The notes under the pieces were generated by a model that saw nothing but the letters and a program-made list of their open reading frames with translations, had not been told where the DNA came from and searched no databases. From contig CALUSQ010000005.1 of the NCBI GenBank assembly GCA_944323475.1, positions 1-64,000 of the forward strand: DNA of 64,000 nt. Direction: 5' to 3'. The position numbers and the translations under genes were made by a program. This DNA is from Candidatus Gastranaerophilales bacterium. Lineage in GTDB: Bacteria; Cyanobacteriota; Vampirovibrionia; Gastranaerophilales; Gastranaerophilaceae. This document shows, piece by piece, positions 1 through 64,000 of this stretch; position 1 is the first letter of the stretch; every line of letters begins with the position of its first letter.

Positions 1-15
1 TTATTCTATTTTCAC

Positions 16-95
16 ATGTAGCTCACCTACGGTGCTTCCTCTCGATAAAATGACATTTAGTCATTTTCTCTCGGCAGAGTCAAGCTGCGCTACAT
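16..95. other. Folded RNA-like element at the window edge
   Basis: A GC-richer island in AT-rich DNA. Outer arms ATGTAGC (16-22) and GCTACAT (89-95) pair perfectly over 7 bp. An inner hairpin AAAATGAC (47-54)/GTCATTTT (60-67) pairs perfectly over 8 bp with a 5-nt loop and is flanked by direct repeats of CTCTCG (39-44 and 68-73). There is no open frame. It could be the leader of a minus-strand gene beyond the left edge, or a small RNA. I do not recognise a named riboswitch in it. Confidence 0.4.
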
Positions 96-173
96 CATAA
101 TAATATTATTTAATTTTCAATATATTTATTTTAATACAAGCAAAAAATTTTTTAAGTAAAAATTCATATAACT

Positions 174-204
174 AAAAAGTCCTGTCTTAATCTGACAGAA
201 CTTT
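174..204 (-). terminator. Rho-independent terminator
   Basis: On the minus strand an 11-bp stem (arms 194-204 and 176-186, one G-U pair) with a 7-nt loop runs into five T residues. No protein gene lies upstream of it on that strand before the SRP RNA, so it probably ends a non-coding transcript, either a separate one or read-through from the SRP RNA. Confidence 0.65.
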
Positions 205-480
205 ATCCAAATCTTTAACCTCATCCCAACAATATAATTCTTAATCCCCACGGCTAGCAGCCAAAACCTTTTAAATTATCTCTTTTCATTCTTCCCAATC
301 AATTGATAAAATTTAATTCCACGATTATTCTTAATCCCCGGACTTAGCCATCACCTCTTTCTATACCCAGTAAAATAATGATACAAGGATGAAATTTTTC
401 AATCAATAAAAGTTTTGTAAAATAAGTTTTACAATTGACCATGCCCCCTAGAAATATTGGTTAAAAATATTATTTACAAT
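205..480 (-). ncRNA. Possible non-coding transcript upstream of the terminator
   Basis: No sense frame survives here on either strand. The 13-mer ATTCTTAATCCCC occurs twice (237-249 and 327-339), and an 8-bp inverted repeat TTGTAAAA/TTTTACAA sits at about 414-433. The stretch ends in a good minus-strand terminator at 174-204. The simplest reading is a small RNA of unknown kind or decayed sequence. I could not match it to tmRNA or RNase P consensus elements; a 6S-like RNA cannot be excluded by eye. Confidence 0.25.
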
Positions 481-511
481 CTTAATAAAGAAATATTAAA
501 AACAAAAAATA

Positions 512-775
512 AAAGCCGTGCCACTGCCTATCGAATTAGGTCAAAATAAATCATAATTATATTTATCTCCCTCTCAAAAATTTTTTACCCAAAAGTTGAA
601 TCTTAGTGCTGCTTCGTTCCCGATCTGACACGGTTCGATTGCTTTCGCCAAAAAATTCTGAGCAATCATAAACAAATATAATAATCTTTATCTCAACATA
701 AACCTCACAGCAGGCTCTGCACCTCGCATAAGCGTTCGAGTCGAGAGATCCGCCAAGTCCCCGTGGAGCACGGCT
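512..775 (-). ncRNA. ffs: Signal recognition particle RNA, large bacterial type
   Basis: This is the RNA scaffold of the signal recognition particle, which binds Ffh and directs co-translational membrane targeting. On the minus strand the 5' end AGCCGTGC (768-775) pairs perfectly with GCACGGCT (514-521 on +), followed by a T-rich tail (TTTTATTTTTT). Domain IV is unmistakable at about 604-634: GTGTCAGA, a UCG/CGA stem closed by a GGAA tetraloop, then AGCAGCAC. The 5' part (about 700-775) matches the Alu-domain pattern of Bacillus scRNA: CCGTGCT, then GGGGA, GGCGG, ACTCGAA and GAGCC. Length is about 264 nt, so this is the long, Alu-containing form rather than the 4.5S form. Confidence 0.92.
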
Positions 776-777
776 AT

Positions 778-805
778 ATTATATTACCCTAAAAAGTTAA
801 GACAA
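778..805 (-). promoter_or_regulatory. Sigma-70-type promoter of the SRP RNA
   Basis: On the minus strand TTGTCT (800-805) and TATAAT (778-783) are separated by 16 nt, and the -10 box lies just before the predicted 5' end of the SRP RNA at 775. It occupies the short gap after the preceding minus-strand gene stops at 810. Confidence 0.6.
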
Positions 806-809
806 TCAA

Positions 810-3800
810 TTACTTTGTCATGTAATGAAAATTATACTTTGTATTTGCTAATTTTACATTAGGATTTTCAATATGTCCTTTGAAAGATAACATATTATTA
901 TTAAAATCCTTTTCTCTTAAAAGAATTAAACCAGACTCTCCAAGAGAAATACTTTCAGAAGTTTCTTTACCATTTTCATCAGCAGATTTAATAATGTTGT
1001 TATCACAAACAACAAACTTTTTATTTGAGTCCAAAGCATCCACATAAACAGTACCTTTTGGAACATTAAAGCCAAGACCCTTTAGCTCTAATTTATCAAC
1101 ACTTGCGCCCATACCACACTGTTCTGGCCTTGAGCCATAACAACGAGAATGAAGAACAACTATTGCATCTGTTTTATCGTTGTATCTATAAAATGCTGCA
1201 GCATCTCCACCTTCTTTTAAAGAAATAGAATCAAGAGGAATTGTTGCACCATTCACCAAAGCTGAAGCTGCTTTTTTATTTCTGATATTCATAATTTTTG
1301 CCAAATCATCTCTGTATGCTTTAACAAAATTATAATTCTCATTCTCCAGCCAATCCCAATGGAGAGCATTTCTATTTTCCTGTTTTTCGTTTTTACAGAA
1401 TGTTTCCCAGCCTGTCATAGCGAATTCGTCACCTGCATAATTTGTAGGTGTGCCTGGCAATCCTGCCATTGTTAACAAAATTGCTTTATACTTTTTCATT
1501 GCAGGAGCTAAAATATTTTGCAAAGATTCTGCTTTTAATTTTTCAATTTTAGCTTTATTATCAGCAACAAAATTTTCAAATTCATTATTATTTAATTTTG
1601 CTTCTTCAACAATATCTGCAATTGTAAAATCAAAAGGTCTAATTCCAAAATTTTCTGAATCAGATTCTTTTTCAATACCATTTACTGTATGTTTGCCTGA
1701 TTGTAATTTATACAAAGCAGAAACAAGAGCATTTTTTAAATTATCAGGAAGATTCTTAAACTCGTTAGAATTTCTCAAACCATTTTCAATTACCCTTCTT
1801 ACTTCTGCAGCTTTATCATTGTTAAAAGCCTTAACATCCATAGCTAATAAATGTAAGATTCTTGGTTTATCCTGATTTCCTACAAATCTGTGCATAAAAT
1901 TCAGACTACTAACCAACCCTTTGTCATAATAATTTTTTAACTGATTTTCTACAACAGATTTTGCAGAATTATTAGATTTGCCTTCACTATCTTGACCATA
2001 TATTTCTGGTAAAGCATTATAAAAATATTCATAGTCAGAAATAGTCGTAAAACCTGTTTTTCTAATAAATTCAGATGGCGGTAATTCACTCCAGTCAGTA
2101 ACTTCACCTATTGTATATGAACGAGGATTTTGTTCTCTTACTGCTTTATTAAATCTGTTCCAAAAAGACAAAATTGCTTTTTTGTTGGCATCCGCACCAA
2201 ATTTATCAGCTTCTTTTGAATCCCAATCTCCAACATCTTTTGCAGCATCGATTCTCCAATCCAAACCTGATTCAGTAGAATCAATGATTAGCTTAGCAAC
2301 ATTTATTGCATCTGAATTAAGATTTTTTACTCTAACTAAAAGATGATTTTTAAAATCATTTATTGAGTCAGACGGAATATTTTTTAAGCCACTTTGAATT
2401 TTAGATAATAATCTTTTTGCAACATCTTCAGGTGACAATTCATATTGCAAACCAAGGCTATTTAAACTAACTTTATGTAAATCATCAAGGTTATACTCTA
2501 ACATTGAATCATTTTTCACCTGTTTTATTTTTGGTGCTAGGGAAGAAACAACTAAAAACTTAGTTATATCAGATGCCAATAAAGAATAAATTTCTTTGCC
2601 TTCAGTTGATAATTCGTCACCATCAAAAAGTTTTTTACCAGATAACATTTCTACATCTTTCAAAATAGACATTGCTTTTTGAGTCATATCTTCTGATAGA
2701 ATTTTATCTGATAATTTGTAGATTTCTTTATATCTTTCCGGCATAAGATTATAATAATCATCGCCCATTTTAAACAGTTCATATCTCGTTTTTCCGATTG
2801 TATCTTCTGTTACAGCAAGATTTTTTATAAACGGATATGCAAAAACACTCAATAGATCAGGTGAAAACTCAATTGCTTCCATAGGATAAGACATAATACC
2901 TTCTGTAATATTTTCAGGTATATCTTTAGTTTTTATAATATACTTACGTTTACCATTAACAGGACTAATAGAAAGCATATTTTCTAATGGCGATGGTTTA
3001 CCATTTTCTTTCTCGTTAATCTTGTTAGCATCTTTAGGCAATTTATTTTCATTTATCAACGAATTAATTGCGTCTGCATAAGTCATGTTACTTGAAGTTG
3101 CAAGCTTATTAACAAGTTCATTAGCCGTATACGCAGTCAAGATTTTTGCAGTATTGGAAGTCCAAAATCTTCCGACTTGTACAGTATCATCTTGTACTTG
3201 ATATTGACCAGCAACAACTTGTACTTTTTCATCACCGTTCAATTTCATAGCATGTTGCAAAGCATCTGGAAGCACAAATCTCTTTTTAGAAATATCACTA
3301 TTTCCTACCCATAAAGAAACTCCACCATCTTTGTTTGACTGAACAAGATTAAAGTTTGTCCATTGTGTCAAAGCATCTTTAAATTCAATTGATTTGTCAG
3401 AATGTTTTGCTTGTTTGTATTTTTCATAATTGATTTTTACTTCAGAAGGAGCAACTCTAAAATGATATGCTTGTACAGCATCTTTAGAACTAGCAATTTC
3501 ATATTTATCATCTGCTTCTTTTTTTGCATAAACATCAAAAATTTCATCATTATTCATCTGCTCTTCAGATGCTAATCTATCATCAAAAACCTGTATGTAT
3601 GTAGGACGTTTAGGGTCATACGTATGGTGTTTTACAACTGATTCTTTATAATAATCTCCAGATTTTACATATTGGATTTTATATGGTGCATTAACAAGTT
3701 TTATATGGAAATGTTTATTTACATCTTCATTTTTAGAAAATATACCAAATCTTACAGGAACATTTTTTACATCTTTAGTCTCAAACATAGAAATAAAAGG

Positions 3801-4592
3801 ACTATCTACACCCCAATTAATAATATCTTTTATGTGTAGTCCTTCCATACCTTCATTAACAAAAGCACCGTCAGCAGTCCAAGACATACCGTTTTTATAA
3901 AGTTCTATCATCAAATTAGAAAAATCTTTATAGCTGCCTAAATTGTTTGTAATTTGATAAGGATTTGTTGTCCAATAACCATGGCTTGATTTATTGTCTT
4001 GTCCAAATATAGGAGTACCCAAAATGTTTCTTATACCAAACTCTTTTAAATCTTTTACTCTATCTTTAACAGAATTTAATGAACCGCCTAAAAGATTAAA
4101 ATGATTTCTTTTTGCAGCATAGACATCAGGAGTATTAAATGAATCTACCAACATATGCTCCATTTGTCTTGGGCGCATTGAAAAAGAGCCGTTAATAGGT
4201 ATTGCTAAAGTATAATTTTTATCCCCTTTGACACCTTTGTCTGTATATTCTTTGCCATTAATTAAGAACTTGTAGGCTAAAATATTATTTTTGTCTAACT
4301 GGAACTGAGAAGCATTAACAGAAACTGCACCATAACCTTCAGGTACATCATACACAATAGGCTCTGCAAGCTGTTTATAATCGCCACTACCATCATTTGT
4401 CAATACTGTAAGTAAAAGTTTGGAATTTTTAGGAGCGTTTGGAAGATTAAATTTATAAATATCAGCTCCTCTTTCGTCTTTGGTAAGTATTTGTCCGGAA
4501 AAACTTATCGGAATAGATTTTCTATTATTTTCAGAAGAATATGGATTAGATAATTTTATATTATTTAGATAATTAAAATTATTTATCTTCAC
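810..4592 (-). CDS. GH13-like alpha-amylase family protein with a large insertion
   Basis: Probably hydrolyses or rearranges alpha-glucans in the GH13 (beta/alpha)8-barrel manner. Numbering counts from an upstream GTG at 4604. SHGYWTTNPYQI lies near residue 207, a region-I-like ADGAFVNEG near 243, region II GLDWRIDAAKD (candidate nucleophile Asp) near 783, region III IGEVTDW (candidate acid/base Glu) near 832, and a late YAGDEFAMTGWE near 1060. About 540 residues separate regions I and II, far more than the usual domain B. There is no signal peptide. The N-terminus is polar with an ISFSG motif near residue 35. I chose the GTG at 4592 because GAGG lies 6 nt upstream; the GTG at 4604 has no ribosome-binding site. 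Substrate is not determinable; a glycogen-related cytoplasmic role is inference. Confidence 0.75.
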   Translation of the reverse strand: MKINNFNYLNNIKLSNPYSSENNRKSIPISFSGQILTKDERGADIYKFNLPNAPKNSKLLLTVLTNDGSGDYKQLAEPIVYDVPEGYGAVSVNASQFQLDKNNILAYKFLINGKEYTDKGVKGDKNYTLAIPINGSFSMRPRQMEHMLVDSFNTPDVYAAKRNHFNLLGGSLNSVKDRVKDLKEFGIRNILGTPIFGQDNKSSHGYWTTNPYQITNNLGSYKDFSNLMIELYKNGMSWTADGAFVNEGMEGLHIKDIINWGVDSPFISMFETKDVKNVPVRFGIFSKNEDVNKHFHIKLVNAPYKIQYVKSGDYYKESVVKHHTYDPKRPTYIQVFDDRLASEEQMNNDEIFDVYAKKEADDKYEIASSKDAVQAYHFRVAPSEVKINYEKYKQAKHSDKSIEFKDALTQWTNFNLVQSNKDGGVSLWVGNSDISKKRFVLPDALQHAMKLNGDEKVQVVAGQYQVQDDTVQVGRFWTSNTAKILTAYTANELVNKLATSSNMTYADAINSLINENKLPKDANKINEKENGKPSPLENMLSISPVNGKRKYIIKTKDIPENITEGIMSYPMEAIEFSPDLLSVFAYPFIKNLAVTEDTIGKTRYELFKMGDDYYNLMPERYKEIYKLSDKILSEDMTQKAMSILKDVEMLSGKKLFDGDELSTEGKEIYSLLASDITKFLVVSSLAPKIKQVKNDSMLEYNLDDLHKVSLNSLGLQYELSPEDVAKRLLSKIQSGLKNIPSDSINDFKNHLLVRVKNLNSDAINVAKLIIDSTESGLDWRIDAAKDVGDWDSKEADKFGADANKKAILSFWNRFNKAVREQNPRSYTIGEVTDWSELPPSEFIRKTGFTTISDYEYFYNALPEIYGQDSEGKSNNSAKSVVENQLKNYYDKGLVSSLNFMHRFVGNQDKPRILHLLAMDVKAFNNDKAAEVRRVIENGLRNSNEFKNLPDNLKNALVSALYKLQSGKHTVNGIEKESDSENFGIRPFDFTIADIVEEAKLNNNEFENFVADNKAKIEKLKAESLQNILAPAMKKYKAILLTMAGLPGTPTNYAGDEFAMTGWETFCKNEKQENRNALHWDWLENENYNFVKAYRDDLAKIMNIRNKKAASALVNGATIPLDSISLKEGGDAAAFYRYNDKTDAIVVLHSRCYGSRPEQCGMGASVDKLELKGLGFNVPKGTVYVDALDSNKKFVVCDNNIIKSADENGKETSESISLGESGLILLREKDFNNNMLSFKGHIENPNVKLANTKYNFHYMTK

Positions 4593-4706
4593 GTTAGACC
4601 TCACTTACACACTGACTATAATATTAATGCGAAACAAGAAAAAAATTGCTAGTCATGCCTAATATAAAATTGACATTGTTACAATAAGTAAAAAACAAGA
4701 TTAAAA

Positions 4707-5672
4707 TTAAAACAATCCCTTTCTTGCTAATATTATTGCAATAATTCCTGCAAGCACTAGTGAGAAAAGCAGAATAAATAAAAATGCATAATTCATATGA
4801 GCCATAGGAATATCAACATTCATACCCCAAAAGCTAGCAACCATAGTAGGTATTGCAAGAATAATTGTTACTGATGTTAAAAACTTCATAACAATGTTCA
4901 AATTATTAGAAATAATTGAAGCAAATGCATCCATCATACTTTCCAAAATATTTCTATGCATTTCAACCATTTCAACAGCTTGTTTATTTTCAATAATAAC
5001 ATCTTCCATCAAATCTTCAATCTCTTCATTGTAGGCCATAAATGTTGAAAATCCAGGGAACTTTTGAAATCTGCTCAATTTTTCCAATACTCTACCATTA
5101 TCTTTTAATGCAGTAGTAAAGTATACAAGAGATTTTTGAACTTCTAAAAGCTGAAACAATGCTTTATTTTTCATTGTTCTTCTTATATCAACTTCTATTT
5201 TTTCAGTATGTCTGTTGATGTGTTCTAAATATCTAAGATAAAATTTAGTTGATCTAAATAATATCTGAAACAAAAATCTTGTTCTATCTGCTGTATTAAA
5301 AAGTTTAGCAGTATCCTGATTGAAGAAAGAAATAATTCTATTTTCTTTTAAAGAAACAGTTACAATATTATGTGGTGTCATAATAACACCCAAAGGCAAT
5401 GTGTCAAAACTGTTTTCATCTTCCATCATAGGAATATTAGTGATAATTAACAATTTATCGTCATCAAGTTCTATACGAGATCTTTCTTCAGAGTCTAACG
5501 AATCTCTAAGAAAATCCGCATCAATATTTAACGCAGCAGCAACATCTTTTATTTCATCAGCGGTAGGTTTGACCAGATTGAACCAAGAGCCTTGTTCAAA
5601 TTCATTTATAGAAAGTTCTCTTAAGGTTTTATCTTCACCGGTTTTAAATATTTGAAGCATAGAAACCGCCAA
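4707..5672 (-). CDS. corA: CorA-family divalent cation transporter
   Basis: Inner-membrane Mg2+/Co2+ channel of the CorA/MIT family. The 321-residue protein has a long soluble alpha/beta and helical N-terminal funnel, then two C-terminal membrane helices (about 262-282 and 294-316). The selectivity motif GMN follows the first helix, in the context FWGMNVD near residue 284. A short charged tail (ARKGLF) ends the protein. The start used is TTG at 5672 with AAGAGTG upstream; ATG at 5660 is the alternative. Metal specificity cannot be told from sequence. It stands alone between the GH13 gene and a solute symporter. Confidence 0.88.
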   Translation of the reverse strand: MAVSMLQIFKTGEDKTLRELSINEFEQGSWFNLVKPTADEIKDVAAALNIDADFLRDSLDSEERSRIELDDDKLLIITNIPMMEDENSFDTLPLGVIMTPHNIVTVSLKENRIISFFNQDTAKLFNTADRTRFLFQILFRSTKFYLRYLEHINRHTEKIEVDIRRTMKNKALFQLLEVQKSLVYFTTALKDNGRVLEKLSRFQKFPGFSTFMAYNEEIEDLMEDVIIENKQAVEMVEMHRNILESMMDAFASIISNNLNIVMKFLTSVTIILAIPTMVASFWGMNVDIPMAHMNYAFLFILLFSLVLAGIIAIILARKGLF

Positions 5673-5730
5673 TCACTCTTAACTGTCACTTTATTATTAT
5701 ACAACAAGCATTTTATTTTCATACTATTAA

Positions 5731-6984
5731 TTAATCTGTTTTTGATTCAATATATTCGTACATTTTTTCATAATCTAATTCGTTTTCCCATCTTGCAATA
5801 AATATAGTAGCAATACAGTTGCCAACAAGATTTACAGTCGTTCTACCCATATCAAGAAGTTGATCTATACCAAGAAGAATTGCAACACCAATCAAAGGAT
5901 ATCCAAGACTCGATAAAGTACCTGCAAGAACAACTAAAGAAGCTCTTGGCACACCTGCAACTCCTTTGCTGGTGAACATTAAAGCAAACATAATTACTAA
6001 CTGATGCTGAATAGATAAATCGATACCAACAAGCTGTGTTGCAAATAAAACAGCCATAGACAAATACAATGTGCTTCCATCAAGGTTAAAAGTATATCCT
6101 GTTGGCATTACAAAACCAACAATATTTTTGGGTACACCAAATTTTTCCATCTGTTCCATTGCTTTTGGCAAAGCTGCTTCTGAACTTGCAGTAGAAAAAG
6201 CTAATAAGGCAGGATCTTTTAATATTTTTATCAAGCCAAATATCGGAATCTTAACAATTTTACATACAGCAAATATTAAAAGTATCAAAAATATAGCAAG
6301 TGCAAAATAGAGAGAAAAAACTATTTTAACATAATTTTTTAAGATACCAATTCCGCTATTGCCTATTGTACTTGCAATAGCAGCAAAAACACCTACCGGA
6401 GCAAACCACATAACATACTCTGTAAATTTAAACATAATTTCAGATAAAGAATTCAAAACATCCATTATTGGTTTTGCTTTTTGACCGATAGCACATATAG
6501 CTAAAGCAAAAAATAAACTAAATATAACAATTTGAAGTAAATTACCATCAGCCATTGATTTTATAACACTGGATGGAAATATATTAATTATAATATCAGT
6601 CAAAGAAGCGTGTGACGCTGACTTACCCATTTGAGAAACAGTCGCCATATAATTATTTGAGATATGAGTAACATCGGTTACTCCTGCACCCGGCTGCGTA
6701 AAATGCCCAATACCAAGACCAATAACAAGTGCAAACATAGTAACTATTTCAAAATAAATTATAGTTTTAAAGCCAATTTTTCCAAGACTTTTTATATCAC
6801 CATGTCCAGCTATACCAATAACCAAAGTAGCAAAAAGCAATGGCGCAATAATCATCTTAACCATGTTTAAAAACATCATAGCTAAAGGAGAAAGTTTTAC
6901 GGCAATAGAAGGATAAAAGACACCTAACCAAATGCCTAAAATCAGCGCAATAATTATATATCTCGTTAATTTTAAGTTTTGCAC
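5731..6984 (-). CDS. Dicarboxylate/amino-acid:cation symporter (DAACS family)
   Basis: Sodium- or proton-coupled importer of glutamate, aspartate or C4-dicarboxylates (GltP/DctA/SLC1 fold). The 417-residue protein is hydrophobic throughout. It has the serine-rich hairpin TASSEAALPKAM, the substrate/cation motif TGYTFNLDGSTLY, the second hairpin GVAGVPRAS and the C-terminal NLVGNCIATIFIARWE. These are the hallmark regions of the family and all are intact. The start is GTG at 6984 with GAGGG 6 nt upstream. Glutamate versus dicarboxylate preference is not resolved. Confidence 0.9.
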   Translation of the reverse strand: MQNLKLTRYIIIALILGIWLGVFYPSIAVKLSPLAMMFLNMVKMIIAPLLFATLVIGIAGHGDIKSLGKIGFKTIIYFEIVTMFALVIGLGIGHFTQPGAGVTDVTHISNNYMATVSQMGKSASHASLTDIIINIFPSSVIKSMADGNLLQIVIFSLFFALAICAIGQKAKPIMDVLNSLSEIMFKFTEYVMWFAPVGVFAAIASTIGNSGIGILKNYVKIVFSLYFALAIFLILLIFAVCKIVKIPIFGLIKILKDPALLAFSTASSEAALPKAMEQMEKFGVPKNIVGFVMPTGYTFNLDGSTLYLSMAVLFATQLVGIDLSIQHQLVIMFALMFTSKGVAGVPRASLVVLAGTLSSLGYPLIGVAILLGIDQLLDMGRTTVNLVGNCIATIFIARWENELDYEKMYEYIESKTD

Positions 6985-7023
6985 AATTTACCCTCTTTTT
7001 ACACAGCTATTGCATGTTGAAAT

Positions 7024-8016
7024 TTATCTTTTACCAGATAAATTTTCTATTCTTTTTGATTCATCGAGAAATGCATTGTCATTATCGGTATATCTTGAGT
7101 TTGGATCTTTAGACATATCAGTAGTATGTTTAATATCCTCACCAAGAGATTCTATTTCTTGGTTTTCAATTTCTTTAATGATTTTAATTTGTTCATTACG
7201 TCTTCTTTGTTGTTCTTCTTTACCCATTTTTATATAAGTATTCTGATAATGATCAAGATTTTTATACTGATTACGCTGAACAACTATTTCAACACGTCTA
7301 TTTTTAGCTAATGCTGTAGCATCCTTACCAGAATCAACAGGTCTTGTATCAGCATAGCCAACTGCAGACATTAAATCAGGTAAAATTTTAAATCTGTCAA
7401 TTAAATACCTAACGATTGATGAAGCTCTTGCTGAAGAAAGTTCCCAGTTAGACGGATATTTACCAGAGACAGGGACACTATCTGTATGACCTTCTACTCT
7501 AATAGAATGCATAGCAAATTTTTGAACAATTAGTTTACCTACGGTTTCCAGTATCTTTTTTGCTCCATCGCTAAGTTCGGCTGAACCAGACTTAAATAAA
7601 ATATTCTTATCAGTAATTGTAATAACTAAACCACGTTCATCAATAGTAGCACTTACACCATTCATTTCACCTGATTTTACAAGATCTTCCACATCTTTTT
7701 TAATTTGCTCGTAAGATTCTTGTTCATATCTAGGACTTATATATTCCATTAATAAAGAATCAATCATAGAATCAGCAGCACTTGTATCCAAAACTGAATT
7801 ACCTGAAGACATGACACCACTACCACCATCTAATATTGATTGAACACTAAAAGCTTTCTTTAATGACTCTTCTACTTTTTTAAACTCATTAACATTAATT
7901 TGAGACAAAGCATATAAAACAACAAATGTAGCAAAAAGCAGTGTCATAAAGTCTGCATATGACACCAACCAACGTTCTAAATTTTCATGTTCTTCTGGTT
8001 TTTTCTTTTTTGCCAT
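7024..8016 (-). CDS. motB: Flagellar stator protein MotB
   Basis: Stator subunit that anchors the MotA/MotB proton channel to peptidoglycan and powers flagellar rotation. After a lysine-rich start, one membrane helix (about 16-40) contains SYADFMTLL, with the proton-carrying aspartate at residue 22. A linker with the plug region follows, then an OmpA-like peptidoglycan-binding domain (about 120-240) with VEGHTDSVPVSG and NWELSSARA. The charged C-terminal tail of about 80 residues is longer than usual. It lies 13 nt downstream of motA. The conserved Asp argues for a functional H+ stator. Confidence 0.93.
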   Translation of the reverse strand: MAKKKKPEEHENLERWLVSYADFMTLLFATFVVLYALSQINVNEFKKVEESLKKAFSVQSILDGGSGVMSSGNSVLDTSAADSMIDSLLMEYISPRYEQESYEQIKKDVEDLVKSGEMNGVSATIDERGLVITITDKNILFKSGSAELSDGAKKILETVGKLIVQKFAMHSIRVEGHTDSVPVSGKYPSNWELSSARASSIVRYLIDRFKILPDLMSAVGYADTRPVDSGKDATALAKNRRVEIVVQRNQYKNLDHYQNTYIKMGKEEQQRRRNEQIKIIKEIENQEIESLGEDIKHTTDMSKDPNSRYTDNDNAFLDESKRIENLSGKR

Positions 8017-8029
8017 GATTTACACTTGC

Positions 8030-8797
8030 CTATAATGCTTCTTCTCTCATATGACTATCTAAGATATAAGCCATTAATTTTCTTTCAATCAATGCGGGAC
8101 TTTCACCTGCTTGAATAGCCAAAATACCTTCTATAATAACTTCCTTTTTCAAAAATACTTTTTTATATTTCATTTTTAATTTAGTTGAAAAAGGAATAAA
8201 TATAAGGTTTGCAGCACCAACACCATAAACAGTTGCAACAAAAGCAACTGCAATACCTGCACCCAATTTTGAAGGATCAGACAAGTTTTGCATTACCTGA
8301 ATCAAACCTAAAACCGCACCAATGATACCAATCGTAGGAGAAAAACCACCGGCAGATTCCCAAACTTTTGCACCGCCGCCCACTTTTTCTTCTAAAAGAG
8401 TAACTTGAGTTTCCATCATTTGACGCACCAATGCAGGATCAGTACCATCAGCTACTGCCTCAAGCCCCATAACCATAAGGCTATCCGATGCAGTTCTAGC
8501 TTCTTTCTCAAGAGATATTGCACCTTCTCTTCTAGCTTTGGTCGCAAATTTAATAATCTCAGCTATTACCTCTTCAAAATTTACATTTTCACCAAAAAAC
8601 ACGTCTTTTAAAAGTACAAATGCATTTTTTAGCTCAACAACTGAAAAACTTAATATTACAGCACCTGCCGTACCTCCAAATACAATAAAAGCTGCTGTAA
8701 TTTGGAGCAATTGTCCAACATTACCGCCTTCCATTGCTTGACCAATTAAAATACATATTATCCCAAAAAATACGCCTACTAAAGAGGTAAAATCCAT
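8030..8797 (-). CDS. motA: Flagellar stator protein MotA
   Basis: Partner of MotB; forms the proton-conducting ring that pushes on FliG. The 255-residue protein has four hydrophobic segments (about 4-22, 28-48, 145-170, 180-205), a large cytoplasmic loop between segments 2 and 3, and the conserved GGFSPTIGIIGAVLGLI and AVAFVATVYGVGAANL regions with the family prolines. ATG start at 8797 with GGAGA 10 nt upstream. The leader contains two overlapping inverted repeats. It is transcribed with motB. Confidence 0.93.
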   Translation of the reverse strand: MDFTSLVGVFFGIICILIGQAMEGGNVGQLLQITAAFIVFGGTAGAVILSFSVVELKNAFVLLKDVFFGENVNFEEVIAEIIKFATKARREGAISLEKEARTASDSLMVMGLEAVADGTDPALVRQMMETQVTLLEEKVGGGAKVWESAGGFSPTIGIIGAVLGLIQVMQNLSDPSKLGAGIAVAFVATVYGVGAANLIFIPFSTKLKMKYKKVFLKKEVIIEGILAIQAGESPALIERKLMAYILDSHMREEAL

Positions 8798-8818
8798 ACT
8801 AATCTAATCTCCAATATA

Positions 8819-8868
8819 ATATTATTATTTACAATTAAATAATAATATAGGGATTTTGAAATCCTATA
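8819..8868 (-). promoter_or_regulatory. Two overlapping hairpins between tsaB and motA
   Basis: A perfect 13-bp inverted repeat (8819-8831/8836-8848, loop CAAT) shares its last bases with a second one, TATAGGGATTT/AAATCCTATA (8846-8868, one bulged G). Only one can form fully at a time. The GC-containing hairpin may terminate the tsaB transcript; the AT hairpin lies in the motA leader. The poly-T run is weak, so an attenuator function is only a suggestion. Confidence 0.4.
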
Positions 8869-8879
8869 TTTAACTTAGA

Positions 8880-9557
8880 TTAGCAAACTTTATTTTTAGA
8901 TGAAACAGTAACAGGCGGTGCTTGAAGATACAGTGGTTTCAACTTACTCCAATAATAATCCTCATCAGATGCTGTTTTAATTTTGTTAAAAACAATTTCA
9001 TTTAAGAATACACCCAAATTAGCATGCTGTTCTGTATAAATTAATGAACCAATATCATGCTCTGATAAGAATCTTGAGCCAGTTTCATCTGAAATTATAA
9101 CACTATCAGAAAAATCCAATTTTAAAAGATCTTCTTGAGAAACCAACATAGGCTCTTGTAATATTTGTCCGTTTTTATATGTTGCAGTGTAATACTGTTT
9201 TTTTCTAGCATCAAGAACTAATAAAGTTTTTGAATTAGTATTATTTATCTTAGAAAGAATCTCCAGTGAACTTATTCCAACTAAAGGTATATTTAACTGC
9301 TGTGCAAAAACTCTTGCAACAGTAACACAAGCTCTAATACCAGTAAAACTTCCTGGACCAATATTTGTTCCTATAACATCTATATCTTTCATTGTTATAT
9401 TATATTTTTTTAAAATTGATACTATTGTTGGAATAAGAAAAGCAGAATGATACTTTTCATTGTGATTTTCAATAACTTCACTTACCAACATTTCACCATC
9501 AAATGAAAGACTAACATAGGTTTTATCCAAGCTTGTGTCAAAAGTTAATATATTCAA
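8880..9557 (-). CDS. tsaB: tRNA threonylcarbamoyladenosine biosynthesis protein TsaB
   Basis: Partner of TsaD in the complex that makes t6A37 on ANN-decoding tRNAs; an ASKHA-fold scaffold rather than a catalyst. The 225-residue protein begins MNILTFDTSLDKTYVSL and carries NIGPGSFTGIRACVTVA near residue 70, the family signature. It overlaps the end of tsaE by 4 nt (ATGA), so the two are translationally coupled. The C-terminal half is less conserved, as is usual for the family. Confidence 0.92.
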   Translation of the reverse strand: MNILTFDTSLDKTYVSLSFDGEMLVSEVIENHNEKYHSAFLIPTIVSILKKYNITMKDIDVIGTNIGPGSFTGIRACVTVARVFAQQLNIPLVGISSLEILSKINNTNSKTLLVLDARKKQYYTATYKNGQILQEPMLVSQEDLLKLDFSDSVIISDETGSRFLSEHDIGSLIYTEQHANLGVFLNEIVFNKIKTASDEDYYWSKLKPLYLQAPPVTVSSKNKVC

Positions 9558-10027
9558 TCTTTAATCCCTTCTAAAAGCTTTTTGTAATCTTCACCGATAG
9601 CATAAAAATCAAATTTCCTTTGGTTTTCATCAATATATTCAATTTTTATTTCTATTCTGTCAAATGGCAGCTCAAAATCAGAAAACTCTGCCCACTCTAC
9701 TAACGCAAGCACACCAGGTCTTGAATATTCAGTAAGTTCATCAATAATAGTACGAACACCCTCTTTTTCTAATCGATAAAGATCAAAATGGTAGACAGGA
9801 AGCTTGCCGGATAAATATTCATTAATTATAACAAAACTCGGACTTGTAACTTTCTCTTTTACATCCAAATGTTTTGCAACAAGTTTTGTAAAAGCAGTTT
9901 TTCCTGCACCTATGTCACCATATAAACAAACAAAAGCACCTGCTTTTTCAACAGCTTTTGCAAATTTTAATGCAATCAAATTTGTATCATCTAAATTATT
10001 TGCGGTGAATGTAAATATCTTTTCCAT
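9554..10027 (-). CDS. tsaE: tRNA threonylcarbamoyladenosine biosynthesis ATPase TsaE
   Basis: P-loop ATPase that cycles the TsaBDE complex during t6A synthesis. Walker A GDIGAGKT lies at residues 37-44, followed by SPSFVIINEY, HFDLYRL and EWAEF, all family hallmarks. I placed the start at ATG 10027 (MEKIFTFTANN, 157 residues, normal length). The open frame continues upstream through a hydrophobic, unconserved stretch to 10120, overlapping the divergent gene. No strong ribosome-binding site is visible. Confidence 0.9.
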   Translation of the reverse strand: MEKIFTFTANNLDDTNLIALKFAKAVEKAGAFVCLYGDIGAGKTAFTKLVAKHLDVKEKVTSPSFVIINEYLSGKLPVYHFDLYRLEKEGVRTIIDELTEYSRPGVLALVEWAEFSDFELPFDRIEIKIEYIDENQRKFDFYAIGEDYKKLLEGIKD

Positions 10028-10092
10028 AGCTAAAGAATAACATAAATAAACTAAAAGATTGATAAAAAATAATAGATTCTTATATATAAAAT

Positions 10093-10608
10093 ATGAATAA
10101 AAACAAAATTTTACTAACAATATTACTTCTATTTTTAATACATATACCGCAAATTAGCGTAAACGCGATGACACTAAAAGCAGGTGTATCTTTATCTGAC
10201 CAAGTACCTAAAGGATTTTTTGGCAGTTGGAAAATTACATCTGTTATGACATATAGTAACAATGCAAAAATTTTTAATGAAATTACAACGGATTATTGGA
10301 ACTTATCGAAAGTAGGTGACGTCATAACATTAACAAATCCCATCTCAGGTGCTGAAGCATCTGTTACCGTTGAGGATGTAAAAGGTAACAGAATCAAATT
10401 TACTCATGTACTTAAAGGGAAAAACGCTAAAATGACAGAAACACCTGATCTGACATTAAATGGTGAAAATTTTTCTGGAACTGATAAAATAGTTATAGAA
10501 AAATACCAATATGGGGAAAAAATAAGTGAAGATATAGTAATTTATAAAATTACTGCAAAAAAAATCTCAGGAAATTCCGCAAAATCTATTTTTATGAGTG
10601 AAAATTAA
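10093..10608 (+). CDS. Secreted protein of unknown function
   Basis: The 171-residue protein has a clear signal peptide (about 1-25, lysine-rich start, hydrophobic core, VNA cleavage site). The mature part looks beta-rich, with a short GFFGSWKITSVMTY segment followed by repeated Val/Thr/Lys-rich strands. I do not recognise the family. It is divergent from tsaE with only about 65 nt between the starts, and 29 nt separate its stop from trxB, so co-transcription with trxB is possible. The mature protein has no cysteines, so a redox link to TrxB is not suggested by its own sequence. Confidence 0.7.
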   Translation: MNKNKILLTILLLFLIHIPQISVNAMTLKAGVSLSDQVPKGFFGSWKITSVMTYSNNAKIFNEITTDYWNLSKVGDVITLTNPISGAEASVTVEDVKGNRIKFTHVLKGKNAKMTETPDLTLNGENFSGTDKIVIEKYQYGEKISEDIVIYKITAKKISGNSAKSIFMSEN

Positions 10609-10637
10609 TATTAATAAACTTAAAGAGAGAGAAGAGC

Positions 10638-11588
10638 ATGAGCGAAAAGAAAATACTTCAATATGACATAGTAATACTCGGTGCAGGACCTGCAGGACTT
10701 TCTGCAGCAATATATGCATCAAGAGGAGCAGCAAAAACTGCCATTATTGACATATCAATGTTTGGAGGACAACCATCAAACTATTTGGAACTTGAAAACT
10801 ATCCCGGCTTAGGCAAAATCGGCGGATACGATATGATGGAAAAATTTGAAGAACATGCTGACATGTTCGAAATAGACAAATATCCTATGCAAGAAATAGA
10901 AAAAATCAACCTTGTACCGACAATAAAAACTATCGAAACCAAAGAATTTATTTTTGAAACAAAGACAATAATTCTTGCAACCGGAGCACAAGCAAAAAAA
11001 CTTGGTATTCCTGGAGAAAAAGAATTCTTAGGCAGGGGTGTAAGCTATTGTGCTGTTTGTGACGGCGCATTTTACAAAGACAAAGTTGTTGCTGTCGTAG
11101 GAGGCGGCAATGCTGCTGTTGAGGAAGGCTGCTACCTCACCAAATTTGCCAAAAAAGTATACATAATACACAGACGTGATCAACTTAGAGCTGACAAAAT
11201 AGTTCAAGAACGTGCATTTAAAAACGAAAAAGTCGAATTTATTTATGACACAGTACCTGTCGAAATACAAGGAACAGATAATGTTGAAAACTTTGTAATT
11301 AAGAATGTAAAAACAAATGAAATAACAAATCTCAAGGTCGATGGTGTATTCCCGTATATAGGCTTTTCTCCAAATATTGAGTATATAAACGCACAGCTTG
11401 AACAAAATGAAGCAGGATTTATTGTGACAGATGAAACAATGCAAACATCCGTAAAAGGGGTTTTTGCAATAGGAGATGTCAGAACAACTCCTTTAAGACA
11501 AGTTATTACAGCTGCAGCTGATGGAGCTATTGCAGGATGTTATGCAATCAAATATCTTGAAGAAGTTGCAGAAAAAACTTTTGTATAG
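10638..11588 (+). CDS. trxB: Thioredoxin-disulfide reductase
   Basis: FAD- and NADPH-dependent flavoenzyme that reduces thioredoxin in the cytoplasm. FAD-binding GAGPAG lies at residues 15-20, the redox-active CAVC at 138-141 (context SYCAVCDGAFY), the NADPH-binding VVGGGNAAVEE follows at about 154, and the C-terminal FAD motif FAIGDVRTTPLRQVITAA is intact. Length 316 is normal for the low-molecular-weight type. A ribosome-binding site AGAGAGAGAAG lies just upstream. No partner thioredoxin gene is adjacent. Confidence 0.95.
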   Translation: MSEKKILQYDIVILGAGPAGLSAAIYASRGAAKTAIIDISMFGGQPSNYLELENYPGLGKIGGYDMMEKFEEHADMFEIDKYPMQEIEKINLVPTIKTIETKEFIFETKTIILATGAQAKKLGIPGEKEFLGRGVSYCAVCDGAFYKDKVVAVVGGGNAAVEEGCYLTKFAKKVYIIHRRDQLRADKIVQERAFKNEKVEFIYDTVPVEIQGTDNVENFVIKNVKTNEITNLKVDGVFPYIGFSPNIEYINAQLEQNEAGFIVTDETMQTSVKGVFAIGDVRTTPLRQVITAAADGAIAGCYAIKYLEEVAEKTFV

Positions 11589-11663
11589 AAACTAAGATAA
11601 TTTATTAATGTTAAAGATTAGACATAATAAGAAATCATAAAGGATTTATTGTAAAATAAAACT

Positions 11664-13541
11664 ATGATGAAAAAATTGTGGCTAATCTTTTTCATATTTA
11701 TAACAACATTATTTTGTAGTGTACACGCCGAAGAATCATTAAAAATAACATCAATTAATTTTGACAATTCGGATAACATTATATTCCTCACTGCTGCAAA
11801 TAAGGTCCAATATATAAACGTCAAATCAATGAAACTATCTAATCCGGACAGAATTTCTTTTGACATTGATAATGCTATCTTGACTCAACCTAATGCAAGT
11901 TGGACTTTTAAAAACAGTGCTATAAAGCAAGTGAAACTTTCACAATTTACGACAAATCCCAATGTTGTAAGAATGGTAATCATCTATAACAAAAATTTTA
12001 ATGTTAACAAATTAAAACTGTATAGAATAGACAATAACCTAATATTTTCCTACAACAGAAATTACTATCCACAAACAAACTTTGCTGATGTATACAATGA
12101 TAAAGCATCAACATATAACTACTACGAATATGCAACATATGAAGAAGATATGAAAAACACTCCAGCACAAACAACTCAAGAAGTAGTACGTTCTCCTGAA
12201 GCAATAGAAATTCAAAAAGCATTCAACTCTAAAGGAGAACTTATAAAAAAAGATGCCTCAACAATTACTATAAAAAAAGAACGAAACAATAAATTAAAAT
12301 CCAAATTTTATGTAAATAGAATTGACGTCAAAAGAGGCAATGCCCTAATCAGAGGAGTAGGGGAAATTGCTATAGAAAAACCTTTTGTTGTATCAGAACC
12401 CAGCCGACTTGTATTTGATATGCCAAATACTTACGTTGCACAAGAAATAAGAAATAAAGAATATGTTTTATCAGAAAATGAAACTATAAAAATTGGCCAA
12501 AACGAGCCAACAAAGGCAAGAATAGTTGTAACAAGCAACGATGTGGATAAATTTCGTCCAATATACTCTTACGATAGACAAAGTATCTTTTTAGCCCATG
12601 ACAACAGAATTCTCGGGATGAAACTTTATGACAAAACAGCAGCAATATACACATATAGTGCAAAAAAAATCAATGAAGAAACTGACACATTGCAATTCTT
12701 ATTTACAGAACCTATAATTCATTCAATAAAAAAATTAAATAATAAAGTAGAAATTAATTTGTACAATTGCTCAGGTTTTAACCATGAAGCATATCAAAAA
12801 AATCTTAATTCAGAAGTTTTGGCCAAATTACGAACAGAAGCATTACCGGTATACGGTATAAAACTTATCATTCCAATAAAGAAAAATACAGTTCTGACTT
12901 ATAAAGAAAGTTTTGATAACAAACAACTACAACTAACACTCATAACTCCAAAAGAAACAGAAATTACAAAATCAAAACCAATACCAGCAATTATTAAGAA
13001 AAATCCGAATGTAAAAACAATTATTATTGACCCTGGTCACGGCGGTTCAGATGTCGGGGCGACAAGAGAAAATATTTATGAAAAAGATATCACTTTAGAC
13101 ATGTCTAAACGCCTTGAAGAAATCTTGAAGAAAAAAGGATACGAAGTTCATATGACAAGGTCAAAAGATACATATGTATCTTTACAAGACAGAGTAGATT
13201 TTAGCGAAAAAAATGGTGGCGATTTATTTATAAGTATACACGTAAATTCAAGTGTAACACCTGAAGGCAATGGACTTGAAACACATTATTACACACCACA
13301 GTCTTATGAATTTGCTCAAATAGTTCACAAAGAATTTGCATCCGCAATAAATTCAAAAGACCGCGGATTGTTTAAGTCAAAATTTTATGTTATTAATCAT
13401 ACTACCTGCCCGTCAATTCTTGTTGAAACAGGGTTTATATCAAATCCGGAAGAAAGAAAAGAATTGATGACAGATCAAAGAAGACAAAAAACAGCAGAAG
13501 CAATAGCCAAAGGTATTATGAAATATTTAGGTAAAAATTAA
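11664..13541 (+). CDS. N-acetylmuramoyl-L-alanine amidase with AMIN domains (AmiC type)
   Basis: Periplasmic zinc amidase that cuts the stem peptide from muramic acid, usually at the septum. Signal peptide 1-22 (SVHA). Two AMIN-like beta domains (about 25-140 and 205-320) would target peptidoglycan or the septum. The Amidase_3 domain spans about 447-625: DPGHGG (Zn ligand His 459), the EKD segment, SIHVNSS and VETGFISNPEER supply the zinc ligands and catalytic Glu. Two bases separate it from murI, so the two cell-wall genes form an operon. Septal use would fit minCDE elsewhere in the window. Confidence 0.92.
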   Translation: MMKKLWLIFFIFITTLFCSVHAEESLKITSINFDNSDNIIFLTAANKVQYINVKSMKLSNPDRISFDIDNAILTQPNASWTFKNSAIKQVKLSQFTTNPNVVRMVIIYNKNFNVNKLKLYRIDNNLIFSYNRNYYPQTNFADVYNDKASTYNYYEYATYEEDMKNTPAQTTQEVVRSPEAIEIQKAFNSKGELIKKDASTITIKKERNNKLKSKFYVNRIDVKRGNALIRGVGEIAIEKPFVVSEPSRLVFDMPNTYVAQEIRNKEYVLSENETIKIGQNEPTKARIVVTSNDVDKFRPIYSYDRQSIFLAHDNRILGMKLYDKTAAIYTYSAKKINEETDTLQFLFTEPIIHSIKKLNNKVEINLYNCSGFNHEAYQKNLNSEVLAKLRTEALPVYGIKLIIPIKKNTVLTYKESFDNKQLQLTLITPKETEITKSKPIPAIIKKNPNVKTIIIDPGHGGSDVGATRENIYEKDITLDMSKRLEEILKKKGYEVHMTRSKDTYVSLQDRVDFSEKNGGDLFISIHVNSSVTPEGNGLETHYYTPQSYEFAQIVHKEFASAINSKDRGLFKSKFYVINHTTCPSILVETGFISNPEERKELMTDQRRQKTAEAIAKGIMKYLGKN

Positions 13542-13543
13542 AG

Positions 13544-14344
13544 ATGGAAAATTCAGAAAAGAAAAATTATTCAATTGGTGTTATGGATTCAGGAGTTGGT
13601 GGACTCACTGTCTTAAAACAAATGATTGATATATGCAAAAATGAAAATTATATCTACTTTGGCGACACAAAAAATCTTCCATACGGAGAAAAAACCAAAC
13701 AAGAACTTGTAAAAATAGCTAAAAAAGTTTTTGATTTTTATGCACAAAAGAAAGTAAAAGCAGTCATAATGGCTTGCAATACAACATCTGCAACTGCATA
13801 TGATGAATTAAAAAATGACTATGATTTTAAAATATACCCAATCATTCAAGTTGTATCAAAATGTCTGTCTATGGATAAAAATATAAAAAGAATAGCCATA
13901 ATGGCAACACAAGCAACTGTTGATTCTAAAAAATATTCTGCTGAACTCAAAAAAAATAATCCGAATATTAAAGTTTTTGAACAAGCTTGCCCAATGTGGG
14001 TTCCTATTGTAGAACACAAACTTGTTGACTTTGACGAAAAAGAAATTATAAAAACAAAACTTGATAAAGTACTAGAATTTAAGCCACAAAAAATAATACT
14101 TGGCTGCACACATTATCCATACCTGTTAGACAGGCTCTCAAAATATGCGAATAAGGAGATCTTTATAAATCCGGCAAAAATGTTTGCTAACTACATCAAA
14201 GAAGATTTAAAAGCAATGGATTTATTATCTGAACGCAAAGAAGGTTTTGTTGAATATTTTGCAAGTTCTGAACCTGAAAAATTCAAAGAAAATGCAAAGC
14301 TGTTTTTACAAATAGAAAAACAACCTGTGCTAGTAAATATATAA
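13544..14344 (+). CDS. murI: Glutamate racemase
   Basis: Cofactor-independent racemase supplying D-glutamate for peptidoglycan. It has the MDSGVGGLTVL motif near the N-terminus, the YFGDTKNLPYGEK loop and the two catalytic cysteines in MACNTTSATA (Cys 78) and LGCTHYPYL (Cys 188). 266 residues is normal. The ATG lies 2 nt after the amidase stop. Confidence 0.95.
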   Translation: MENSEKKNYSIGVMDSGVGGLTVLKQMIDICKNENYIYFGDTKNLPYGEKTKQELVKIAKKVFDFYAQKKVKAVIMACNTTSATAYDELKNDYDFKIYPIIQVVSKCLSMDKNIKRIAIMATQATVDSKKYSAELKKNNPNIKVFEQACPMWVPIVEHKLVDFDEKEIIKTKLDKVLEFKPQKIILGCTHYPYLLDRLSKYANKEIFINPAKMFANYIKEDLKAMDLLSERKEGFVEYFASSEPEKFKENAKLFLQIEKQPVLVNI

Positions 14345-14367
14345 CTTTTGTTGTTCTACATTGCTAC

Positions 14368-14398
14368 TTTAGTTTAATAGAACTCAAGTGCCTAATAA
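14368..14398 (+). promoter_or_regulatory. Possible flagellar (sigma-28-like) promoter of the flagellin gene
   Basis: GCCTAATAA at 14390-14398 is close to the sigma-28 -10 consensus GCCGATAA. A TTTAGTTT at 14368-14375 resembles the -35 but is about 3 nt further away than standard. The position, about 40 nt before the flagellin start, is right. No sigma-28 gene is in the window. Confidence 0.3.
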
Positions 14399-14438
14399 CT
14401 TATACTAAAAATGTTACTAACAGGAAGTTAGGTTAGGG

Positions 14439-16421
14439 ATGCTATCGGTTAATTATAACCCTTCTGTGTTGAAAGCACAGAACAATTTAGCGAATGCAAC
14501 AAATTCTGTTTCATCCGCTTTAGAAAGGATGAGTACGGGGTTTAGGATTAACTCTGCTTCTGATGATGCTGCGGGGTTATATGTTGCTACTGGTTTAGAC
14601 ACTCAGATTAGGGGGAGTAAGCAAGCTCAGAAGAATGTTGCTGACGGGATATCTTTATTAAACATTGCGGAGGGGTCTTTAAGCAACATGAAGAATATGT
14701 TGCAGAGGGTTAGAGATTTAGGGGTACAAGGTGCAAATTCTGTATATGATTCCTCTGCGAGGCAGGCTATGCAGGATGAAGCAGAGGCTTTGATTGAAGA
14801 GGTATTAAGGGTTCAAGAGGCTACTGTTTTTAATGGCAGAAGTATCTTTGCCAGTGCTGTAGGAACCAATTCTATTGCTTCTGCTAGTTGGAATGTTAAT
14901 ACAGCGAGTAATTCCTTACAAAGTCCAAGCATTTTGAGTTTAGATGGAGGAGTTGACAGCACAAGTTCTATTACTCCTTTAAGTACTGATGTTATTCCTT
15001 CGGGATATACTGCTATTTACACTGCTGATGATTTAAACAATATCAGGAATGATTTATCGGGTAAGTATATTTTAATGAATGATATTGATTTATCGGGGTA
15101 TGCCAATTGGGATCCGATTGGAACAAAAACGAATGGAAATGATACTACAAGTTTTACAGGAATCTTTGACGGCAATGGGCATGTAATAAAAAATTTAACG
15201 ATTAACAGAGCTGAGACTCATAATGGATTATTTGGATGCGCAATAAATGCTGAAATTAAAAATATCGGATTAAAAAACGTTGATATTACAGGAGAAGAAT
15301 GGAGTGCAGCATTAGTGGGTGCAATAGAAGATACAAGCATAACAAATTGTTACAGCATCGGTAGAATACAAGGAAATTACTGGGTTGGCGGATTAATTGG
15401 CATGAGCAGCGACAGTAATATAAAAAATTGTTATTCTTCTTGTCAAGTAAATGGTACTGGAATTGCGGTTGGAGGATTAAGCGGACAAAATGTGTTCTCA
15501 ACTTTTGAAAATTGTTATGCAATAGGTGATGTTTCAGGAAATATTGTTGTAGGTGGCTTATTAGGTACATCCCAAGGTTGCACAACCACATATTCATATG
15601 CAACAGGTTTAGTTTCCGGTAACAGCAATATAGGAGGACTCATTGGTTCTTTATATAATACTAACACCATTGATAATTGCATTTTTGACACCGAAAACAC
15701 ACAGCAATCAAATATTTTTGGGTATTACAAAAAACAAGATGTAATTGAAATAAACAATAAAGGTTTAACTACTCAAGAAATGTCTGACAAATCAAACTGG
15801 GCAGGATGGGACAATACAGTTTGGGATTTAAGATATTCTCCACCAAGATTTTTATGGGAAAATTTACCAGAGCCTCCTGATCCTCCTGATACAGGCGATG
15901 GCGGAGATGGGGGTGATGTAGATCCCACTGACCCAACTGACCCGGACAATCCTGATGGAGGTGACACAGATCCTGACAATCCAGGTGGCGGAACAAACAC
16001 TGGTGGCAACGGAAATCCTCAAGGTATTGGCAACATAAGGTTACAGGTTGGGGCCAATGCTGATGCTGCTGCTAATTCTATTTACATTGATTTAACTTTT
16101 GATATTGGCAATATTGATGTTGATTTTTCAAATTCTGAGTCTTGTCTTGATGTTATTGAGTCAGCTGATGAGTTATTAGACAAGATAAGCACTAAAATAT
16201 CAGAGATTGGGGCTGTTACGAACAGGCTTGAGTCAGTTCAAAAAAGCCAAATCACGCAGATTGAAAACTTTACTGCGGCAAAATCTACTATTATGGATGC
16301 TGACATTGCGCAAGAGTCTGCTGAATTTGTCAAAAGTCAGATTTTGCAAAGAACCACTTCTGCTTTACTGACACAAGCTCAAAATCTCTACTCTTCTTCT
16401 ATTTTGAGTTTGATTAGATAG
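14439..16421 (+). CDS. fliC: Flagellin with a GLUG-repeat insertion
   Basis: Filament subunit. Residues 1-140 form the conserved D0/D1 part (ALERMSTGFRINSASDDAAG, VADGISLLNIAEGSL, RVRDLGVQGAN), and about 535-660 the C-terminal D1/D0 part ending in an ILQRTTSALLTQAQN-type helix. Between them, about 185-475 is unlike any ordinary flagellin D2/D3. It opens with YTADDLNNIRNDLSGKYIL and FDGNGHVIKNLTI, then shows repeats of the type VGGLIGxxxxxxIxNCY typical of GLUG beta-helix proteins. An acidic Pro/Gly/Asp linker (about 480-530) follows. The ribosome-binding region is GGAAGTTAGGTTAGGG. The end segments are visibly richer in G+C than the insert. The domain should be displayed on the filament surface; an adhesive role is inference. 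Confidence 0.93.
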   Translation: MLSVNYNPSVLKAQNNLANATNSVSSALERMSTGFRINSASDDAAGLYVATGLDTQIRGSKQAQKNVADGISLLNIAEGSLSNMKNMLQRVRDLGVQGANSVYDSSARQAMQDEAEALIEEVLRVQEATVFNGRSIFASAVGTNSIASASWNVNTASNSLQSPSILSLDGGVDSTSSITPLSTDVIPSGYTAIYTADDLNNIRNDLSGKYILMNDIDLSGYANWDPIGTKTNGNDTTSFTGIFDGNGHVIKNLTINRAETHNGLFGCAINAEIKNIGLKNVDITGEEWSAALVGAIEDTSITNCYSIGRIQGNYWVGGLIGMSSDSNIKNCYSSCQVNGTGIAVGGLSGQNVFSTFENCYAIGDVSGNIVVGGLLGTSQGCTTTYSYATGLVSGNSNIGGLIGSLYNTNTIDNCIFDTENTQQSNIFGYYKKQDVIEINNKGLTTQEMSDKSNWAGWDNTVWDLRYSPPRFLWENLPEPPDPPDTGDGGDGGDVDPTDPTDPDNPDGGDTDPDNPGGGTNTGGNGNPQGIGNIRLQVGANADAAANSIYIDLTFDIGNIDVDFSNSESCLDVIESADELLDKISTKISEIGAVTNRLESVQKSQITQIENFTAAKSTIMDADIAQESAEFVKSQILQRTTSALLTQAQNLYSSSILSLIR

Positions 16422-16432
16422 GTAAACAAACT

Positions 16433-16468
16433 AAAAAAACTGTTTTATTTACATAAAACAGTTTTTTT
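16433..16468 (+). terminator. Bidirectional terminator between flagellin and speD
   Basis: A 15-bp inverted repeat AAAAAAACTGTTTTA/TAAAACAGTTTTTTT with a 6-nt loop. It gives a T-run on both strands, so it can end both the plus-strand flagellin transcript and the convergent minus-strand speD transcript. Confidence 0.9.
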
Positions 16469-16489
16469 AATATATCTACCAAAATAAAA

Positions 16490-16936
16490 TTAAAATTGTG
16501 CAGCGATCTCAAAAGGAGTTTCTGATACGTGAGAAGTTGTATCAATTTTACCTCTTTTTAATTCAGAGAAAGAAGCTTTTGTAGAATTAAAAGCTTTTTT
16601 CAAAAATTCATAAGCAACTTTTGGATCACATTTGTCTCCACAAGTAAACAAATCAACAGCTGCATAGCCCAACTCAGGCCACGTATGAATAGCCAAATGG
16701 CTTTCAGAGATAATAACTACACCACTAACTCCATGCGGACTGAACATGTGAAAACATTTTTGAACAATAGTAGCACCACACTCAAGTGCAGCATCAATCA
16801 TAAGACTTTCTACTTTTTGTGAATTATTTAAAATATTTGGATCACATTCAAAAAATTCAGCCAAAACATGCTGACCAAGATACTTTGCATTTGGATCTAC
16901 ATGATAAGTATTTACAGCCGCTAATGATTTAGTCAA
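16490..16936 (-). CDS. speD: S-adenosylmethionine decarboxylase proenzyme
   Basis: Makes decarboxylated SAM, the aminopropyl donor for spermidine. The self-cleavage site is ISESHLAIHTWPE, where Glu78-Ser79 is cut and Ser79 becomes the pyruvoyl group. DLFTCGD supplies the conserved downstream cysteine. 148 residues, the small bacterial class. The start is TTG at 16936 with AAGGAG about 9 nt upstream. An ATG lies between the ribosome-binding site and the TTG but reads only ATG-AAT-TGA and overlaps the TTG. Spermidine synthesis releases methylthioadenosine, which mtnP in this window can process. Confidence 0.94.
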   Translation of the reverse strand: MTKSLAAVNTYHVDPNAKYLGQHVLAEFFECDPNILNNSQKVESLMIDAALECGATIVQKCFHMFSPHGVSGVVIISESHLAIHTWPELGYAAVDLFTCGDKCDPKVAYEFLKKAFNSTKASFSELKRGKIDTTSHVSETPFEIAAQF

Positions 16937-17145
16937 TTCATTTATCTCCTTTTCTATTACGTGTGTAAATTTTACAATTAAAAATATATTACTATAAAAA
17001 TCAAAAAAAATTAATTTTTGTCTATTTTATTACAAATATCTTAAACTTTCTAAATATATTAGATTATATTTATATTTTTGTTTATTATACATATAGACAA
17101 ATTCCTTATATAAAATTTTAATAAGTAATAAACCGAGGCATTTTT

Positions 17146-17850
17146 ATGAGCAAAATTCTTGTCGTTGACGATGACAAAGCAATTAATGAATTAATAAAAA
17201 TCAATCTTGAACTCTTTGGTTACGATGTTATAACAGCATTTGACGGGATACAGGGTTTTACACTTGCAAAGCAGGAGCTTCCTGATTTAATTATTCTTGA
17301 TGTAATGATGCCTGATGTTGACGGATACACTGTTGCAAAAAGAGTTAGAGAAAATCAAAATACAAAAAATATTCCAATACTTATGCTGACCGCACTGAAT
17401 ATGCTTGAAGATAAAGTAAAAGGTTTTGATATAGGTGTTGATGATTATTTGGTTAAACCATTTGAAATGGAAGAACTAAAAGTCAGAGTAAGAGCTCTAC
17501 TAAAAAGAATAAATGCTATACCTGAATCCTTGGCGACAAAAGAAATACTTACAATTGGTGATATAACTCTGTTGCCTGAAACTTATTCTGTAAAAATACA
17601 AGATAGAATAGCTAAACTCACTCCTATAGAATTTGATATACTTAATTTACTTTTACAAAACCACGATTGCATGGTTCCATCATCAAAAATTTTGCAAGAT
17701 ATATGGGGATACTCTCCGGAAGATGATGTCGAGACAATACGTGTCCATATCAGGCATTTAAGAATAAAAATAAGTAAAGTAGCTAACGGCAAGGAATATA
17801 TTGAAACTATTTACGGCGGAGGTTATAGACTTTTGCCAAACGGAAAATAA
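17146..17850 (+). CDS. OmpR/PhoB-family response regulator
   Basis: Two-component DNA-binding regulator. Receiver domain 1-118 has the acidic pair Asp8-Asp9, phospho-acceptor Asp52 (LDVMMPDVDG) and the conserved Lys in DDYLVKPFE. A winged-helix Trans_reg_C domain fills about 135-232 (LTPIEFDILNLLL, VETIRVHIRHLRIKI, IYGGGYRL). ATG start with CGAGG 8 nt upstream. No histidine kinase is adjacent, as with cyanobacterial RpaA/RpaB-type regulators. Its targets are unknown. Confidence 0.92.
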   Translation: MSKILVVDDDKAINELIKINLELFGYDVITAFDGIQGFTLAKQELPDLIILDVMMPDVDGYTVAKRVRENQNTKNIPILMLTALNMLEDKVKGFDIGVDDYLVKPFEMEELKVRVRALLKRINAIPESLATKEILTIGDITLLPETYSVKIQDRIAKLTPIEFDILNLLLQNHDCMVPSSKILQDIWGYSPEDDVETIRVHIRHLRIKISKVANGKEYIETIYGGGYRLLPNGK

Positions 17851-17895
17851 TTCTCAATAGAAGATAAAGGGATATTACTTATATCTAAAACTAAG

Positions 17896-17923
17896 GTTAT
17901 TTTACAATTGTAAATAAAATAAC
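17896..17923. repeat. Inverted repeat with an inner palindrome upstream of ctpA
   Basis: GTTATTTTA (17896-17904) pairs with TAAAATAAC (17915-17923) and encloses the core of the perfect palindrome TTTACAATTGTAAA (17901-17914). It lies between the response regulator stop and the ctpA start. It could be a terminator followed by AACAAAAAAC, or an operator for a dimeric regulator. Confidence 0.4.
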
Positions 17924-17954
17924 AAAAAACAAACCAAAAAGGTTCTGAAAGTTT

Positions 17955-19211
17955 ATGCTAAAAAAAGCCATATATATAATTATAATCTTTTTAATAAGCC
18001 TTACATTGTATCATTATCTTTCGATTCAAAGTGTTATGCTGACAGAACCAAATTTTGATAGTGAATACCTTGTAAACAAGCAATCAACAGCCCCTAAAAG
18101 ACTATTTTTAAAAACTTGGAGAATAATAAAAACAAAATACTATGACCCAACAATGAACGGTCAAGACTGGTCAAGATGGAATAAACACTATGTAGATCAA
18201 ATAAAAACTCAGGATGATGCTTATGTCGCAATAAATACAATGCTTGCGAGTCTTGATGACCCATATTCAAAGTTTTTAAGCAGTGAAGAATATGCTGAAC
18301 AAAATACCAATATCGATGCAAAAATTGTCGGCATTGGTGTAAATATAATGTCTATAGACGGAAAAATTATTATAATAAGCGTTGTAGAAGACACACCAGC
18401 ATCAAAAAATGGTATAAAACCCGGTGATGTAATATTAAAAGTTGGAAAAACAGATGTTAGCGGAAAAACAATCAGTGATGTTGCATCACTAATAAGAGGA
18501 GAACCAGAAACTACAGTTAATCTTGAACTTCTACGTAAAAAACAAAAATTAAATAAAGCAATAAAAAGAGAAGAAATCAAAATAAAAAATATAAAAGCCA
18601 GCATAATTGACAAAAATATTGGTTATATACAAATAGTAAGCTTTATCAGCTCCGATATGACAACTGAGTTTGTTGAAGCACTTGACAAAACACAAAATTG
18701 CCAAGGACTCATTCTCGATTTGAGAGGGAACACAGGCGGATTGATGCCAAATGCCGTAGTTATTGCTGATATGTTTATGACTCAAGGTCATATTGTAAGT
18801 ATCGTAGACAGAGAAAAACAAAAATCTGATATTGACGCTCAAAGCAAACCTTATGCAATTAACAAACCTGTCGTCATATTGATAGACGAAGGTTCTGCGA
18901 GTGCTTCAGAGATACTTAGTGGAGCACTAAAAGACAATCACAAAGCCATTTTGGTTGGAAAAACAACTTTTGGAAAAGGTATGATTCAAAAAATCTATCC
19001 ACTGCCGAATCAAACAGGAATGAATCTTACAATAGCAAAATATCTTACCCCAAAAGGCTATGACATTAACAAAAAAGGTATTTCTCCGGATTACGAAGTA
19101 GATTACACAGAAAATGATTTTCTAAAAAACAGAGATCCGCAACTTGATGAAGCAAAGAAAATAATGCGTAAACTCATAACATCACAAAAACAACTTGCAA
19201 ATGCAAATTAA
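17955..19211 (+). CDS. ctpA: Carboxyl-terminal processing protease CtpA (S41)
   Basis: Periplasmic serine protease anchored or exported by an N-terminal hydrophobic segment (about 5-24). A PDZ domain spans about 115-190 (IVGIGVNI, KPGDVILKVGKTDV). The S41 catalytic domain has LDLRGNTGG, the nucleophile Ser near 314 in GSASASEIL, and the general-base Lys near 339 in TTFGKGMIQ. 418 residues is typical. In cyanobacteria the family matures PSII D1; without photosynthesis a role in envelope protein turnover is more likely (inference). Its last 4 bases overlap the end of the convergent obgE. Confidence 0.93.
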   Translation: MLKKAIYIIIIFLISLTLYHYLSIQSVMLTEPNFDSEYLVNKQSTAPKRLFLKTWRIIKTKYYDPTMNGQDWSRWNKHYVDQIKTQDDAYVAINTMLASLDDPYSKFLSSEEYAEQNTNIDAKIVGIGVNIMSIDGKIIIISVVEDTPASKNGIKPGDVILKVGKTDVSGKTISDVASLIRGEPETTVNLELLRKKQKLNKAIKREEIKIKNIKASIIDKNIGYIQIVSFISSDMTTEFVEALDKTQNCQGLILDLRGNTGGLMPNAVVIADMFMTQGHIVSIVDREKQKSDIDAQSKPYAINKPVVILIDEGSASASEILSGALKDNHKAILVGKTTFGKGMIQKIYPLPNQTGMNLTIAKYLTPKGYDINKKGISPDYEVDYTENDFLKNRDPQLDEAKKIMRKLITSQKQLANAN

Positions 19212-20479
19212 TCATAATATTCAAACTGAATATGACCGATTTTAACAACATCTCCGTCTTTAATGCCTGCTTCTTTTAATGCTTCATACACATTCATCGA
19301 GGCCATAATATTTTGGAATCTGTAAAGCTGATCAATATTTCTGGTATCTGTAACATTTGCAAGTCTGATAAGCTTGCCGCCTTCAACAGAATATGTGTTT
19401 TTATCAAGTTTGTAAACTGAATATGAGCTGTCATCATTGTCAAATGCCGCAAAATCTTCATCAATATCAATTTTGAAATCAGGTTTCGGTATTTCATCAA
19501 CTTTTTGCGAAACAAAATCGACAAAAGACTTTATATTTTCTTTTGTAGCAGCAGAAATCAAAAATACATCATTTGAAAACTCTTTAAATTTATTTAGATA
19601 TTCTTCTTTTTGCTCTTCAAACACAGCATCTATCTTGTTTAAAGCAATAATTTGATATAGTTCACCAAGCCTTTGCGAGTGTTTTCTCAATTCTTCATTT
19701 ATCTTTTTATAATTACCAACAGGATCCTCTTGAGATATATCAACAACGTGAATCAGAAATCTACATCTTTCAACATGTCGCAAAAATTCATGTCCAAGCC
19801 CTGTTCCTTCACTTGCTCCCTCAATAAGTCCAGGTATGTCAGCTACTACAAAGCCATCACCAGAGATTTTTTTCACAACACCAAGATGAGGTACTAAAGT
19901 AGTAAAAGGATAATCAGCTATTTTAGGTTTTGCAGAGCTTATAACACTTATTAAAGTAGATTTTCCTGCATTTGGCATACCTAATAAGCCAACATCAGCA
20001 ATCAACTTCAATTCTAATTCTAATTCTCTTTCAATACCTGGTTCACCCGGCTCACAAAATTGAGGTGCACGTTTTTGAGCAGTTGCAAATCTGGCATTAC
20101 CTCTTCCACCTCTACCTCCCTTTGCAACAAGAACTTTTGCTTCTGGTTCAGTCAAATCTGCAATTATTTTGTCATTTTCCGGATCTTTTACAACAGTACC
20201 CAGCGGAACTTTTATGTACAAATCCTTGCCGCCTTTACCATGTTGAGACTTAGGTCTACCATTCTCACCATTTTCTGCTTTATAAATAGATTGATATTGA
20301 AAATCCATCAATGTTGTCATATCAGCATCAGCAATAAAATAAACGTCACCGCCTCGGCCTCCATCACCACCGGCGGGACCACCTTTATCAACATATTTTT
20401 CTCTACGCCATGCAACAGCACCATTGCCGCCACGACCTGAAAGGATTTTTATTTTTGCTTTATCTAAAAATACTGACAT
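19208..20479 (-). CDS. obgE: GTPase ObgE/CgtA
   Basis: Essential GTPase acting in 50S ribosome assembly and stress control. The glycine-rich Obg fold occupies about 1-158. The GTPase domain spans about 160-335, with G1 GMPNAGKST, switch region DYPFTTLVPHLG, G3 DIPGLIEGASEGTGLG and G4 NKID. A C-terminal OCT-type domain covers about 345-423. ATG start at 20479. Obg is 423 residues here, a normal size. Confidence 0.95.
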   Translation of the reverse strand: MSVFLDKAKIKILSGRGGNGAVAWRREKYVDKGGPAGGDGGRGGDVYFIADADMTTLMDFQYQSIYKAENGENGRPKSQHGKGGKDLYIKVPLGTVVKDPENDKIIADLTEPEAKVLVAKGGRGGRGNARFATAQKRAPQFCEPGEPGIERELELELKLIADVGLLGMPNAGKSTLISVISSAKPKIADYPFTTLVPHLGVVKKISGDGFVVADIPGLIEGASEGTGLGHEFLRHVERCRFLIHVVDISQEDPVGNYKKINEELRKHSQRLGELYQIIALNKIDAVFEEQKEEYLNKFKEFSNDVFLISAATKENIKSFVDFVSQKVDEIPKPDFKIDIDEDFAAFDNDDSSYSVYKLDKNTYSVEGGKLIRLANVTDTRNIDQLYRFQNIMASMNVYEALKEAGIKDGDVVKIGHIQFEYYD

Positions 20480-20520
20480 ACCAGAATATTAAAATAAAAA
20501 AAATTATTTGTCATTTTAGA

Positions 20521-21549
20521 CTAATTTTTTATTGCATTAATAATATTTGTAAAATCGAACAAACATTCATTTGCTTTTGATTTTACTTTTTTCATATCAA
20601 TATTTTTTAAAGATTTAAACAGTTCATCCATATCTTCTTTTTCATCAAGCATTGAACAAGGCAAAGAGAAAATTTCAGCTATTTTTTCAACTTTTCTGTC
20701 ATAGCTCAAAGCAAGAACAGGAATTCCATATTTTAAAGCTAACAAACAAGCGTGATACCTCATACCAATAAGACAATCTAAATTTGCAAATGATTGTATT
20801 GTCTCATCAATAGAAAGAGCTTTTAAAAGCTTTGTTTTAATAGAAGGATTAATTAGCTTTAATTGAGCTTCAAAATGTTTACACAAATCTAAATCCAAAG
20901 CATCTTGAAAAGAATATACATAAATCTCTTTATCACCATAATTTGCAACTATATGTCTTGCAAGGTTCATAAGATATTTTTGAGACAAACCTTTCCAACT
21001 TCGAAGCTGAACCCCTATCCTTCCCATAGAGACTCTTTCTTTGACAGAAATACTCCACACTGGATCAGAGACCAAATCAGGTTTTAATCCCCAACCACGA
21101 AGTCTAAATAAACTGTTTTCATCTCTAACTGTAATATACTTACATTTTTTTAAAAGTTCTTTTGTTAATAATCTACCAAACCAATTATTTATAGGACCAA
21201 TTCCTTGAGCAAAAATAATCACATCCTTCTTAAAAAATATTGCTATAGCAATTACAAATAAATAATAAAAAAGACTTTTCAAACTTGTAACATCTTGCAA
21301 AAGGCTTCCGCCACCGCTAATTAAAACATCACATTTCTTTAATGTGTCAATAACTTTAGGCAACGAAAAAGTATAAACAGAATTAACACCAAGACTCAAT
21401 CCAGTATTCTTCGGACTTTTAGAAAAAACTGTCACATAGCAACCTTCTTCTTTTAATTTTGAAGTGAGAACTTTTAAAATAGCTTCATCTCCAAAATTAT
21501 TAAAGCCATAATAACCGGAAACAGCGACATGTTTATGTTCTTTTTCCAT
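20521..21549 (-). CDS. csaB: Polysaccharide pyruvyl transferase CsaB
   Basis: Transfers pyruvate from phosphoenolpyruvate to a wall or envelope glycan; CsaB pyruvylation creates docking sites for SLH-domain proteins. The protein begins with GYYGFNNFGDEAIL and contains ISGGGSLLQDVTS, IIFAQGIGP and IGMRYHACLLAL, the family landmarks. 342 residues. It starts 2 nt after the stop of the upstream sugar kinase, so the two are co-transcribed. SLH-porin anchoring in cyanobacteria makes an envelope role likely. No SLH protein is in the window. Confidence 0.87.
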   Translation of the reverse strand: MEKEHKHVAVSGYYGFNNFGDEAILKVLTSKLKEEGCYVTVFSKSPKNTGLSLGVNSVYTFSLPKVIDTLKKCDVLISGGGSLLQDVTSLKSLFYYLFVIAIAIFFKKDVIIFAQGIGPINNWFGRLLTKELLKKCKYITVRDENSLFRLRGWGLKPDLVSDPVWSISVKERVSMGRIGVQLRSWKGLSQKYLMNLARHIVANYGDKEIYVYSFQDALDLDLCKHFEAQLKLINPSIKTKLLKALSIDETIQSFANLDCLIGMRYHACLLALKYGIPVLALSYDRKVEKIAEIFSLPCSMLDEKEDMDELFKSLKNIDMKKVKSKANECLFDFTNIINAIKN

Positions 21550-21551
21550 AA

Positions 21552-22490
21552 CTAAGCCCCATAATATGCACTATATACTTCTTCTTTATAAGGTGTTGAT
21601 TTTATAGCACCCATTCCATGACATTGAAGACCTGCATCTATAGAAGCAAGTTTTGCAGCTTCAAAAGGAGTCATACCAGAATTCAGTCCATGTAAAAATG
21701 CACCGTTGAATGCATCTCCAGAACCTGTTGAATCAACAATTTCATCTGTATAGAACTTTGTAAAAATTATATCACCTTCAAAACCTACAAAATATCCTTT
21801 GTCTTTTGCAGACTTTACAACAACTGTTTTGATGCCTTTGTCCCAAAAATATTTTATACATTTATCAGGAGAATCAATATCAAAAATTCTTACAACATCA
21901 TGTTCCAAACTTAAAAACAAAATTTGTATATACTGTTCTATTTCTTCAAAAGCATCTTTTGCATCTTCTGCTGACCACAACCTGCTATCAAAATTCACAT
22001 CATATGCCGTCGCCATATTGTGTTCATTTGCAACCTTAAATGCTTTTTTTACAGCTTCTTTTGCAGCAAGAGAAAGAGATTGCGTAATACCTGTAGAATA
22101 AACAACATCAGCACTTAATATATAATCAACAGATATATCATCTATCGAAAGCTTTGTTGCAGCAGTTTTTTTACGATAATATACAAACTCTTTATCTTCA
22201 TATTCAGGATGGCCAATAAAATAAACCCCATTAAAACCATCAATAAGCTTTACTTGAGATATATCAAGCCCTTCTGATTGCCAGCTATCCATAAGATATT
22301 CCCTAAAAGGATCATTGCCGACACGAGTAATATATCCGGACTTTGAGCCCAAACGCTGAGCAGCAATAGCCGTACAAAGAGTATCTCCACCATAATATTT
22401 ATCAAGTGTTTCTGCATAAGCCAAACTTTTATCACTTGATAATTCAATAAGGCTTTCACCTATAGTAATAATATCTAATTTCTCACCCAT
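21552..22490 (-). CDS. PfkB-family sugar kinase (KdgK-like)
   Basis: Ribokinase-fold kinase phosphorylating a sugar or sugar acid. It begins DIITIGESLIELS, has YYGGDTLCTAIAAQRLG near 35 and RVGNDPFREYL, and ends with the catalytic/anion-hole motif DSTGSGDAFNGAFLHG, where the final Asp is the base. The pattern resembles 2-keto-3-deoxygluconate kinases more than ribokinase, but substrate cannot be assigned. It is first in a two-gene operon with csaB. Confidence 0.82.
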   Translation of the reverse strand: MGEKLDIITIGESLIELSSDKSLAYAETLDKYYGGDTLCTAIAAQRLGSKSGYITRVGNDPFREYLMDSWQSEGLDISQVKLIDGFNGVYFIGHPEYEDKEFVYYRKKTAATKLSIDDISVDYILSADVVYSTGITQSLSLAAKEAVKKAFKVANEHNMATAYDVNFDSRLWSAEDAKDAFEEIEQYIQILFLSLEHDVVRIFDIDSPDKCIKYFWDKGIKTVVVKSAKDKGYFVGFEGDIIFTKFYTDEIVDSTGSGDAFNGAFLHGLNSGMTPFEAAKLASIDAGLQCHGMGAIKSTPYKEEVYSAYYGA

Positions 22491-22649
22491 AACTATGTCT
22501 CTGAGTCATATCCCATAAAGAATTTAGCATAAAAAACATGAGCGGGTCAAATATTAATGTAAAGAAATATTAAGAGAATATATACAATTTTAGCAATTAT
22601 TTAAATAATATATACTTTATATATATACACAGACAAAAGAGAGATTGAT

Positions 22650-23576
22650 ATGAGTACACAGAATAGTTTAAAGCAATATAATAACCTACTTGGAGCAGGA
22701 AACACTGCTAACAACTTCAATCGCAATCACGAAGCTACAAGCGTTAACAGACCAGGTGGGCTCTATATGAGAGGCAATACTTCTTTTCAACCTATCTTTG
22801 GCAACTATTATTCAAAAGATCCTATAACAAATTTTGGAAGCACAAGCAGTTCATCTAGCACAGGAGAAACTATAGCAACTATATTTTCTTGTCTAACAGG
22901 AGCTGTTGGCCTTGTTGGAGCTGCTGCAGGTGTTGCAAGCATATTCCAAAATAACAAACAAGAAAAAAACGTTCAAAACGGTGGATTTACAAGAAAAGAA
23001 ACAAAAGAAATAAAAAGAAATTCAGAAAATGCAGAAGATGTAAACGATGCTCTTGATTCTACAATGGCAACAGCAAAAGGCTATGACGAAACGTCATCAG
23101 TTGAAAATATGCAAAAAACAGCAGAAACATTAATGAAAGCAATAAACATTGCTAATACTCAAAAAAATGATGCAATTAATAAAGCAAATACAGCTGCTAA
23201 TAACATTAAAACACTAACAAATAATAGAAAAACAGAACAAACAACAAATGATGCTTTGAAAACAGAAAAAAGTAACTTAACAACTCAAATTAGTGATTTG
23301 GAAAATTTAATTAAAGATCCAAATACTTCAGATGCAGAAAAAACAAAATATAGAGAACAAGTAACTAAATTAAAGAAACAATTATCCGAAACAGAAAAGA
23401 AAATAAAAGAAAGTGACAAAAAACTTGCTGAATTTGATAAACAAATAGCAACACAAGAACAAATCAAGAAAAATAATGAAACAGTGGCAAATACACTTGA
23501 AACAAAAATTACAGAAGCAAACAGACTTGCAGAAGAACTCAATAGAAAAATAAACCAAAAAGAAGGAGAATCATAA
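22650..23576 (+). CDS. Unknown protein with a hydrophobic segment and C-terminal coiled coil
   Basis: The 308-residue protein has a polar Asn/Gly-rich N-terminus (1-65, containing IFGNYY), a Ser-rich patch, and a glycine/alanine-rich hydrophobic segment (about 75-105, LTGAVGLVGAAAGVASIF). A long Lys/Glu/Thr-rich coiled coil fills about 165-308. No signal peptide. ATG with AGAGAG upstream. Function unknown. It is followed by minC after 150 nt with no clear terminator, so a link to division is possible but unproven. Confidence 0.7.
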   Translation: MSTQNSLKQYNNLLGAGNTANNFNRNHEATSVNRPGGLYMRGNTSFQPIFGNYYSKDPITNFGSTSSSSSTGETIATIFSCLTGAVGLVGAAAGVASIFQNNKQEKNVQNGGFTRKETKEIKRNSENAEDVNDALDSTMATAKGYDETSSVENMQKTAETLMKAINIANTQKNDAINKANTAANNIKTLTNNRKTEQTTNDALKTEKSNLTTQISDLENLIKDPNTSDAEKTKYREQVTKLKKQLSETEKKIKESDKKLAEFDKQIATQEQIKKNNETVANTLETKITEANRLAEELNRKINQKEGES

Positions 23577-23726
23577 TCTCCTTTTTTTAATTTATATTAA
23601 AAGTTCATAACAAATTGAAACAATAGATTACAAATAATTGTATTTGATACATATTTCATATATCCTTTAAGTACAGGGGTTACAGCATTATGTAATTGCC
23701 GTAAAAAAACGGGATAATAAAAGAAT

Positions 23727-24860
23727 ATGGAATTAAACAAAAGATACATTGTAGATTTGTCACAGGCACAATCACCTGCTGACATTGTTTTTGAACTTAG
23801 CAACATAATAGAAAAGCCTGAAGCTGCTAATCAAAAAATTTGGTTAAAACTCGGTGACGTTTCACTTAATCAATCACAATTGTTGAGCATTCAATCACTA
23901 ATAAGCAGCATAAATTCAACTTTATCTCTTGTTGAATCACAATCACAACAAACAGAACTTGCCGCAGCAACATTAGGGATATGTACAAAAGATGTAGAAG
24001 AAGAAATAGAAAAAGAACTGGAAGCAAATACACCGGAAGCACCATTAAACACAGAAAATGAACAGCCAACTGAACAATACATTCCAATGACTGATCACAT
24101 TGATAATATTGAAACCGATGATACATCTAGCGAAGAAGAAAAAATTGCAGAAGAAAATGAAACAGATTTAACAGAAACCATTTCAGATTCAAAAAACACA
24201 GAAGATTCTCATGAAGAAGAAATTAAAGATAAAAATATAGAAAATAAAACAGAAACCAAACCAGAAGAAACAGAAAAAGAACCTGTATGGATACAACCAT
24301 CAAATCAAAATACAGAAGATACAGATACTATACAGGAAGAAGAAATTCAAGAACAACTTGATAGTATTTTTGACTCAGAAACAAAGCTTGAAAATATTCT
24401 CAGTGATGACAAAGATATAAATGAAATGAAAAACTGGCCTCTAACAAAAGAAGCCGAAGAATTTGAAATTCCGGAAGAAGTTATGACTGATGAAGATTAC
24501 GAAATTCTTCAAATGCATACTCAATATCACAAACAAACAGTTCGTTCCGGTCAAGTGATTCAATCTAACGGCAATGTCGTAATCATAGGTGATTGCCACC
24601 CCGGATGCGAAATACATGCAGCAGGTGATATCACAGTATGGGGAGTTTTAGGAGGTATAGCTCATGCTGGTTGCAAAGGTAACACAAAAGCAAGAATCAG
24701 AGCCTTGAACTTAAATGCTATTCAATTAAGAATAGCAGACTCTTATGCAAGGCGACCAGATCATATAAAAAACACATTTGTTGAAAAATCAAATGTATTT
24801 ACTCCGGAAGAAGCAAGAAATATAAACGGAAGCATAGTAATTTTAAAAATCAATGATTAA
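23727..24860 (+). CDS. minC: Septum site-determining protein MinC with a long acidic linker
   Basis: Inhibitor of FtsZ polymerisation at the cell poles. A divergent MinC N-terminal domain covers about 1-85. The C-terminal right-handed beta-helix domain (about 270-350) is clear: RSGQVIQSNGNVVIIGD, HPGCEIHAAGDITVWG, LGGIAHAG and ARIRALNL, which bind MinD and dimerise. Between them lie about 175 residues rich in Glu, Asp, Thr and Asn, where MinC normally has a short linker. First gene of minCDE; minD starts 29 nt downstream. Confidence 0.9.
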   Translation: MELNKRYIVDLSQAQSPADIVFELSNIIEKPEAANQKIWLKLGDVSLNQSQLLSIQSLISSINSTLSLVESQSQQTELAAATLGICTKDVEEEIEKELEANTPEAPLNTENEQPTEQYIPMTDHIDNIETDDTSSEEEKIAEENETDLTETISDSKNTEDSHEEEIKDKNIENKTETKPEETEKEPVWIQPSNQNTEDTDTIQEEEIQEQLDSIFDSETKLENILSDDKDINEMKNWPLTKEAEEFEIPEEVMTDEDYEILQMHTQYHKQTVRSGQVIQSNGNVVIIGDCHPGCEIHAAGDITVWGVLGGIAHAGCKGNTKARIRALNLNAIQLRIADSYARRPDHIKNTFVEKSNVFTPEEARNINGSIVILKIND

Positions 24861-24889
24861 CTAAATAATAAAAAAGGAGCAGAAACAAT

Positions 24890-25702
24890 ATGACAGGGAG
24901 AGTAATAGTAATTACTTCCGGCAAAGGCGGCGTAGGTAAAACAACCACCAGTGCCAACATTGGAACAGCACTTGCAAAAAATGGTTCCAGTGTAGTATTA
25001 GTTGACACTGACATAGGATTAAGGAACCTTGATCTTTTGCTTGGATTAGAAAATAGAATTGTTTATACACTTGTTGATGTCGTTGAAGAACGTTGCAAAT
25101 TAAAACAAGCTCTTGTTAAAGACAAAAAAAATCCTAACCTTTGTCTACTCGCAGCAGCACAAACGAGAGACAAATCAGCCGTTACAGCAGATCAACTTAA
25201 AGAAATTACTGAACAGCTACAAGAAGATTTTGATTATGTGCTTGTTGACTGTCCAGCAGGTATTGAAGAAGGCTTTAAAACAGCTATATCCGGGGCGACT
25301 GAAGCAATTGTCGTTACAACTCCTGAAATGTCAGCAGTAAGAGATGCTGATAGAATTATTGGGCTTTTAGAAGCTAAAGATGAAATAAAATCATACAAAC
25401 TGCTCGTTAACAGAGTCAGACCGAATATGGTTGAATCTAACGATATGATGAGCGTTGATGATGTTGTTGATATCCTTTCTTGTGAACTTATTGGTGTAAT
25501 CCCAGAAGATACAGGAATTATTACATCAACAAACAAAGGTGAACCTATTGTTAATGATGAAAATTCTATGGCCGGTAAAGCATATATAAATGTAGCCAAA
25601 AGAATTATGGGCGAAGATATACCGCTTTTGGATATCAATGAACCCAAAGGATTTGCAGCTTTCATTGCTAAAATAAAAAAAATATTTGGCGCTAAAGGTT
25701 AG
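24890..25702 (+). CDS. minD: Septum site-determining ATPase MinD
   Basis: Membrane-cycling ATPase that recruits MinC and is released by MinE. Deviant Walker A KGGVGKTT lies near residue 11, with VDTDIGLRNLDLLLG, VDCPAGIE (Walker B) and VTTPEMSAVRDADR following. The C-terminal amphipathic membrane-targeting helix is FAAFIAKIKKIFG. 270 residues is typical. The ribosome-binding site is AAAGGAG. Confidence 0.97.
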   Translation: MTGRVIVITSGKGGVGKTTTSANIGTALAKNGSSVVLVDTDIGLRNLDLLLGLENRIVYTLVDVVEERCKLKQALVKDKKNPNLCLLAAAQTRDKSAVTADQLKEITEQLQEDFDYVLVDCPAGIEEGFKTAISGATEAIVVTTPEMSAVRDADRIIGLLEAKDEIKSYKLLVNRVRPNMVESNDMMSVDDVVDILSCELIGVIPEDTGIITSTNKGEPIVNDENSMAGKAYINVAKRIMGEDIPLLDINEPKGFAAFIAKIKKIFGAKG

Positions 25703-25716
25703 AAAGGAGTTAAGAC

Positions 25717-26355
25717 ATGAAAGAAAATATTTTCTCTAATTTTTATACTAAAGTCTTGAACTTCTTTACTTCCGGGAAAAATGAAGGAGAATCATCAAGA
25801 GACACTGCCTCTAACAGATTAAAACTTGTTTTGATGCAAGATCGTTCTAACCTTGATGGCGCAACAATGCAAAAAATGAGAGAACAACTTATCGATGTAA
25901 TCTCCAAATATATCGAAATAGATACAGAAGCTCTAGACTTAAATCTTGAAGGTGACGGTGAAGAAATAGCTCTGATGTTAAATATCCCTGTAATAAGAGC
26001 AAGAACCAAAGAAGAAATCGAAGAAATAGAAGCAAAAGAAGAAGAAGCCCAAAAAGCCGCAATTGAAGAAGCACTAAAGGCAAAAGAAGAATCTGAAGAA
26101 AACAAAGAAACTGAAAATACAACAGAAGAAAATAATGATGAAACAGCTTCTGAAGAAGAAGAAGAAGAAGAAGAAGAAGAAGAAGAAGAAGAAGAAAAAC
26201 AGCAAAACGAAGAAAATGAATTAAATTATTCGGAAGAAACAAATAACCAAGAATCTCACGAAAATTCAGAAGAAAATTCAGTAGAAAATTCAGTAGAAAC
26301 AGAAAATAACACAGAAGAAGACAAGCCGAAAAAAACAAAAAAGAATAAAAAATAA
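25717..26355 (+). CDS. minE: Cell division topological specificity factor MinE with an acidic C-terminal extension
   Basis: Stimulates MinD ATPase and sets the division site. The MinE core is at about 1-97: amphipathic N-terminus (NFYTKVLNFF), then the anti-MinCD/topology domain (ASNRLKLVLMQDRSNLDG, MREQLIDVISKYIEID, LMLNIPVIRAR). An extra 115 residues of Glu/Asn/Lys-rich sequence follow, including about 15 consecutive Glu encoded by a GAA run. Typical MinE is 85-100 residues. It starts 14 nt after minD, with GAAAGGAG upstream, and a strong terminator follows. Confidence 0.93.
   Translation: MKENIFSNFYTKVLNFFTSGKNEGESSRDTASNRLKLVLMQDRSNLDGATMQKMREQLIDVISKYIEIDTEALDLNLEGDGEEIALMLNIPVIRARTKEEIEEIEAKEEEAQKAAIEEALKAKEESEENKETENTTEENNDETASEEEEEEEEEEEEEEEKQQNEENELNYSEETNNQESHENSEENSVENSVETENNTEEDKPKKTKKNKK
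26152..26196 (+). repeat. GAA trinucleotide run inside minE
   Basis: About 15 uninterrupted GAA codons encoding poly-glutamate in the MinE extension. A perfect 45-bp simple repeat can gain or lose units by slippage without shifting frame, so its length may differ between strains. Confidence 0.9.
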
Positions 26356-26377
26356 ATATTTTCTGCAGACATATCAT

Positions 26378-26410
26378 AAAAAAAGCGAAGATTAAATCTT
26401 CGCTTTTTTT
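26378..26410. terminator. Terminator after minCDE
   Basis: Stem GCGAAGATT/AATCTTCGC (26385-26393/26395-26403), extended by A7 and T7 on either side. It ends the minCDE transcript and would also work on the opposite strand. The following gene begins 25 nt later. Confidence 0.93.
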
Positions 26411-26434
26411 AATGCGAACTGTTATACTGTAAAA

Positions 26435-26905
26435 ATGGAAGAAAAAGAATCAAGAATAAGGAATGCACTTAGTGCAAAAACGAACTCATATGCCGGTCAA
26501 AGTGCATTAGAATACCAATATAATACAGAAAAGCTTAAAGAAGAAAACAAATATCGTGTAACAGGTGATGCATTTCCTGAAAAAATAAATCAGTTTAACT
26601 GGGGTGCATTTATACTGACACCGATATGGGGTGTATTTAACAATACACCTATAGCTTGTTTTGTAATTGTTTTAGGATTTATACCTTATATAGGAATCCT
26701 TTTAAGCTTCTTATTTGCTCTTTACTGCGGAATGAATGGTAATGAATGGGCTTGGAAAAATAAAGAATGGGAAAATACAAATCACTTCCACAACGTGCAA
26801 AGGAAATGGGCACAAGCTGGAATATTTATTGAAATAATAACTATAATTGCAATATCAACATTTGCAACATCATTTATAAATAAACTAATAAATCCTCTTG
26901 GCTAA
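26435..26905 (+). CDS. Small membrane protein, DUF2628-like
   Basis: The 156-residue protein has a soluble charged N-terminus (1-50), then FNWGAFILTPIWGVFNN, two hydrophobic segments (about 70-100), a polar stretch with NGNEWAWKNKEW, and a last helix (about 130-150). The WGAF-to-GMNGNEWAW pattern resembles small DUF2628-type membrane proteins with an aromatic motif. Exact family and function are not certain. It is transcribed alone after the min terminator. Confidence 0.65.
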   Translation: MEEKESRIRNALSAKTNSYAGQSALEYQYNTEKLKEENKYRVTGDAFPEKINQFNWGAFILTPIWGVFNNTPIACFVIVLGFIPYIGILLSFLFALYCGMNGNEWAWKNKEWENTNHFHNVQRKWAQAGIFIEIITIIAISTFATSFINKLINPLG

Positions 26906-26911
26906 ATATCA

Positions 26912-27304
26912 CTAATCTACATAAAGAAAGTCTTCATTTTCATCAATATAATCTTCCCAAAGAGGAATTTTTCCATCCAAAACTGATTTTTTATTCTTTT
27001 TTACAGCCTTTTTCAAATCAGACTCTTCAAATTTCGATTTTTCAAGCTTATTTTTATTAATTAAATTAGCAACATTCATCATTGCTAAAGAATTCAATGT
27101 CGCATTAAGTTGAGCACTTCTGTCTACAAAATGTGATTCATTAAACTGTTGTCCTTCTTCAGCAAAACCACCTTGTTGAAAATATTCCATACCAGGACTT
27201 TGTCTATCATCTTGAGTTTTTGCAGCAGTACCAGAGATGTCGCCGCTTTTAAAATTAAAGCTGCCGCCAATCCCGAAAAATCCTGCTGAGCGATTATCTA
27301 CCAC
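26912..27304 (-). CDS. Unknown small soluble protein
   Basis: The 130-residue protein starts with GTG at 27304, with AGGAGAA about 10 nt upstream. The N-terminal third is Gly/Ser/Phe-rich (GFFGIGGSFNFKSGD), followed by Gln-rich sequence, a short hydrophobic helix (TLNSLAMMNVANLI), then lysine-rich and finally acidic sequence (YIDENEDFLYVD). No family recognised. It is convergent with the preceding membrane protein gene with only 6 nt between. Confidence 0.6.
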   Translation of the reverse strand: MVDNRSAGFFGIGGSFNFKSGDISGTAAKTQDDRQSPGMEYFQQGGFAEEGQQFNESHFVDRSAQLNATLNSLAMMNVANLINKNKLEKSKFEESDLKKAVKKNKKSVLDGKIPLWEDYIDENEDFLYVD

Positions 27305-27462
27305 GGTATGGGTTCTCCTGTTCTCTCTTTTTGTTTATTTAATATCAAAACACACTAAATGCTTGATATTATATTAACGTTGTACAGATTTTTTTTTGCT
27401 ACATAATTATTTTAATTTTAAATTTATTAACAATTATTTACATCCGTCTTTTAATGTATATA

Positions 27463-27729
27463 CTACAGACCTAGCATTAAAAGGATTTTGACAACTGCAA
27501 TTTGGATAAACTGTAAAGCAAAAAGTGCAATGATTGGCGAAAAATCCAATCCACCCATTGGTGGAATAATTTTTCTAAAAGGACCTAAAAAAGCATCTGA
27601 TACAATTGCCAATGCTCTAAAAAAAGGTACAGACCAATCAATAGATGGAATCCAAGTCAAAAATATTCTGAGAATAATTACCCAAAAATATAGTTGAAAA
27701 AAATCATAAACTATTTGCGATAATTGCAC
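27463..27729 (-). CDS. YggT family membrane protein
   Basis: The 88-residue protein has two transmembrane helices (about 8-25 and 62-85) flanking the YggT signature LRIFLTWIPSIDW and a PFRKIIPPMGGLDFSPIIAL loop. In cyanobacteria and plastids (Ycf19/CCB3 type) these proteins act in membrane complex assembly or cell-division-related roles. The precise function is unknown. GTG start with GAGGTG 7 nt upstream. It lies 24 nt downstream of mtnP. Confidence 0.85.
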   Translation of the reverse strand: MQLSQIVYDFFQLYFWVIILRIFLTWIPSIDWSVPFFRALAIVSDAFLGPFRKIIPPMGGLDFSPIIALFALQFIQIAVVKILLMLGL

Positions 27730-27753
27730 AATTACACCTCATAATATTTAAAA

Positions 27754-28557
27754 TTATACTCTTGAACCTGCTATTGTTTTTGCACAATCACACACAGTTC
27801 TTTCTTTAGGAAGTTTTTTAATCAAATTAAATAATAAAGATTTTAATTTCTCATTATTATCGTTAAATACCTTGATAACCTCTGCATGTTGAACAGGTGG
27901 AACTTCACCGACAAGACCAGCATCATAGTCCGTAATTAATGAAATGTTAAGCGGACACATATCCATTTCTTTTACAAGATAAGCCTCAGGGAATTGAGTC
28001 ATATTAATAACTTCCCAACCTTGAGATGTAAAGAATTTGGATTCGGATTTTGTAGAAAATCTTGGACCATTAATAACAACTACTGTTCCTGTTTCATGAA
28101 CAGTAATACCTAATTCTTTAGCTGTATCAATCGCCATCTGTCTCATTTCAGGACAATATGGATTTGCAGCACTAACGTGTGTAACAATTGGTCCATCAAA
28201 GAAAGTTGATTTCCTTCCATCTGTCCAATCAACAAATTGATCACAAATTACAAAATGTCCGGGAGCAACATGTTTTTGCAAACTACCTGCAGCACATGGA
28301 GAAATTACTCTAGTACAACCGATAGATTTCATAGCCCAAACATTTGCTCTGTAATTAATTAAATGAGGCGGAATAGTATGATTTCTGCCATGTCTTGGCA
28401 TAAAAGCAACTTTATGTTCTCCAATATTTCCAATAAAAACACTATCAGACGGTGAACCGTATGGTGTTTCTACTCTCACTTCTTCAATATTATCCAAAAA
28501 TTTGTAAAAACCTGAACCACCAAATACACCGATATCTGCAATTTTTTTTATTTCCAT
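27754..28557 (-). CDS. mtnP: S-methyl-5'-thioadenosine phosphorylase
   Basis: Cleaves methylthioadenosine, the by-product of spermidine synthesis, to adenine and methylthioribose-1-phosphate. The 267-residue protein carries GVFGGSGFYKF, the phosphate/ribose motifs PRHGRNHTIPPHLINYRAN and SPCAAGSLQ, then VVINGPRFSTKSES and NMTQFPEAYLVKEM, with the purine-site Asp in DYDAG. The NMTxxPE pattern fits MTA rather than inosine phosphorylases. GGGGAG precedes the ATG. It complements speD; a mtnA-like next step is not in the window. Confidence 0.93.
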   Translation of the reverse strand: MEIKKIADIGVFGGSGFYKFLDNIEEVRVETPYGSPSDSVFIGNIGEHKVAFMPRHGRNHTIPPHLINYRANVWAMKSIGCTRVISPCAAGSLQKHVAPGHFVICDQFVDWTDGRKSTFFDGPIVTHVSAANPYCPEMRQMAIDTAKELGITVHETGTVVVINGPRFSTKSESKFFTSQGWEVINMTQFPEAYLVKEMDMCPLNISLITDYDAGLVGEVPPVQHAEVIKVFNDNNEKLKSLLFNLIKKLPKERTVCDCAKTIAGSRV

Positions 28558-28589
28558 TTTTTCTCCCCAAGTTTATATTTATATATAAT

Positions 28590-29270
28590 CTATTTTATTT
28601 CTGCTTGTTTTTGAAGCCATTCGTAGGCTTTAGATTGATTTGCATTTGAAGTTGATGTTGAAGGAACAGTAATTTTTCCGTCCTTAAAAACTCTAACAAC
28701 ATATCCGGAAGATGCACCCTCACAGTTAGGGTCAATTACACCATCAACTTGACCTGCAGCTGTAACGCCATACCAGTTATCAAAACAAACACCATTAGAT
28801 GTTCTAAAGTTTGCACCTATAACCTTAGAGTCTCCAACAGTAATACCAGTATTGCTGTCACAATTGACATCACCGAGTGTGTTAAGCTGATCAACCATAA
28901 AATAGCAAACTGCAGCAGCCCTACTTATGTTAGTTTTTGTTTTTTGAGTACCTCCGGATATATAATTAACAGTAGCTTCCGGATAAGGGGCATCTCTGAA
29001 ATCGTGATGCAAATCGTATTCACCACTTGTTCTGTCTTCTTCTGACAAATAAGTTTGATTATATTTTGTTGAATCATTTATTATATTTGACACAGCAGTT
29101 TCTACAGCATGATATGCCTTGATAAACAAAATTTTGTCTTTATCAGGGTTAACACGATTAATAGTACGCAACATCAACGCCATTAACACACCGATAATCA
29201 TGATAGTAAGCAAAGTTTCTGCGAGTGTAAATCCTTTCTTTGTATTTAAAAAATTAGTATTTATATTCAT
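28590..29270 (-). CDS. Type IV pilin-like prepilin
   Basis: Class III signal: a short positively charged leader ends KKG, and the mature protein begins FTLAETLLTIMIIGVL with Glu at position 5, the PilD cleavage/methylation motif. The hydrophobic helix spans about 13-35. The C-terminal part (about 60-226) has two well-separated cysteine pairs, as in pilin D-loops, and Gly/Thr/Ser-rich strands. Major or minor status is unknown. A PilB/GspE-like ATPase is at 48340-49734, the only other pilus-related gene seen. Confidence 0.88.
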   Translation of the reverse strand: MNINTNFLNTKKGFTLAETLLTIMIIGVLMALMLRTINRVNPDKDKILFIKAYHAVETAVSNIINDSTKYNQTYLSEEDRTSGEYDLHHDFRDAPYPEATVNYISGGTQKTKTNISRAAAVCYFMVDQLNTLGDVNCDSNTGITVGDSKVIGANFRTSNGVCFDNWYGVTAAGQVDGVIDPNCEGASSGYVVRVFKDGKITVPSTSTSNANQSKAYEWLQKQAEIK

Positions 29271-29444
29271 ATAAACTCCTTTATTTTTCTCGATTATATT
29301 CTATATTCCCGAAAATTGCAAAAATTAAATGTTATTCTAAAAAATTTTACAATTAACAATTGTTAACAATAGCTAAAACTTAAGCAATAAACTAAATAAA
29401 AAATTTTTTATATAAATAGGTAGTAAAGTAAGGTAAGATAAATT

Positions 29445-29687
29445 ATGGTAAACGGTATTTCATCTTTTGTTCCCTATCAAGGATATCCGGCAAATGCTAC
29501 AGGAGCGACACCAGTAACAAAAGATATCGCAAGTTATTGTTATGACACACAACGTCCTAACATTTCAAAAACATATACTTATTTAACAACAGAAGACAAA
29601 CCCAATTACACTTGGCCTGTTATAGGTGCAGTAGTTTCAGCTTTGTCATTATTAACAGTGGCTGGTTTAAAACTTAAAAAATGGTAA
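29445..29687 (+). CDS. Small membrane-anchored protein of unknown function
   Basis: The 80-residue protein has a polar, Tyr/Thr/Pro-rich N-terminus and one C-terminal helix (about 55-75, WPVIGAVVSALSLLTVAGL) ending in a basic LKLKKW tail. That is a tail-anchor arrangement with the N-terminus probably cytoplasmic or, if exported by another route, outside. It is convergent with and abuts the iron-sulfur protein gene (1-nt spacing). No family recognised. Confidence 0.6.
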   Translation: MVNGISSFVPYQGYPANATGATPVTKDIASYCYDTQRPNISKTYTYLTTEDKPNYTWPVIGAVVSALSLLTVAGLKLKKW

Positions 29688-30908
29688 TTAAACCTGTATA
29701 CAATACTTCGCTAAAAAGACAAACAGATTCATAGCCACTGGTCTTGAATCTGATGAAATTTCTGTTTCAATAAAGCCTTGTTCCAATCCTAGAAGACAAG
29801 CAGGACAAGTAGTTAATACAATATCAACACCATTTTTTATATATGATTCTACCTTACTTTTTGAAATTTGTTTGGAAATTTTGGGATTTTTCAATGCAAA
29901 TGTTCCTGAAAATCCGCAACACTTATCATAATCTTCAACATGAATATACTCAATATTTTTTATCTTGCTTACTATACTCAAAATATCAAAATCCTCATGA
30001 CAAGGCTTATGAATAGCAATTTTGAAATTCTTTTCAGATAAAAATTCCATATTTTTTAATAATTCAATTACACTAATTGTTGAAGTTTGAAGTTTTTTGG
30101 CAATAGCAGAATCAAAATAGTCAACATAACTTTTTAAAACACTGTTGCAAGAAGCACAATCAGTTATAACGAAATCAAAATCACAATCAAATTTAGAAAG
30201 ATTTTTGAGTAACAGTTTATTAAATTCATCAATATTGCCATCAGAAAGATAACTTATTCCACAGCACTCAAAATCTTTTTTTAAGAGTTTTATACCAGAA
30301 TTTTCAAGAATTTTTTTTACGGCATATTCAGTTTCATTATTAATATACTTATTAAAACAGCCTTCAAAATAAATTGCTGTTTTTAAATACTTATTACAAT
30401 CACATACATTTTTTCTACTTGGGTAATTGTTCTTAAAAAGAAAACGTAACAATAAGAAATTCTTTCCAAAATTACCCATTTTTAATATAAATCTTTCAAA
30501 AAATTTAAAAATATTTTCAAATTTGAAAATATTATAAAAAATATGAAAAATTCTTAAAAGACATAAAGCTGTCTTAAATAAAGAATAAGAAAACAAAAAT
30601 TTATTAAGAAATCCTAGTTTATGATTTTTATAGTATTCTGATCTAGCAGCAACAAAAATCTTTCTTGCATCAATACCACTAGGACAAAAATCCTTACATG
30701 CATTGCAACCTGTGCACAAATCCAAATACATTTTTATTTTAGGTGTCATTAAAAGTTCACCTTTTAACACACCATTTAACATATTAAATTTACCTTTAGA
30801 AACGGCACATTCATTCAATGTTGCCTTGTAAACAGGACAAACCGATTGGCACAAACCACATCTGGAACACTTGTAAATATCTTCTTCATAATCTTTTAAA
30901 TTAGCCAT
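29688..30908 (-). CDS. GlcF/LutA-like iron-sulfur oxidoreductase subunit
   Basis: Electron-transfer subunit of a glycolate/lactate-oxidase-type complex. Two 4Fe-4S motifs near the N-terminus: CSRCGLCQSVCP and CTGCNACKDFCP. Two CCG domains follow, with ECCGISYLSDG and KCCGFSGTFALKN. About 406 residues from the ATG at 30908; a GTG 18 nt further upstream is possible, and neither has a clear ribosome-binding site. The usual FAD-dependent partner (GlcD) is not adjacent, so the hydroxyacid substrate is unknown. Confidence 0.82.
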   Translation of the reverse strand: MANLKDYEEDIYKCSRCGLCQSVCPVYKATLNECAVSKGKFNMLNGVLKGELLMTPKIKMYLDLCTGCNACKDFCPSGIDARKIFVAARSEYYKNHKLGFLNKFLFSYSLFKTALCLLRIFHIFYNIFKFENIFKFFERFILKMGNFGKNFLLLRFLFKNNYPSRKNVCDCNKYLKTAIYFEGCFNKYINNETEYAVKKILENSGIKLLKKDFECCGISYLSDGNIDEFNKLLLKNLSKFDCDFDFVITDCASCNSVLKSYVDYFDSAIAKKLQTSTISVIELLKNMEFLSEKNFKIAIHKPCHEDFDILSIVSKIKNIEYIHVEDYDKCCGFSGTFALKNPKISKQISKSKVESYIKNGVDIVLTTCPACLLGLEQGFIETEISSDSRPVAMNLFVFLAKYCIQV

Positions 30909-31007
30909 ATATAATATTATATTCACAAAGAATTATTTAGTGATAAAATTTTCATATATTTGTCTATACAATTATATTAAATATATTTTATTGTATTAAG
31001 GGGAAAA

Positions 31008-32036
31008 ATGAAAACAGCAATAGCAGAAAATCAAAAGATATTTATACAAGACAGACCTCAACCTAATCTTGAAGATTATGATAATAAAGGGGCAATCGTA
31101 AAAGTATTAGGATGTGGCTTGTGTGGTTCTGATATAGTAAAATTTCTTCATGATGGTACAGAAAAAGTTTTAGGCCACGAAGTTGTCGGAGAAATTGTTG
31201 AAATAAAGCCATCGGTGTTTTCTAAATTTAAAGTAGGAGACAAGATAGTTTTAGGACATCACGTCCCATGTATGAAATGTGACTATTGTGAAAATAAAAA
31301 TTATTCTATGTGTCATCAATTTAAAGAAACAAATATTTTTCCAGGTGGCTTTGCAGAGTACATATATGTTTCGCCCAAACATCTTAAAAACACAGTATTT
31401 AAAGTACCAAAACACTTAGATGATATGGAAATTTCATTTATGGAGCCATTAGCCTGTTGCATTAGAGCCGTTGAAAGAGCTGAAGTTAAAAAAGGAACAA
31501 CATCCTTAGTAATCGGGCTTGGTTCTATAGGTCTTTTAATGGGACAAGCTGTAAAAGCTTTTAAAGGTGATGTTATAGGTTGTGATCTTATAGAAGAAAG
31601 AGTAGCTCTTGCAAACAATTTGAACTTTGATGCTTCTATAAAATTCGAAGATAATGATACAACGTCTTCATTAATAAAAGAAATGACATGCAATTTAGGT
31701 GCAGATATCATATTTATGACATCCGGTTCTGACAAAGCAATTGAATTTGCAATCAAATCTGTAAGAGACGGAGGTACAATATTGATATTTTCATCGGTAC
31801 CAAATGATATGGCCGGATACACAAATAATGACATTTACTATAGAGAGTTAAAAATTTTAGGTAGTTATTCTCCATCTCCCATGGATTTGGCACTTTCTCA
31901 TAAACTTCTTTCAAAGAAAAAAGTAATAGTAAAATATCTTTCTACTGCATATAGTTTGGAGGAGCTTGGAGAAGCAATTGAAGACACCATATCAAACAAA
32001 ACATTAAAAGCATATATAAAAATCGCAAAAGATTAG
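31008..32036 (+). CDS. Zinc-dependent medium-chain dehydrogenase (copy 1)
   Basis: NAD(P)-dependent alcohol/polyol dehydrogenase. Catalytic zinc ligands fit Cys39 (CGLCGSD) and His57-Glu58 (GHEVVGEI). The structural zinc loop has Cys88, 91, 94 and 102. Rossmann motif GLGSIGLLMG follows at about 165-175. The sorbitol/threonine dehydrogenase-like subgroup fits best, but substrate is unknown. AAGGGG precedes the ATG. The second dehydrogenase starts 10 nt downstream. Confidence 0.85.
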   Translation: MKTAIAENQKIFIQDRPQPNLEDYDNKGAIVKVLGCGLCGSDIVKFLHDGTEKVLGHEVVGEIVEIKPSVFSKFKVGDKIVLGHHVPCMKCDYCENKNYSMCHQFKETNIFPGGFAEYIYVSPKHLKNTVFKVPKHLDDMEISFMEPLACCIRAVERAEVKKGTTSLVIGLGSIGLLMGQAVKAFKGDVIGCDLIEERVALANNLNFDASIKFEDNDTTSSLIKEMTCNLGADIIFMTSGSDKAIEFAIKSVRDGGTILIFSSVPNDMAGYTNNDIYYRELKILGSYSPSPMDLALSHKLLSKKKVIVKYLSTAYSLEELGEAIEDTISNKTLKAYIKIAKD

Positions 32037-32046
32037 GGAAAAAATA

Positions 32047-33084
32047 ATGAAGATGAAAGCGATAAGATATTATGCCCCTCAGGACATAAGATATGAAGAA
32101 GTCGATGTAAAAGAGCCAAATGACAATGAAGTTTTAGTCAGAATACAAGCTGCACTAACATGTGGAACTGATGTAAAAACTTTTCGAAGAGGACATCCTG
32201 TATTAATAAAAAAAACTCCCTCAGGCTTTGGTCATGAGTTTGCAGGAGTAATTGAAAGAGTAGGAAAAAATGTTATAGATTTCAAACCAGGAGACAGAGT
32301 TGTTGGTGCAAATTCTGCACCTTGCGGAAAATGTTTTTTCTGTCAAAAAAAACAATATAACCTTTGTGAAAATTTGGATCTGCTTAACGGGGCATATGCA
32401 GAATTCATAACAATACCTCAAAGAATAGTAGAAAAAAATCTTTTAAAAATCCCAACAGGCTTAAGTTTTGAAAAAGCCGCTTTCACTGAGCCACTGGCAA
32501 ATGTTGTACATGGTATAGAAAGAACAAATATTCAGCCTGGTGATACCGTTGGAGTGTTTGGCATAGGACCAATAGGTCTTATGTTTGCAAGACTTGCAAA
32601 ACTAAAAGGAGCAAAGGTTATTGCAGCAGGAAGGAATCCTCTAAAACTTCAGATGGCAAAAGAATTTGCTCTTTGTGATGAAGTGATAGATTTAAAAAAA
32701 TATCAACATCCCGAAAAAATATTTCGAGATTTTACAGAAGACGGAAGAGGTCTAGATGTCGCTGTGGAGTGTGTTGGGCTACCGGAGACATGGGAAAAAA
32801 TGTTTGAACTAGTCAGAAAAGGCGGGACAGTGCATTTGTTTGGAGGTTGCAAGTCAGGAACAACTGTAAATCTTAATACAAAACAGTTACACTATGATGA
32901 AATAAAAATTATCAGTGTATTCCACCATACACCACAATATTTTAGACAAGCATTAGATTTGATTGCAAATGGGCATGTAGATGTTACAAAACTTATTACA
33001 AAGAAAATGCCTCTTTCTGAAACTAAAGAAGCTATTTTTGCCCATGAAAGAGGCGAAGCAATTAAAGTTTTGTTAACACCATAA
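32047..33084 (+). CDS. Zinc-dependent medium-chain dehydrogenase (copy 2)
   Basis: The 345-residue paralogue of the upstream gene. Zinc ligands fit Cys39 (TCGTDVKTF) and His63-Glu64 (GHEFAG), with the structural cysteines at 93, 96, 99 and 107. Nucleotide-binding motif VFGIGPIGLMFARLAK. The two proteins are clearly different in sequence, so they probably act on different substrates or as a heteromer (inference). They form one operon. Confidence 0.85.
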   Translation: MKMKAIRYYAPQDIRYEEVDVKEPNDNEVLVRIQAALTCGTDVKTFRRGHPVLIKKTPSGFGHEFAGVIERVGKNVIDFKPGDRVVGANSAPCGKCFFCQKKQYNLCENLDLLNGAYAEFITIPQRIVEKNLLKIPTGLSFEKAAFTEPLANVVHGIERTNIQPGDTVGVFGIGPIGLMFARLAKLKGAKVIAAGRNPLKLQMAKEFALCDEVIDLKKYQHPEKIFRDFTEDGRGLDVAVECVGLPETWEKMFELVRKGGTVHLFGGCKSGTTVNLNTKQLHYDEIKIISVFHHTPQYFRQALDLIANGHVDVTKLITKKMPLSETKEAIFAHERGEAIKVLLTP

Positions 33085-33291
33085 ATTGAATTGTAAAGTT
33101 TTATATAAAAATATTTATTGTCTGAAATACACTAATTCACAGTTGTTTTAGACCATGCTCAAAAAATCCCGTCTAAAAATTGTATTGAAATGTAAATTTT
33201 ATATGTTACACTAGCAAATAATAAAATCTTTCTACTTTTACCAAGTGTGAAGAATTTAAGTAATCACCCAAGTTTAAAAGAAAAGAAGACT

Positions 33292-34155
33292 ATGATAAAA
33301 CTACAAACAAACCAAACACCCGTAGCAGGGATTATGCGTTCGAAAAGGGAGGCAGCGTTAGGTTCGGAAATGAGTTCCGTAGCAACTAGCCCTAAAAATC
33401 ATTTCGAACTTGAGCATTCAGCTTTTAAGGTGTGTTCAGACAAGAATCATTATGATGTGTATGACCATGCTGTGATTAAAAAGACTAATAGTGTGAATAA
33501 ATTCAATAAGAAGACCGCGAGTAATGTAAATTTTCGCGGTCTTCCTATTATGAAAACAAAGACCTGGAAACTCGCACAAAGTAATCTATTACACAAGTTC
33601 TTAAAAATGGCGGATTCAAACCAAACAGTATTTGATGCATTATTTGCATTACTTATTACTTGTGGTTTAAGACCTGCAGCTATTATGGCTCAAGCAAACG
33701 AGCACAACAAAGAAAAGAATAAAAAAGCTGCATCACATTCAATTTCATCAGGTATTATAGGTTACATATTTGCTGTAATAATTTATTCACCAATCAAAAA
33801 AGGTTTGGATAAAATCAGAAAAAATCCTGAAATTTATGCAGAAAAGGCAAAAGATTTCTTTACATATAATGGAACAAAGAAAATGGCTGCATCAAAAAGA
33901 TTCCAAACTTATACAATGATGTGTAATTACATTCCACAAGTAATTACAGCATCAGTTAGATCAGCTATTACAATCGCAATGATTCCTTATATTGACAAAT
34001 ACATACTTAATAAAATTTTCGGTTCTAATATAAAACCAACAACAAAAGCCGAATTACAAAATGACCCGACATACAAATTTGCATTTATTAACTTCAAAAA
34101 CAACAACTCAAATGCAAAAAAAGTATTCCAAAGCTTTACAGGAGTGATGAAATAA
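33292..34155 (+). CDS. Membrane protein of unknown family with an NFRG motif (pair member 1)
   Basis: Residues are counted from ATG 33292, where AAGAAGA precedes the start; an upstream GTG at 33247 lacks a ribosome-binding site. The first 80 residues are polar and end in SNVNFRGLPIM. Three hydrophobic helices follow at about 110-130, 150-170 and 215-245. I do not recognise a family. The first 250 bases have a different base composition from the rest and contain an 11-bp inverted repeat (33510-33544). The stop overlaps the next start (TAATG), so the two genes are coupled. The two proteins share layout: polar N-terminus, FxG-type motif, helical hairpin, lysine-rich middle and a C-terminal helix. 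Confidence 0.65.
   Translation: MIKLQTNQTPVAGIMRSKREAALGSEMSSVATSPKNHFELEHSAFKVCSDKNHYDVYDHAVIKKTNSVNKFNKKTASNVNFRGLPIMKTKTWKLAQSNLLHKFLKMADSNQTVFDALFALLITCGLRPAAIMAQANEHNKEKNKKAASHSISSGIIGYIFAVIIYSPIKKGLDKIRKNPEIYAEKAKDFFTYNGTKKMAASKRFQTYTMMCNYIPQVITASVRSAITIAMIPYIDKYILNKIFGSNIKPTTKAELQNDPTYKFAFINFKNNNSNAKKVFQSFTGVMK
33510..33544. repeat. Perfect inverted repeat inside the first membrane-pair gene
   Basis: GAAGACCGCGA (33510-33520) and TCGCGGTCTTC (33534-33544), an 11-bp GC-rich stem with a 13-nt loop. The 3' arm encodes the NFRGLP motif. There is no T-run, so it does not look like a terminator. It would fold strongly in the mRNA just before an in-frame ATG at 33550. Confidence 0.85.
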
Positions 34156-35105
34156 TGCAAATACAACCTTATACTTCAAAATATAATCTTTTAAAATATT
34201 CTCACAATAACAATAACAGATATTCTACCCCTTTAAAAGGCGATGTTGTTTCATTTGGTATAAACCCTATGGGCAAAATAACAGATGGACTAGCTCACGG
34301 GATGGGCAAAATAGGAGCAACAAAACCTGTTCAAAGGTTAGTTGATTTCTTAAAAGACAGAAATTATCAACAACATCTTGCAGCATTTGTTGGTGTAATG
34401 TTATCAAGCTTTTATATGCTAGATACAGCAAAATCTAAAAAAATTGAAAAAGATCAAAAAATGCCGCTTATTGTTAATCAAGCTGCTGTATGTGCTTTAT
34501 CAACAGCAGGTGCTTATACTCTGGACAATTACCTTGACAGACATATTGCAAATTTCACAGAAAAATTTAATATTGCAAATATTTCTGACCCAAAAACAAG
34601 AAAAATGTTTGCTAAATTACATGATAATCCAGAATATCTGGCTGTAGTAAAAAGAAGAGCTCAAAACAATCCTGAATTAAAAAAATCATTTGAAATTTTA
34701 GACAAAATGTTTGAGTTTAATGCTGGCGTAGAAAAAGAACTAAAAAATATAGTTAAAAAAGGTACAGCAGATGAAACTGTAAAAAATCTTATGAGCCAAA
34801 TTACTCAACTAGGCAAACAAAATGGAATGGATAAAGCAGACAAAGCCAAAGAATTGTTTATGGCTGCAAAGAAAAACAGTAAAACATTGACAAATATATT
34901 TAATAAACAAAGCATGACAAATGCAATAAAACTAACATCAAACAATGATACAAAATTATCAACTTTGATGAATGGTTTTAAAATTGCAAAATCCTTGATG
35001 ATTTTTGCAATGATATACAGGTTTATTGCACCTGTAGTTGCAACACCTATAGCAAACAGCATTAGTGAAAAAATTGAAAACAAGAAAAAAGCAGCTAATG
35101 CATAA
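34155..35105 (+). CDS. Membrane protein of unknown family with an SFG motif (pair member 2)
   Basis: 316 residues. The polar N-terminus holds VVSFGINPMGK near 31. Hydrophobic segments lie at about 75-92 (AAFVGVMLSSFYML), 105-122 and 275-300. The middle (130-265) is Lys/Asn/Ala-rich and helical. It appears to be a diverged relative of the preceding gene by order of features; the sequence match is weak by eye. Its start shares one base with the upstream stop. Function unknown. Confidence 0.65.
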   Translation: MQIQPYTSKYNLLKYSHNNNNRYSTPLKGDVVSFGINPMGKITDGLAHGMGKIGATKPVQRLVDFLKDRNYQQHLAAFVGVMLSSFYMLDTAKSKKIEKDQKMPLIVNQAAVCALSTAGAYTLDNYLDRHIANFTEKFNIANISDPKTRKMFAKLHDNPEYLAVVKRRAQNNPELKKSFEILDKMFEFNAGVEKELKNIVKKGTADETVKNLMSQITQLGKQNGMDKADKAKELFMAAKKNSKTLTNIFNKQSMTNAIKLTSNNDTKLSTLMNGFKIAKSLMIFAMIYRFIAPVVATPIANSISEKIENKKKAANA

Positions 35106-35126
35106 TTTGGAAAACTCAAACTAAAT

Positions 35127-35162
35127 AAAAAAAAACCCGTCTTTATAACACAAAGAACGGGG
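35127..35162 (-). terminator. Terminator for the KGLLP-repeat gene
   Basis: On the minus strand CCCGTTCTTT and AAAGACGGG pair around a short loop, followed by eight to nine T residues (35127-35135). It lies about 65 nt after the stop at 35228. On the plus strand the stem lacks a T-run. Confidence 0.85.
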
Positions 35163-35227
35163 AATTGGTTAGGTTTTAGTTTGGTTTATAAATAGGTTTT
35201 ATGTTTAATTAGTTTTTTGCTAATGAA

Positions 35228-36430
35228 TTATATTGTTCTAAAAATATTTTCATATTCATGAGAACAAGTAAGAAACTTCAACTGTGCATCTGTACCATTT
35301 AAAATAACATCATTTAAATGTCTGCGTTGTAATTGAGTCAATTTAGCAAGAGCTTTTGTATCAGCTTCTAGACCAATTGAAGACAATCTATGTTGAATTT
35401 TTTGACCATTTATTTCAGCAAATCTATTATTTTTTCTTGTTATTACAGGAGAAATATAACTGCCTTTTTCAGGTAATACATAAACTTCACCAGAAGAAGG
35501 TAAATTTCTTGCTGTTTCAAGTCTTTCTCTAGCAACCTCCATTTTTGATGGAGTATGAGCAGGAAGCAAACCTTTTACATTACCTGTTGATGCTGAGGCA
35601 GCAGGAAGTAATCCTTTTACAGCTTGTTGATTAGCCGGCAAGTTAAATATATTATTGTTGTTACCATAATAATATTCTATAGGTTTTAACTGAGGATTAA
35701 CTGTATTTCCAGCAGGAAGCAAACCTTTTACATTACCAGCTTGAGAAGAAGCTTGTGCTACAGGGAGCAAACCTTTTACATTACTAGCTTGAGAAGAAGC
35801 TTGTGCTACAGGGAGCAAACCTTTTACATTAGTTGTTTTTACAGGAGCTGGTGTCGGATTTACAGGACCACTAACAACAGGGTTAACAATTGGATTAACA
35901 ATTGGATTAACAATTGGATTAACCGGATTTGTCGGACCATTAACTACTGGATTAACAGGATTTGCCGGAGTAGCCGTTCTTGATATTAAACGGCTAGGAT
36001 CTGTTATCGGATTAGTTGTGGGTCTAACTGGAGAAGGAGTAACAACCGGACTATTTACTGGACGAACAGGATTTTTAATTTTCTTACCTTTTTTCAATGC
36101 CAATAGAACGGCAGCTGTACCCAAAGTTGTACCAATTATACCAAGTATAGTCGGTAATTCATCTTTTTTCTTATGAGTTGCAATAGGTCGAGCATAGTAG
36201 TTATTTTTTTGATCCTCATTACGAACCAAGTAGTCGCCATTAAATTGACCAATGCCAACTCCAGCTAGAGGGTTCATAAACATTCCCATTCCTGGGTACA
36301 TGCCTGCGCAATAACCTGCACCGAAGCCATAGCCTCCAGAAGGATTCATATTTGCAGAATAAGTTGTCTGCAAATTATACATTGGGCTGTACAAACTTTG
36401 AAAACTTGTGCTGTAATCATCAAAATACAT
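35228..36430 (-). CDS. Repeat-containing protein with one hydrophobic segment, unknown function
   Basis: 400 residues. The N-terminus (1-70) is rich in Tyr, Gly and Met (YGFGAGYCAGMYPGMGMF). A hydrophobic segment at about 90-112 (ILGIIGTTLGTAAVLLAL) is followed by a basic stop (KKGKKIK). A Pro/Asn/Val region with NPIV repeats and five copies of VKGLLP come next, two of them in identical 16-residue units. A helical C-terminal domain fills about 340-400. No signal peptide. The start region reads GGAGATTAGGTT before ATG. No family recognised. Confidence 0.68.
   Translation of the reverse strand: MYFDDYSTSFQSLYSPMYNLQTTYSANMNPSGGYGFGAGYCAGMYPGMGMFMNPLAGVGIGQFNGDYLVRNEDQKNNYYARPIATHKKKDELPTILGIIGTTLGTAAVLLALKKGKKIKNPVRPVNSPVVTPSPVRPTTNPITDPSRLISRTATPANPVNPVVNGPTNPVNPIVNPIVNPIVNPVVSGPVNPTPAPVKTTNVKGLLPVAQASSQASNVKGLLPVAQASSQAGNVKGLLPAGNTVNPQLKPIEYYYGNNNNIFNLPANQQAVKGLLPAASASTGNVKGLLPAHTPSKMEVARERLETARNLPSSGEVYVLPEKGSYISPVITRKNNRFAEINGQKIQHRLSSIGLEADTKALAKLTQLQRRHLNDVILNGTDAQLKFLTCSHEYENIFRTI
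35738..35833 (-). repeat. 48-bp tandem repeat (16-residue KGLLP units)
   Basis: Two near-identical units begin at 35738 and 35786, each encoding NVKGLLPVAQASSQ plus two residues, with partial units on both sides. Near-identity at DNA level points to recent duplication or gene conversion. Confidence 0.85.
35885..35923 (-). repeat. 12-bp tandem repeat (NPIV units)
   Basis: AACAATTGGATT repeats three times with no change, encoding NPIV units. It is an in-frame minisatellite in the Pro/Asn/Val region of the same gene. Confidence 0.9.
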
Positions 36431-36694
36431 AACCTAATCTCCAACCTAGAAATTTAATCTAACCTTACATATTTATAAAAACAATCTCTTGGTTCAGATT
36501 GCCTTATTATAATTTTTTTATTAAGAAATATTACGAAAACAAAATAAAAAATACACGTATTAACAAGAAATAACAGGTTATAGCGTAAAATTTACTTAAT
36601 ATTTTTCAATTAACTATATCAATTTAAAAGTGAGCAAGTAAAATAGACATAGGGTATAAATTATATATAATTTTTAATATAGAGGGAGACATAG

Positions 36695-38080
36695 ATGCTA
36701 GAATTTGACTATAGAAATGTCAAAGCCGAAATTCTAGGTGATGAAAACGGGTTAAATATCGAAACCGAATTTAACAACTACAATGAAAAAATCGCCAAAA
36801 TCATTAATGACTTAAACTCAAGAAAAGACAAACCCGGACAATGGCTCCAATGGATGAATCTTGGTTACAATGAAGAAACTGTATGGCTTGTTAAAGAATA
36901 TGCTGCAATGATTAACGGCCGTTTTGACAATGTTCTTGTGTTGGGGATAGGTGGCTCAGCACTAGGTGGAAGTGCTGTTTGCGAAGCCCTTCTTAAACCA
37001 TATTGGAATCTTTTAACTTTGGAACAAAGAAATAATTTACCAAGAATATTTTTTCTCGATAATATAGATCCTGATCAAATTAACGGATTGCTTGATATAC
37101 TTGATTTAAAAAAGACACTTGTTAATGTTATAACAAAATCCGGTTCAACAGCAGAAACAATGTCCCAATTTATGATTATTAAAAAGAGATTGGAGGATGA
37201 ACTTGGAGATAACTACAGAAGGAATATAGTAGCAACTACAGATCAAAATGTAGGTGTATTGAGACAAATTTCAAACGAAGAAGGATACAAAACATTTGTT
37301 GTTCCTGACGATGTAGGTGGACGTTTTTCAGTATTTTCTGCAGTTGGTTTATTACCTTTTGCATTAGTTGGTATAAATATTGAAGAATTAATGCAAGGTG
37401 TAAAAGATATGGACCTTGCTTTAAAAAACACAAACATATGGCACAATATCGCAGCTCAAAATGCATTGATTCATTACCTTATGGATACACAAAAAGGTAA
37501 AAATCTTACTGTAATGATGCCTTATTCAAACAGATTGAAATATATATCAGACTGGTTTGTACAACTTTGGGCAGAAAGTTTAGGAAAAGAACAAGATAAT
37601 TACGGTAACAAAGTCAACATCGGTCCGACACCAATTAAAGCACTTGGTGCAACTGATCAACATTCACAGATACAGTTGTATAATGAAGGTCCGAATAACA
37701 AACTTATTAACTTTATAAGAGTAAAAGAATTTGATACAACATTAGAAATTCCCCAAATATTTGAATTTACAGGTGTTGGATATCTTGGTGGAAATACAAT
37801 AAATTCTCTTATTAACTCGGAAGCTGATGCAACAAAAGTTGCGTTAGTAGATTACCAAAGACCTAATGTAACAATAACAATAGACAAGGTTAATCCATAT
37901 AATATTGGACAGCTATTGTACATGTTAGAAGTTCAAACAGCTATTGCAGGTGAACTTTATAACATAAATACATTCAATCAACCTGGCGTTGAGCAAGCTA
38001 AAAATTACACATATGCTTTGATGGGTAGAGCAGGTTACGAAGAATCTGCTGCAGATTTAAAACAAAAAATGTCATATTAG
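36695..38080 (+). CDS. pgi: Glucose-6-phosphate isomerase
   Basis: Interconverts glucose-6-phosphate and fructose-6-phosphate. Phospho-sugar-binding motif GIGGSALGGSA at about 84-94, KSGSTAETMSQF near 151, GGRFSVFSAVGLLP near 208, and GATDQHSQIQLYNEGPNNK near 317 with the catalytic residues. 461 residues fits the Bacillus/cyanobacterial-type enzyme. AGAGGGAG precedes the ATG. The upstream gap 36431-36694 shows no structured element. It is a single gene. Confidence 0.95.
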   Translation: MLEFDYRNVKAEILGDENGLNIETEFNNYNEKIAKIINDLNSRKDKPGQWLQWMNLGYNEETVWLVKEYAAMINGRFDNVLVLGIGGSALGGSAVCEALLKPYWNLLTLEQRNNLPRIFFLDNIDPDQINGLLDILDLKKTLVNVITKSGSTAETMSQFMIIKKRLEDELGDNYRRNIVATTDQNVGVLRQISNEEGYKTFVVPDDVGGRFSVFSAVGLLPFALVGINIEELMQGVKDMDLALKNTNIWHNIAAQNALIHYLMDTQKGKNLTVMMPYSNRLKYISDWFVQLWAESLGKEQDNYGNKVNIGPTPIKALGATDQHSQIQLYNEGPNNKLINFIRVKEFDTTLEIPQIFEFTGVGYLGGNTINSLINSEADATKVALVDYQRPNVTITIDKVNPYNIGQLLYMLEVQTAIAGELYNINTFNQPGVEQAKNYTYALMGRAGYEESAADLKQKMSY

Positions 38081-38197
38081 ACTATACAAAACCAAGATAA
38101 ATTGATTACTGGTGTTACATAAAGTTACATATTTATACATGTAAGTATGTGTTTGATAAAATAATATTGGAGCTTTTTAATTAGAGAGTAGTTTTCT

Positions 38198-40573
38198 ATG
38201 TCAGAAATAAATTATTTAGAAACAATACAAAATAAACTAGACGCACTTGTCGAAAAAATAATACAAAAAGAAAATTCTGATGAAAATTTTCGAATTACTT
38301 ACGCACAGATTCTTGAAAAAATTAATACAAAGATGGATGTTTTTTCAAGTAATGAAAATTTTGACAAAATAGGTCTAATTTCAATAGAAATAAGAAATCT
38401 TTTAAAAGACCGCCAATTAGTAGTTGATGGCAAATTTAATGCTATTAAAGGAGAATTTGATAATCTAAATGAAATACTACTTAACTCATTAAAAACACCA
38501 GAATTTCTTGCTGCTTTTAATAAAATACAAAATCAAATTCAATTTTTTGCAGAAGAGCAAGAAAATCAAAAAGAAACTTTTAATTCAATAATTTCTCATA
38601 TAGAAAAATTTGGAACACTTGAAGAAACTAATGACATAGCACGCTCCAATTTTGCTATCATAAAAGAACAAAATACAATAATAAATGAAAACATTAATAA
38701 ACAACTAAATTTATTTAACACATTAAACTCTGAGATATCAGAATCAAATAAAAAATCTTTTGATGAATTAAATAGCATAGTTTTAGGATTAAATGAACTA
38801 AAAGAAACATTTACTGAAGATAATAAAGAAATCCAAGATATACTTTCCAACAAAGTAGATAATATTATTTCAAAAATTCATGAAACAGATTCTTTTGTTG
38901 AAATATTAAACAATAACCTTACTACACTTATTCAAGTTATTGGGAATATATTTGAAGATGAAGAGTTTAAAATACTAAGCTCAGATGTCGCAGATATATT
39001 AACAAAAACTGCATTTTTATCAGAAACAGTAAAAACACTTGCAACAAAAGAAGATTTAGATAATAAAAATCAAGAACTACTAACCCAAATAGAAGAAAAA
39101 ATACTTGCAAAACTTGATTTTAGTGACCTCCAAAGCATCAAAGATTATACAGAAAAAATGTTTTTCCAAGGTACAGAAGTACTTAAAGATGAAATATGGT
39201 CTATAAAAGATACAGTTGCAGAAGTTCAAAAAAATTCATTATCAACAGAAACATTTAATGAAAAAATTGTTGAAATAAAAAACAACATTACAGAAGATAT
39301 TACAGACACAATTTCGACTGAAAGTGTTGCTACAGCTAATCAAATCAGTGAAATTTCTTCAACAATAGAAAATCTCAGAAAAGAACTTTCAGACATTATT
39401 TTAAATGAGCAAAATGAGCAAATCACTTCGGCATTAAATGATCTTCAAACAAAATTTGTATCACAGCTTGTACAAATAGCTGACAACATAAATTTTGAAG
39501 AAGAAACTGATGAAATTAATGAAAATATATACAATACAGCTGATGAACTAAAAGAAAAAATCACTGCTAATATTTCAGATATAAAAGATGAAATATTACA
39601 GCTAAAAGATGTATCATCAGAATTTGATGGTAATATAATTACACTTTTAGAAAAAATTGAAGATGCTGTAAAAACAGATATAAATAAAGATTTAAAAACA
39701 TTAATTTCAGGATTTAGTCTTTTAACAAGCGGCTTAAAAGAAGATAAAGACTATGTGTATACACTACCTGATATTGAGTCAGACTTGTCAAAAATAAGAC
39801 TGGATTTAACTAAACTGCATAAAGTGCTTGTAAATACAGATGCTGAAAATACAGAAACAGCTTCTGACATTACAACAAAGATTAATCAGATTAAAGAATC
39901 ACTTCAAAAAGTTGAAAATAGCCCAATCAACGCTGATATTGCAGAAATAAAAGGTCTTTTTACTACATTAAATGAAGATGTATCAAGCATAAGCAAAAGA
40001 ACAAACAAACTTATTCTTACATCTGATGAAATAAACAAAACGCTTAAATCAAACATAGAAATTTTCTCTTCTTTAATTAAAACATTTGAAAAACAAAGCA
40101 AAGAGTTTTACAATTCATCATTTGTAAATAATTTAGATACAAAGATTGATAATATTACGCAAACAACAACATCTCTTGTTCAATCAGACAAGGTATTGAA
40201 TGAAGCATTTATGTATCTGGCAGAATGGATTGATACAGCAAGCGAATCTTTTGAATTAATTAAAGAAGACGTAACTGCAGTAAAAAATGACATAATAAAT
40301 AACGATTCTACAATTTCTGACAGAATAGACTCTATTGAAGATAAAGTAGACAAAATTGTTTCACAAAAAAATGATACAAAAGAACTAAAATCACTTGTAG
40401 AGTACATTGCTTCACAAGTAAGTATTACAAATGAAAAAATAATTGAAAACGAAAAACTTGCTCAACGCATAACAAATATGGAAAAGCAACTCAAAAAAAT
40501 TGAGCATAATGTAGCTGTTATTACAGAATACATTGACGAAGACGAAGAAAACGACTTCGAAGAAAATGAATAA
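38198..40573 (+). CDS. Large coiled-coil protein of unknown function
   Basis: 791 residues with almost no hydrophobic segment long enough for a membrane helix and no signal peptide. It is dominated by Ile/Leu heptads with Asn, Glu, Lys, Ser and Thr, recalling the repeated amphipathic helices of methyl-accepting or filament-forming coiled coils. The acidic tail is EDEENDFEENE. No catalytic motif is visible. Such a cytoplasmic coiled coil could be a cytoskeletal or scaffold protein (inference). It is transcribed alone between pgi and a small convergent gene. Confidence 0.75.
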   Translation: MSEINYLETIQNKLDALVEKIIQKENSDENFRITYAQILEKINTKMDVFSSNENFDKIGLISIEIRNLLKDRQLVVDGKFNAIKGEFDNLNEILLNSLKTPEFLAAFNKIQNQIQFFAEEQENQKETFNSIISHIEKFGTLEETNDIARSNFAIIKEQNTIINENINKQLNLFNTLNSEISESNKKSFDELNSIVLGLNELKETFTEDNKEIQDILSNKVDNIISKIHETDSFVEILNNNLTTLIQVIGNIFEDEEFKILSSDVADILTKTAFLSETVKTLATKEDLDNKNQELLTQIEEKILAKLDFSDLQSIKDYTEKMFFQGTEVLKDEIWSIKDTVAEVQKNSLSTETFNEKIVEIKNNITEDITDTISTESVATANQISEISSTIENLRKELSDIILNEQNEQITSALNDLQTKFVSQLVQIADNINFEEETDEINENIYNTADELKEKITANISDIKDEILQLKDVSSEFDGNIITLLEKIEDAVKTDINKDLKTLISGFSLLTSGLKEDKDYVYTLPDIESDLSKIRLDLTKLHKVLVNTDAENTETASDITTKINQIKESLQKVENSPINADIAEIKGLFTTLNEDVSSISKRTNKLILTSDEINKTLKSNIEIFSSLIKTFEKQSKEFYNSSFVNNLDTKIDNITQTTTSLVQSDKVLNEAFMYLAEWIDTASESFELIKEDVTAVKNDIINNDSTISDRIDSIEDKVDKIVSQKNDTKELKSLVEYIASQVSITNEKIIENEKLAQRITNMEKQLKKIEHNVAVITEYIDEDEENDFEENE

Positions 40574-40579
40574 GAATTA

Positions 40580-40783
40580 TTAATTATTGCTTAAAACAAG
40601 CTTAAATGTTGCAAGACTTTTAATTGCAAATAATTTATTCTTGATATTTTGTTCTTCATTTATTTTAAATATTCTAATAATTCTTTGTATTTCTTGTAAA
40701 TTTTTTCTTGAAGATATATCATATACATTTTCAATTGGATCTGCAACTACACCCATTATTGTATTTAATTCATGTTCTTTCAT
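40580..40783 (-). CDS. Small helical protein of unknown function
   Basis: The 67-residue protein contains a charged helical stretch (SRKNLQEIQRIIRIFKI). ATG at 40783 has AGAGGAAC about 9 nt upstream, which favours this strand over the overlapping plus-strand open frame. It is convergent with the coiled-coil gene (6 nt between stops). No family recognised. Confidence 0.55.
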   Translation of the reverse strand: MKEHELNTIMGVVADPIENVYDISSRKNLQEIQRIIRIFKINEEQNIKNKLFAIKSLATFKLVLSNN

Positions 40784-40986
40784 AAAATAGTTCCTCTAAG
40801 ACTCTATATTTTTATAAAGTAATTTGTTCTAAAAAAATTGCTTTTTTTAATAATGAATGTTAAGAAATATATACTTAATATATACCAAGGTTTAAAAATT
40901 ATTGTTTTTACTTGAAATAGAGGATAAATAGATTATAGAATTTAGTATATAATTAAACACATACATTTATGATATAAGGAGAAAAT

Positions 40987-41241
40987 ATGTTACCTATTAT
41001 CACTGAGGAACACTCATCACTGGCATTTGCAGAAATATTTCAAGATGTTCACGGCTGGCGAAAAAAAATGATTCACTATATTAAAGACGAAAACCCTGAA
41101 ATAAATAGTGCAATAATTGAAGCAGCAAACAATACAGATCTAGACCCCAAAGCAGTAGCACTAGGTGCTTATATGACATATATTCTTATCGAAATGGCTG
41201 CAAAAGATGATGAAGGAATAAACTACGATATAGATGAATAA
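40987..41241 (+). CDS. Small acidic protein of unknown function
   Basis: 84 residues with a strong ribosome-binding site (TAAGGAG). It begins LPIITEEHSSLAFAEIF, contains HGWRKKMIHYIKDENP, then an alanine-rich helix and an acidic tail. It is convergent with, and directly abuts, the minus-strand gene ending at 41242. No family recognised. Confidence 0.6.
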   Translation: MLPIITEEHSSLAFAEIFQDVHGWRKKMIHYIKDENPEINSAIIEAANNTDLDPKAVALGAYMTYILIEMAAKDDEGINYDIDE

Positions 41242-41595
41242 TTAATTATAGATTTTGATTTTAAAATTTTGTATAGGCTCTCCATTCAATAATTTTTTTT
41301 GATTGGAGAGCGTATTTTTTATAGAAAAAATCCATCCTGTTTTAGGATTAACAAATAAATAAAAAGCAGCTTTACTTTCCAATAATCTCTGTTGTGAATC
41401 AATTAATAACTCACCTTTATCTGATAGTTCAAAAATAGTAAAAGACAAAGGTGTAGTTAAATTACTGTCTAAATACCCGTCAAAAGGAGTATTTTTAAGA
41501 CGTGTTGTATCTCTAAAAACGGCTTGATCTTTATATGTAGTACACCATTGATATAGTTTTGTAATAATATTATCTATTTTGTCGTTTTGATTCAT
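41242..41595 (-). CDS. Small protein downstream of the GGDEF/HD-GYP gene
   Basis: 117 residues. Its start at 41595 overlaps the end of the upstream gene by 26 nt, so the two are co-expressed. The sequence is mixed alpha/beta (LSFTIFELSDKGELLIDSQQ, FYLFVNPKTGWIFSI) with no membrane segment. It may be a partner or regulator of the c-di-GMP enzyme (inference from coupling only). No family recognised. Confidence 0.6.
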   Translation of the reverse strand: MNQNDKIDNIITKLYQWCTTYKDQAVFRDTTRLKNTPFDGYLDSNLTTPLSFTIFELSDKGELLIDSQQRLLESKAAFYLFVNPKTGWIFSIKNTLSNQKKLLNGEPIQNFKIKIYN

Positions 41596-43495
41596 TTACA
41601 AGATCCACAAACTGTTCAACCAGTTTCTCATTCCATTTTTTACCTGCACCAAGTTTTATAATTTCAATTGCTTCGTCCTTAGAATGAGCAACTCGATATG
41701 GACGAGCTTGAGTAATTGCAAAATAGGAATCTACGAGCAATATAATTTGAGAAGAAATAGGAATACTAGAACCACTTAGCTGGTTAGGATACCCTGTACC
41801 ATCCCAGTTTTCATGATGTGCCTCAATTATTGGTATTATATCAGCAATATTTGTTATTGGCTGAAGAATCTTTCTAGCTGCAATCAAAGGATGTTCTTTG
41901 ATTTTTTGTTTTTCTTCTTCTGTTAATGGTTCTTTTTTATTTAAAATTTCATCAGGAATCATTAACTTGCCAACATCATACAACATTACAGCTATTTTTA
42001 ATTTATCTATATCCTCTTTAGCAAGTTCCATTTTTCTTGCAAGCTCAATAGCCATAGAAACTTTTGCTTTTGTTATTCCCCTTTTATAATGGCTATTGTA
42101 TGTTTGTGCAAGAGTATCAGCAACAGAGAACAAAGTAGATTTTGTTTCGCCTGTATCAATTGATTTGAGCTTTGAAGTAATTTCTTTTGCAATTTTATTA
42201 GGTATAGGTATTTTTTGTTTAGTAAGAATATCCATGAACGCACCAAATGCTACTTCATGCCATTCTGTTTCATCATCTACTGTCTTAGCGAGAGTAACTC
42301 TATTTCTTCCGTTAATTTTAGACTTATACATAGCTTGGTCAGCCATATCAAGAAGTTCATCAAGTTTTATAGAGTGTTCAGGGAAAGTTGCAACTCCAAT
42401 ACTTGCTGTAACATGTCCAATTGTGTCAAGCTCTTGTGCTTCTATCGCAGCACGAATTCTTTCCGCAGCAATCATAGCGCCCGATGAATCTACACCTGGT
42501 AATAGTACAGAAAACTCCTCACCACCCAATCTTGCAGGAATATCAATAGAACGAGCATTTTTCTTCAATATATCAGCTATTGTCCTAATAGCCAAATCCC
42601 CAAAAAAGTGTCCATATGTATCGTTAATTTTCTTTAAATAATCTAAGTCCAAACTAATTAATGAAAATGGCTGGTGCAACCGCTGTGCACGTTCTGCTTC
42701 TTTTTGAATAGCTTGATTAAAATAACGTCTATTATACAACTCAGTCAAAGAGTCAGTAACTGCTTCTTTCTTCAAATTCTCAAAAAGATTTGCAATTGTT
42801 ATAGCCATCTCAACTTGATTTGCAAAGAGAGTCAAAAAATTTAACTCTTTGTCATCTGCAGCCTCTCTCGAAGAAAAAACCATCATAACACCAAATGGTA
42901 TATTAGCTGGACAAAGTGGTATACATATTACATTTTTGCTTACACCTAATTTATTTATTTGATTGATATAATCTTCATTAAAATCATATAGAAGATTGTT
43001 AATAACATTTAAGTAATCAGAAGATTGAATAATTGTTTTTTCTTCAATAGCTCTTGTTATCAACATATTAGAGTCATATTTAAGATGATATTCATGTATA
43101 TCTATATTTTTTTCTGCAAGATATTGTTTAATTTTGACTAAAATAGGACTTTCTGAAAAAGCTTTAACTTTATAGTATTTCCCCTTTTCATCATTGCAAA
43201 CCTGTAAAATTGTACTGTTTATATAACCCATTTCACCATGTAAAGAATTAACCAATTTTTGCAAAACGGTAGATAATGGTTCAGAAGAATTCATCAATTC
43301 CCAAACGTGCTTCAATGTAAGAAAAGCCTTATTAGCCTGATCCAATTCTTGTGTACGTTGGACAATCTCTTTTTCAAGAGCAAGGTTTCTTTCATATACT
43401 TCAATAAATTCTTTTTTATTGTTAGAAATACTATATTCAATTTCATTAACTTTTTGAGTATAATCTCTAATTTTTTTAAAAAAGTCCATATTCAC
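41570..43495 (-). CDS. GAF-GGDEF-HD-GYP cyclic-di-GMP protein
   Basis: Predicted dual c-di-GMP protein, 641 residues. A coiled coil (1-60) leads to a GAF domain (about 75-230). The GGDEF domain (about 245-405) has an intact RLGGEEF active site near 323, and RSID five residues before it is the inhibitory I-site. An HD-GYP domain (about 440-640) contains HHENWDGTGYP, but the metal-binding HD of the HDxGK motif is replaced: LYDVGKLMIP has Tyr where His is expected. Cyclase activity is therefore likely and hydrolysis doubtful. The start at 43495 has weak upstream signals. Confidence 0.9.
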   Translation of the reverse strand: MNMDFFKKIRDYTQKVNEIEYSISNNKKEFIEVYERNLALEKEIVQRTQELDQANKAFLTLKHVWELMNSSEPLSTVLQKLVNSLHGEMGYINSTILQVCNDEKGKYYKVKAFSESPILVKIKQYLAEKNIDIHEYHLKYDSNMLITRAIEEKTIIQSSDYLNVINNLLYDFNEDYINQINKLGVSKNVICIPLCPANIPFGVMMVFSSREAADDKELNFLTLFANQVEMAITIANLFENLKKEAVTDSLTELYNRRYFNQAIQKEAERAQRLHQPFSLISLDLDYLKKINDTYGHFFGDLAIRTIADILKKNARSIDIPARLGGEEFSVLLPGVDSSGAMIAAERIRAAIEAQELDTIGHVTASIGVATFPEHSIKLDELLDMADQAMYKSKINGRNRVTLAKTVDDETEWHEVAFGAFMDILTKQKIPIPNKIAKEITSKLKSIDTGETKSTLFSVADTLAQTYNSHYKRGITKAKVSMAIELARKMELAKEDIDKLKIAVMLYDVGKLMIPDEILNKKEPLTEEEKQKIKEHPLIAARKILQPITNIADIIPIIEAHHENWDGTGYPNQLSGSSIPISSQIILLVDSYFAITQARPYRVAHSKDEAIEIIKLGAGKKWNEKLVEQFVDLVNESKRQNR

Positions 43496-43542
43496 CAGAT
43501 AAATTCAAGTCTATAATAATGAGTTATTATACTACGTTTTAA

Positions 43543-44619
43543 TTACAAATGTAAGATATCACACAGTAAATTTATTAATTCTTGAGGCTTTACAAGCCTG
43601 CAACAAAGATTCTTGTCTTTTTTCAATCGGCATTGACGCTTAAGACAAGGCCTACAATCTAATTCCGGAGCTAATACAAAACATCTATCCCCAAAAGGAG
43701 CACTCCTTTTTTCGGCAGTAGCACTAAATAAGGTAATGACAAAAGGTTTTTCTACAGCCCAAGCAATATGAGCACTCCCAGAATCAGGAGAAATAACAAC
43801 ATCAGCACGCCTAAAGACTTCTGCTAATTCTTCTAAATTGGTTTTACCTGCTAATATAGTAAAAAAAGACTCATCAAAATCTGCGCCTTTAATAATTCTT
43901 GATATTAAAGGTAAATCTGTTGCTGTACCTGTAAATAGAACATTAACTTTACCGTATAAAAATTTTAATACTTCACTCCAATAAGATTCATTCCAATGTT
44001 TATTTACCCAAGTAGTTGCAGGAGAAAAAACAACAGTTTTTTTCGAGATATCGAGATTTTTGAGCAAATCGCTTATTTTATTTTTTATACTGTCATCTGC
44101 ATCTCTTAACACCATTTTTACTTCAGATATATCTGCACCTATATGTTTTGCAAATTCAAGATTTCTGTTTACAACATGATAATTAGAGTCAAAAAGTTGA
44201 TGTGATTCTGGATAAATTTCATTGGCAAAAATCCAAGAAAATTCTCTACCACCTGTAAGTGTAATCTTTCTTTTAATATTTAAAAAAGGCAGTATAAAAG
44301 CACTTTTTAAAAGCTGCTGAGTATCAATTACAACATCATAATGTTCAGAATTTATTGAATCAATTATATTTTTAAAATCTTTTATATTCTTTAAAGAGAA
44401 AATACCTCTACTTTTCCACTCTTTTTTAGGCAAAACATAACAATTATCAATTAATGGATTATTTTTAATAAATAATTGAGCTTTGTCTTCAACTACCCAT
44501 CCAATTTTACAATCGGGATAAGATTTTTTTATGGCATACGCAACAGGTAAAGTATGGATAGTATCACCTAATGCGCTTAAACGTAATATCAGAACTTTTT
44601 TTATATCTTGTTTCTCCAT
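43543..44619 (-). CDS. Glycosyltransferase family 9 (heptosyltransferase-like)
   Basis: Cytoplasmic GT-B enzyme of lipopolysaccharide core assembly or a related glycan pathway. The N-terminal ILRLSALGDTIHTLPV and the C-terminal SPDSGSAHIAWAVEKP are the family signatures; the latter binds the nucleotide sugar. The C-terminus carries a cysteine-rich tail (CRPCLKRQCRLKKDKNLCC), common in heptosyltransferases. 358 residues. Acceptor unknown. Confidence 0.87.
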   Translation of the reverse strand: MEKQDIKKVLILRLSALGDTIHTLPVAYAIKKSYPDCKIGWVVEDKAQLFIKNNPLIDNCYVLPKKEWKSRGIFSLKNIKDFKNIIDSINSEHYDVVIDTQQLLKSAFILPFLNIKRKITLTGGREFSWIFANEIYPESHQLFDSNYHVVNRNLEFAKHIGADISEVKMVLRDADDSIKNKISDLLKNLDISKKTVVFSPATTWVNKHWNESYWSEVLKFLYGKVNVLFTGTATDLPLISRIIKGADFDESFFTILAGKTNLEELAEVFRRADVVISPDSGSAHIAWAVEKPFVITLFSATAEKRSAPFGDRCFVLAPELDCRPCLKRQCRLKKDKNLCCRLVKPQELINLLCDILHL

Positions 44620-44810
44620 AAAAAAATTATACCATCTGACAATAAAAAGTGCAGAACCATACGAAAGATTTACTTTTTTTCATATTTTTTACTTTTTTTG
44701 GTGGAGTCATGAAATTTGTAAATTTATTATTATAAAAAAGTTGAAAATCGTCGTTTCTTTAAAATAACTAATTAAAGAAATTAAATCAAAAGAATTTCAA
44801 AGGAAATTAT

Positions 44811-45062
44811 ATGGGTAGTAATAAAAAAGTCCTCAAACTCCGTCAAGAAATATTGAAAGCAAATACACAACTAAAACAGCTACAAGATAGCGGACAGATG
44901 GAATACAGTGATGATGCAAATAAAAAATACAACAAAATACTAATACAAAAAGCTATCAACAAAAAAAAGCTTAATGAATCTAAGCACTCATTTTTACATA
45001 ATTTCTTCAAAAAATTTTCACATAAAGGTGAAAGACTTATTTGTGATTATTTTAAATCATAA
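44811..45062 (+). CDS. Small basic protein of unknown function
   Basis: 83 residues, Lys/Gln-rich and helical throughout, with KKVLKLRQEILKANTQLKQL early and HSFLHNFFKKFSHKGERL late. AAAGGAAA precedes the ATG. It abuts the convergent tdk stop. The basic composition suggests nucleic-acid or ribosome contact, but that is weak inference. Confidence 0.55.
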   Translation: MGSNKKVLKLRQEILKANTQLKQLQDSGQMEYSDDANKKYNKILIQKAINKKKLNESKHSFLHNFFKKFSHKGERLICDYFKS

Positions 45063-45680
45063 TTATTTTGTAAAATTTAAAAGCTTAAAAGATTTTTTCT
45101 TTTGTTCAGCTTTTTTATCAGGTAGTTCATAACAATTAAGGCATCTTGCTTCATATGTCTCATCGCCGCCAATCATTATCAGAGGAGATGATTTATCTGC
45201 AGGGAATCCATTAATAAGTCTTTGTGTACGAGTGGCATGATCAGATCCGCACTTCATACAAACAGCAGTAAGTTTATCAACTTTATCAGCGAGACAAAGC
45301 AATTCAGGCATTGAGCCGAAAGGTTCTCCTTTAAAATCCAAATCCAAACCTGAAGCAATAACCCTTTTGCCATGTTCAACTAATTTTTTAACAACAGAAA
45401 CAATTTCCTCATCAAAAAACTGTATTTCATCAATAGCAATAACTTCATCATCTGAACTAATTGCAGCAAGAATATCATGAGCAGACTTTACAGTAACAGC
45501 ATCAAGCCAAAGACCATTTCTAGATTCAATATAATCACCTTTAGTTCTAGTATCAATAGCTGGGGAAATAACCCTAACCTTTTTCTGTGCAATAATACAT
45601 CTTTTTACTCGTCTTAAAAGCTCTTCAGTTTTTCCACAGCTCATAGGTCCTGTGATTATCTCAAAACTGTATCCTGCCAT
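45063..45680 (-). CDS. tdk: Thymidine kinase
   Basis: Salvage kinase making dTMP. P-loop GPMSCGKTEELLRR near residue 10, DEIQFFDEE (Walker B), the lasso region with RTQRLINGFPADKSSPLIMIGG, and zinc cysteines in CMKCG and CLNCY. I chose the ATG at 45680 (MAGYSFEI) because AAAAGGGA lies 7 nt upstream; a further upstream in-frame start at 45698 lacks this. 205 residues is typical of the type II (TK1-like) enzyme. Confidence 0.93.
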   Translation of the reverse strand: MAGYSFEIITGPMSCGKTEELLRRVKRCIIAQKKVRVISPAIDTRTKGDYIESRNGLWLDAVTVKSAHDILAAISSDDEVIAIDEIQFFDEEIVSVVKKLVEHGKRVIASGLDLDFKGEPFGSMPELLCLADKVDKLTAVCMKCGSDHATRTQRLINGFPADKSSPLIMIGGDETYEARCLNCYELPDKKAEQKKKSFKLLNFTK

Positions 45681-45859
45681 ACAAATCCCTTTTCCCAATG
45701 AATTATATCAAATAACTTACATTTACATGTAATCAATATTTTTCATGACATTCTTCCTCTTATTATATGATAAATTATTCAAAGATAAATTAAAAAATAA
45801 AAAAGTTTAAAATTTTTAACTTAATAGCCTCTAATAAAACGACATGATAAAATGTTTCT

Positions 45860-47962
45860 ATGTCAAAAATATTATTGGTTTCAGACAATGAAACACAAAA
45901 AGATTTAATATCAAAAGCATTAACTAAATCACCAAATGCACTAATATGTTCTTTGGATGAGACAGCAATTATTAACTATGTCGAAAAAAGACAAGTTGCG
46001 ATGGTAATCATTGATGAAGAAGTAGAATCTCTTGATGCAATAATTCTGGTCAAAAAACTTCACTCAACAGCAATTAAAGAAAATATAGCTATAGCCGCAA
46101 TAGTAAAAAATGATACAGAAAATACTGATTTACTAAAACTGGCAAATGTATATGTAACAAAGCCAATAAATGAAAAAATTCTAACCTCGTGTATTACAGG
46201 AAGCTTAAAATTAAAAAAAGCAATTGATACACTTTCTTTAAATAACAGTGAGCTTGCAAAAAGTCTTTATCAGCTTGACGTTCTTTATAACACATCAACA
46301 CAGCTTGCAGGCTCTTTAGACAAACAAAAACTTATAGACATTATGATTGATGGGCTTGAAAAAAGTCTCAGCTTTTCTTTATCATATGTTCTGGTTTTTA
46401 ATGATGAACACAACATAGAATTAATAATAAATTCACTTTATGGAATATCACCAAGACTTGAACATTCATTGAAACTCAGAGCAATATTAAGCTATAAAGC
46501 ACTATTTGACAAAAAAAGGATTCCATACGATATAAATGTCAATGAAATTAAAGTCATAAAAAACATCAAACATCCGATTGAAGAATATGATTTAAATATA
46601 CTCAAGTTTGATAATTTATTTGCACCAATTAATATTGGAGAAAAATTCTTTGGTCTCATTGAAGTATTTAGAGAAAACGACTTTACGCAAGAAGATACAA
46701 CTTGTTTTCAAACACTTGCCAGACAGGTTTCTTTACCTTTAGAAAATGCCGCATTATATGAAGAAATTAAAAACACAAACACCAAGCTAGAAAAGTTGGA
46801 AAGATTAAAATCAGAGTTTATCTCAATTGTTTCACATGAACTTAGAACACCACTCACAGCAATTAAAAATTCACTTGAAATTTGTCTTAGCGGCAAAGCA
46901 GGTGAAGTAAATGCCATTACTGATAAATTTTTAAATATGGCAAAAAGAAATGTAACAAGACTATCTGGCATTATAAATGATTTGCTCGACCTTTCAAAAG
47001 TTGAAGCGGGTAAAATGGATTTTAAATTTGAAAAAACAAATATAAATATCCCTGTTGAATTTATTAAAAATACTTTTGAAAACGTTGCTAAAGAAAAAAA
47101 TATAGAACTTATTCTGGAAAAAGAAAATGACATATCTCTTGCTTATATTGATACACAAAGAATCGAACAGGTTATGTCTAATCTTGTATCCAATGCTATA
47201 AAATTTACTAATGAAAATGGAAAAATCAAAATCAAAACAGAGAATATTAGAGAAAATGATTTGGACAAATCAATACTTCTTGGTGCACAAAATCCTGTTT
47301 TTTATGAAAACTATATCAAAGTTTCTGTAAGTGATAGCGGTATAGGGATTGCACCTGAAGATCTCAAGAAAGTTTTTGATCAATTTCAACAAATAGAAAA
47401 TTCATTGAACAGAAAAAATGGGGGCACAGGACTAGGACTTCCAATTGCCAAGCAATTAATTGAAGCTCACAAAGGATTTATTTGGGTCGAAAGTGAACTT
47501 GACAGAGGCACAACATTTTCTTTCGCAATTCCAGTAATGAGCGAAAAAGAAAAATTTATAACAGATTTAGAAAAAGAAACACTAAAAGCAAAAACCTGTT
47601 CTCAAAGTTTGCTTCTCGTATTAATAGAAGAAAAAAAAGAAGAACAAAATTCTTTTATCGATGCAATAAAACAAGAAAAAATATCAATAATAAGAAAAAC
47701 CTCAAATACCAAAGAAGTATATTATCTAGAAGAAAACAAAAATTATCTTGCTATAATGCTACCGGAAGCTGATAAATTTGCTCAAAGTTTTATAGAAAAG
47801 AAAATTGAAAGTATATTACATAATGAATCAGAAGAAACACAGTCTGAAAAATATGCTATATTGTATTCAACAGTACTATTTCCTGACAATGCACAAGATG
47901 CAACAGAATTGATGGAAAAAGCAAAAGATTTATTAAAAAACAAGGTGGAGGCATTATTATAA
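45860..47962 (+). CDS. Hybrid sensor histidine kinase with receiver-like, GAF and GGDEF-like domains
   Basis: 700 residues. Residues 1-120 have a receiver fold, but the usual acidic pair reads SDNE and the phospho-acceptor strand reads MVIIDEE, so phosphorylation is uncertain. A GAF domain fills about 140-300. The HisKA helix follows with SHELRTPLTAIKN (phospho-His near 326). HATPase_c covers about 420-565 with N box SNLVSNAIKFT, DSGIGI and GGTGLGLPIAK. The last 125 residues look like a GGDEF-fold domain with the signature erased: YLAIMLPEAD stands for FAVLLPxxD and SEKYAILYSTVLFPDNA for the SIG-type strand. First of a tight three-gene set. Confidence 0.85.
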   Translation: MSKILLVSDNETQKDLISKALTKSPNALICSLDETAIINYVEKRQVAMVIIDEEVESLDAIILVKKLHSTAIKENIAIAAIVKNDTENTDLLKLANVYVTKPINEKILTSCITGSLKLKKAIDTLSLNNSELAKSLYQLDVLYNTSTQLAGSLDKQKLIDIMIDGLEKSLSFSLSYVLVFNDEHNIELIINSLYGISPRLEHSLKLRAILSYKALFDKKRIPYDINVNEIKVIKNIKHPIEEYDLNILKFDNLFAPINIGEKFFGLIEVFRENDFTQEDTTCFQTLARQVSLPLENAALYEEIKNTNTKLEKLERLKSEFISIVSHELRTPLTAIKNSLEICLSGKAGEVNAITDKFLNMAKRNVTRLSGIINDLLDLSKVEAGKMDFKFEKTNINIPVEFIKNTFENVAKEKNIELILEKENDISLAYIDTQRIEQVMSNLVSNAIKFTNENGKIKIKTENIRENDLDKSILLGAQNPVFYENYIKVSVSDSGIGIAPEDLKKVFDQFQQIENSLNRKNGGTGLGLPIAKQLIEAHKGFIWVESELDRGTTFSFAIPVMSEKEKFITDLEKETLKAKTCSQSLLLVLIEEKKEEQNSFIDAIKQEKISIIRKTSNTKEVYYLEENKNYLAIMLPEADKFAQSFIEKKIESILHNESEETQSEKYAILYSTVLFPDNAQDATELMEKAKDLLKNKVEALL

Positions 47963-48337
47963 ATGAGTAATACAAAAAAAATTCTTATTGTAGATGATGA
48001 ACAGGATATAGTAGAGACCTTAAAATTTATGTTAGAAGCTCAAGGCTATGAATGTTTCTGTGCATATGATGGTGAAACAGGCCTCAATATGGCAAAAGAA
48101 ATTCTTCCTGATTTAATGATCCTTGATGTTATGATGCCCAAAATTAACGGCTACAAAATAAGCCGTCTTTTAAAATATGATAATAAATACAAAAATATAC
48201 CAATAATAATGGTAACAGCACGTTCGCAAGAAGATGATAAACTCATCGGTCAAGAAACCGGCGCTAATGAATATATAACAAAACCTTTTGAACTTGATGA
48301 AGTTATTAATAAAGTAAAAGAATATCTGGAAGACTAA
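47963..48337 (+). CDS. Stand-alone CheY-like response regulator
   Basis: 124-residue receiver with acidic residues in VDDEQD, phospho-acceptor Asp55 (LDVMMPKING), the TARS switch and conserved Lys in YITKPFE. No output domain. The ATG follows the kinase stop directly (TAAATG), so it is almost certainly the kinase partner, probably signalling to the ATPase encoded 2 nt downstream. Confidence 0.92.
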   Translation: MSNTKKILIVDDEQDIVETLKFMLEAQGYECFCAYDGETGLNMAKEILPDLMILDVMMPKINGYKISRLLKYDNKYKNIPIIMVTARSQEDDKLIGQETGANEYITKPFELDEVINKVKEYLED

Positions 48338-48339
48338 TA

Positions 48340-49734
48340 ATGGAGTTTGTTAGAAACAAAACACTAGAAAAATTAAAATATGACCTCGTAAGAGACAACA
48401 TTATCAAATACGAGGACTTAGAAACTGCTGAACAAGTAGCAGCAGCACAAAATGTAAATCTTGGACAAGTTCTTATTTCATCAGGAATAATTAGTGAGGA
48501 CCGACTTCTCAAATTTTTGGAAAGTAAACTCCATATACCGTATGTTAATCTAGATGACTATTCTCTTGATAAAAAATGTCTAAGCTATATAAACTTTAAC
48601 AATGCTCAAAAATACAAAGTTATACCTCTATTTGAAATTGAAGGAATCTTAACTGTTGCAATGTCTGATCCATTGGATTTATTTGCAATAGACAAAATAG
48701 TAGAGGATGCAAAATGTGAAATAGAACCTGTTATTTCATCTGAAAATGCTGTTATAAAAAAGATTGAAGAATATTATCAAAGTAGTAGTTCTGTTGGACA
48801 GATTTTTATTGATGAAAACAAACCCAAATATGATTGGCGTGAAGTTTTGAACAATGAAAACCTCTCATCTGGGCTATCTGATGAACACATACATAAACTT
48901 ATACGAGCTATTTTAAAACAAGCAATATCTGACGGCATCCATGAACTTTTCTTTGAACATATTCCAAACGGATTAAGCGTAACATTTAGAAAAGACTCTC
49001 AAAATGTTTCAACAGGTGAAATACCTTCTATTCTTGTATCAGCATTTATTGCAAAACTTAAAACACTTTCAAATCTAGATCCAACTGTATCAGAATTGCC
49101 GCAGCTAGGCAAACTGAGTTTTAAAGTTGATGAAATGGCTCTTATTGCAAGCATCTCTGCCTTTCCGACAATCCATGGAGAAAGAATTTCTATAAAAATA
49201 TATAAACCTCCAAAATCTTTACAAGAAACAGGAATGGATACAAAAAAAATAAATACAATTAGAAATTCAATGGAAAACCCTGGGATTATACTTGTCTGTG
49301 GCTCAGGCTTAAGTGGTAAAACACATCTTATTTATTCAATATTGTCCGATATAGCAACAAAAGACAAAAATGTTATGACAATTGAATCTATAACAAAATA
49401 TAATCTTGAAAATGTCAATCAATGCGAATTGAATGAGCACATAGGATTCAATCTAGATAAAGCTATGAGATTTATAGAGTTCCAATCACCTGATATTTTA
49501 TATTTTGAAGGTATAAATACAAAAGAAGGCTTAGATTACTTCACGTCTTTGGTATTCAAAAATAAAATTCTTATTACAGAATTTTTAGCAGAAAATATTG
49601 CGGATTTAATGAAAAAACTTTCTATAACAGACTTTTCTATGTTTAAATCAATGTTAACCTGCTTAATATTTATTCACAGTAAAGATAGTATTGAAGTCTT
49701 TGATAAAAAAGCTCTCGAAAAATATTTTAGTTAA
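48340..49734 (+). CDS. Divergent GspE/PilB-type ATPase with an MshEN-like N-terminus
   Basis: 464 residues. The N-terminal MshEN-like part (about 1-145) contains NLGQVLISSGIISEDRLLKF and KLHIPYVNL, the Leu-rich pattern of c-di-GMP-binding T2SSE_N domains. The ATPase core (about 165-464) keeps Walker A GSGLSGKTH and GERISIKIYKP (the TxxGE strand). The Walker B/Asp box reads SPDILYFEGINTKEG in place of DPDxxxxGEIRD. It is shorter than PilB (about 570) and lacks the zinc tetracysteine. Motor function may be reduced or altered. It follows the response regulator by 2 nt. Confidence 0.8.
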   Translation: MEFVRNKTLEKLKYDLVRDNIIKYEDLETAEQVAAAQNVNLGQVLISSGIISEDRLLKFLESKLHIPYVNLDDYSLDKKCLSYINFNNAQKYKVIPLFEIEGILTVAMSDPLDLFAIDKIVEDAKCEIEPVISSENAVIKKIEEYYQSSSSVGQIFIDENKPKYDWREVLNNENLSSGLSDEHIHKLIRAILKQAISDGIHELFFEHIPNGLSVTFRKDSQNVSTGEIPSILVSAFIAKLKTLSNLDPTVSELPQLGKLSFKVDEMALIASISAFPTIHGERISIKIYKPPKSLQETGMDTKKINTIRNSMENPGIILVCGSGLSGKTHLIYSILSDIATKDKNVMTIESITKYNLENVNQCELNEHIGFNLDKAMRFIEFQSPDILYFEGINTKEGLDYFTSLVFKNKILITEFLAENIADLMKKLSITDFSMFKSMLTCLIFIHSKDSIEVFDKKALEKYFS

Positions 49735-49841
49735 AATTTTGTAAAATTATATTAACAATTCCTGTAATTCGGTAAATTCTGATGAAAAAAAAATGTTTAT
49801 AAGTATATAGGAAACCGAAGGTAAAAAAGGAATATTTAATT

Positions 49842-50297
49842 TTGGCAGTTGAAAAGGTAACAATTCAGCAGGCTGCAGGTGACTTATTAAAAGACAAAGG
49901 AACAGAAAGCACAGCTGATACATATAGTTTTAATGGTTCAAATATAAATCCGTTTGAAGCATCAATTTCAAAATTGCAAAAAAATGGAATTATTAAGCAA
50001 CCTGTTCAAAAGAAGAATAAAAGCAAACTATTGTTTGGCAACAATATAATTCAAGAACCTGAAGCAAAAAAGGAAAAGATAAATTTTGAAGTACCTAAAG
50101 CAGAAAACAAATATAATCTAAATACGCTTTATAATTACTTTAAAAACGTTAAATATGGAATTGAACAGTTTGACGCAGCTTCTGCACCTTATGTAAAACA
50201 AGCTTTAGGCCATCTACCAGATAAAGATAGTTTATATGCAGCAGTAGACTCTAATAAAAGGATTGCGGCAATATTACTCGAAGCTAATTTATTATAA
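49842..50297 (+). CDS. Unknown protein between the ATPase and the HD protein
   Basis: 151 residues with a TTG start and AAAAGGAA upstream at a spacing of about 10. The N-terminal half is polar and probably disordered (TYSFNGSNINPF, then Lys-rich). The C-terminal half (about 90-151) is helical (LYNYFKNVKYGIEQFDAASAP, split by a turn). No family recognised. 107 nt separate it from the ATPase gene and 33 nt from the HD gene. Confidence 0.6.
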   Translation: MAVEKVTIQQAAGDLLKDKGTESTADTYSFNGSNINPFEASISKLQKNGIIKQPVQKKNKSKLLFGNNIIQEPEAKKEKINFEVPKAENKYNLNTLYNYFKNVKYGIEQFDAASAPYVKQALGHLPDKDSLYAAVDSNKRIAAILLEANLL

Positions 50298-50330
50298 ATT
50301 AAAAAAAAGCAAATAGGACATGGATTAGGA

Positions 50331-50882
50331 ATGAAAGAAATAGCAAAAGACGTATTACACTACGAGAATTTAAAAACTATTAAATATACTCACTTAGCAA
50401 CAACTATTGCGTATGCAAGAGCAATAGGAGAAGAATTAGGATACAATGAAAATCAACTTACAGTAATGCAAGTCGGTGCAGCATTACATGATGTAGGAAA
50501 ATCATTGATTCCACCTGCTATTTTAAACAAAAAAGGCAGATTAACAGACGAAGAAAGAAAAATTGTGAACCTTCATTCAGTATTGGGCTATGAACTATTA
50601 AAATCATTAGGCTATGGTGTAAACGTTGCAGAAATCGCAAGAGACCACCATAATCCGATGTCAAAAAATCCTATGGCACAAATCGTAAGAGCCGCTGATA
50701 TCTACTCTGCAATGAGAGAAGAACGTTCTTACAAAAAAGCCAAATCTCATGAAGAAGCAATGGAAGTTTTAAAATCAGCTAGAGTACCTCAACAGATTTT
50801 GAACGCACTTGATAAAAGATACGGAAAAAAGACATTCACGAAACCTATTCAAAGCTTTTCAATTCGTACTGCAGTTGCTTAA
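50331..50882 (+). CDS. HD-domain phosphohydrolase (HD-GYP-like, GYP motif lost)
   Basis: 183 residues. The metal motif HDVGKSLIPPAIL is intact near residue 58, and LHSVLGYELLKSLGY supplies the next His. Where HD-GYP enzymes have HHExxDGxGYP this protein reads HHNPMSKNP, followed by RAADIYSAMREERSYK. It may hydrolyse c-di-GMP with altered specificity, another (oligo)nucleotide, or none. Its end overlaps the convergent TPR gene by 38 nt. It probably belongs with the signalling genes upstream. Confidence 0.85.
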   Translation: MKEIAKDVLHYENLKTIKYTHLATTIAYARAIGEELGYNENQLTVMQVGAALHDVGKSLIPPAILNKKGRLTDEERKIVNLHSVLGYELLKSLGYGVNVAEIARDHHNPMSKNPMAQIVRAADIYSAMREERSYKKAKSHEEAMEVLKSARVPQQILNALDKRYGKKTFTKPIQSFSIRTAVA

Positions 50883-51768
50883 GCTCTGTTGAAAGAGTTT
50901 CATAGTTATTCATAGCCTCCTTAAGGTGATATTTATATTGTTCAATATCTCCAGTCTGTTTATATACATGAGCAATTGTATAATTAACCTCACCATTATA
51001 AGGATTGTTCATAATAGCAGTTTTTAGTATTTCAAGTGCTTGAGAAAAATCATTTTCTTTTGCATAAATTTTTGAAAGAACAATATATGCATTATCATCC
51101 TTTGGATTCAATTCTAGTGTTTTTCTAAGACAATCTTTGGCATTTTCTAAATAGCCTTGTTCAAAATATATTGAACCAAGATTAAAATAAGCCCAACTGT
51201 AATCAGGAGAAAGTTCCAAAACTTTTTCATAATGTTCAATACAATCTTTTCTTTCTCCAATTTTGTCTAACTCATAAGCAAGATAGAAATGTGCAAGATG
51301 GTCGTTAGGATTTAATTTCAATGCAACATTAAGACATTTTATCGCCAAATCATGCTCATTTAACTTTGAATACAAATAGCCTAAATTAAAGTAACTGTTC
51401 TCATCATCATTTTCAAGCTGTAAAACTCTTTTAAAAAACGGTATAGCTTTATCAAATTCACCCTTTTGTAAATAAGCATAACCAAGATTATACAAAAAGT
51501 CAGGTTCATCAGGATTTATATTCAAAGCATTTTGATAAGAAACAATAGCTTTATCAAACTGCTTTAGGTTTTCTAATACAATTCCAGCATTATAATGCAA
51601 ACGAGAATCTTCAGGAAATCTTTTTAGTAAATAATATAGCTGTTTTAAAGCCTCTTCATTATATCCATTTTCCATAAACTCAATAGCAAGCTCTCTTCTT
51701 GTTTTAAAATCAGTCGGGTCGCTTTCTAAACGGTTATTAAGTTCATTAATTTTTTCAAGATTGTCCAT
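50845..51768 (-). CDS. Tetratricopeptide-repeat protein
   Basis: About 307 residues made almost entirely of eight or so TPR units. Typical matches include LHYNAGIVLENLKQFDKAI, FLYNLGYAYLQKGEFDKA, AYFNLGSIYFEQGYLENA and AYIVLSKIYAKENDFSQA. Cytoplasmic, a protein-interaction scaffold; no signal peptide or enzyme domain. The start used is ATG 51768 (MDNLEKI); an ATG five codons earlier is equally weak in ribosome-binding signal. Confidence 0.87.
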   Translation of the reverse strand: MDNLEKINELNNRLESDPTDFKTRRELAIEFMENGYNEEALKQLYYLLKRFPEDSRLHYNAGIVLENLKQFDKAIVSYQNALNINPDEPDFLYNLGYAYLQKGEFDKAIPFFKRVLQLENDDENSYFNLGYLYSKLNEHDLAIKCLNVALKLNPNDHLAHFYLAYELDKIGERKDCIEHYEKVLELSPDYSWAYFNLGSIYFEQGYLENAKDCLRKTLELNPKDDNAYIVLSKIYAKENDFSQALEILKTAIMNNPYNGEVNYTIAHVYKQTGDIEQYKYHLKEAMNNYETLSTELKQLQYELKSFE

Positions 51769-51950
51769 AAATATTAATCTCATTTTCTTTTAAATATCAA
51801 ATTAAATATATAATTTCATAACAAAATATTTTGAAAAAGCCAAATTATCTAAAGATTTTTATCTTTAAATGTACAATAATTAATATAATATTGTATATTT
51901 CAATATTATACAAAAAATTCAAAATTGCTAAAATGCATAATTTTTATAAC

Positions 51951-51979
51951 AAAAAAGGACTCTCATTAGAGAGTCCTAA
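51951..51979 (-). terminator. Terminator downstream of tRNA-Leu
   Basis: On the minus strand GGACTCTC/GAGAGTCC (8 bp, 4-nt loop) is followed by six T residues. It sits 3 nt after the tRNA 3' end. Confidence 0.93.
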
Positions 51980-51981
51980 AA

Positions 51982-52070
51982 TGGTGCCCTGAGCCAGACT
52001 TGAACTGGCACTGGGGGTGAGCCCAATCGGATTTTAAGTCCGACGCGTCTACCGATTCCGCCACCAGGGC
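51982..52070 (-). tRNA. tRNA-Leu (anticodon TAA)
   Basis: 89 nt with encoded CCA. The acceptor stem is GCCCTGG/TCAGGGC-like, the D-arm GGCGGAATCGGTAGACGC is typical of leucine tRNAs, and the anticodon arm GGACTTAAAATCC carries TAA. A long variable arm (GGGCTCACCCCC) marks a class II tRNA. The T-arm is CCAGTTCAAGTCTGG. Confidence 0.97.
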
Positions 52071-52279
52071 ATACTATATTCAATTTTCATAAATGTAGAA
52101 AGAATATAAGTTCTAACCACCATTGCTAAAATGGTATTTAGCTTTCACTATAAGTATATTCCGGTAAAAAGCCTAATTTGTCAAGCAGTTATTTAAATTA
52201 ACAATATTAAAAAAAAATTTTTATAAAAAATGAACATTTTTTTTCATGATTCGTTATAGTATATGTAAGGACAAAAAAT
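52071..52279. other. Gene-free gap upstream of the anti-sigma operon
   Basis: About 210 nt between tRNA-Leu and the anti-sigma gene. I see a plausible -10 TATAGT near 52255 before the downstream start, and no structured RNA or open frame. The tRNA promoter should lie at its left end. Confidence 0.5.
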
Positions 52280-52636
52280 ATGAAAGAAAAAAAGTGTAAC
52301 GGTTATGAAAGTATGTTTACCTTCTTGAGTGAAAAAGATTTTCTTAAGCATCTTGAAACTTGCGAAGAATGCAAAAAAGAACATGAAAGAATGCAAAAAA
52401 TCTCAAATTTGATTCAAGAGGCTAAACCATACATAAAACAAAAAAGGAAAAACTCACAGATATTAAAAGCGGCATGTGCTATTTTTATAATCTGTTTCAC
52501 AACAATAAGTATACCAATTTACACACTTGGAACCAATGTCTACAATCAAGTTGTTGCCAGCATTGATGCCAATTCAATGACAGTAGAAGAAATGGGACTA
52601 CCTGTTGATGAATATGGATTCCTTTATATTAATTAG
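52280..52636 (+). CDS. Zinc-finger anti-sigma factor, membrane-anchored
   Basis: 118 residues. The N-terminal soluble part holds KHLETCEECKKEH, the His-x3-Cys-x2-Cys zinc motif of ZAS anti-sigma factors. One membrane helix spans about 65-85. The short extracytoplasmic tail is acidic. It precedes its sigma factor with 6 nt between, opposite to the usual sigma-first order. It should hold the ECF sigma at the membrane until a signal releases it. Confidence 0.82.
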   Translation: MKEKKCNGYESMFTFLSEKDFLKHLETCEECKKEHERMQKISNLIQEAKPYIKQKRKNSQILKAACAIFIICFTTISIPIYTLGTNVYNQVVASIDANSMTVEEMGLPVDEYGFLYIN

Positions 52637-52642
52637 GAAGTT

Positions 52643-53140
52643 ATGGATCTAAAAGAAATAATCAAAACACACGGTACAACCGTGAGAAATATCATAAAAC
52701 GAATTACAAATGAACAAAATGAGGATCTTGAACAAGAGGTCTACTGTAAAGTATGGAAAAATTCTGAAAAATATGAAGAAAAAGGCAATTTCTCTGCGTG
52801 GATAAAAACAATCAGCGCTAATATATCAAAAGATTATCTAAAATCATCACAAAAAAAACTAAATGACAACTCAACAAATGATGAAAATGTTCTTGAATTC
52901 GTAAAAAGTAATAAATCCACTCCGGAAGAAAACCTTTTAAAAAAAGAAAGACAAAAAATAATTGCAGATGCAATATACAAGCTTAAGCCAAAATTCAAAG
53001 AAGTAATTTTACTTTATGAAATAGAAAACAAATCATACGAAGAAATTTCTCAAAAAATCAAATGTCCTATAGGCACAGTTAAATCAAGATTATACAATGC
53101 AAAAAAAGAACTTGCACTAATACTTGAAGACTTAATGTAG
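52643..53140 (+). CDS. ECF-type RNA polymerase sigma factor
   Basis: 165 residues. Sigma region 2 includes DLEQEVYCKVWKN and WIKTISANISKDYL. Region 4 includes LKPKFKEVILLYEIE and SYEEISQKIKCPIGTVKSRL, the helix-turn-helix that reads the -35 box. The linker between is Ser/Asn/Lys-rich. It is coupled to the anti-sigma gene before it and followed 12 nt later by a CpxP/Spy-like gene, so it probably controls an envelope stress response that includes its own operon. Confidence 0.9.
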   Translation: MDLKEIIKTHGTTVRNIIKRITNEQNEDLEQEVYCKVWKNSEKYEEKGNFSAWIKTISANISKDYLKSSQKKLNDNSTNDENVLEFVKSNKSTPEENLLKKERQKIIADAIYKLKPKFKEVILLYEIENKSYEEISQKIKCPIGTVKSRLYNAKKELALILEDLM

Positions 53141-53152
53141 AAAGGATAAAAA

Positions 53153-53698
53153 ATGAAAAAATCTCTTATTATAGCTGCAATAGCATCACTTATGCTTACT
53201 TCAACAATAGCATATGCTGACACACAAACAAATACAGCTCCTCAAAAGCAGCCTTGTAAATGTCAAAAACACAATCCACCACAAATGAAACGTCAAAGTC
53301 TTGATGACAGACTAAAATTAACAGAAGAACAAAAACAAAAAGCACATGAAATCCGTATGGAAGGTCATAAAAAAATAAAACCTGTCATTGAAAAAATTAA
53401 AGCTAAAAATGAAGAAATAAAAACAGTCGTACAATCTAACCTAAAACAAGCTGAAAAAGATAAAAAAATTGTTGCATTGAAAAAAGATATACGTGAACTA
53501 AAACAAGAAGCAAGAAAAATAAGAAACGAAAACACAAAACAGTTTGAAGCTATACTTACACCAGAACAAAAAGCAGAATTTGAAAAAATCAAACAAGAAG
53601 CAAAAGCAAAACATCAAGAAATGAAAAAACACAAAAAAATGCACAAACCTGGTTACGGACCACAAGGATGCCCAAAAGCACAACCCCAAACAAAATAA
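53153..53698 (+). CDS. CpxP/Spy-like periplasmic protein
   Basis: 181 residues with a signal peptide (1-22, IAYA). The mature protein is a Lys/Glu-rich helical bundle with two LTxxQ-type motifs: LTEEQKQKAHEI and LTPEQKAEFEKI, as in Spy/CpxP. A short Cys/His stretch near the mature N-terminus (CKCQKH) and a His/Cys/Met-containing tail could bind metal. It is probably the effector of the sigma/anti-sigma pair. Confidence 0.83.
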   Translation: MKKSLIIAAIASLMLTSTIAYADTQTNTAPQKQPCKCQKHNPPQMKRQSLDDRLKLTEEQKQKAHEIRMEGHKKIKPVIEKIKAKNEEIKTVVQSNLKQAEKDKKIVALKKDIRELKQEARKIRNENTKQFEAILTPEQKAEFEKIKQEAKAKHQEMKKHKKMHKPGYGPQGCPKAQPQTK

Positions 53699-53710
53699 AT
53701 AATATTTATT

Positions 53711-53737
53711 AAGGCTCTGAAAATCAGAGCCTTTTTT
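53711..53737 (+). terminator. Terminator of the sigma/CpxP-like operon
   Basis: AAGGCTCTGA/TCAGAGCCTT with a 3-nt loop, running into a T-run. It lies 12 nt after the CpxP-like stop. Confidence 0.95.
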
Positions 53738-53874
53738 GTACATAATTTATAAAAGCTTAGACTCCAATAAACTAATTTTAAATTATTAAATATATTTAAA
53801 AGCTCAATATTTTATATTGACTAAATAATTAATAAAAAATTAAAATAAATTAGAAGAAACTAGTGGAGAGAAAT

Positions 53875-54552
53875 ATGAAAAAAATTATTTTATCTTTGAT
53901 TGCATTCGTAATGACATTTTCTATGTGTTTTGCAGATGAATTGAGACTTGATAAAGAAGCAAAATACCAAAAACAAGTCATGCAAATAGGTTTTCGTATT
54001 TTGAATGCAAATCAAATAGAAAAAAGAATGACCTTCTATTACGATAACAATAAAAATGTAAATGCTGTTACATATATGACATCAAAATCTATTCATGTTT
54101 ACAAAGGTATTTTACCTTTCATGGACTCTGAAGATGAAATTGCAGCAATCATCTCACATGAAATAGCACACGGAATAGAAGCACATAGAGGATTGTGGCG
54201 CAGAATTATTATGTCAAGTTGCACCAAATCATTTGAGTTTCAAGCAGATCAAAAAGCTGTTGATTTAATGGTAAATGCAGGCTACAATCCTGTCGCATTA
54301 ATTATAATTTTGAATAAAATATCTCCTGAACAAAACTGGTTCGAACGTTCAAGCTCACATCCTGAAGGTTCTAGAAGAATGCTAGCATTGTACGATTATA
54401 TTTATGGAAAATATCCGGAATATCTTATAGATAATGCATACAAAAATAATTTGTACTATCAAAATTTTCTTTTAACAACAAAGTCTGAAAGAAAAAAAAT
54501 AAGAGAAAAATATACTCCTGTTAAACCAGTAAATAACAAGAAAACAAAATAA
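53875..54552 (+). CDS. Secreted M48-family metalloprotease
   Basis: 225 residues from ATG 53875. GGAGAG lies just before it; an upstream GTG at 53863 includes that site and is unlikely as the start. The signal peptide is about 1-20 (MCFA). Zinc motif HEIAH at about 95-99 (context ISHEIAHGIEAHRG), third ligand in SFEFQADQKAVDLM, and SSHPEGSRRMLAL later: the standard M48/BepA/LoiP layout. Likely a periplasmic quality-control protease. First of three secreted-protein genes in the same direction. Confidence 0.9.
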   Translation: MKKIILSLIAFVMTFSMCFADELRLDKEAKYQKQVMQIGFRILNANQIEKRMTFYYDNNKNVNAVTYMTSKSIHVYKGILPFMDSEDEIAAIISHEIAHGIEAHRGLWRRIIMSSCTKSFEFQADQKAVDLMVNAGYNPVALIIILNKISPEQNWFERSSSHPEGSRRMLALYDYIYGKYPEYLIDNAYKNNLYYQNFLLTTKSERKKIREKYTPVKPVNNKKTK

Positions 54553-54572
54553 AAATACTACAGGAGAAAAAA

Positions 54573-55145
54573 ATGAAAAAATTATCACTTATTCTTGCAC
54601 TACTACTATCATCTACAACAATACAGCAATCTATTGCCGTGCCTGTATATACTGACGAAATCCCGCAAGAATATATAAACAAAGTAAAATCTCAAAAACA
54701 AACATCAACTTATGAAAATAGGATGATGAGCAATATTTCTGATTTTGATAAGGAATCATTAATAGAAGTAAAAGTCTACTCTCCAGAAAATATTCGATTC
54801 AAATTAAAAGCCAGACAAGTGAGCCCATTTGCCTATGTTACAGAAGCAACAAACATAAAAATCGGGGATAAATTTACATTTCTAGTAGCAGAAGATGTTT
54901 ATAAAAATAATAAACTTTATATCAAAAAAGGTGCACCGGCAACAGGCTATGTAAAAAAAGTAAATATACCCTCCGGCAATAATGGACCTGCTCCGGAATT
55001 CAATATTTCAGAATTCACAACAAAAGACATAAACAACAATACAGTAAGACTCAAAGGAGCAGTAATAAACGAATATACGGGTTTTATTCAGATTGTTTCA
55101 CATGCAATCAATAAAAACAAAATTTACAAATTATATTGCGAATAA
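54573..55145 (+). CDS. Secreted beta-rich protein of unknown function
   Basis: 190 residues, signal peptide about 1-22 (SIAV region). The mature part contains YIKKGAPATGYVKKVN, which resembles LPAGTIAHGSVKEI in the following gene, so the two probably share a small beta-barrel-like domain. AGGAGA precedes the ATG. It lies 20 nt after the M48 gene. No family name recognised. Confidence 0.65.
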   Translation: MKKLSLILALLLSSTTIQQSIAVPVYTDEIPQEYINKVKSQKQTSTYENRMMSNISDFDKESLIEVKVYSPENIRFKLKARQVSPFAYVTEATNIKIGDKFTFLVAEDVYKNNKLYIKKGAPATGYVKKVNIPSGNNGPAPEFNISEFTTKDINNNTVRLKGAVINEYTGFIQIVSHAINKNKIYKLYCE

Positions 55146-55193
55146 CAACTTTACAAACGTGATTTAATTTTTTACATGATGTAAAATCTTGTT

Positions 55194-56381
55194 ATGAAAA
55201 GGATTATATCATTTTTAATACTGGCCGCATTTCTGTTTACGAACACAGGAATATCTTTTGCTACAACGGCAGATACAACTCAACAAACAAATATACAACA
55301 AGAACCACAAAGCGAAGAAACCTTTAAAGGTCGTGCAGAAATAACCGACAAACTTGAAAAAGAAAATCAAAAATTATTTACTGGAGAAATTGACCAGCTT
55401 GAACCCAAAGATGTTATAAAAATGACTGTATCTCAGGTTTTAAGCTCAGGTTTTACTGAAGAAGGCGATGAATTTTTTGCTGAAATTTCTACAGAAGTTG
55501 AAGGAGAAAAAGGCGTAATCCTACCAGCCGGAACAATTGCCCATGGTTCAGTAAAAGAAATTGCAGGCTCAAAAAGACTAGGTAGAGACGGCTGGATTGA
55601 AGTCAGTTTTGATTACCTCATAACACCTGATGGCAGGGAAATTCCAATAGAAGGTCAAATGAGTACAAAACTGAATCCCGTTGTCGGTACAGGCAAAATG
55701 GTAGCAAAAAGTGCAGGATATACTGCAGTAGGTGGTGCAGTCGGAGGCTTTCTTGCATTAAACATGTTTGGACTTCCTGCCGCTGTGGCCAGTCAAGGTT
55801 ATACATTAGCAGGCGGTGCAGCTATTGGAGGTGCAGTCGGTCTTGGTATGGCACTTTATAAAAAAGGCAAAGATGTCCTCATATCCCCTGGGGATGAAAT
55901 TCGTGTAAAAATAACTAAAGGTATAGATTTACCTGTATTTAAAAATGAAGCATTAAAGCAAGAAGAATTTACTTGTGACGGTCTTAATGTAAAAATTACA
56001 AATATAGATTTTGAAAAAGATCCATTTGGTGAACCTAATACTATTACAATTGCAATAGTTATAACAAATCTTACAGACAAATATTTTACAGGCTTTGATA
56101 TTTCATTGCAAAATGACTTGAATGCAACATTCTATCCTTCAGTTTTTGGTGATACGACTATTCTCTTTTCAAAAATTAAACCCGGTGACAGAGTTGCAGG
56201 AAGAATCTCTTTTTCTGTTGACAATATTAAAAGAAAACACTGGTTGATCTTCTATGATAGAGCGCAAAGAAAACAAATAGCAAAATTGTCTTTAGACAAT
56301 GCATATAGAGAAATTCAAGCCCAAAAAGGTAAAAAAATAAAAAAAGGTATCAGACAAAGAACTTATAAAATTAAGGACTAA
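55194..56381 (+). CDS. Secreted protein with a glycine-rich hydrophobic segment
   Basis: 395 residues, signal peptide about 1-23. A beta domain (about 60-160) has LPAGTIAHGSVKEIAG. A Gly/Ala-rich hydrophobic stretch follows (about 170-225, AVGGAVGGFLALNMFG, GGAAIGGAVGLGMALY), then LISPGDEIRVKI and a C-terminal beta domain (about 255-380). It may form or plug an outer-membrane-type assembly, but that is inference. No ribosome-binding site is obvious; 48 nt separate it from the preceding gene. The tail overlaps nothing and the next gene is convergent. Confidence 0.65.
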   Translation: MKRIISFLILAAFLFTNTGISFATTADTTQQTNIQQEPQSEETFKGRAEITDKLEKENQKLFTGEIDQLEPKDVIKMTVSQVLSSGFTEEGDEFFAEISTEVEGEKGVILPAGTIAHGSVKEIAGSKRLGRDGWIEVSFDYLITPDGREIPIEGQMSTKLNPVVGTGKMVAKSAGYTAVGGAVGGFLALNMFGLPAAVASQGYTLAGGAAIGGAVGLGMALYKKGKDVLISPGDEIRVKITKGIDLPVFKNEALKQEEFTCDGLNVKITNIDFEKDPFGEPNTITIAIVITNLTDKYFTGFDISLQNDLNATFYPSVFGDTTILFSKIKPGDRVAGRISFSVDNIKRKHWLIFYDRAQRKQIAKLSLDNAYREIQAQKGKKIKKGIRQRTYKIKD

Positions 56382-56385
56382 TAAT

Positions 56386-57138
56386 CTAATTATTTACGCC
56401 AAATCCAAACATAGCAAAATCATATTTTACCGGATCATTTGCATCAAACTTTTTTAAATTATTTGTCAGTTCTATAACTGCATTATAGTCGTTTTGAGAA
56501 CGTGACAATAAGCCAATAGAACGTGATATTTTTGCAACATGAACATCAAGAGGAATCAAAAGCTCAGATTTTGGCATAAAAGACCATATTCCCAAATCAA
56601 CTTTGCCCTCTCTTACCATCCATCTTAAAAACATATTTAAACGTTTACAAGCACTATTCTTTGCAGGATTTGGCAATAAATGATAGAAACCTTTAGTCAC
56701 AGGCAAAGTAACTCTGGAATAAAAATAGTCAACAACAGTAATAAGCATTTTTTTAACATCATGACAACTATCCCACCCATGCTTAAAGAGTGATTCCAAT
56801 GATTCTCCTGTAGAATACAATGATTTTAATATTAAAACTATTTGAACAATATCAACACCTACAGAAAAACGGTAACTGAAATCATCCAATGTTCTGTCAT
56901 TTTCATCAAAATTTAAAATAAAATTTAATGGCCGATAATTCATTTTTTCAAATAGAATCATCAATTTTGTAATAAAAACCTCTCTTTTACCATATGCAAA
57001 AATAGAAGCCAAAAAACCTGCAATTTCAATATCAGATTTATTTTTAAATTTATGAATAAACTGTATAGGATCATCAGCAAGAAAATCTTCTGATTCATAC
57101 TTATCAACTAGTTCATCCAAATATGCTTTTGTATTCAT
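56386..57138 (-). CDS. TIGR02757 family protein
   Basis: 250 residues with the conserved features of this DUF2400 family: DDPIQFIHKFKNKSDIEIAGFLAS near 22 (split by its turn), AYGKREVFITKL, a central HGWDSCHD and, near the C-terminus, LIPLDVHVAKISRSIGLL. The C-terminal half resembles the helix-hairpin-helix fold of DNA glycosylases and the family is suspected of DNA or RNA repair, but no activity is established. It overlaps tadA by 4 nt. Confidence 0.85.
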   Translation of the reverse strand: MNTKAYLDELVDKYESEDFLADDPIQFIHKFKNKSDIEIAGFLASIFAYGKREVFITKLMILFEKMNYRPLNFILNFDENDRTLDDFSYRFSVGVDIVQIVLILKSLYSTGESLESLFKHGWDSCHDVKKMLITVVDYFYSRVTLPVTKGFYHLLPNPAKNSACKRLNMFLRWMVREGKVDLGIWSFMPKSELLIPLDVHVAKISRSIGLLSRSQNDYNAVIELTNNLKKFDANDPVKYDFAMFGFGVNN

Positions 57139-57566
57139 CTTATGCCTTTAAAATAATTATCTAAAAGACTGTTGCATTCTTCTTCCATTATACCGCCTTT
57201 AAAATTTAATTTCGAATTACAAAGCGTCTCTAGACCTTTTACAGAAGAAAATGCGCCACAAACATTATCATAACTACCAAAATAAAGATTTTTAATTCTA
57301 GCTTGCATAATAGCCCAAGCACACATTGGACAAGGTTCCAAGGTAACATACATATCACAATCTGTTAATCGCCAATTTGATAACTTTTTAGAAGCTTCTC
57401 TAATAGCAAGTATTTCCGCGTGTGCAGTTACATCGTTTCTAAATTCTTTCTCATTATGACAAAGTGAAATAATTTTTCCGTCCATAACAATGACTGCTCC
57501 AACGGGTATGTCAGAGCCTGAAATTGCGGCTATTTCTAAGGCTTTTTGCATAAAATCCGTATTCAT
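57135..57566 (-). CDS. tadA: tRNA-specific adenosine deaminase
   Basis: Converts A34 to inosine in tRNA-Arg(ACG). Zinc site HAEILAIREA supplies His and the proton-shuttling Glu, and EPCPMCAWAIMQARI supplies two cysteines. 143 residues is typical. It precedes the TIGR02757 gene with a 4-nt overlap. Cytidine/guanine deaminases share the fold, but IPVGAVIV and the LYFGSYD strand fit TadA. Confidence 0.9.
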   Translation of the reverse strand: MNTDFMQKALEIAAISGSDIPVGAVIVMDGKIISLCHNEKEFRNDVTAHAEILAIREASKKLSNWRLTDCDMYVTLEPCPMCAWAIMQARIKNLYFGSYDNVCGAFSSVKGLETLCNSKLNFKGGIMEEECNSLLDNYFKGIR

Positions 57567-57587
57567 AACAATTTTAATATATTACAA

Positions 57588-57630
57588 AATATTACAAAAA
57601 ATCATTTTTTTTTTGAGATTTTGTAATATT
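57588..57630. repeat. ATTACAAA-type inverted repeat upstream of tadA and the sigma gene
   Basis: AATATTACAAAAAATC (57588-57603) and GATTTTGTAATATT (57617-57630) form a long imperfect inverted repeat around a T-run, with another ATTACAAA just to the left. It lies in the divergent gap between tadA and the sigma-70 gene. Either a regulator binding region or a weak hairpin. Confidence 0.4.
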
Positions 57631-57817
57631 TCGCAACAAAACACTTGAATTTTGATATACTAAGTGATATATTATTTATATATACGATAGTGATATAAAT
57701 TTTCCATCAGTCTTGTTTATCAATCCCTGTTAATACAGATAGAGTCATCTATGCTGTGCAATTTTTATGCAAAAAATCTGTCTAAATTAAGGATATTAAT
57801 AAATTAGGAGTAAGTGT

Positions 57818-58729
57818 ATGTCTAAAAATTTCGTCAAAATGCAATCTACAACGCCGAACACAAAAGACTTGATGCCTCAACAATATGATGATGCATTAAA
57901 TCGCTACATCAGAAAGATTTCAAAAATAGAAGTTTTGTCAGCAGAAGAAGAAAAAGAAATTGCAATGATTGCACACCAAGGAACCCCTCAAGAATCTCTA
58001 AAAGCAAAACAAAGACTCGTACAATCAAATTTAAAATTAGTTGTAAATATTGCAAGAAAAACTATTCAAGTATCACATTTGCCAATGATAGATTTAATAC
58101 AAGAAGGTAATCTTGGACTCATGGTTGCAGTAGAAAAATTTGATTACAAATTGGGATACAGATTTTCTACTTATGCAGCTTGGTGGATAAAACAAGCAAT
58201 GTTCAAAGCCATATCAGAACAATCTCATTGTGTAAAAGTTCCGGTTTATATACAAGAAACTCTTTCCAAATTTTCAAAAGTAAAAACATCATTAGAACAG
58301 AAATACAACACACAAGTAAAAAATGAAGATGTAGCAAAAGAGATGAATATATCTGCAGAAAAAATTGACGCATACCTAAACGCATACACAAAATCGGTAT
58401 CACTCGACGCTTCTTTTGAATTGAATTCTGGAAGCGAAGTGACTCTATCAGATATACTTGAAGACCCAACAGCATCAGCCTACGCAAATGCGGAATACGA
58501 AAACCTAAAAAAAGATATAGAATATGTAGTTGCAACCCTAAAAGACAGAGAACAAGCCGTTGTCAGAATGCGTTTTGGACTTGGTGAATGGGGGCGAAAA
58601 ACACTTGAAGAAATAGGAAAAATGTATGGAGTGACAAAAGAATGTATAAGACAAACAGAAAACAGAGCACTTAAAAAATTACGAGAACTAAACTCAAACA
58701 CAAATCTACTCACAGCATACGTTCAATAA
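57818..58729 (+). CDS. Sigma-70 family RNA polymerase sigma factor (group 2/3)
   Basis: 303 residues; no long region 1.1. Region 1.2 at about 25-55 (LNRYIRKISKIEVLSAEEE), region 2 at about 65-135 (LVVNIARKTIQ, DLIQEGNLGLMVAVEKFDY, FSTYAAWWIKQAM), region 3 at about 140-205, region 4 at about 225-290 (LKDREQAVVRMRFGLG, LEEIGKMYGVTKECIRQTE). It lacks the long N-terminus of the main sigma, so an alternative housekeeping-like or stress sigma is likely. TAGGAG precedes the ATG. Confidence 0.9.
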   Translation: MSKNFVKMQSTTPNTKDLMPQQYDDALNRYIRKISKIEVLSAEEEKEIAMIAHQGTPQESLKAKQRLVQSNLKLVVNIARKTIQVSHLPMIDLIQEGNLGLMVAVEKFDYKLGYRFSTYAAWWIKQAMFKAISEQSHCVKVPVYIQETLSKFSKVKTSLEQKYNTQVKNEDVAKEMNISAEKIDAYLNAYTKSVSLDASFELNSGSEVTLSDILEDPTASAYANAEYENLKKDIEYVVATLKDREQAVVRMRFGLGEWGRKTLEEIGKMYGVTKECIRQTENRALKKLRELNSNTNLLTAYVQ

Positions 58730-58739
58730 CAACGCACTC

Positions 58740-58764
58740 AGCACCTCAACAGGTGCTGTTTTTC
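58740..58764 (+). terminator. Terminator of the sigma-70 gene
   Basis: AGCACCT/AGGTGCT (58740-58746/58751-58757) with a 4-nt loop, followed by GTTTTTC. It lies between two convergent genes. Confidence 0.88.
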
Positions 58765-58773
58765 TATAAAAAT

Positions 58774-59043
58774 TTATGGACAAATACTTTCCCAATCAAT
58801 GCCATCGTCATCATCTTCACCAGGTTCAGGTATTTTTTCACCATCTTCGAGCATTATTTGAAGCATAAGTTTCAATTGATTTTTATAGTTAGCAAGCGCA
58901 ATCTCTCTAGTTTTTGCACAATATGCAAAGCTTGGAAACTCTTTTATTTCAATATAATGATATGGATTGCCATTGAAGTCCAAATCAGTGCCTTCAATCA
59001 AAGTCCAATCTAAATTCAAATAATAATCTATATCTTTATCCAT
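58774..59043 (-). CDS. HicB-like antitoxin domain protein
   Basis: 89 residues. YHYIEIKEFPSFAYC, then EIALANYKNQLKLMLQIMLE and KIPEPGEDD match the degraded RNase-H-like HicB fold (EIPELPG, EA, IPEP motifs). No HicA toxin gene is adjacent, and the protein ends in an acidic tail. It overlaps the GerMN gene by 8 nt, at the end of the infB operon. An orphan antitoxin-like regulator, or simply a HicB-fold protein. Confidence 0.68.
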   Translation of the reverse strand: MDKDIDYYLNLDWTLIEGTDLDFNGNPYHYIEIKEFPSFAYCAKTREIALANYKNQLKLMLQIMLEDGEKIPEPGEDDDDGIDWESICP

Positions 59044-59650
59044 CTAACGAATTCTCACTCAAAGGTTGTGAAATCATAATACCTTCGCCGCCTAAGACTT
59101 CTGCTTTTTTGCCATTTATATACAAATAAATAGGTTTATTAGGAGCATTTGCCAATGCCGTTTTAATTAATTGTTTCATTCTGCTGTAAAGGCTGTCAGC
59201 CCCTCCACCGGTTTGAATATTGGAACTAACATCTATAATAATTTTGTTATTACTTTCAACAACGCCGAGGATTTTTACATTTTTAGGAATTTCAGAATAA
59301 ACACCCAATTTTTTTTCATATGGTGTAGGACCAATTGTAAGTTGATTAAGAGCATATGACAATTTTGACTGACCTTGAGGAAGTTCTCTTTTTACCTTTT
59401 TAAAAATACCTGAATCATTTTTATCCATGCCTAAAAAATATACTGTCACATAAGTTTTGGGTGTTTTATTTTCTTCTGCTTTTTTAGAAGATTGAACATT
59501 TTCCGCTTTTTTAACAGGTTCAACAACTTGTTCTTCTACAACCAATTTTTTTTCAACTTTTGCATGTGGCACATCAAAAAAATTAACTTTAACATAGAAA
59601 AACGCTAATGCAGCAAGTGCGAGTATAACCAGTTTTGACCAAAATCCCAT
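59036..59650 (-). CDS. GerMN-domain protein, membrane-anchored
   Basis: 204 residues. An N-terminal helix (about 6-24) anchors it, and a Lys/Glu/Val-rich linker follows. The GerMN domain (about 68-190) has TVYFLGMDKNDSG, LSYALNQLTIGPTPYE, IIIDVSSNIQTGGGADSL and INGKKAEVLGGEGI. In sporulators the domain is in GerM and it also occurs in envelope proteins of other bacteria; the role here is unknown. Same operon as truB and the LmeA-like gene. Confidence 0.82.
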   Translation of the reverse strand: MGFWSKLVILALAALAFFYVKVNFFDVPHAKVEKKLVVEEQVVEPVKKAENVQSSKKAEENKTPKTYVTVYFLGMDKNDSGIFKKVKRELPQGQSKLSYALNQLTIGPTPYEKKLGVYSEIPKNVKILGVVESNNKIIIDVSSNIQTGGGADSLYSRMKQLIKTALANAPNKPIYLYINGKKAEVLGGEGIMISQPLSENSLDG

Positions 59651-59677
59651 ATAAATTCCTTTAATTAAATAAATCTT

Positions 59678-60556
59678 TTAATTATTATAATAGTTTTTTG
59701 GAACAATAACCAGCCCTTTTACAACAATCTTGTCTGACAGTACATTTAAATTTTGAATTTTAATTATACTCTTAGAATTATTTAAAATATTAGTCTTAAA
59801 AGTAAGTGGATTTAACCTGTTTATTATAGGTAACAATGCATTCAAATTGGCATTTGCAATAGCAGGCGTAGTCTGTACATCAGAAAATAAAATCTGTCCA
59901 TCTTCAACAGACATACTCATAGATGAAGAAATTCTTTTGGGCTGTCCCATTGTTAATGGAGAGACTATATTCATCGAAAATACAAGTCTACTATCTTTTA
60001 TTTCAGCTTTAGGATTAAAAATTCTAAAAACAGATACTCCTCCAAAACTTACATTTAAAGAGTTCATTAGCTTCATATATTCTGGTGTGTTAACAATTTT
60101 TTGTAAATCATTTGAAGTTACATCTGCACTAAACCCTAACAAAAAGTTTTCGTTAGTATAAACCTGACCATTTTTATATATAAAATGATTATACCCGCAT
60201 AATGATTCTGCTTTGACATTTGAAATATAAAAACCATCAATATATGCAGATTCAGCATGAGCTGTTATTTTTTCAAATTTACCCTCCATCATAGACTTTG
60301 CACCAAATGGAGTAATCTTAACATCAAAATCAGCAGTCAAAGCTTTGTCCATTTGTTTTTTTACTTGAGCTTCAATTGTTTTTGACAATAAAAAGTTCAT
60401 GCCAGTTACTTTACTCAACGTAGAAGCAATAGGTCCAGAAACCTTCGGAACAGTAGGACACATTGAAACATCACATTCATTTGTACTAAAAGCTAATACC
60501 GGTCTTAAATTTAAAACAAAAGCAAAAATTATTATAAATATTTTTAAATGTTTCAT
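59678..60556 (-). CDS. LmeA-like (DUF2993) secreted phospholipid-binding protein
   Basis: 292 residues. Signal peptide about 1-23 (VLAF). The mature part follows the LmeA/DUF2993 layout: ALTADFDVKITPFGAKSMMEG, a strand-rich middle with VKAESLCGYN and a C-terminal LNVLSDKIVVKGLVIVP. LmeA proteins bind phospholipids in the periplasm. Its start overlaps the truB stop by 4 nt. Annotation by resemblance only. Confidence 0.7.
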   Translation of the reverse strand: MKHLKIFIIIFAFVLNLRPVLAFSTNECDVSMCPTVPKVSGPIASTLSKVTGMNFLLSKTIEAQVKKQMDKALTADFDVKITPFGAKSMMEGKFEKITAHAESAYIDGFYISNVKAESLCGYNHFIYKNGQVYTNENFLLGFSADVTSNDLQKIVNTPEYMKLMNSLNVSFGGVSVFRIFNPKAEIKDSRLVFSMNIVSPLTMGQPKRISSSMSMSVEDGQILFSDVQTTPAIANANLNALLPIINRLNPLTFKTNILNNSKSIIKIQNLNVLSDKIVVKGLVIVPKNYYNN

Positions 60557-61428
60557 GATACAAATACCTTTTTAGTAACTAATCTGGCTTCCTGCAAGTT
60601 ATCAAATTGTGCAATTGCAACCAATTCACCTTTAAAAACAAGGCTCACAAATTCTTCATTTTCAAAATTAGAAGCATATAAAGATTGACCATGTCTAATT
60701 TTTTGAAACTCTATTTCTGAAAGCTCATGACAATTAAATGATAAAACATCAATAGGATTAATCAAATTTTTTTCTATATCAGAAAAATCAGAAAGCAAAT
60801 CTAAAGAAACAGAATCAGATATAACAAAACATCCTGATTTAGTTCTTTCTAAACCAGACATTACAGCACCAACTCCCAGATGAAGTCCTAAATCTTGAAC
60901 AATAGAACGAATATAAGTCCCTTTCGAACATTCAATATCAACAGACGCAGACTGATTATCATAATCAAAATCAATCAATTCTATTTTTGAAACAAATACT
61001 GTTCTTTTGGGAATATCATCTGGTATAACACCATTACGTGCCAACTCATATAATCTTTTTCCTTTATAATGAACAGCCGAGTACGCAGGAGGTATTTGTT
61101 CTATTTTTCCTTCAAAAATTTTTAATGCACACTCAATATCTTCTTTCATTATTTTCTTTTGGGAGTATTCTTTAACAGTACCTTCTGTATCGTATGTATC
61201 GGAAACCTTACCAAAAATAATTTTTGTACGATATGCTTTATTTTCTTGCAAAAATTCAATTAACCTTGATGCTTTACCAATTGCAACAGGCAAAACACCT
61301 GATGCCATAGGATCAAGAGTTCCTGTATGACCAATTTGTTTTATTTTAGAAATTTTTCTCAAAACAGCAATGACATCATGAGAGGTCATTCCAATAGGTT
61401 TGTTAACATTCAAAAAACCAAATAACAT
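60553..61428 (-). CDS. truB: tRNA pseudouridine(55) synthase
   Basis: Makes Psi55 in the T-loop of tRNAs. FLNVNKPIGMTSHDVIAVLR leads to the catalytic motif HTGTLDPMASGVLP (Asp39); QIPPAYSAVHYKGKRLYELA and SCSKGTYIRSIVQDLG-like GTYIRSIVQDLG follow. A PUA-like C-terminal domain fills about 230-291. I chose ATG 61428; the open frame continues to a TTG inside rbfA. 291 residues. In the classic infB-rbfA-truB order. Confidence 0.94.
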   Translation of the reverse strand: MLFGFLNVNKPIGMTSHDVIAVLRKISKIKQIGHTGTLDPMASGVLPVAIGKASRLIEFLQENKAYRTKIIFGKVSDTYDTEGTVKEYSQKKIMKEDIECALKIFEGKIEQIPPAYSAVHYKGKRLYELARNGVIPDDIPKRTVFVSKIELIDFDYDNQSASVDIECSKGTYIRSIVQDLGLHLGVGAVMSGLERTKSGCFVISDSVSLDLLSDFSDIEKNLINPIDVLSFNCHELSEIEFQKIRHGQSLYASNFENEEFVSLVFKGELVAIAQFDNLQEARLVTKKVFVS

Positions 61429-61441
61429 ATTAAACCAGTAC

Positions 61442-61795
61442 CTAAATTTCACCTTTAGATACTTTATCAATTAGATCCATCACCCTTGTCCCTCTTTCAA
61501 GAGAATCATCTGGAATAAATCTAAGTTCAGGTGTAAGTCTCAATCTTATTCTTTTTCCAACTTCATATCTTATTTTTGAAACATTATCTTCAAGGGCATC
61601 AATAGTTTTTTGTTTTGCAGCTTCATTTGTTGAAAAAACAGAAAAGTAAACTTTTGCAAAAGAATTGTCATGAGCAAGTTCAATATCTGTAATAGAAACA
61701 ACACCTTCAATACGAGGATCTCTGATATCTTTTTGAATAATATCAGCAATCTCTTTCATCAAAGTTTTTCTGACACGTTCATTTCTTAAAGACAT
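61442..61795 (-). CDS. rbfA: 30S ribosome-binding factor RbfA
   Basis: KH-fold protein needed for 16S 5'-end maturation and cold growth. RNERVRKTLMKEIADIIQ, RDPRIEGVVSITDIEL and the helix to KRIRLRLTPELRFIPDDSLE are all present. 117 residues. It lies between infB and truB, 20 nt after infB and 13 nt before truB. Confidence 0.94.
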   Translation of the reverse strand: MSLRNERVRKTLMKEIADIIQKDIRDPRIEGVVSITDIELAHDNSFAKVYFSVFSTNEAAKQKTIDALEDNVSKIRYEVGKRIRLRLTPELRFIPDDSLERGTRVMDLIDKVSKGEI

Positions 61796-61815
61796 GACTT
61801 TCCCCTTTATCTAAA

Positions 61816-64000
61816 TTATACCAATGCCTGTCTTTCAATTTCTTCTGTAGTAGATACTTCAATTATATCGCCTTCTTGAATATCATTGAATTTTGCAAAA
61901 GAAATACCGCATTCAAAACCGGTAGCAACTTCTTTTACGTCATCTTTAAATCGTTTAAGTTGATCAATTGTACCTGTGTATACATTAACACCATCTCTAA
62001 GAATTTTTGCAGTTTTCCCTCTTACAATCTTTCCTTCTAGAACATAACAACCAGCAATTTTACCTGTTTTACCAACAGTAAATATTTGTCTAACTTCAGC
62101 TTTACCAAGAGAAACTTCTTTAATTTCAGGTTGTAACAAATTAAGCATTGTTTGCTCTAAATCTTCGAGAATTTGATATATAATATCATATTTCTTAATT
62201 GTAACATTTTCTCTTGCTGCAGCCAATTCAGCATTATTATCTTCTCTAACAGTAAATCCAAGAATAATAGCATTACTTGCTGCAGCCAACATAACATCTG
62301 CTTCTGATATATCACCTACACCCACATGAATAAGTTTAAGAACAATTTCTTTTGACTTAAATTGACCAATTGCTTGAGAAAGTGCTTCTGCAGAACCGTT
62401 AGTATTAGCTTTAACAATCAAATTCAAATGTTGAACACCATCTTCACCTTCTCCAACAATTTCATTTCTGATGTGGTTAGGCAACATTGCTTCAAGTCTT
62501 GAAGTTCTTTCTTTTTCCTTACGTTCAGCAACAATAGCTCTCATTGTTTTTTCATTTTCAACAACTTCAAATTTGTCACCAGCTTGAGGAACTTCTGTTA
62601 ACCCAAGTATTTCAACAGGAGTAGATGGAGCAGCTTTTTTTACTCTTTCACCAGAATCAGAAAGCAATGCTCTAACTTTACCACACACATTACCAACAAC
62701 AACACAATTACCTGTTTTTAATGTACCATTTTGAACAAGCAATGTAGCAACAGGACCTTTACCTTTATCCAAATTAGCTTCAATTACAACGCCTGAAGCA
62801 GGAGCATCAGGATTTGCCTTTAAGTCTAAAACTTCTGCCAATAATAAAATATACTCTAAAAGCTCATCTATACCCGTACCTTGTAAAGCACTAACTTTAA
62901 CGCAAACAGTATCTCCACCCCATTCTTCAGGGACCAAACCATGCTCTGTAAGTTGCTGCAAAATTTTATCAGGATTAGCATCAGGCTTATCACACTTATT
63001 TACAGCAACAATAATAGGGACATTTGCTGCTTTTGCATGGTTTATTGCTTCTATTGTCTGTGGCATAATTCCATCATCTGCAGCGACAACCAAAATAGCT
63101 ATATCTGTTGCTTGAGCACCTCTTGCACGCATTTCAGTAAAAGCTTCATGACCAGGAGTGTCTATAAATACAATTTTTTTATTATTCAAATATACTGTAT
63201 AAGCCCCAATGGATTGAGTAATACCACCAACTTCAGTAGAAACAATTTTGTGTTTTGAGGCTCTAATAGAATCTAACAAAGTAGTTTTACCATGGTCAAC
63301 GTGTCCCATTATACTAATTACCGGTGCACGTCTTTTAAGAAGTTTTGGATCAATAGCTGCAAGTTCTTTTGCTTCTTCCTCTTTTTGAAGTTCTTCTTCA
63401 ATATATGCTTCAAGGTCCTCTGCTTGAACTTCTATTTCAAAATTTTCACAAACTTTTTTCGCAGTTGCAACATCTATAACCTGATTTACAGTTGCAAGAA
63501 TACCTTGCATCATCAAAAATTTTACTATTTCTGCAGAAGCTTTATTAATTTTTTCAGATAATTCACCAACAGTTAACGGTTGATTAATAACAACGCTTTT
63601 AACCTCTTCCACAGCTTCTTCAACATGTGTTCTTTTTTTATGTTTTTGAGCATTAGCTTTTTCTAAACTAATTCTTTCTTGTTCTTCTTCTCTTGAATTA
63701 TAAGACTTTTCCTTCTTTTTAGAACTTTTTTTCTTTGATTGTCCCTTACCTTCATATATTTCTTGAGGAATTATGTGTCTTTGAATAGGTTTTTTTTCTG
63801 CTCTATGAAATTCTTTTTTTGTTTCATCCGTTTTAGAAGTTTTTTCATTAACATCTGAAGAAGTTTTTGGTTTATGTGATGAAACTTTTTCGTTACCAAC
63901 ATTTGTTTTTTCGTGATTTTTTTCTTGTTTATTGATAATCACTTTACCTAAAGAAGGCTTTTTAGCTGTAATGTTTGGTTCAATTTTACCAAGTCTTAAT
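61816..64000 (-). CDS. infB: Translation initiation factor IF-2 (5' end outside the window)
   Basis: GTPase that brings fMet-tRNA to the 30S subunit. Starting from a GTG at 63942 the protein has a Lys/Glu-rich N-terminal region, an IF2_N domain (about 120-170, VGELSEKINKASAEIVKFL), the G domain from about 205 (G1 IMGHVDHGKTTLL, G3 DTPGHEAF, G4 NKCDKP), then domains II, III and IV (LNLLQPEIKEVSLGKAEVRQ). The frame is open through 64000 (LGKIEPNITAKKPSLGKV), so the true start lies beyond the edge. It heads infB-rbfA-truB. Confidence 0.96.
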   Translation of the reverse strand, partial: LRLGKIEPNITAKKPSLGKVIINKQEKNHEKTNVGNEKVSSHKPKTSSDVNEKTSKTDETKKEFHRAEKKPIQRHIIPQEIYEGKGQSKKKSSKKKEKSYNSREEEQERISLEKANAQKHKKRTHVEEAVEEVKSVVINQPLTVGELSEKINKASAEIVKFLMMQGILATVNQVIDVATAKKVCENFEIEVQAEDLEAYIEEELQKEEEAKELAAIDPKLLKRRAPVISIMGHVDHGKTTLLDSIRASKHKIVSTEVGGITQSIGAYTVYLNNKKIVFIDTPGHEAFTEMRARGAQATDIAILVVAADDGIMPQTIEAINHAKAANVPIIVAVNKCDKPDANPDKILQQLTEHGLVPEEWGGDTVCVKVSALQGTGIDELLEYILLLAEVLDLKANPDAPASGVVIEANLDKGKGPVATLLVQNGTLKTGNCVVVGNVCGKVRALLSDSGERVKKAAPSTPVEILGLTEVPQAGDKFEVVENEKTMRAIVAERKEKERTSRLEAMLPNHIRNEIVGEGEDGVQHLNLIVKANTNGSAEALSQAIGQFKSKEIVLKLIHVGVGDISEADVMLAAASNAIILGFTVREDNNAELAAARENVTIKKYDIIYQILEDLEQTMLNLLQPEIKEVSLGKAEVRQIFTVGKTGKIAGCYVLEGKIVRGKTAKILRDGVNVYTGTIDQLKRFKDDVKEVATGFECGISFAKFNDIQEGDIIEVSTTEEIERQALV

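Follow-up and report, generated by a model that had tools for sequence, protein, structure and literature searches.

Gene content of the locus and the kinase-receiver pair

The window analysed here is a 64,000-nt stretch on contig 5 of a Gastranaerophilales genome (1.84 Mb in 45 contigs). This order consists of cyanobacterial relatives that are common in the gut and for the most part uncultured. Between positions 45860 and 50882 lie five ORFs, all read from the plus strand. Their common direction and tight spacing, already described in an initial annotation, were confirmed from the sequence: the kinase gene ends at 47962 and the receiver gene starts at 47963 (0 nt between), while the receiver gene ends at 48337 and the ATPase-like gene starts at 48340 (2 nt between). 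The domains named there were likewise recovered by Pfam as HisKA/HATPase, receiver, T2SSE plus MshEN, and HD. The features, with the evidence for each, are as follows:

45860..47962, + strand: sensor histidine kinase, 700 aa (Pfam, invariant residues, profile-profile comparison, AF2/Foldseek, hydropathy)
47963..48337, + strand: single-domain response regulator, 124 aa, phospho-acceptor D55 (Pfam PF00072, E 3e-28)
48340..49734, + strand: PilB-derived pseudo-ATPase, 464 aa, hereafter pseudo-PilB (T2SSE and MshEN matches, PilB match in the PDB, motif decay, pN/pS)
49842..50297, + strand: N-terminal half of a split gene, fast evolving, 151 aa (fused to the HD half in congeners)
50331..50882, + strand: HD-domain half of the split gene, HD-GYP-like (PF13487, 72 bits)

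A scan of the locus for promoters and terminators gave results no better than those from shuffled sequences. On the opposite strand, at 41570-43495, lies a GAF-GGDEF-HD-GYP protein whose GGEEF and HHExxDGTGYP motifs are intact, a likely c-di-GMP enzyme in the vicinity.

The kinase is composed of a degenerate N-terminal receiver (residues ~1-122) and a GAF-like region (~150-296), both of which are weak Pfam matches, followed by HisKA (H326) and HATPase_c domains and a C-terminal tail (~562-700). Hydropathy gave no obvious membrane segment. The H, N and G-box residues of the kinase are invariant in 25 orthologues, as are D11, D12, D55, T85, Y104 and K107 of the receiver in 28; the catalytic residues of a two-component pair are thus intact on both sides. 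To this extent the phosphorelay proposed in the initial annotation holds, whereas its role in motor or pilus control is something that we infer.

The tail, present in 16 of the 26 kinases examined, was not identified by a plain Pfam scan, which produced a match in a single member out of 10 (E 0.041). Comparison by hhalign with a GGDEF profile, itself holding just three sequences, yielded P 2.5e-5, against 0.28-0.86 for 10 column shuffles, and a Foldseek search of the PDB with the AF2 model of the tail (pLDDT 86) ranked GGDEF structures first (4urq, E 7.6e-6, TM 0.69). Profile and predicted structure agree on a GGDEF fold. When the tail is aligned with the GGDEF protein encoded in the window, the GG(D/E)EF active site and the RxxD I-site prove to be replaced, making this a degenerate GGDEF-like domain. 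Its nearest published analogue is the tail of SgmT, a hybrid kinase of Myxococcus (PMC3509222) that likewise combines a GAF sensor, a histidine kinase and a C-terminal degenerate GGDEF. SgmT differs in having an intact I-site, in carrying its receiver C-terminal to the kinase and in signalling to a DNA-binding regulator; the kinase described here has no recognisable GGDEF or RxxD I-site, and its receiver is N-terminal.

Conservation and linkage

The two downstream ORFs (49842-50882) derive from a single ancestral gene, some 325 codons long, that is interrupted by an in-frame TAA at 50295-50297; in congeners both align to one protein of 325 aa. Fused copies occur in 12 congeners, and in 10 genomes, that of the window among them, a stop or a frame change divides the gene. 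The halves are moreover in different frames in several congeners, and the HD half begins at a start of its own and carries an N-terminal extension. The 151-aa ORF has no Pfam or NCBIfam match. The HD half retains, by inspection, the HD..HH..D metal ligands; it lacks the HHExxDGxGYP signature of HD-GYP proteins, the GYP loop being replaced by HHNPMSKNP. The gene is confined to the genus, outside of which only generic HD similarity is found, and the fused form lies away from pseudo-PilB in nine congeners. Being restricted to the genus and often unlinked, the HD protein was rejected as a member of the system, and the suggestion that it trims a nucleotide signal within that system is not supported either. 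An anti-phage role was also rejected, PADLOC returning only generic receiver/HD similarity. The 3' end of the HD gene overlaps by 38 nt that of a TPR protein gene on the opposite strand (50845-51783), a layout kept in congeners.

Conservation was examined in 292 genomes of the phylum, 131 of them in the order Gastranaerophilales. The pseudo-PilB gene was found in 129 of these 131 and not outside the order within this sample. Matches at the same threshold from outside the class, in 4 genomes, are 26-28% identical and resemble ordinary PilB. A first survey of relatives had given at least one match per genome, some of these being true PilB only. The order kinase-receiver-pseudo-PilB occurs in all 22 loci of the genus. 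Among 33 loci from other genera and families, all three genes are adjacent in 18, a single gene on the opposite strand separates kinase from receiver in 4, and the kinase lies at a greater distance in 1; 2 show receiver and pseudo-PilB only and 6 pseudo-PilB alone, and contig ends cut the remaining 2. An arrangement that recurs in this way is not due to chance. The conserved unit is thus made up of kinase, receiver and pseudo-PilB. Of the five-gene order initially put forward, these three are conserved across the order Gastranaerophilales, whereas the last two, genus-only and often unlinked, lie outside the unit.

The genes flanking the unit differ from genus to genus. Most are housekeeping genes, such as those identified by inspection as ATP synthase beta/epsilon, GlmS and AroF-like; pilin-like genes are scattered among them, and across the surveyed loci no pilus gene is a conserved neighbour. 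A conserved neighbourhood link to pilus genes was rejected on these grounds.

In six genomes from two families (G036, G047, G050, G053, G055, G056) pseudo-PilB is unlinked, yet the genome encodes elsewhere both an orthologue of the receiver, at 66-69% identity, and the sensor region of the kinase; kinase and receiver lie side by side in the four loci that were re-read. Two genomes, G198 (99% complete) and G319 (97%), are without pseudo-PilB, receiver orthologue and kinase sensor, their best receiver matches reaching only 37-43% identity and lying in longer frames. Their congeners (G218/G306 and G254/G309) carry all three genes. Because the genes are adjacent in these congeners, each joint absence could correspond to one missing MAG contig; in the comparison made to look for a clean deletion, the flanks were not syntenic. 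More weight therefore attaches to the unlinked copies that have been retained than to these absences. In two fragmented assemblies (G051 and G052) the kinase is present without receiver or pseudo-PilB.

Adjacent genes are inherited together, and the three could simply be operon neighbours having no functional tie beyond co-transcription. We regard this as very improbable, since all three are kept though unlinked in six genomes and since the surrounding gene order is otherwise scrambled. Altogether, the evolutionary pattern makes a coupling between the receiver and pseudo-PilB, taken by itself, likely.

Decay and selection in the PilB-derived protein

Homology of pseudo-PilB to PilB/GspE extends over an MshEN-fold N-domain (residues 1-150), an N2 domain and a decayed RecA-like core (PF00437, 102.9 bits), and PilB in the PDB is matched with E 1e-46 over residues 13-395. 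The score against the PilB equivalog model TIGR02538 (197 bits) is below the cut-off of 675.65; the true PilB of the genome also falls under it (543.5 bits) but matches the full length of the model. A structure model of the whole protein, of modest confidence (pLDDT 69.6, pTM 0.44), adds little beyond the sequence.

Motifs were compared in 36 orthologues. The Asp box, T-x-E-D-P-V-E in PilB, reads E-S-x-x-K-Y, with the aspartate changed to serine in 35 of them, and the His box is lost. The zinc-binding C-terminal region is absent, the protein ending roughly 100 residues before PilB does. Walker A is kept in 32 of the 36 and lost in four (L055 and three loci of family f6), while E349 and E390 are invariant in all. 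In the f6 orthologues (L067, L069, L070) both glutamates persist although Walker A is gone, which argues that these residues are conserved for a non-catalytic reason. The prevalence of Walker A in turn suggests that nucleotide binding may matter in most orthologues.

From these changes, pseudo-PilB appears no longer to work as a motor. One could alternatively view it as an active if divergent ATPase, a second assembly motor beside PilB that is switched on by the phosphorylated receiver. Second assembly ATPases do exist, TfpB being an example (PMC11656802), and the Walker A and glutamate counts would fit. We consider this reading unlikely, given the Asp-box and His-box changes, the missing zinc-binding region with its early end, and the loss of Walker A in one family and in L055. 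TfpB resembles pseudo-PilB in being a PilB paralogue that accompanies the main PilB; it differs in contributing to pilus extension as an ATPase, whereas the paralogue described here is without conserved catalytic elements. Of the initial proposal that the receiver gates a degenerate PilB-like ATPase, we keep the coupling of the receiver to a degenerate PilB-like protein; with its catalytic machinery decayed, we doubt that an ATPase activity is what the receiver gates.

Loss of motor residues has not been accompanied by relaxed constraint. Median pN/pS within the genus is 0.115 for the whole protein and lowest, 0.072, in the N-domain, these values being rough because pS is near saturation. Across the order the N-domain is 46-95% identical to that of the window, compared to 19-23% for canonical PilB. 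Judged from these figures, pseudo-PilB is not a pseudogene and its N-domain is under strong purifying selection.

The N-domain matches the MshEN model, as the initial annotation had predicted (PF05157, 62.6 bits against a cut-off of 23.1, residues 65-150). Binding of c-di-GMP, which it had also proposed, was not supported. The MshEN c-di-GMP motif consists of two 24-residue RLGxx...Q motifs, and XpsE has lost binding (PMC5013675). In pseudo-PilB both RLG motifs are altered: motif I starts with KLK, its last glutamine is A or S, and R(L/I)G is absent from it in all 36 orthologues, the RLG arginine and glycine and the glutamines being replaced. The c-di-GMP-motif model NF053729 gives 16-28 bits in six orthologues, under its cut-off of 38, and 61.4 in true PilB. 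Since imperfect motifs may still bind the nucleotide (PMC5013675), failure of the model is not proof against binding. With MshE/PilB ATPases of the MshEN type (PMC5013675) the protein thus shares an MshEN-fold N-domain and a T2SSE core, differing from them in the loss of the c-di-GMP motif, as in XpsE, and in its decayed catalytic core.

These results bear on the model that accompanied the initial annotation, a c-di-GMP-gated motor whose signal is trimmed by the HD enzyme. The MshEN fold, the GGDEF/HD-GYP protein at 41570-43495 and the metal ligands of the HD half could be cited for it. With the motif I residues replaced, the motif model failed by pseudo-PilB and passed by true PilB, and the HD gene confined to the genus, it is hardly credible, and the c-di-GMP-gated motor was rejected. 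Going by the motif scores, c-di-GMP sensing, if any, is more likely to take place at the true PilB.

A possible route to type IV pilus control

True PilB, PilC and a secretin are encoded elsewhere in the host genome, in a row within a pilus cluster on contig 8 (L085:3836-9196), and nearly all module-carrying genomes also show a second, PilB-length match. A search of 8 genomes from the family detected PilM_2 in none; PilM was accordingly rejected as a docking partner, and the cytoplasmic platform may differ from that of textbook type IVa pili. The genomes G198 and G319 retain true PilB, PilC and PilT-like genes, implying that the module is accessory to the pilus.

We propose that a soluble kinase, equipped with a GAF-like sensor and the degenerate GGDEF-like tail, phosphorylates Asp55 of the receiver, as its intact catalytic residues would permit. 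The receiver would then bind the pseudo-ATPase, most likely through the conserved MshEN-fold N-domain. The latter would serve as an adaptor or decoy, docking where PilB docks, whether at the PilC-type platform or as a subunit of rings shared with true PilB, and would thereby raise or lower type IV pilus assembly on the kinase's signal. Pseudo-PilB would thus probably be an accessory regulator of type IV pili, the pilus being its presumed target, and the module would probably switch the real pilus machinery rather than power it. For the model as a whole, a three-component module with a pseudo-ATPase output acting on type IV pilus assembly, we see the chances as evenly balanced.

The target could also lie outside the pilus. 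The module would then regulate another process, exopolysaccharide or some other envelope function, with the PilB-like fold serving only as a scaffold on which the receiver docks. In its favour, pilus genes are missing from the conserved neighbourhood, PilB, PilC and PilT-like genes are retained in genomes that lack the module, and in Myxococcus PilB acts as a signalling protein for exopolysaccharide (PMC5544727). Set against this, the protein descends from PilB and has kept a PilB-type N-domain, which is most simply read as docking on the pilus platform, and the second PilB-length match accompanies the module nearly everywhere. We find a non-pilus target rather doubtful.

Regulation through PilB-family proteins has precedents, and the docking step of the pilus model resembles several. 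In Xanthomonas oryzae the single-domain receiver EmvR, on binding to PilB, reduces the ATPase activity of the latter by about 40% (PMC11973254). A kinase-fed single-domain response regulator acting by binding on a PilB-family protein, as predicted here, is common to both cases; EmvR is an orphan and its target an active PilB, whereas the present genes form a dedicated, conserved set with a degenerate paralogue. Regulators, PilZ among them, are known to dock on the N-domains of PilB (PMC11656802). In the simplest model, pseudo-PilB would offer a surface of this kind to its dedicated receiver and then compete with the true PilB or join it. FimX, which works with PilB in the PdeK-PdeR-FimX system (PMC11656802), similarly employs a degenerate receiver and GGDEF as regulatory parts in PilB control and has a two-component input. 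The present module differs in lacking an EAL domain, in carrying its degenerate domains on a kinase that retains its catalytic residues, and in having a paralogue of PilB as its output. A literature search found no description of the module itself. We tentatively suggest that it typifies a conserved two-component class in which a pseudo-ATPase descended from the pilus assembly motor is the dedicated output, the receiver controlling pilus assembly by way of a dead subunit that docks on the live one or co-assembles with it.

The module would represent a near-universal signalling system of the order, with a testable target. If the model is true, a phosphorelay that acts on a secretion-type motor by means of a pseudo-ATPase would be an unusual way of regulating it, and setting the module beside EmvR-PilB could reveal how generally PilB-family proteins come under the control of receivers. 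As a separate observation, pilin-like genes are present near pseudo-PilB in six loci from several genera (L054, L058, L059, L073, L079 and L081), in genomes that are pilin-rich overall.
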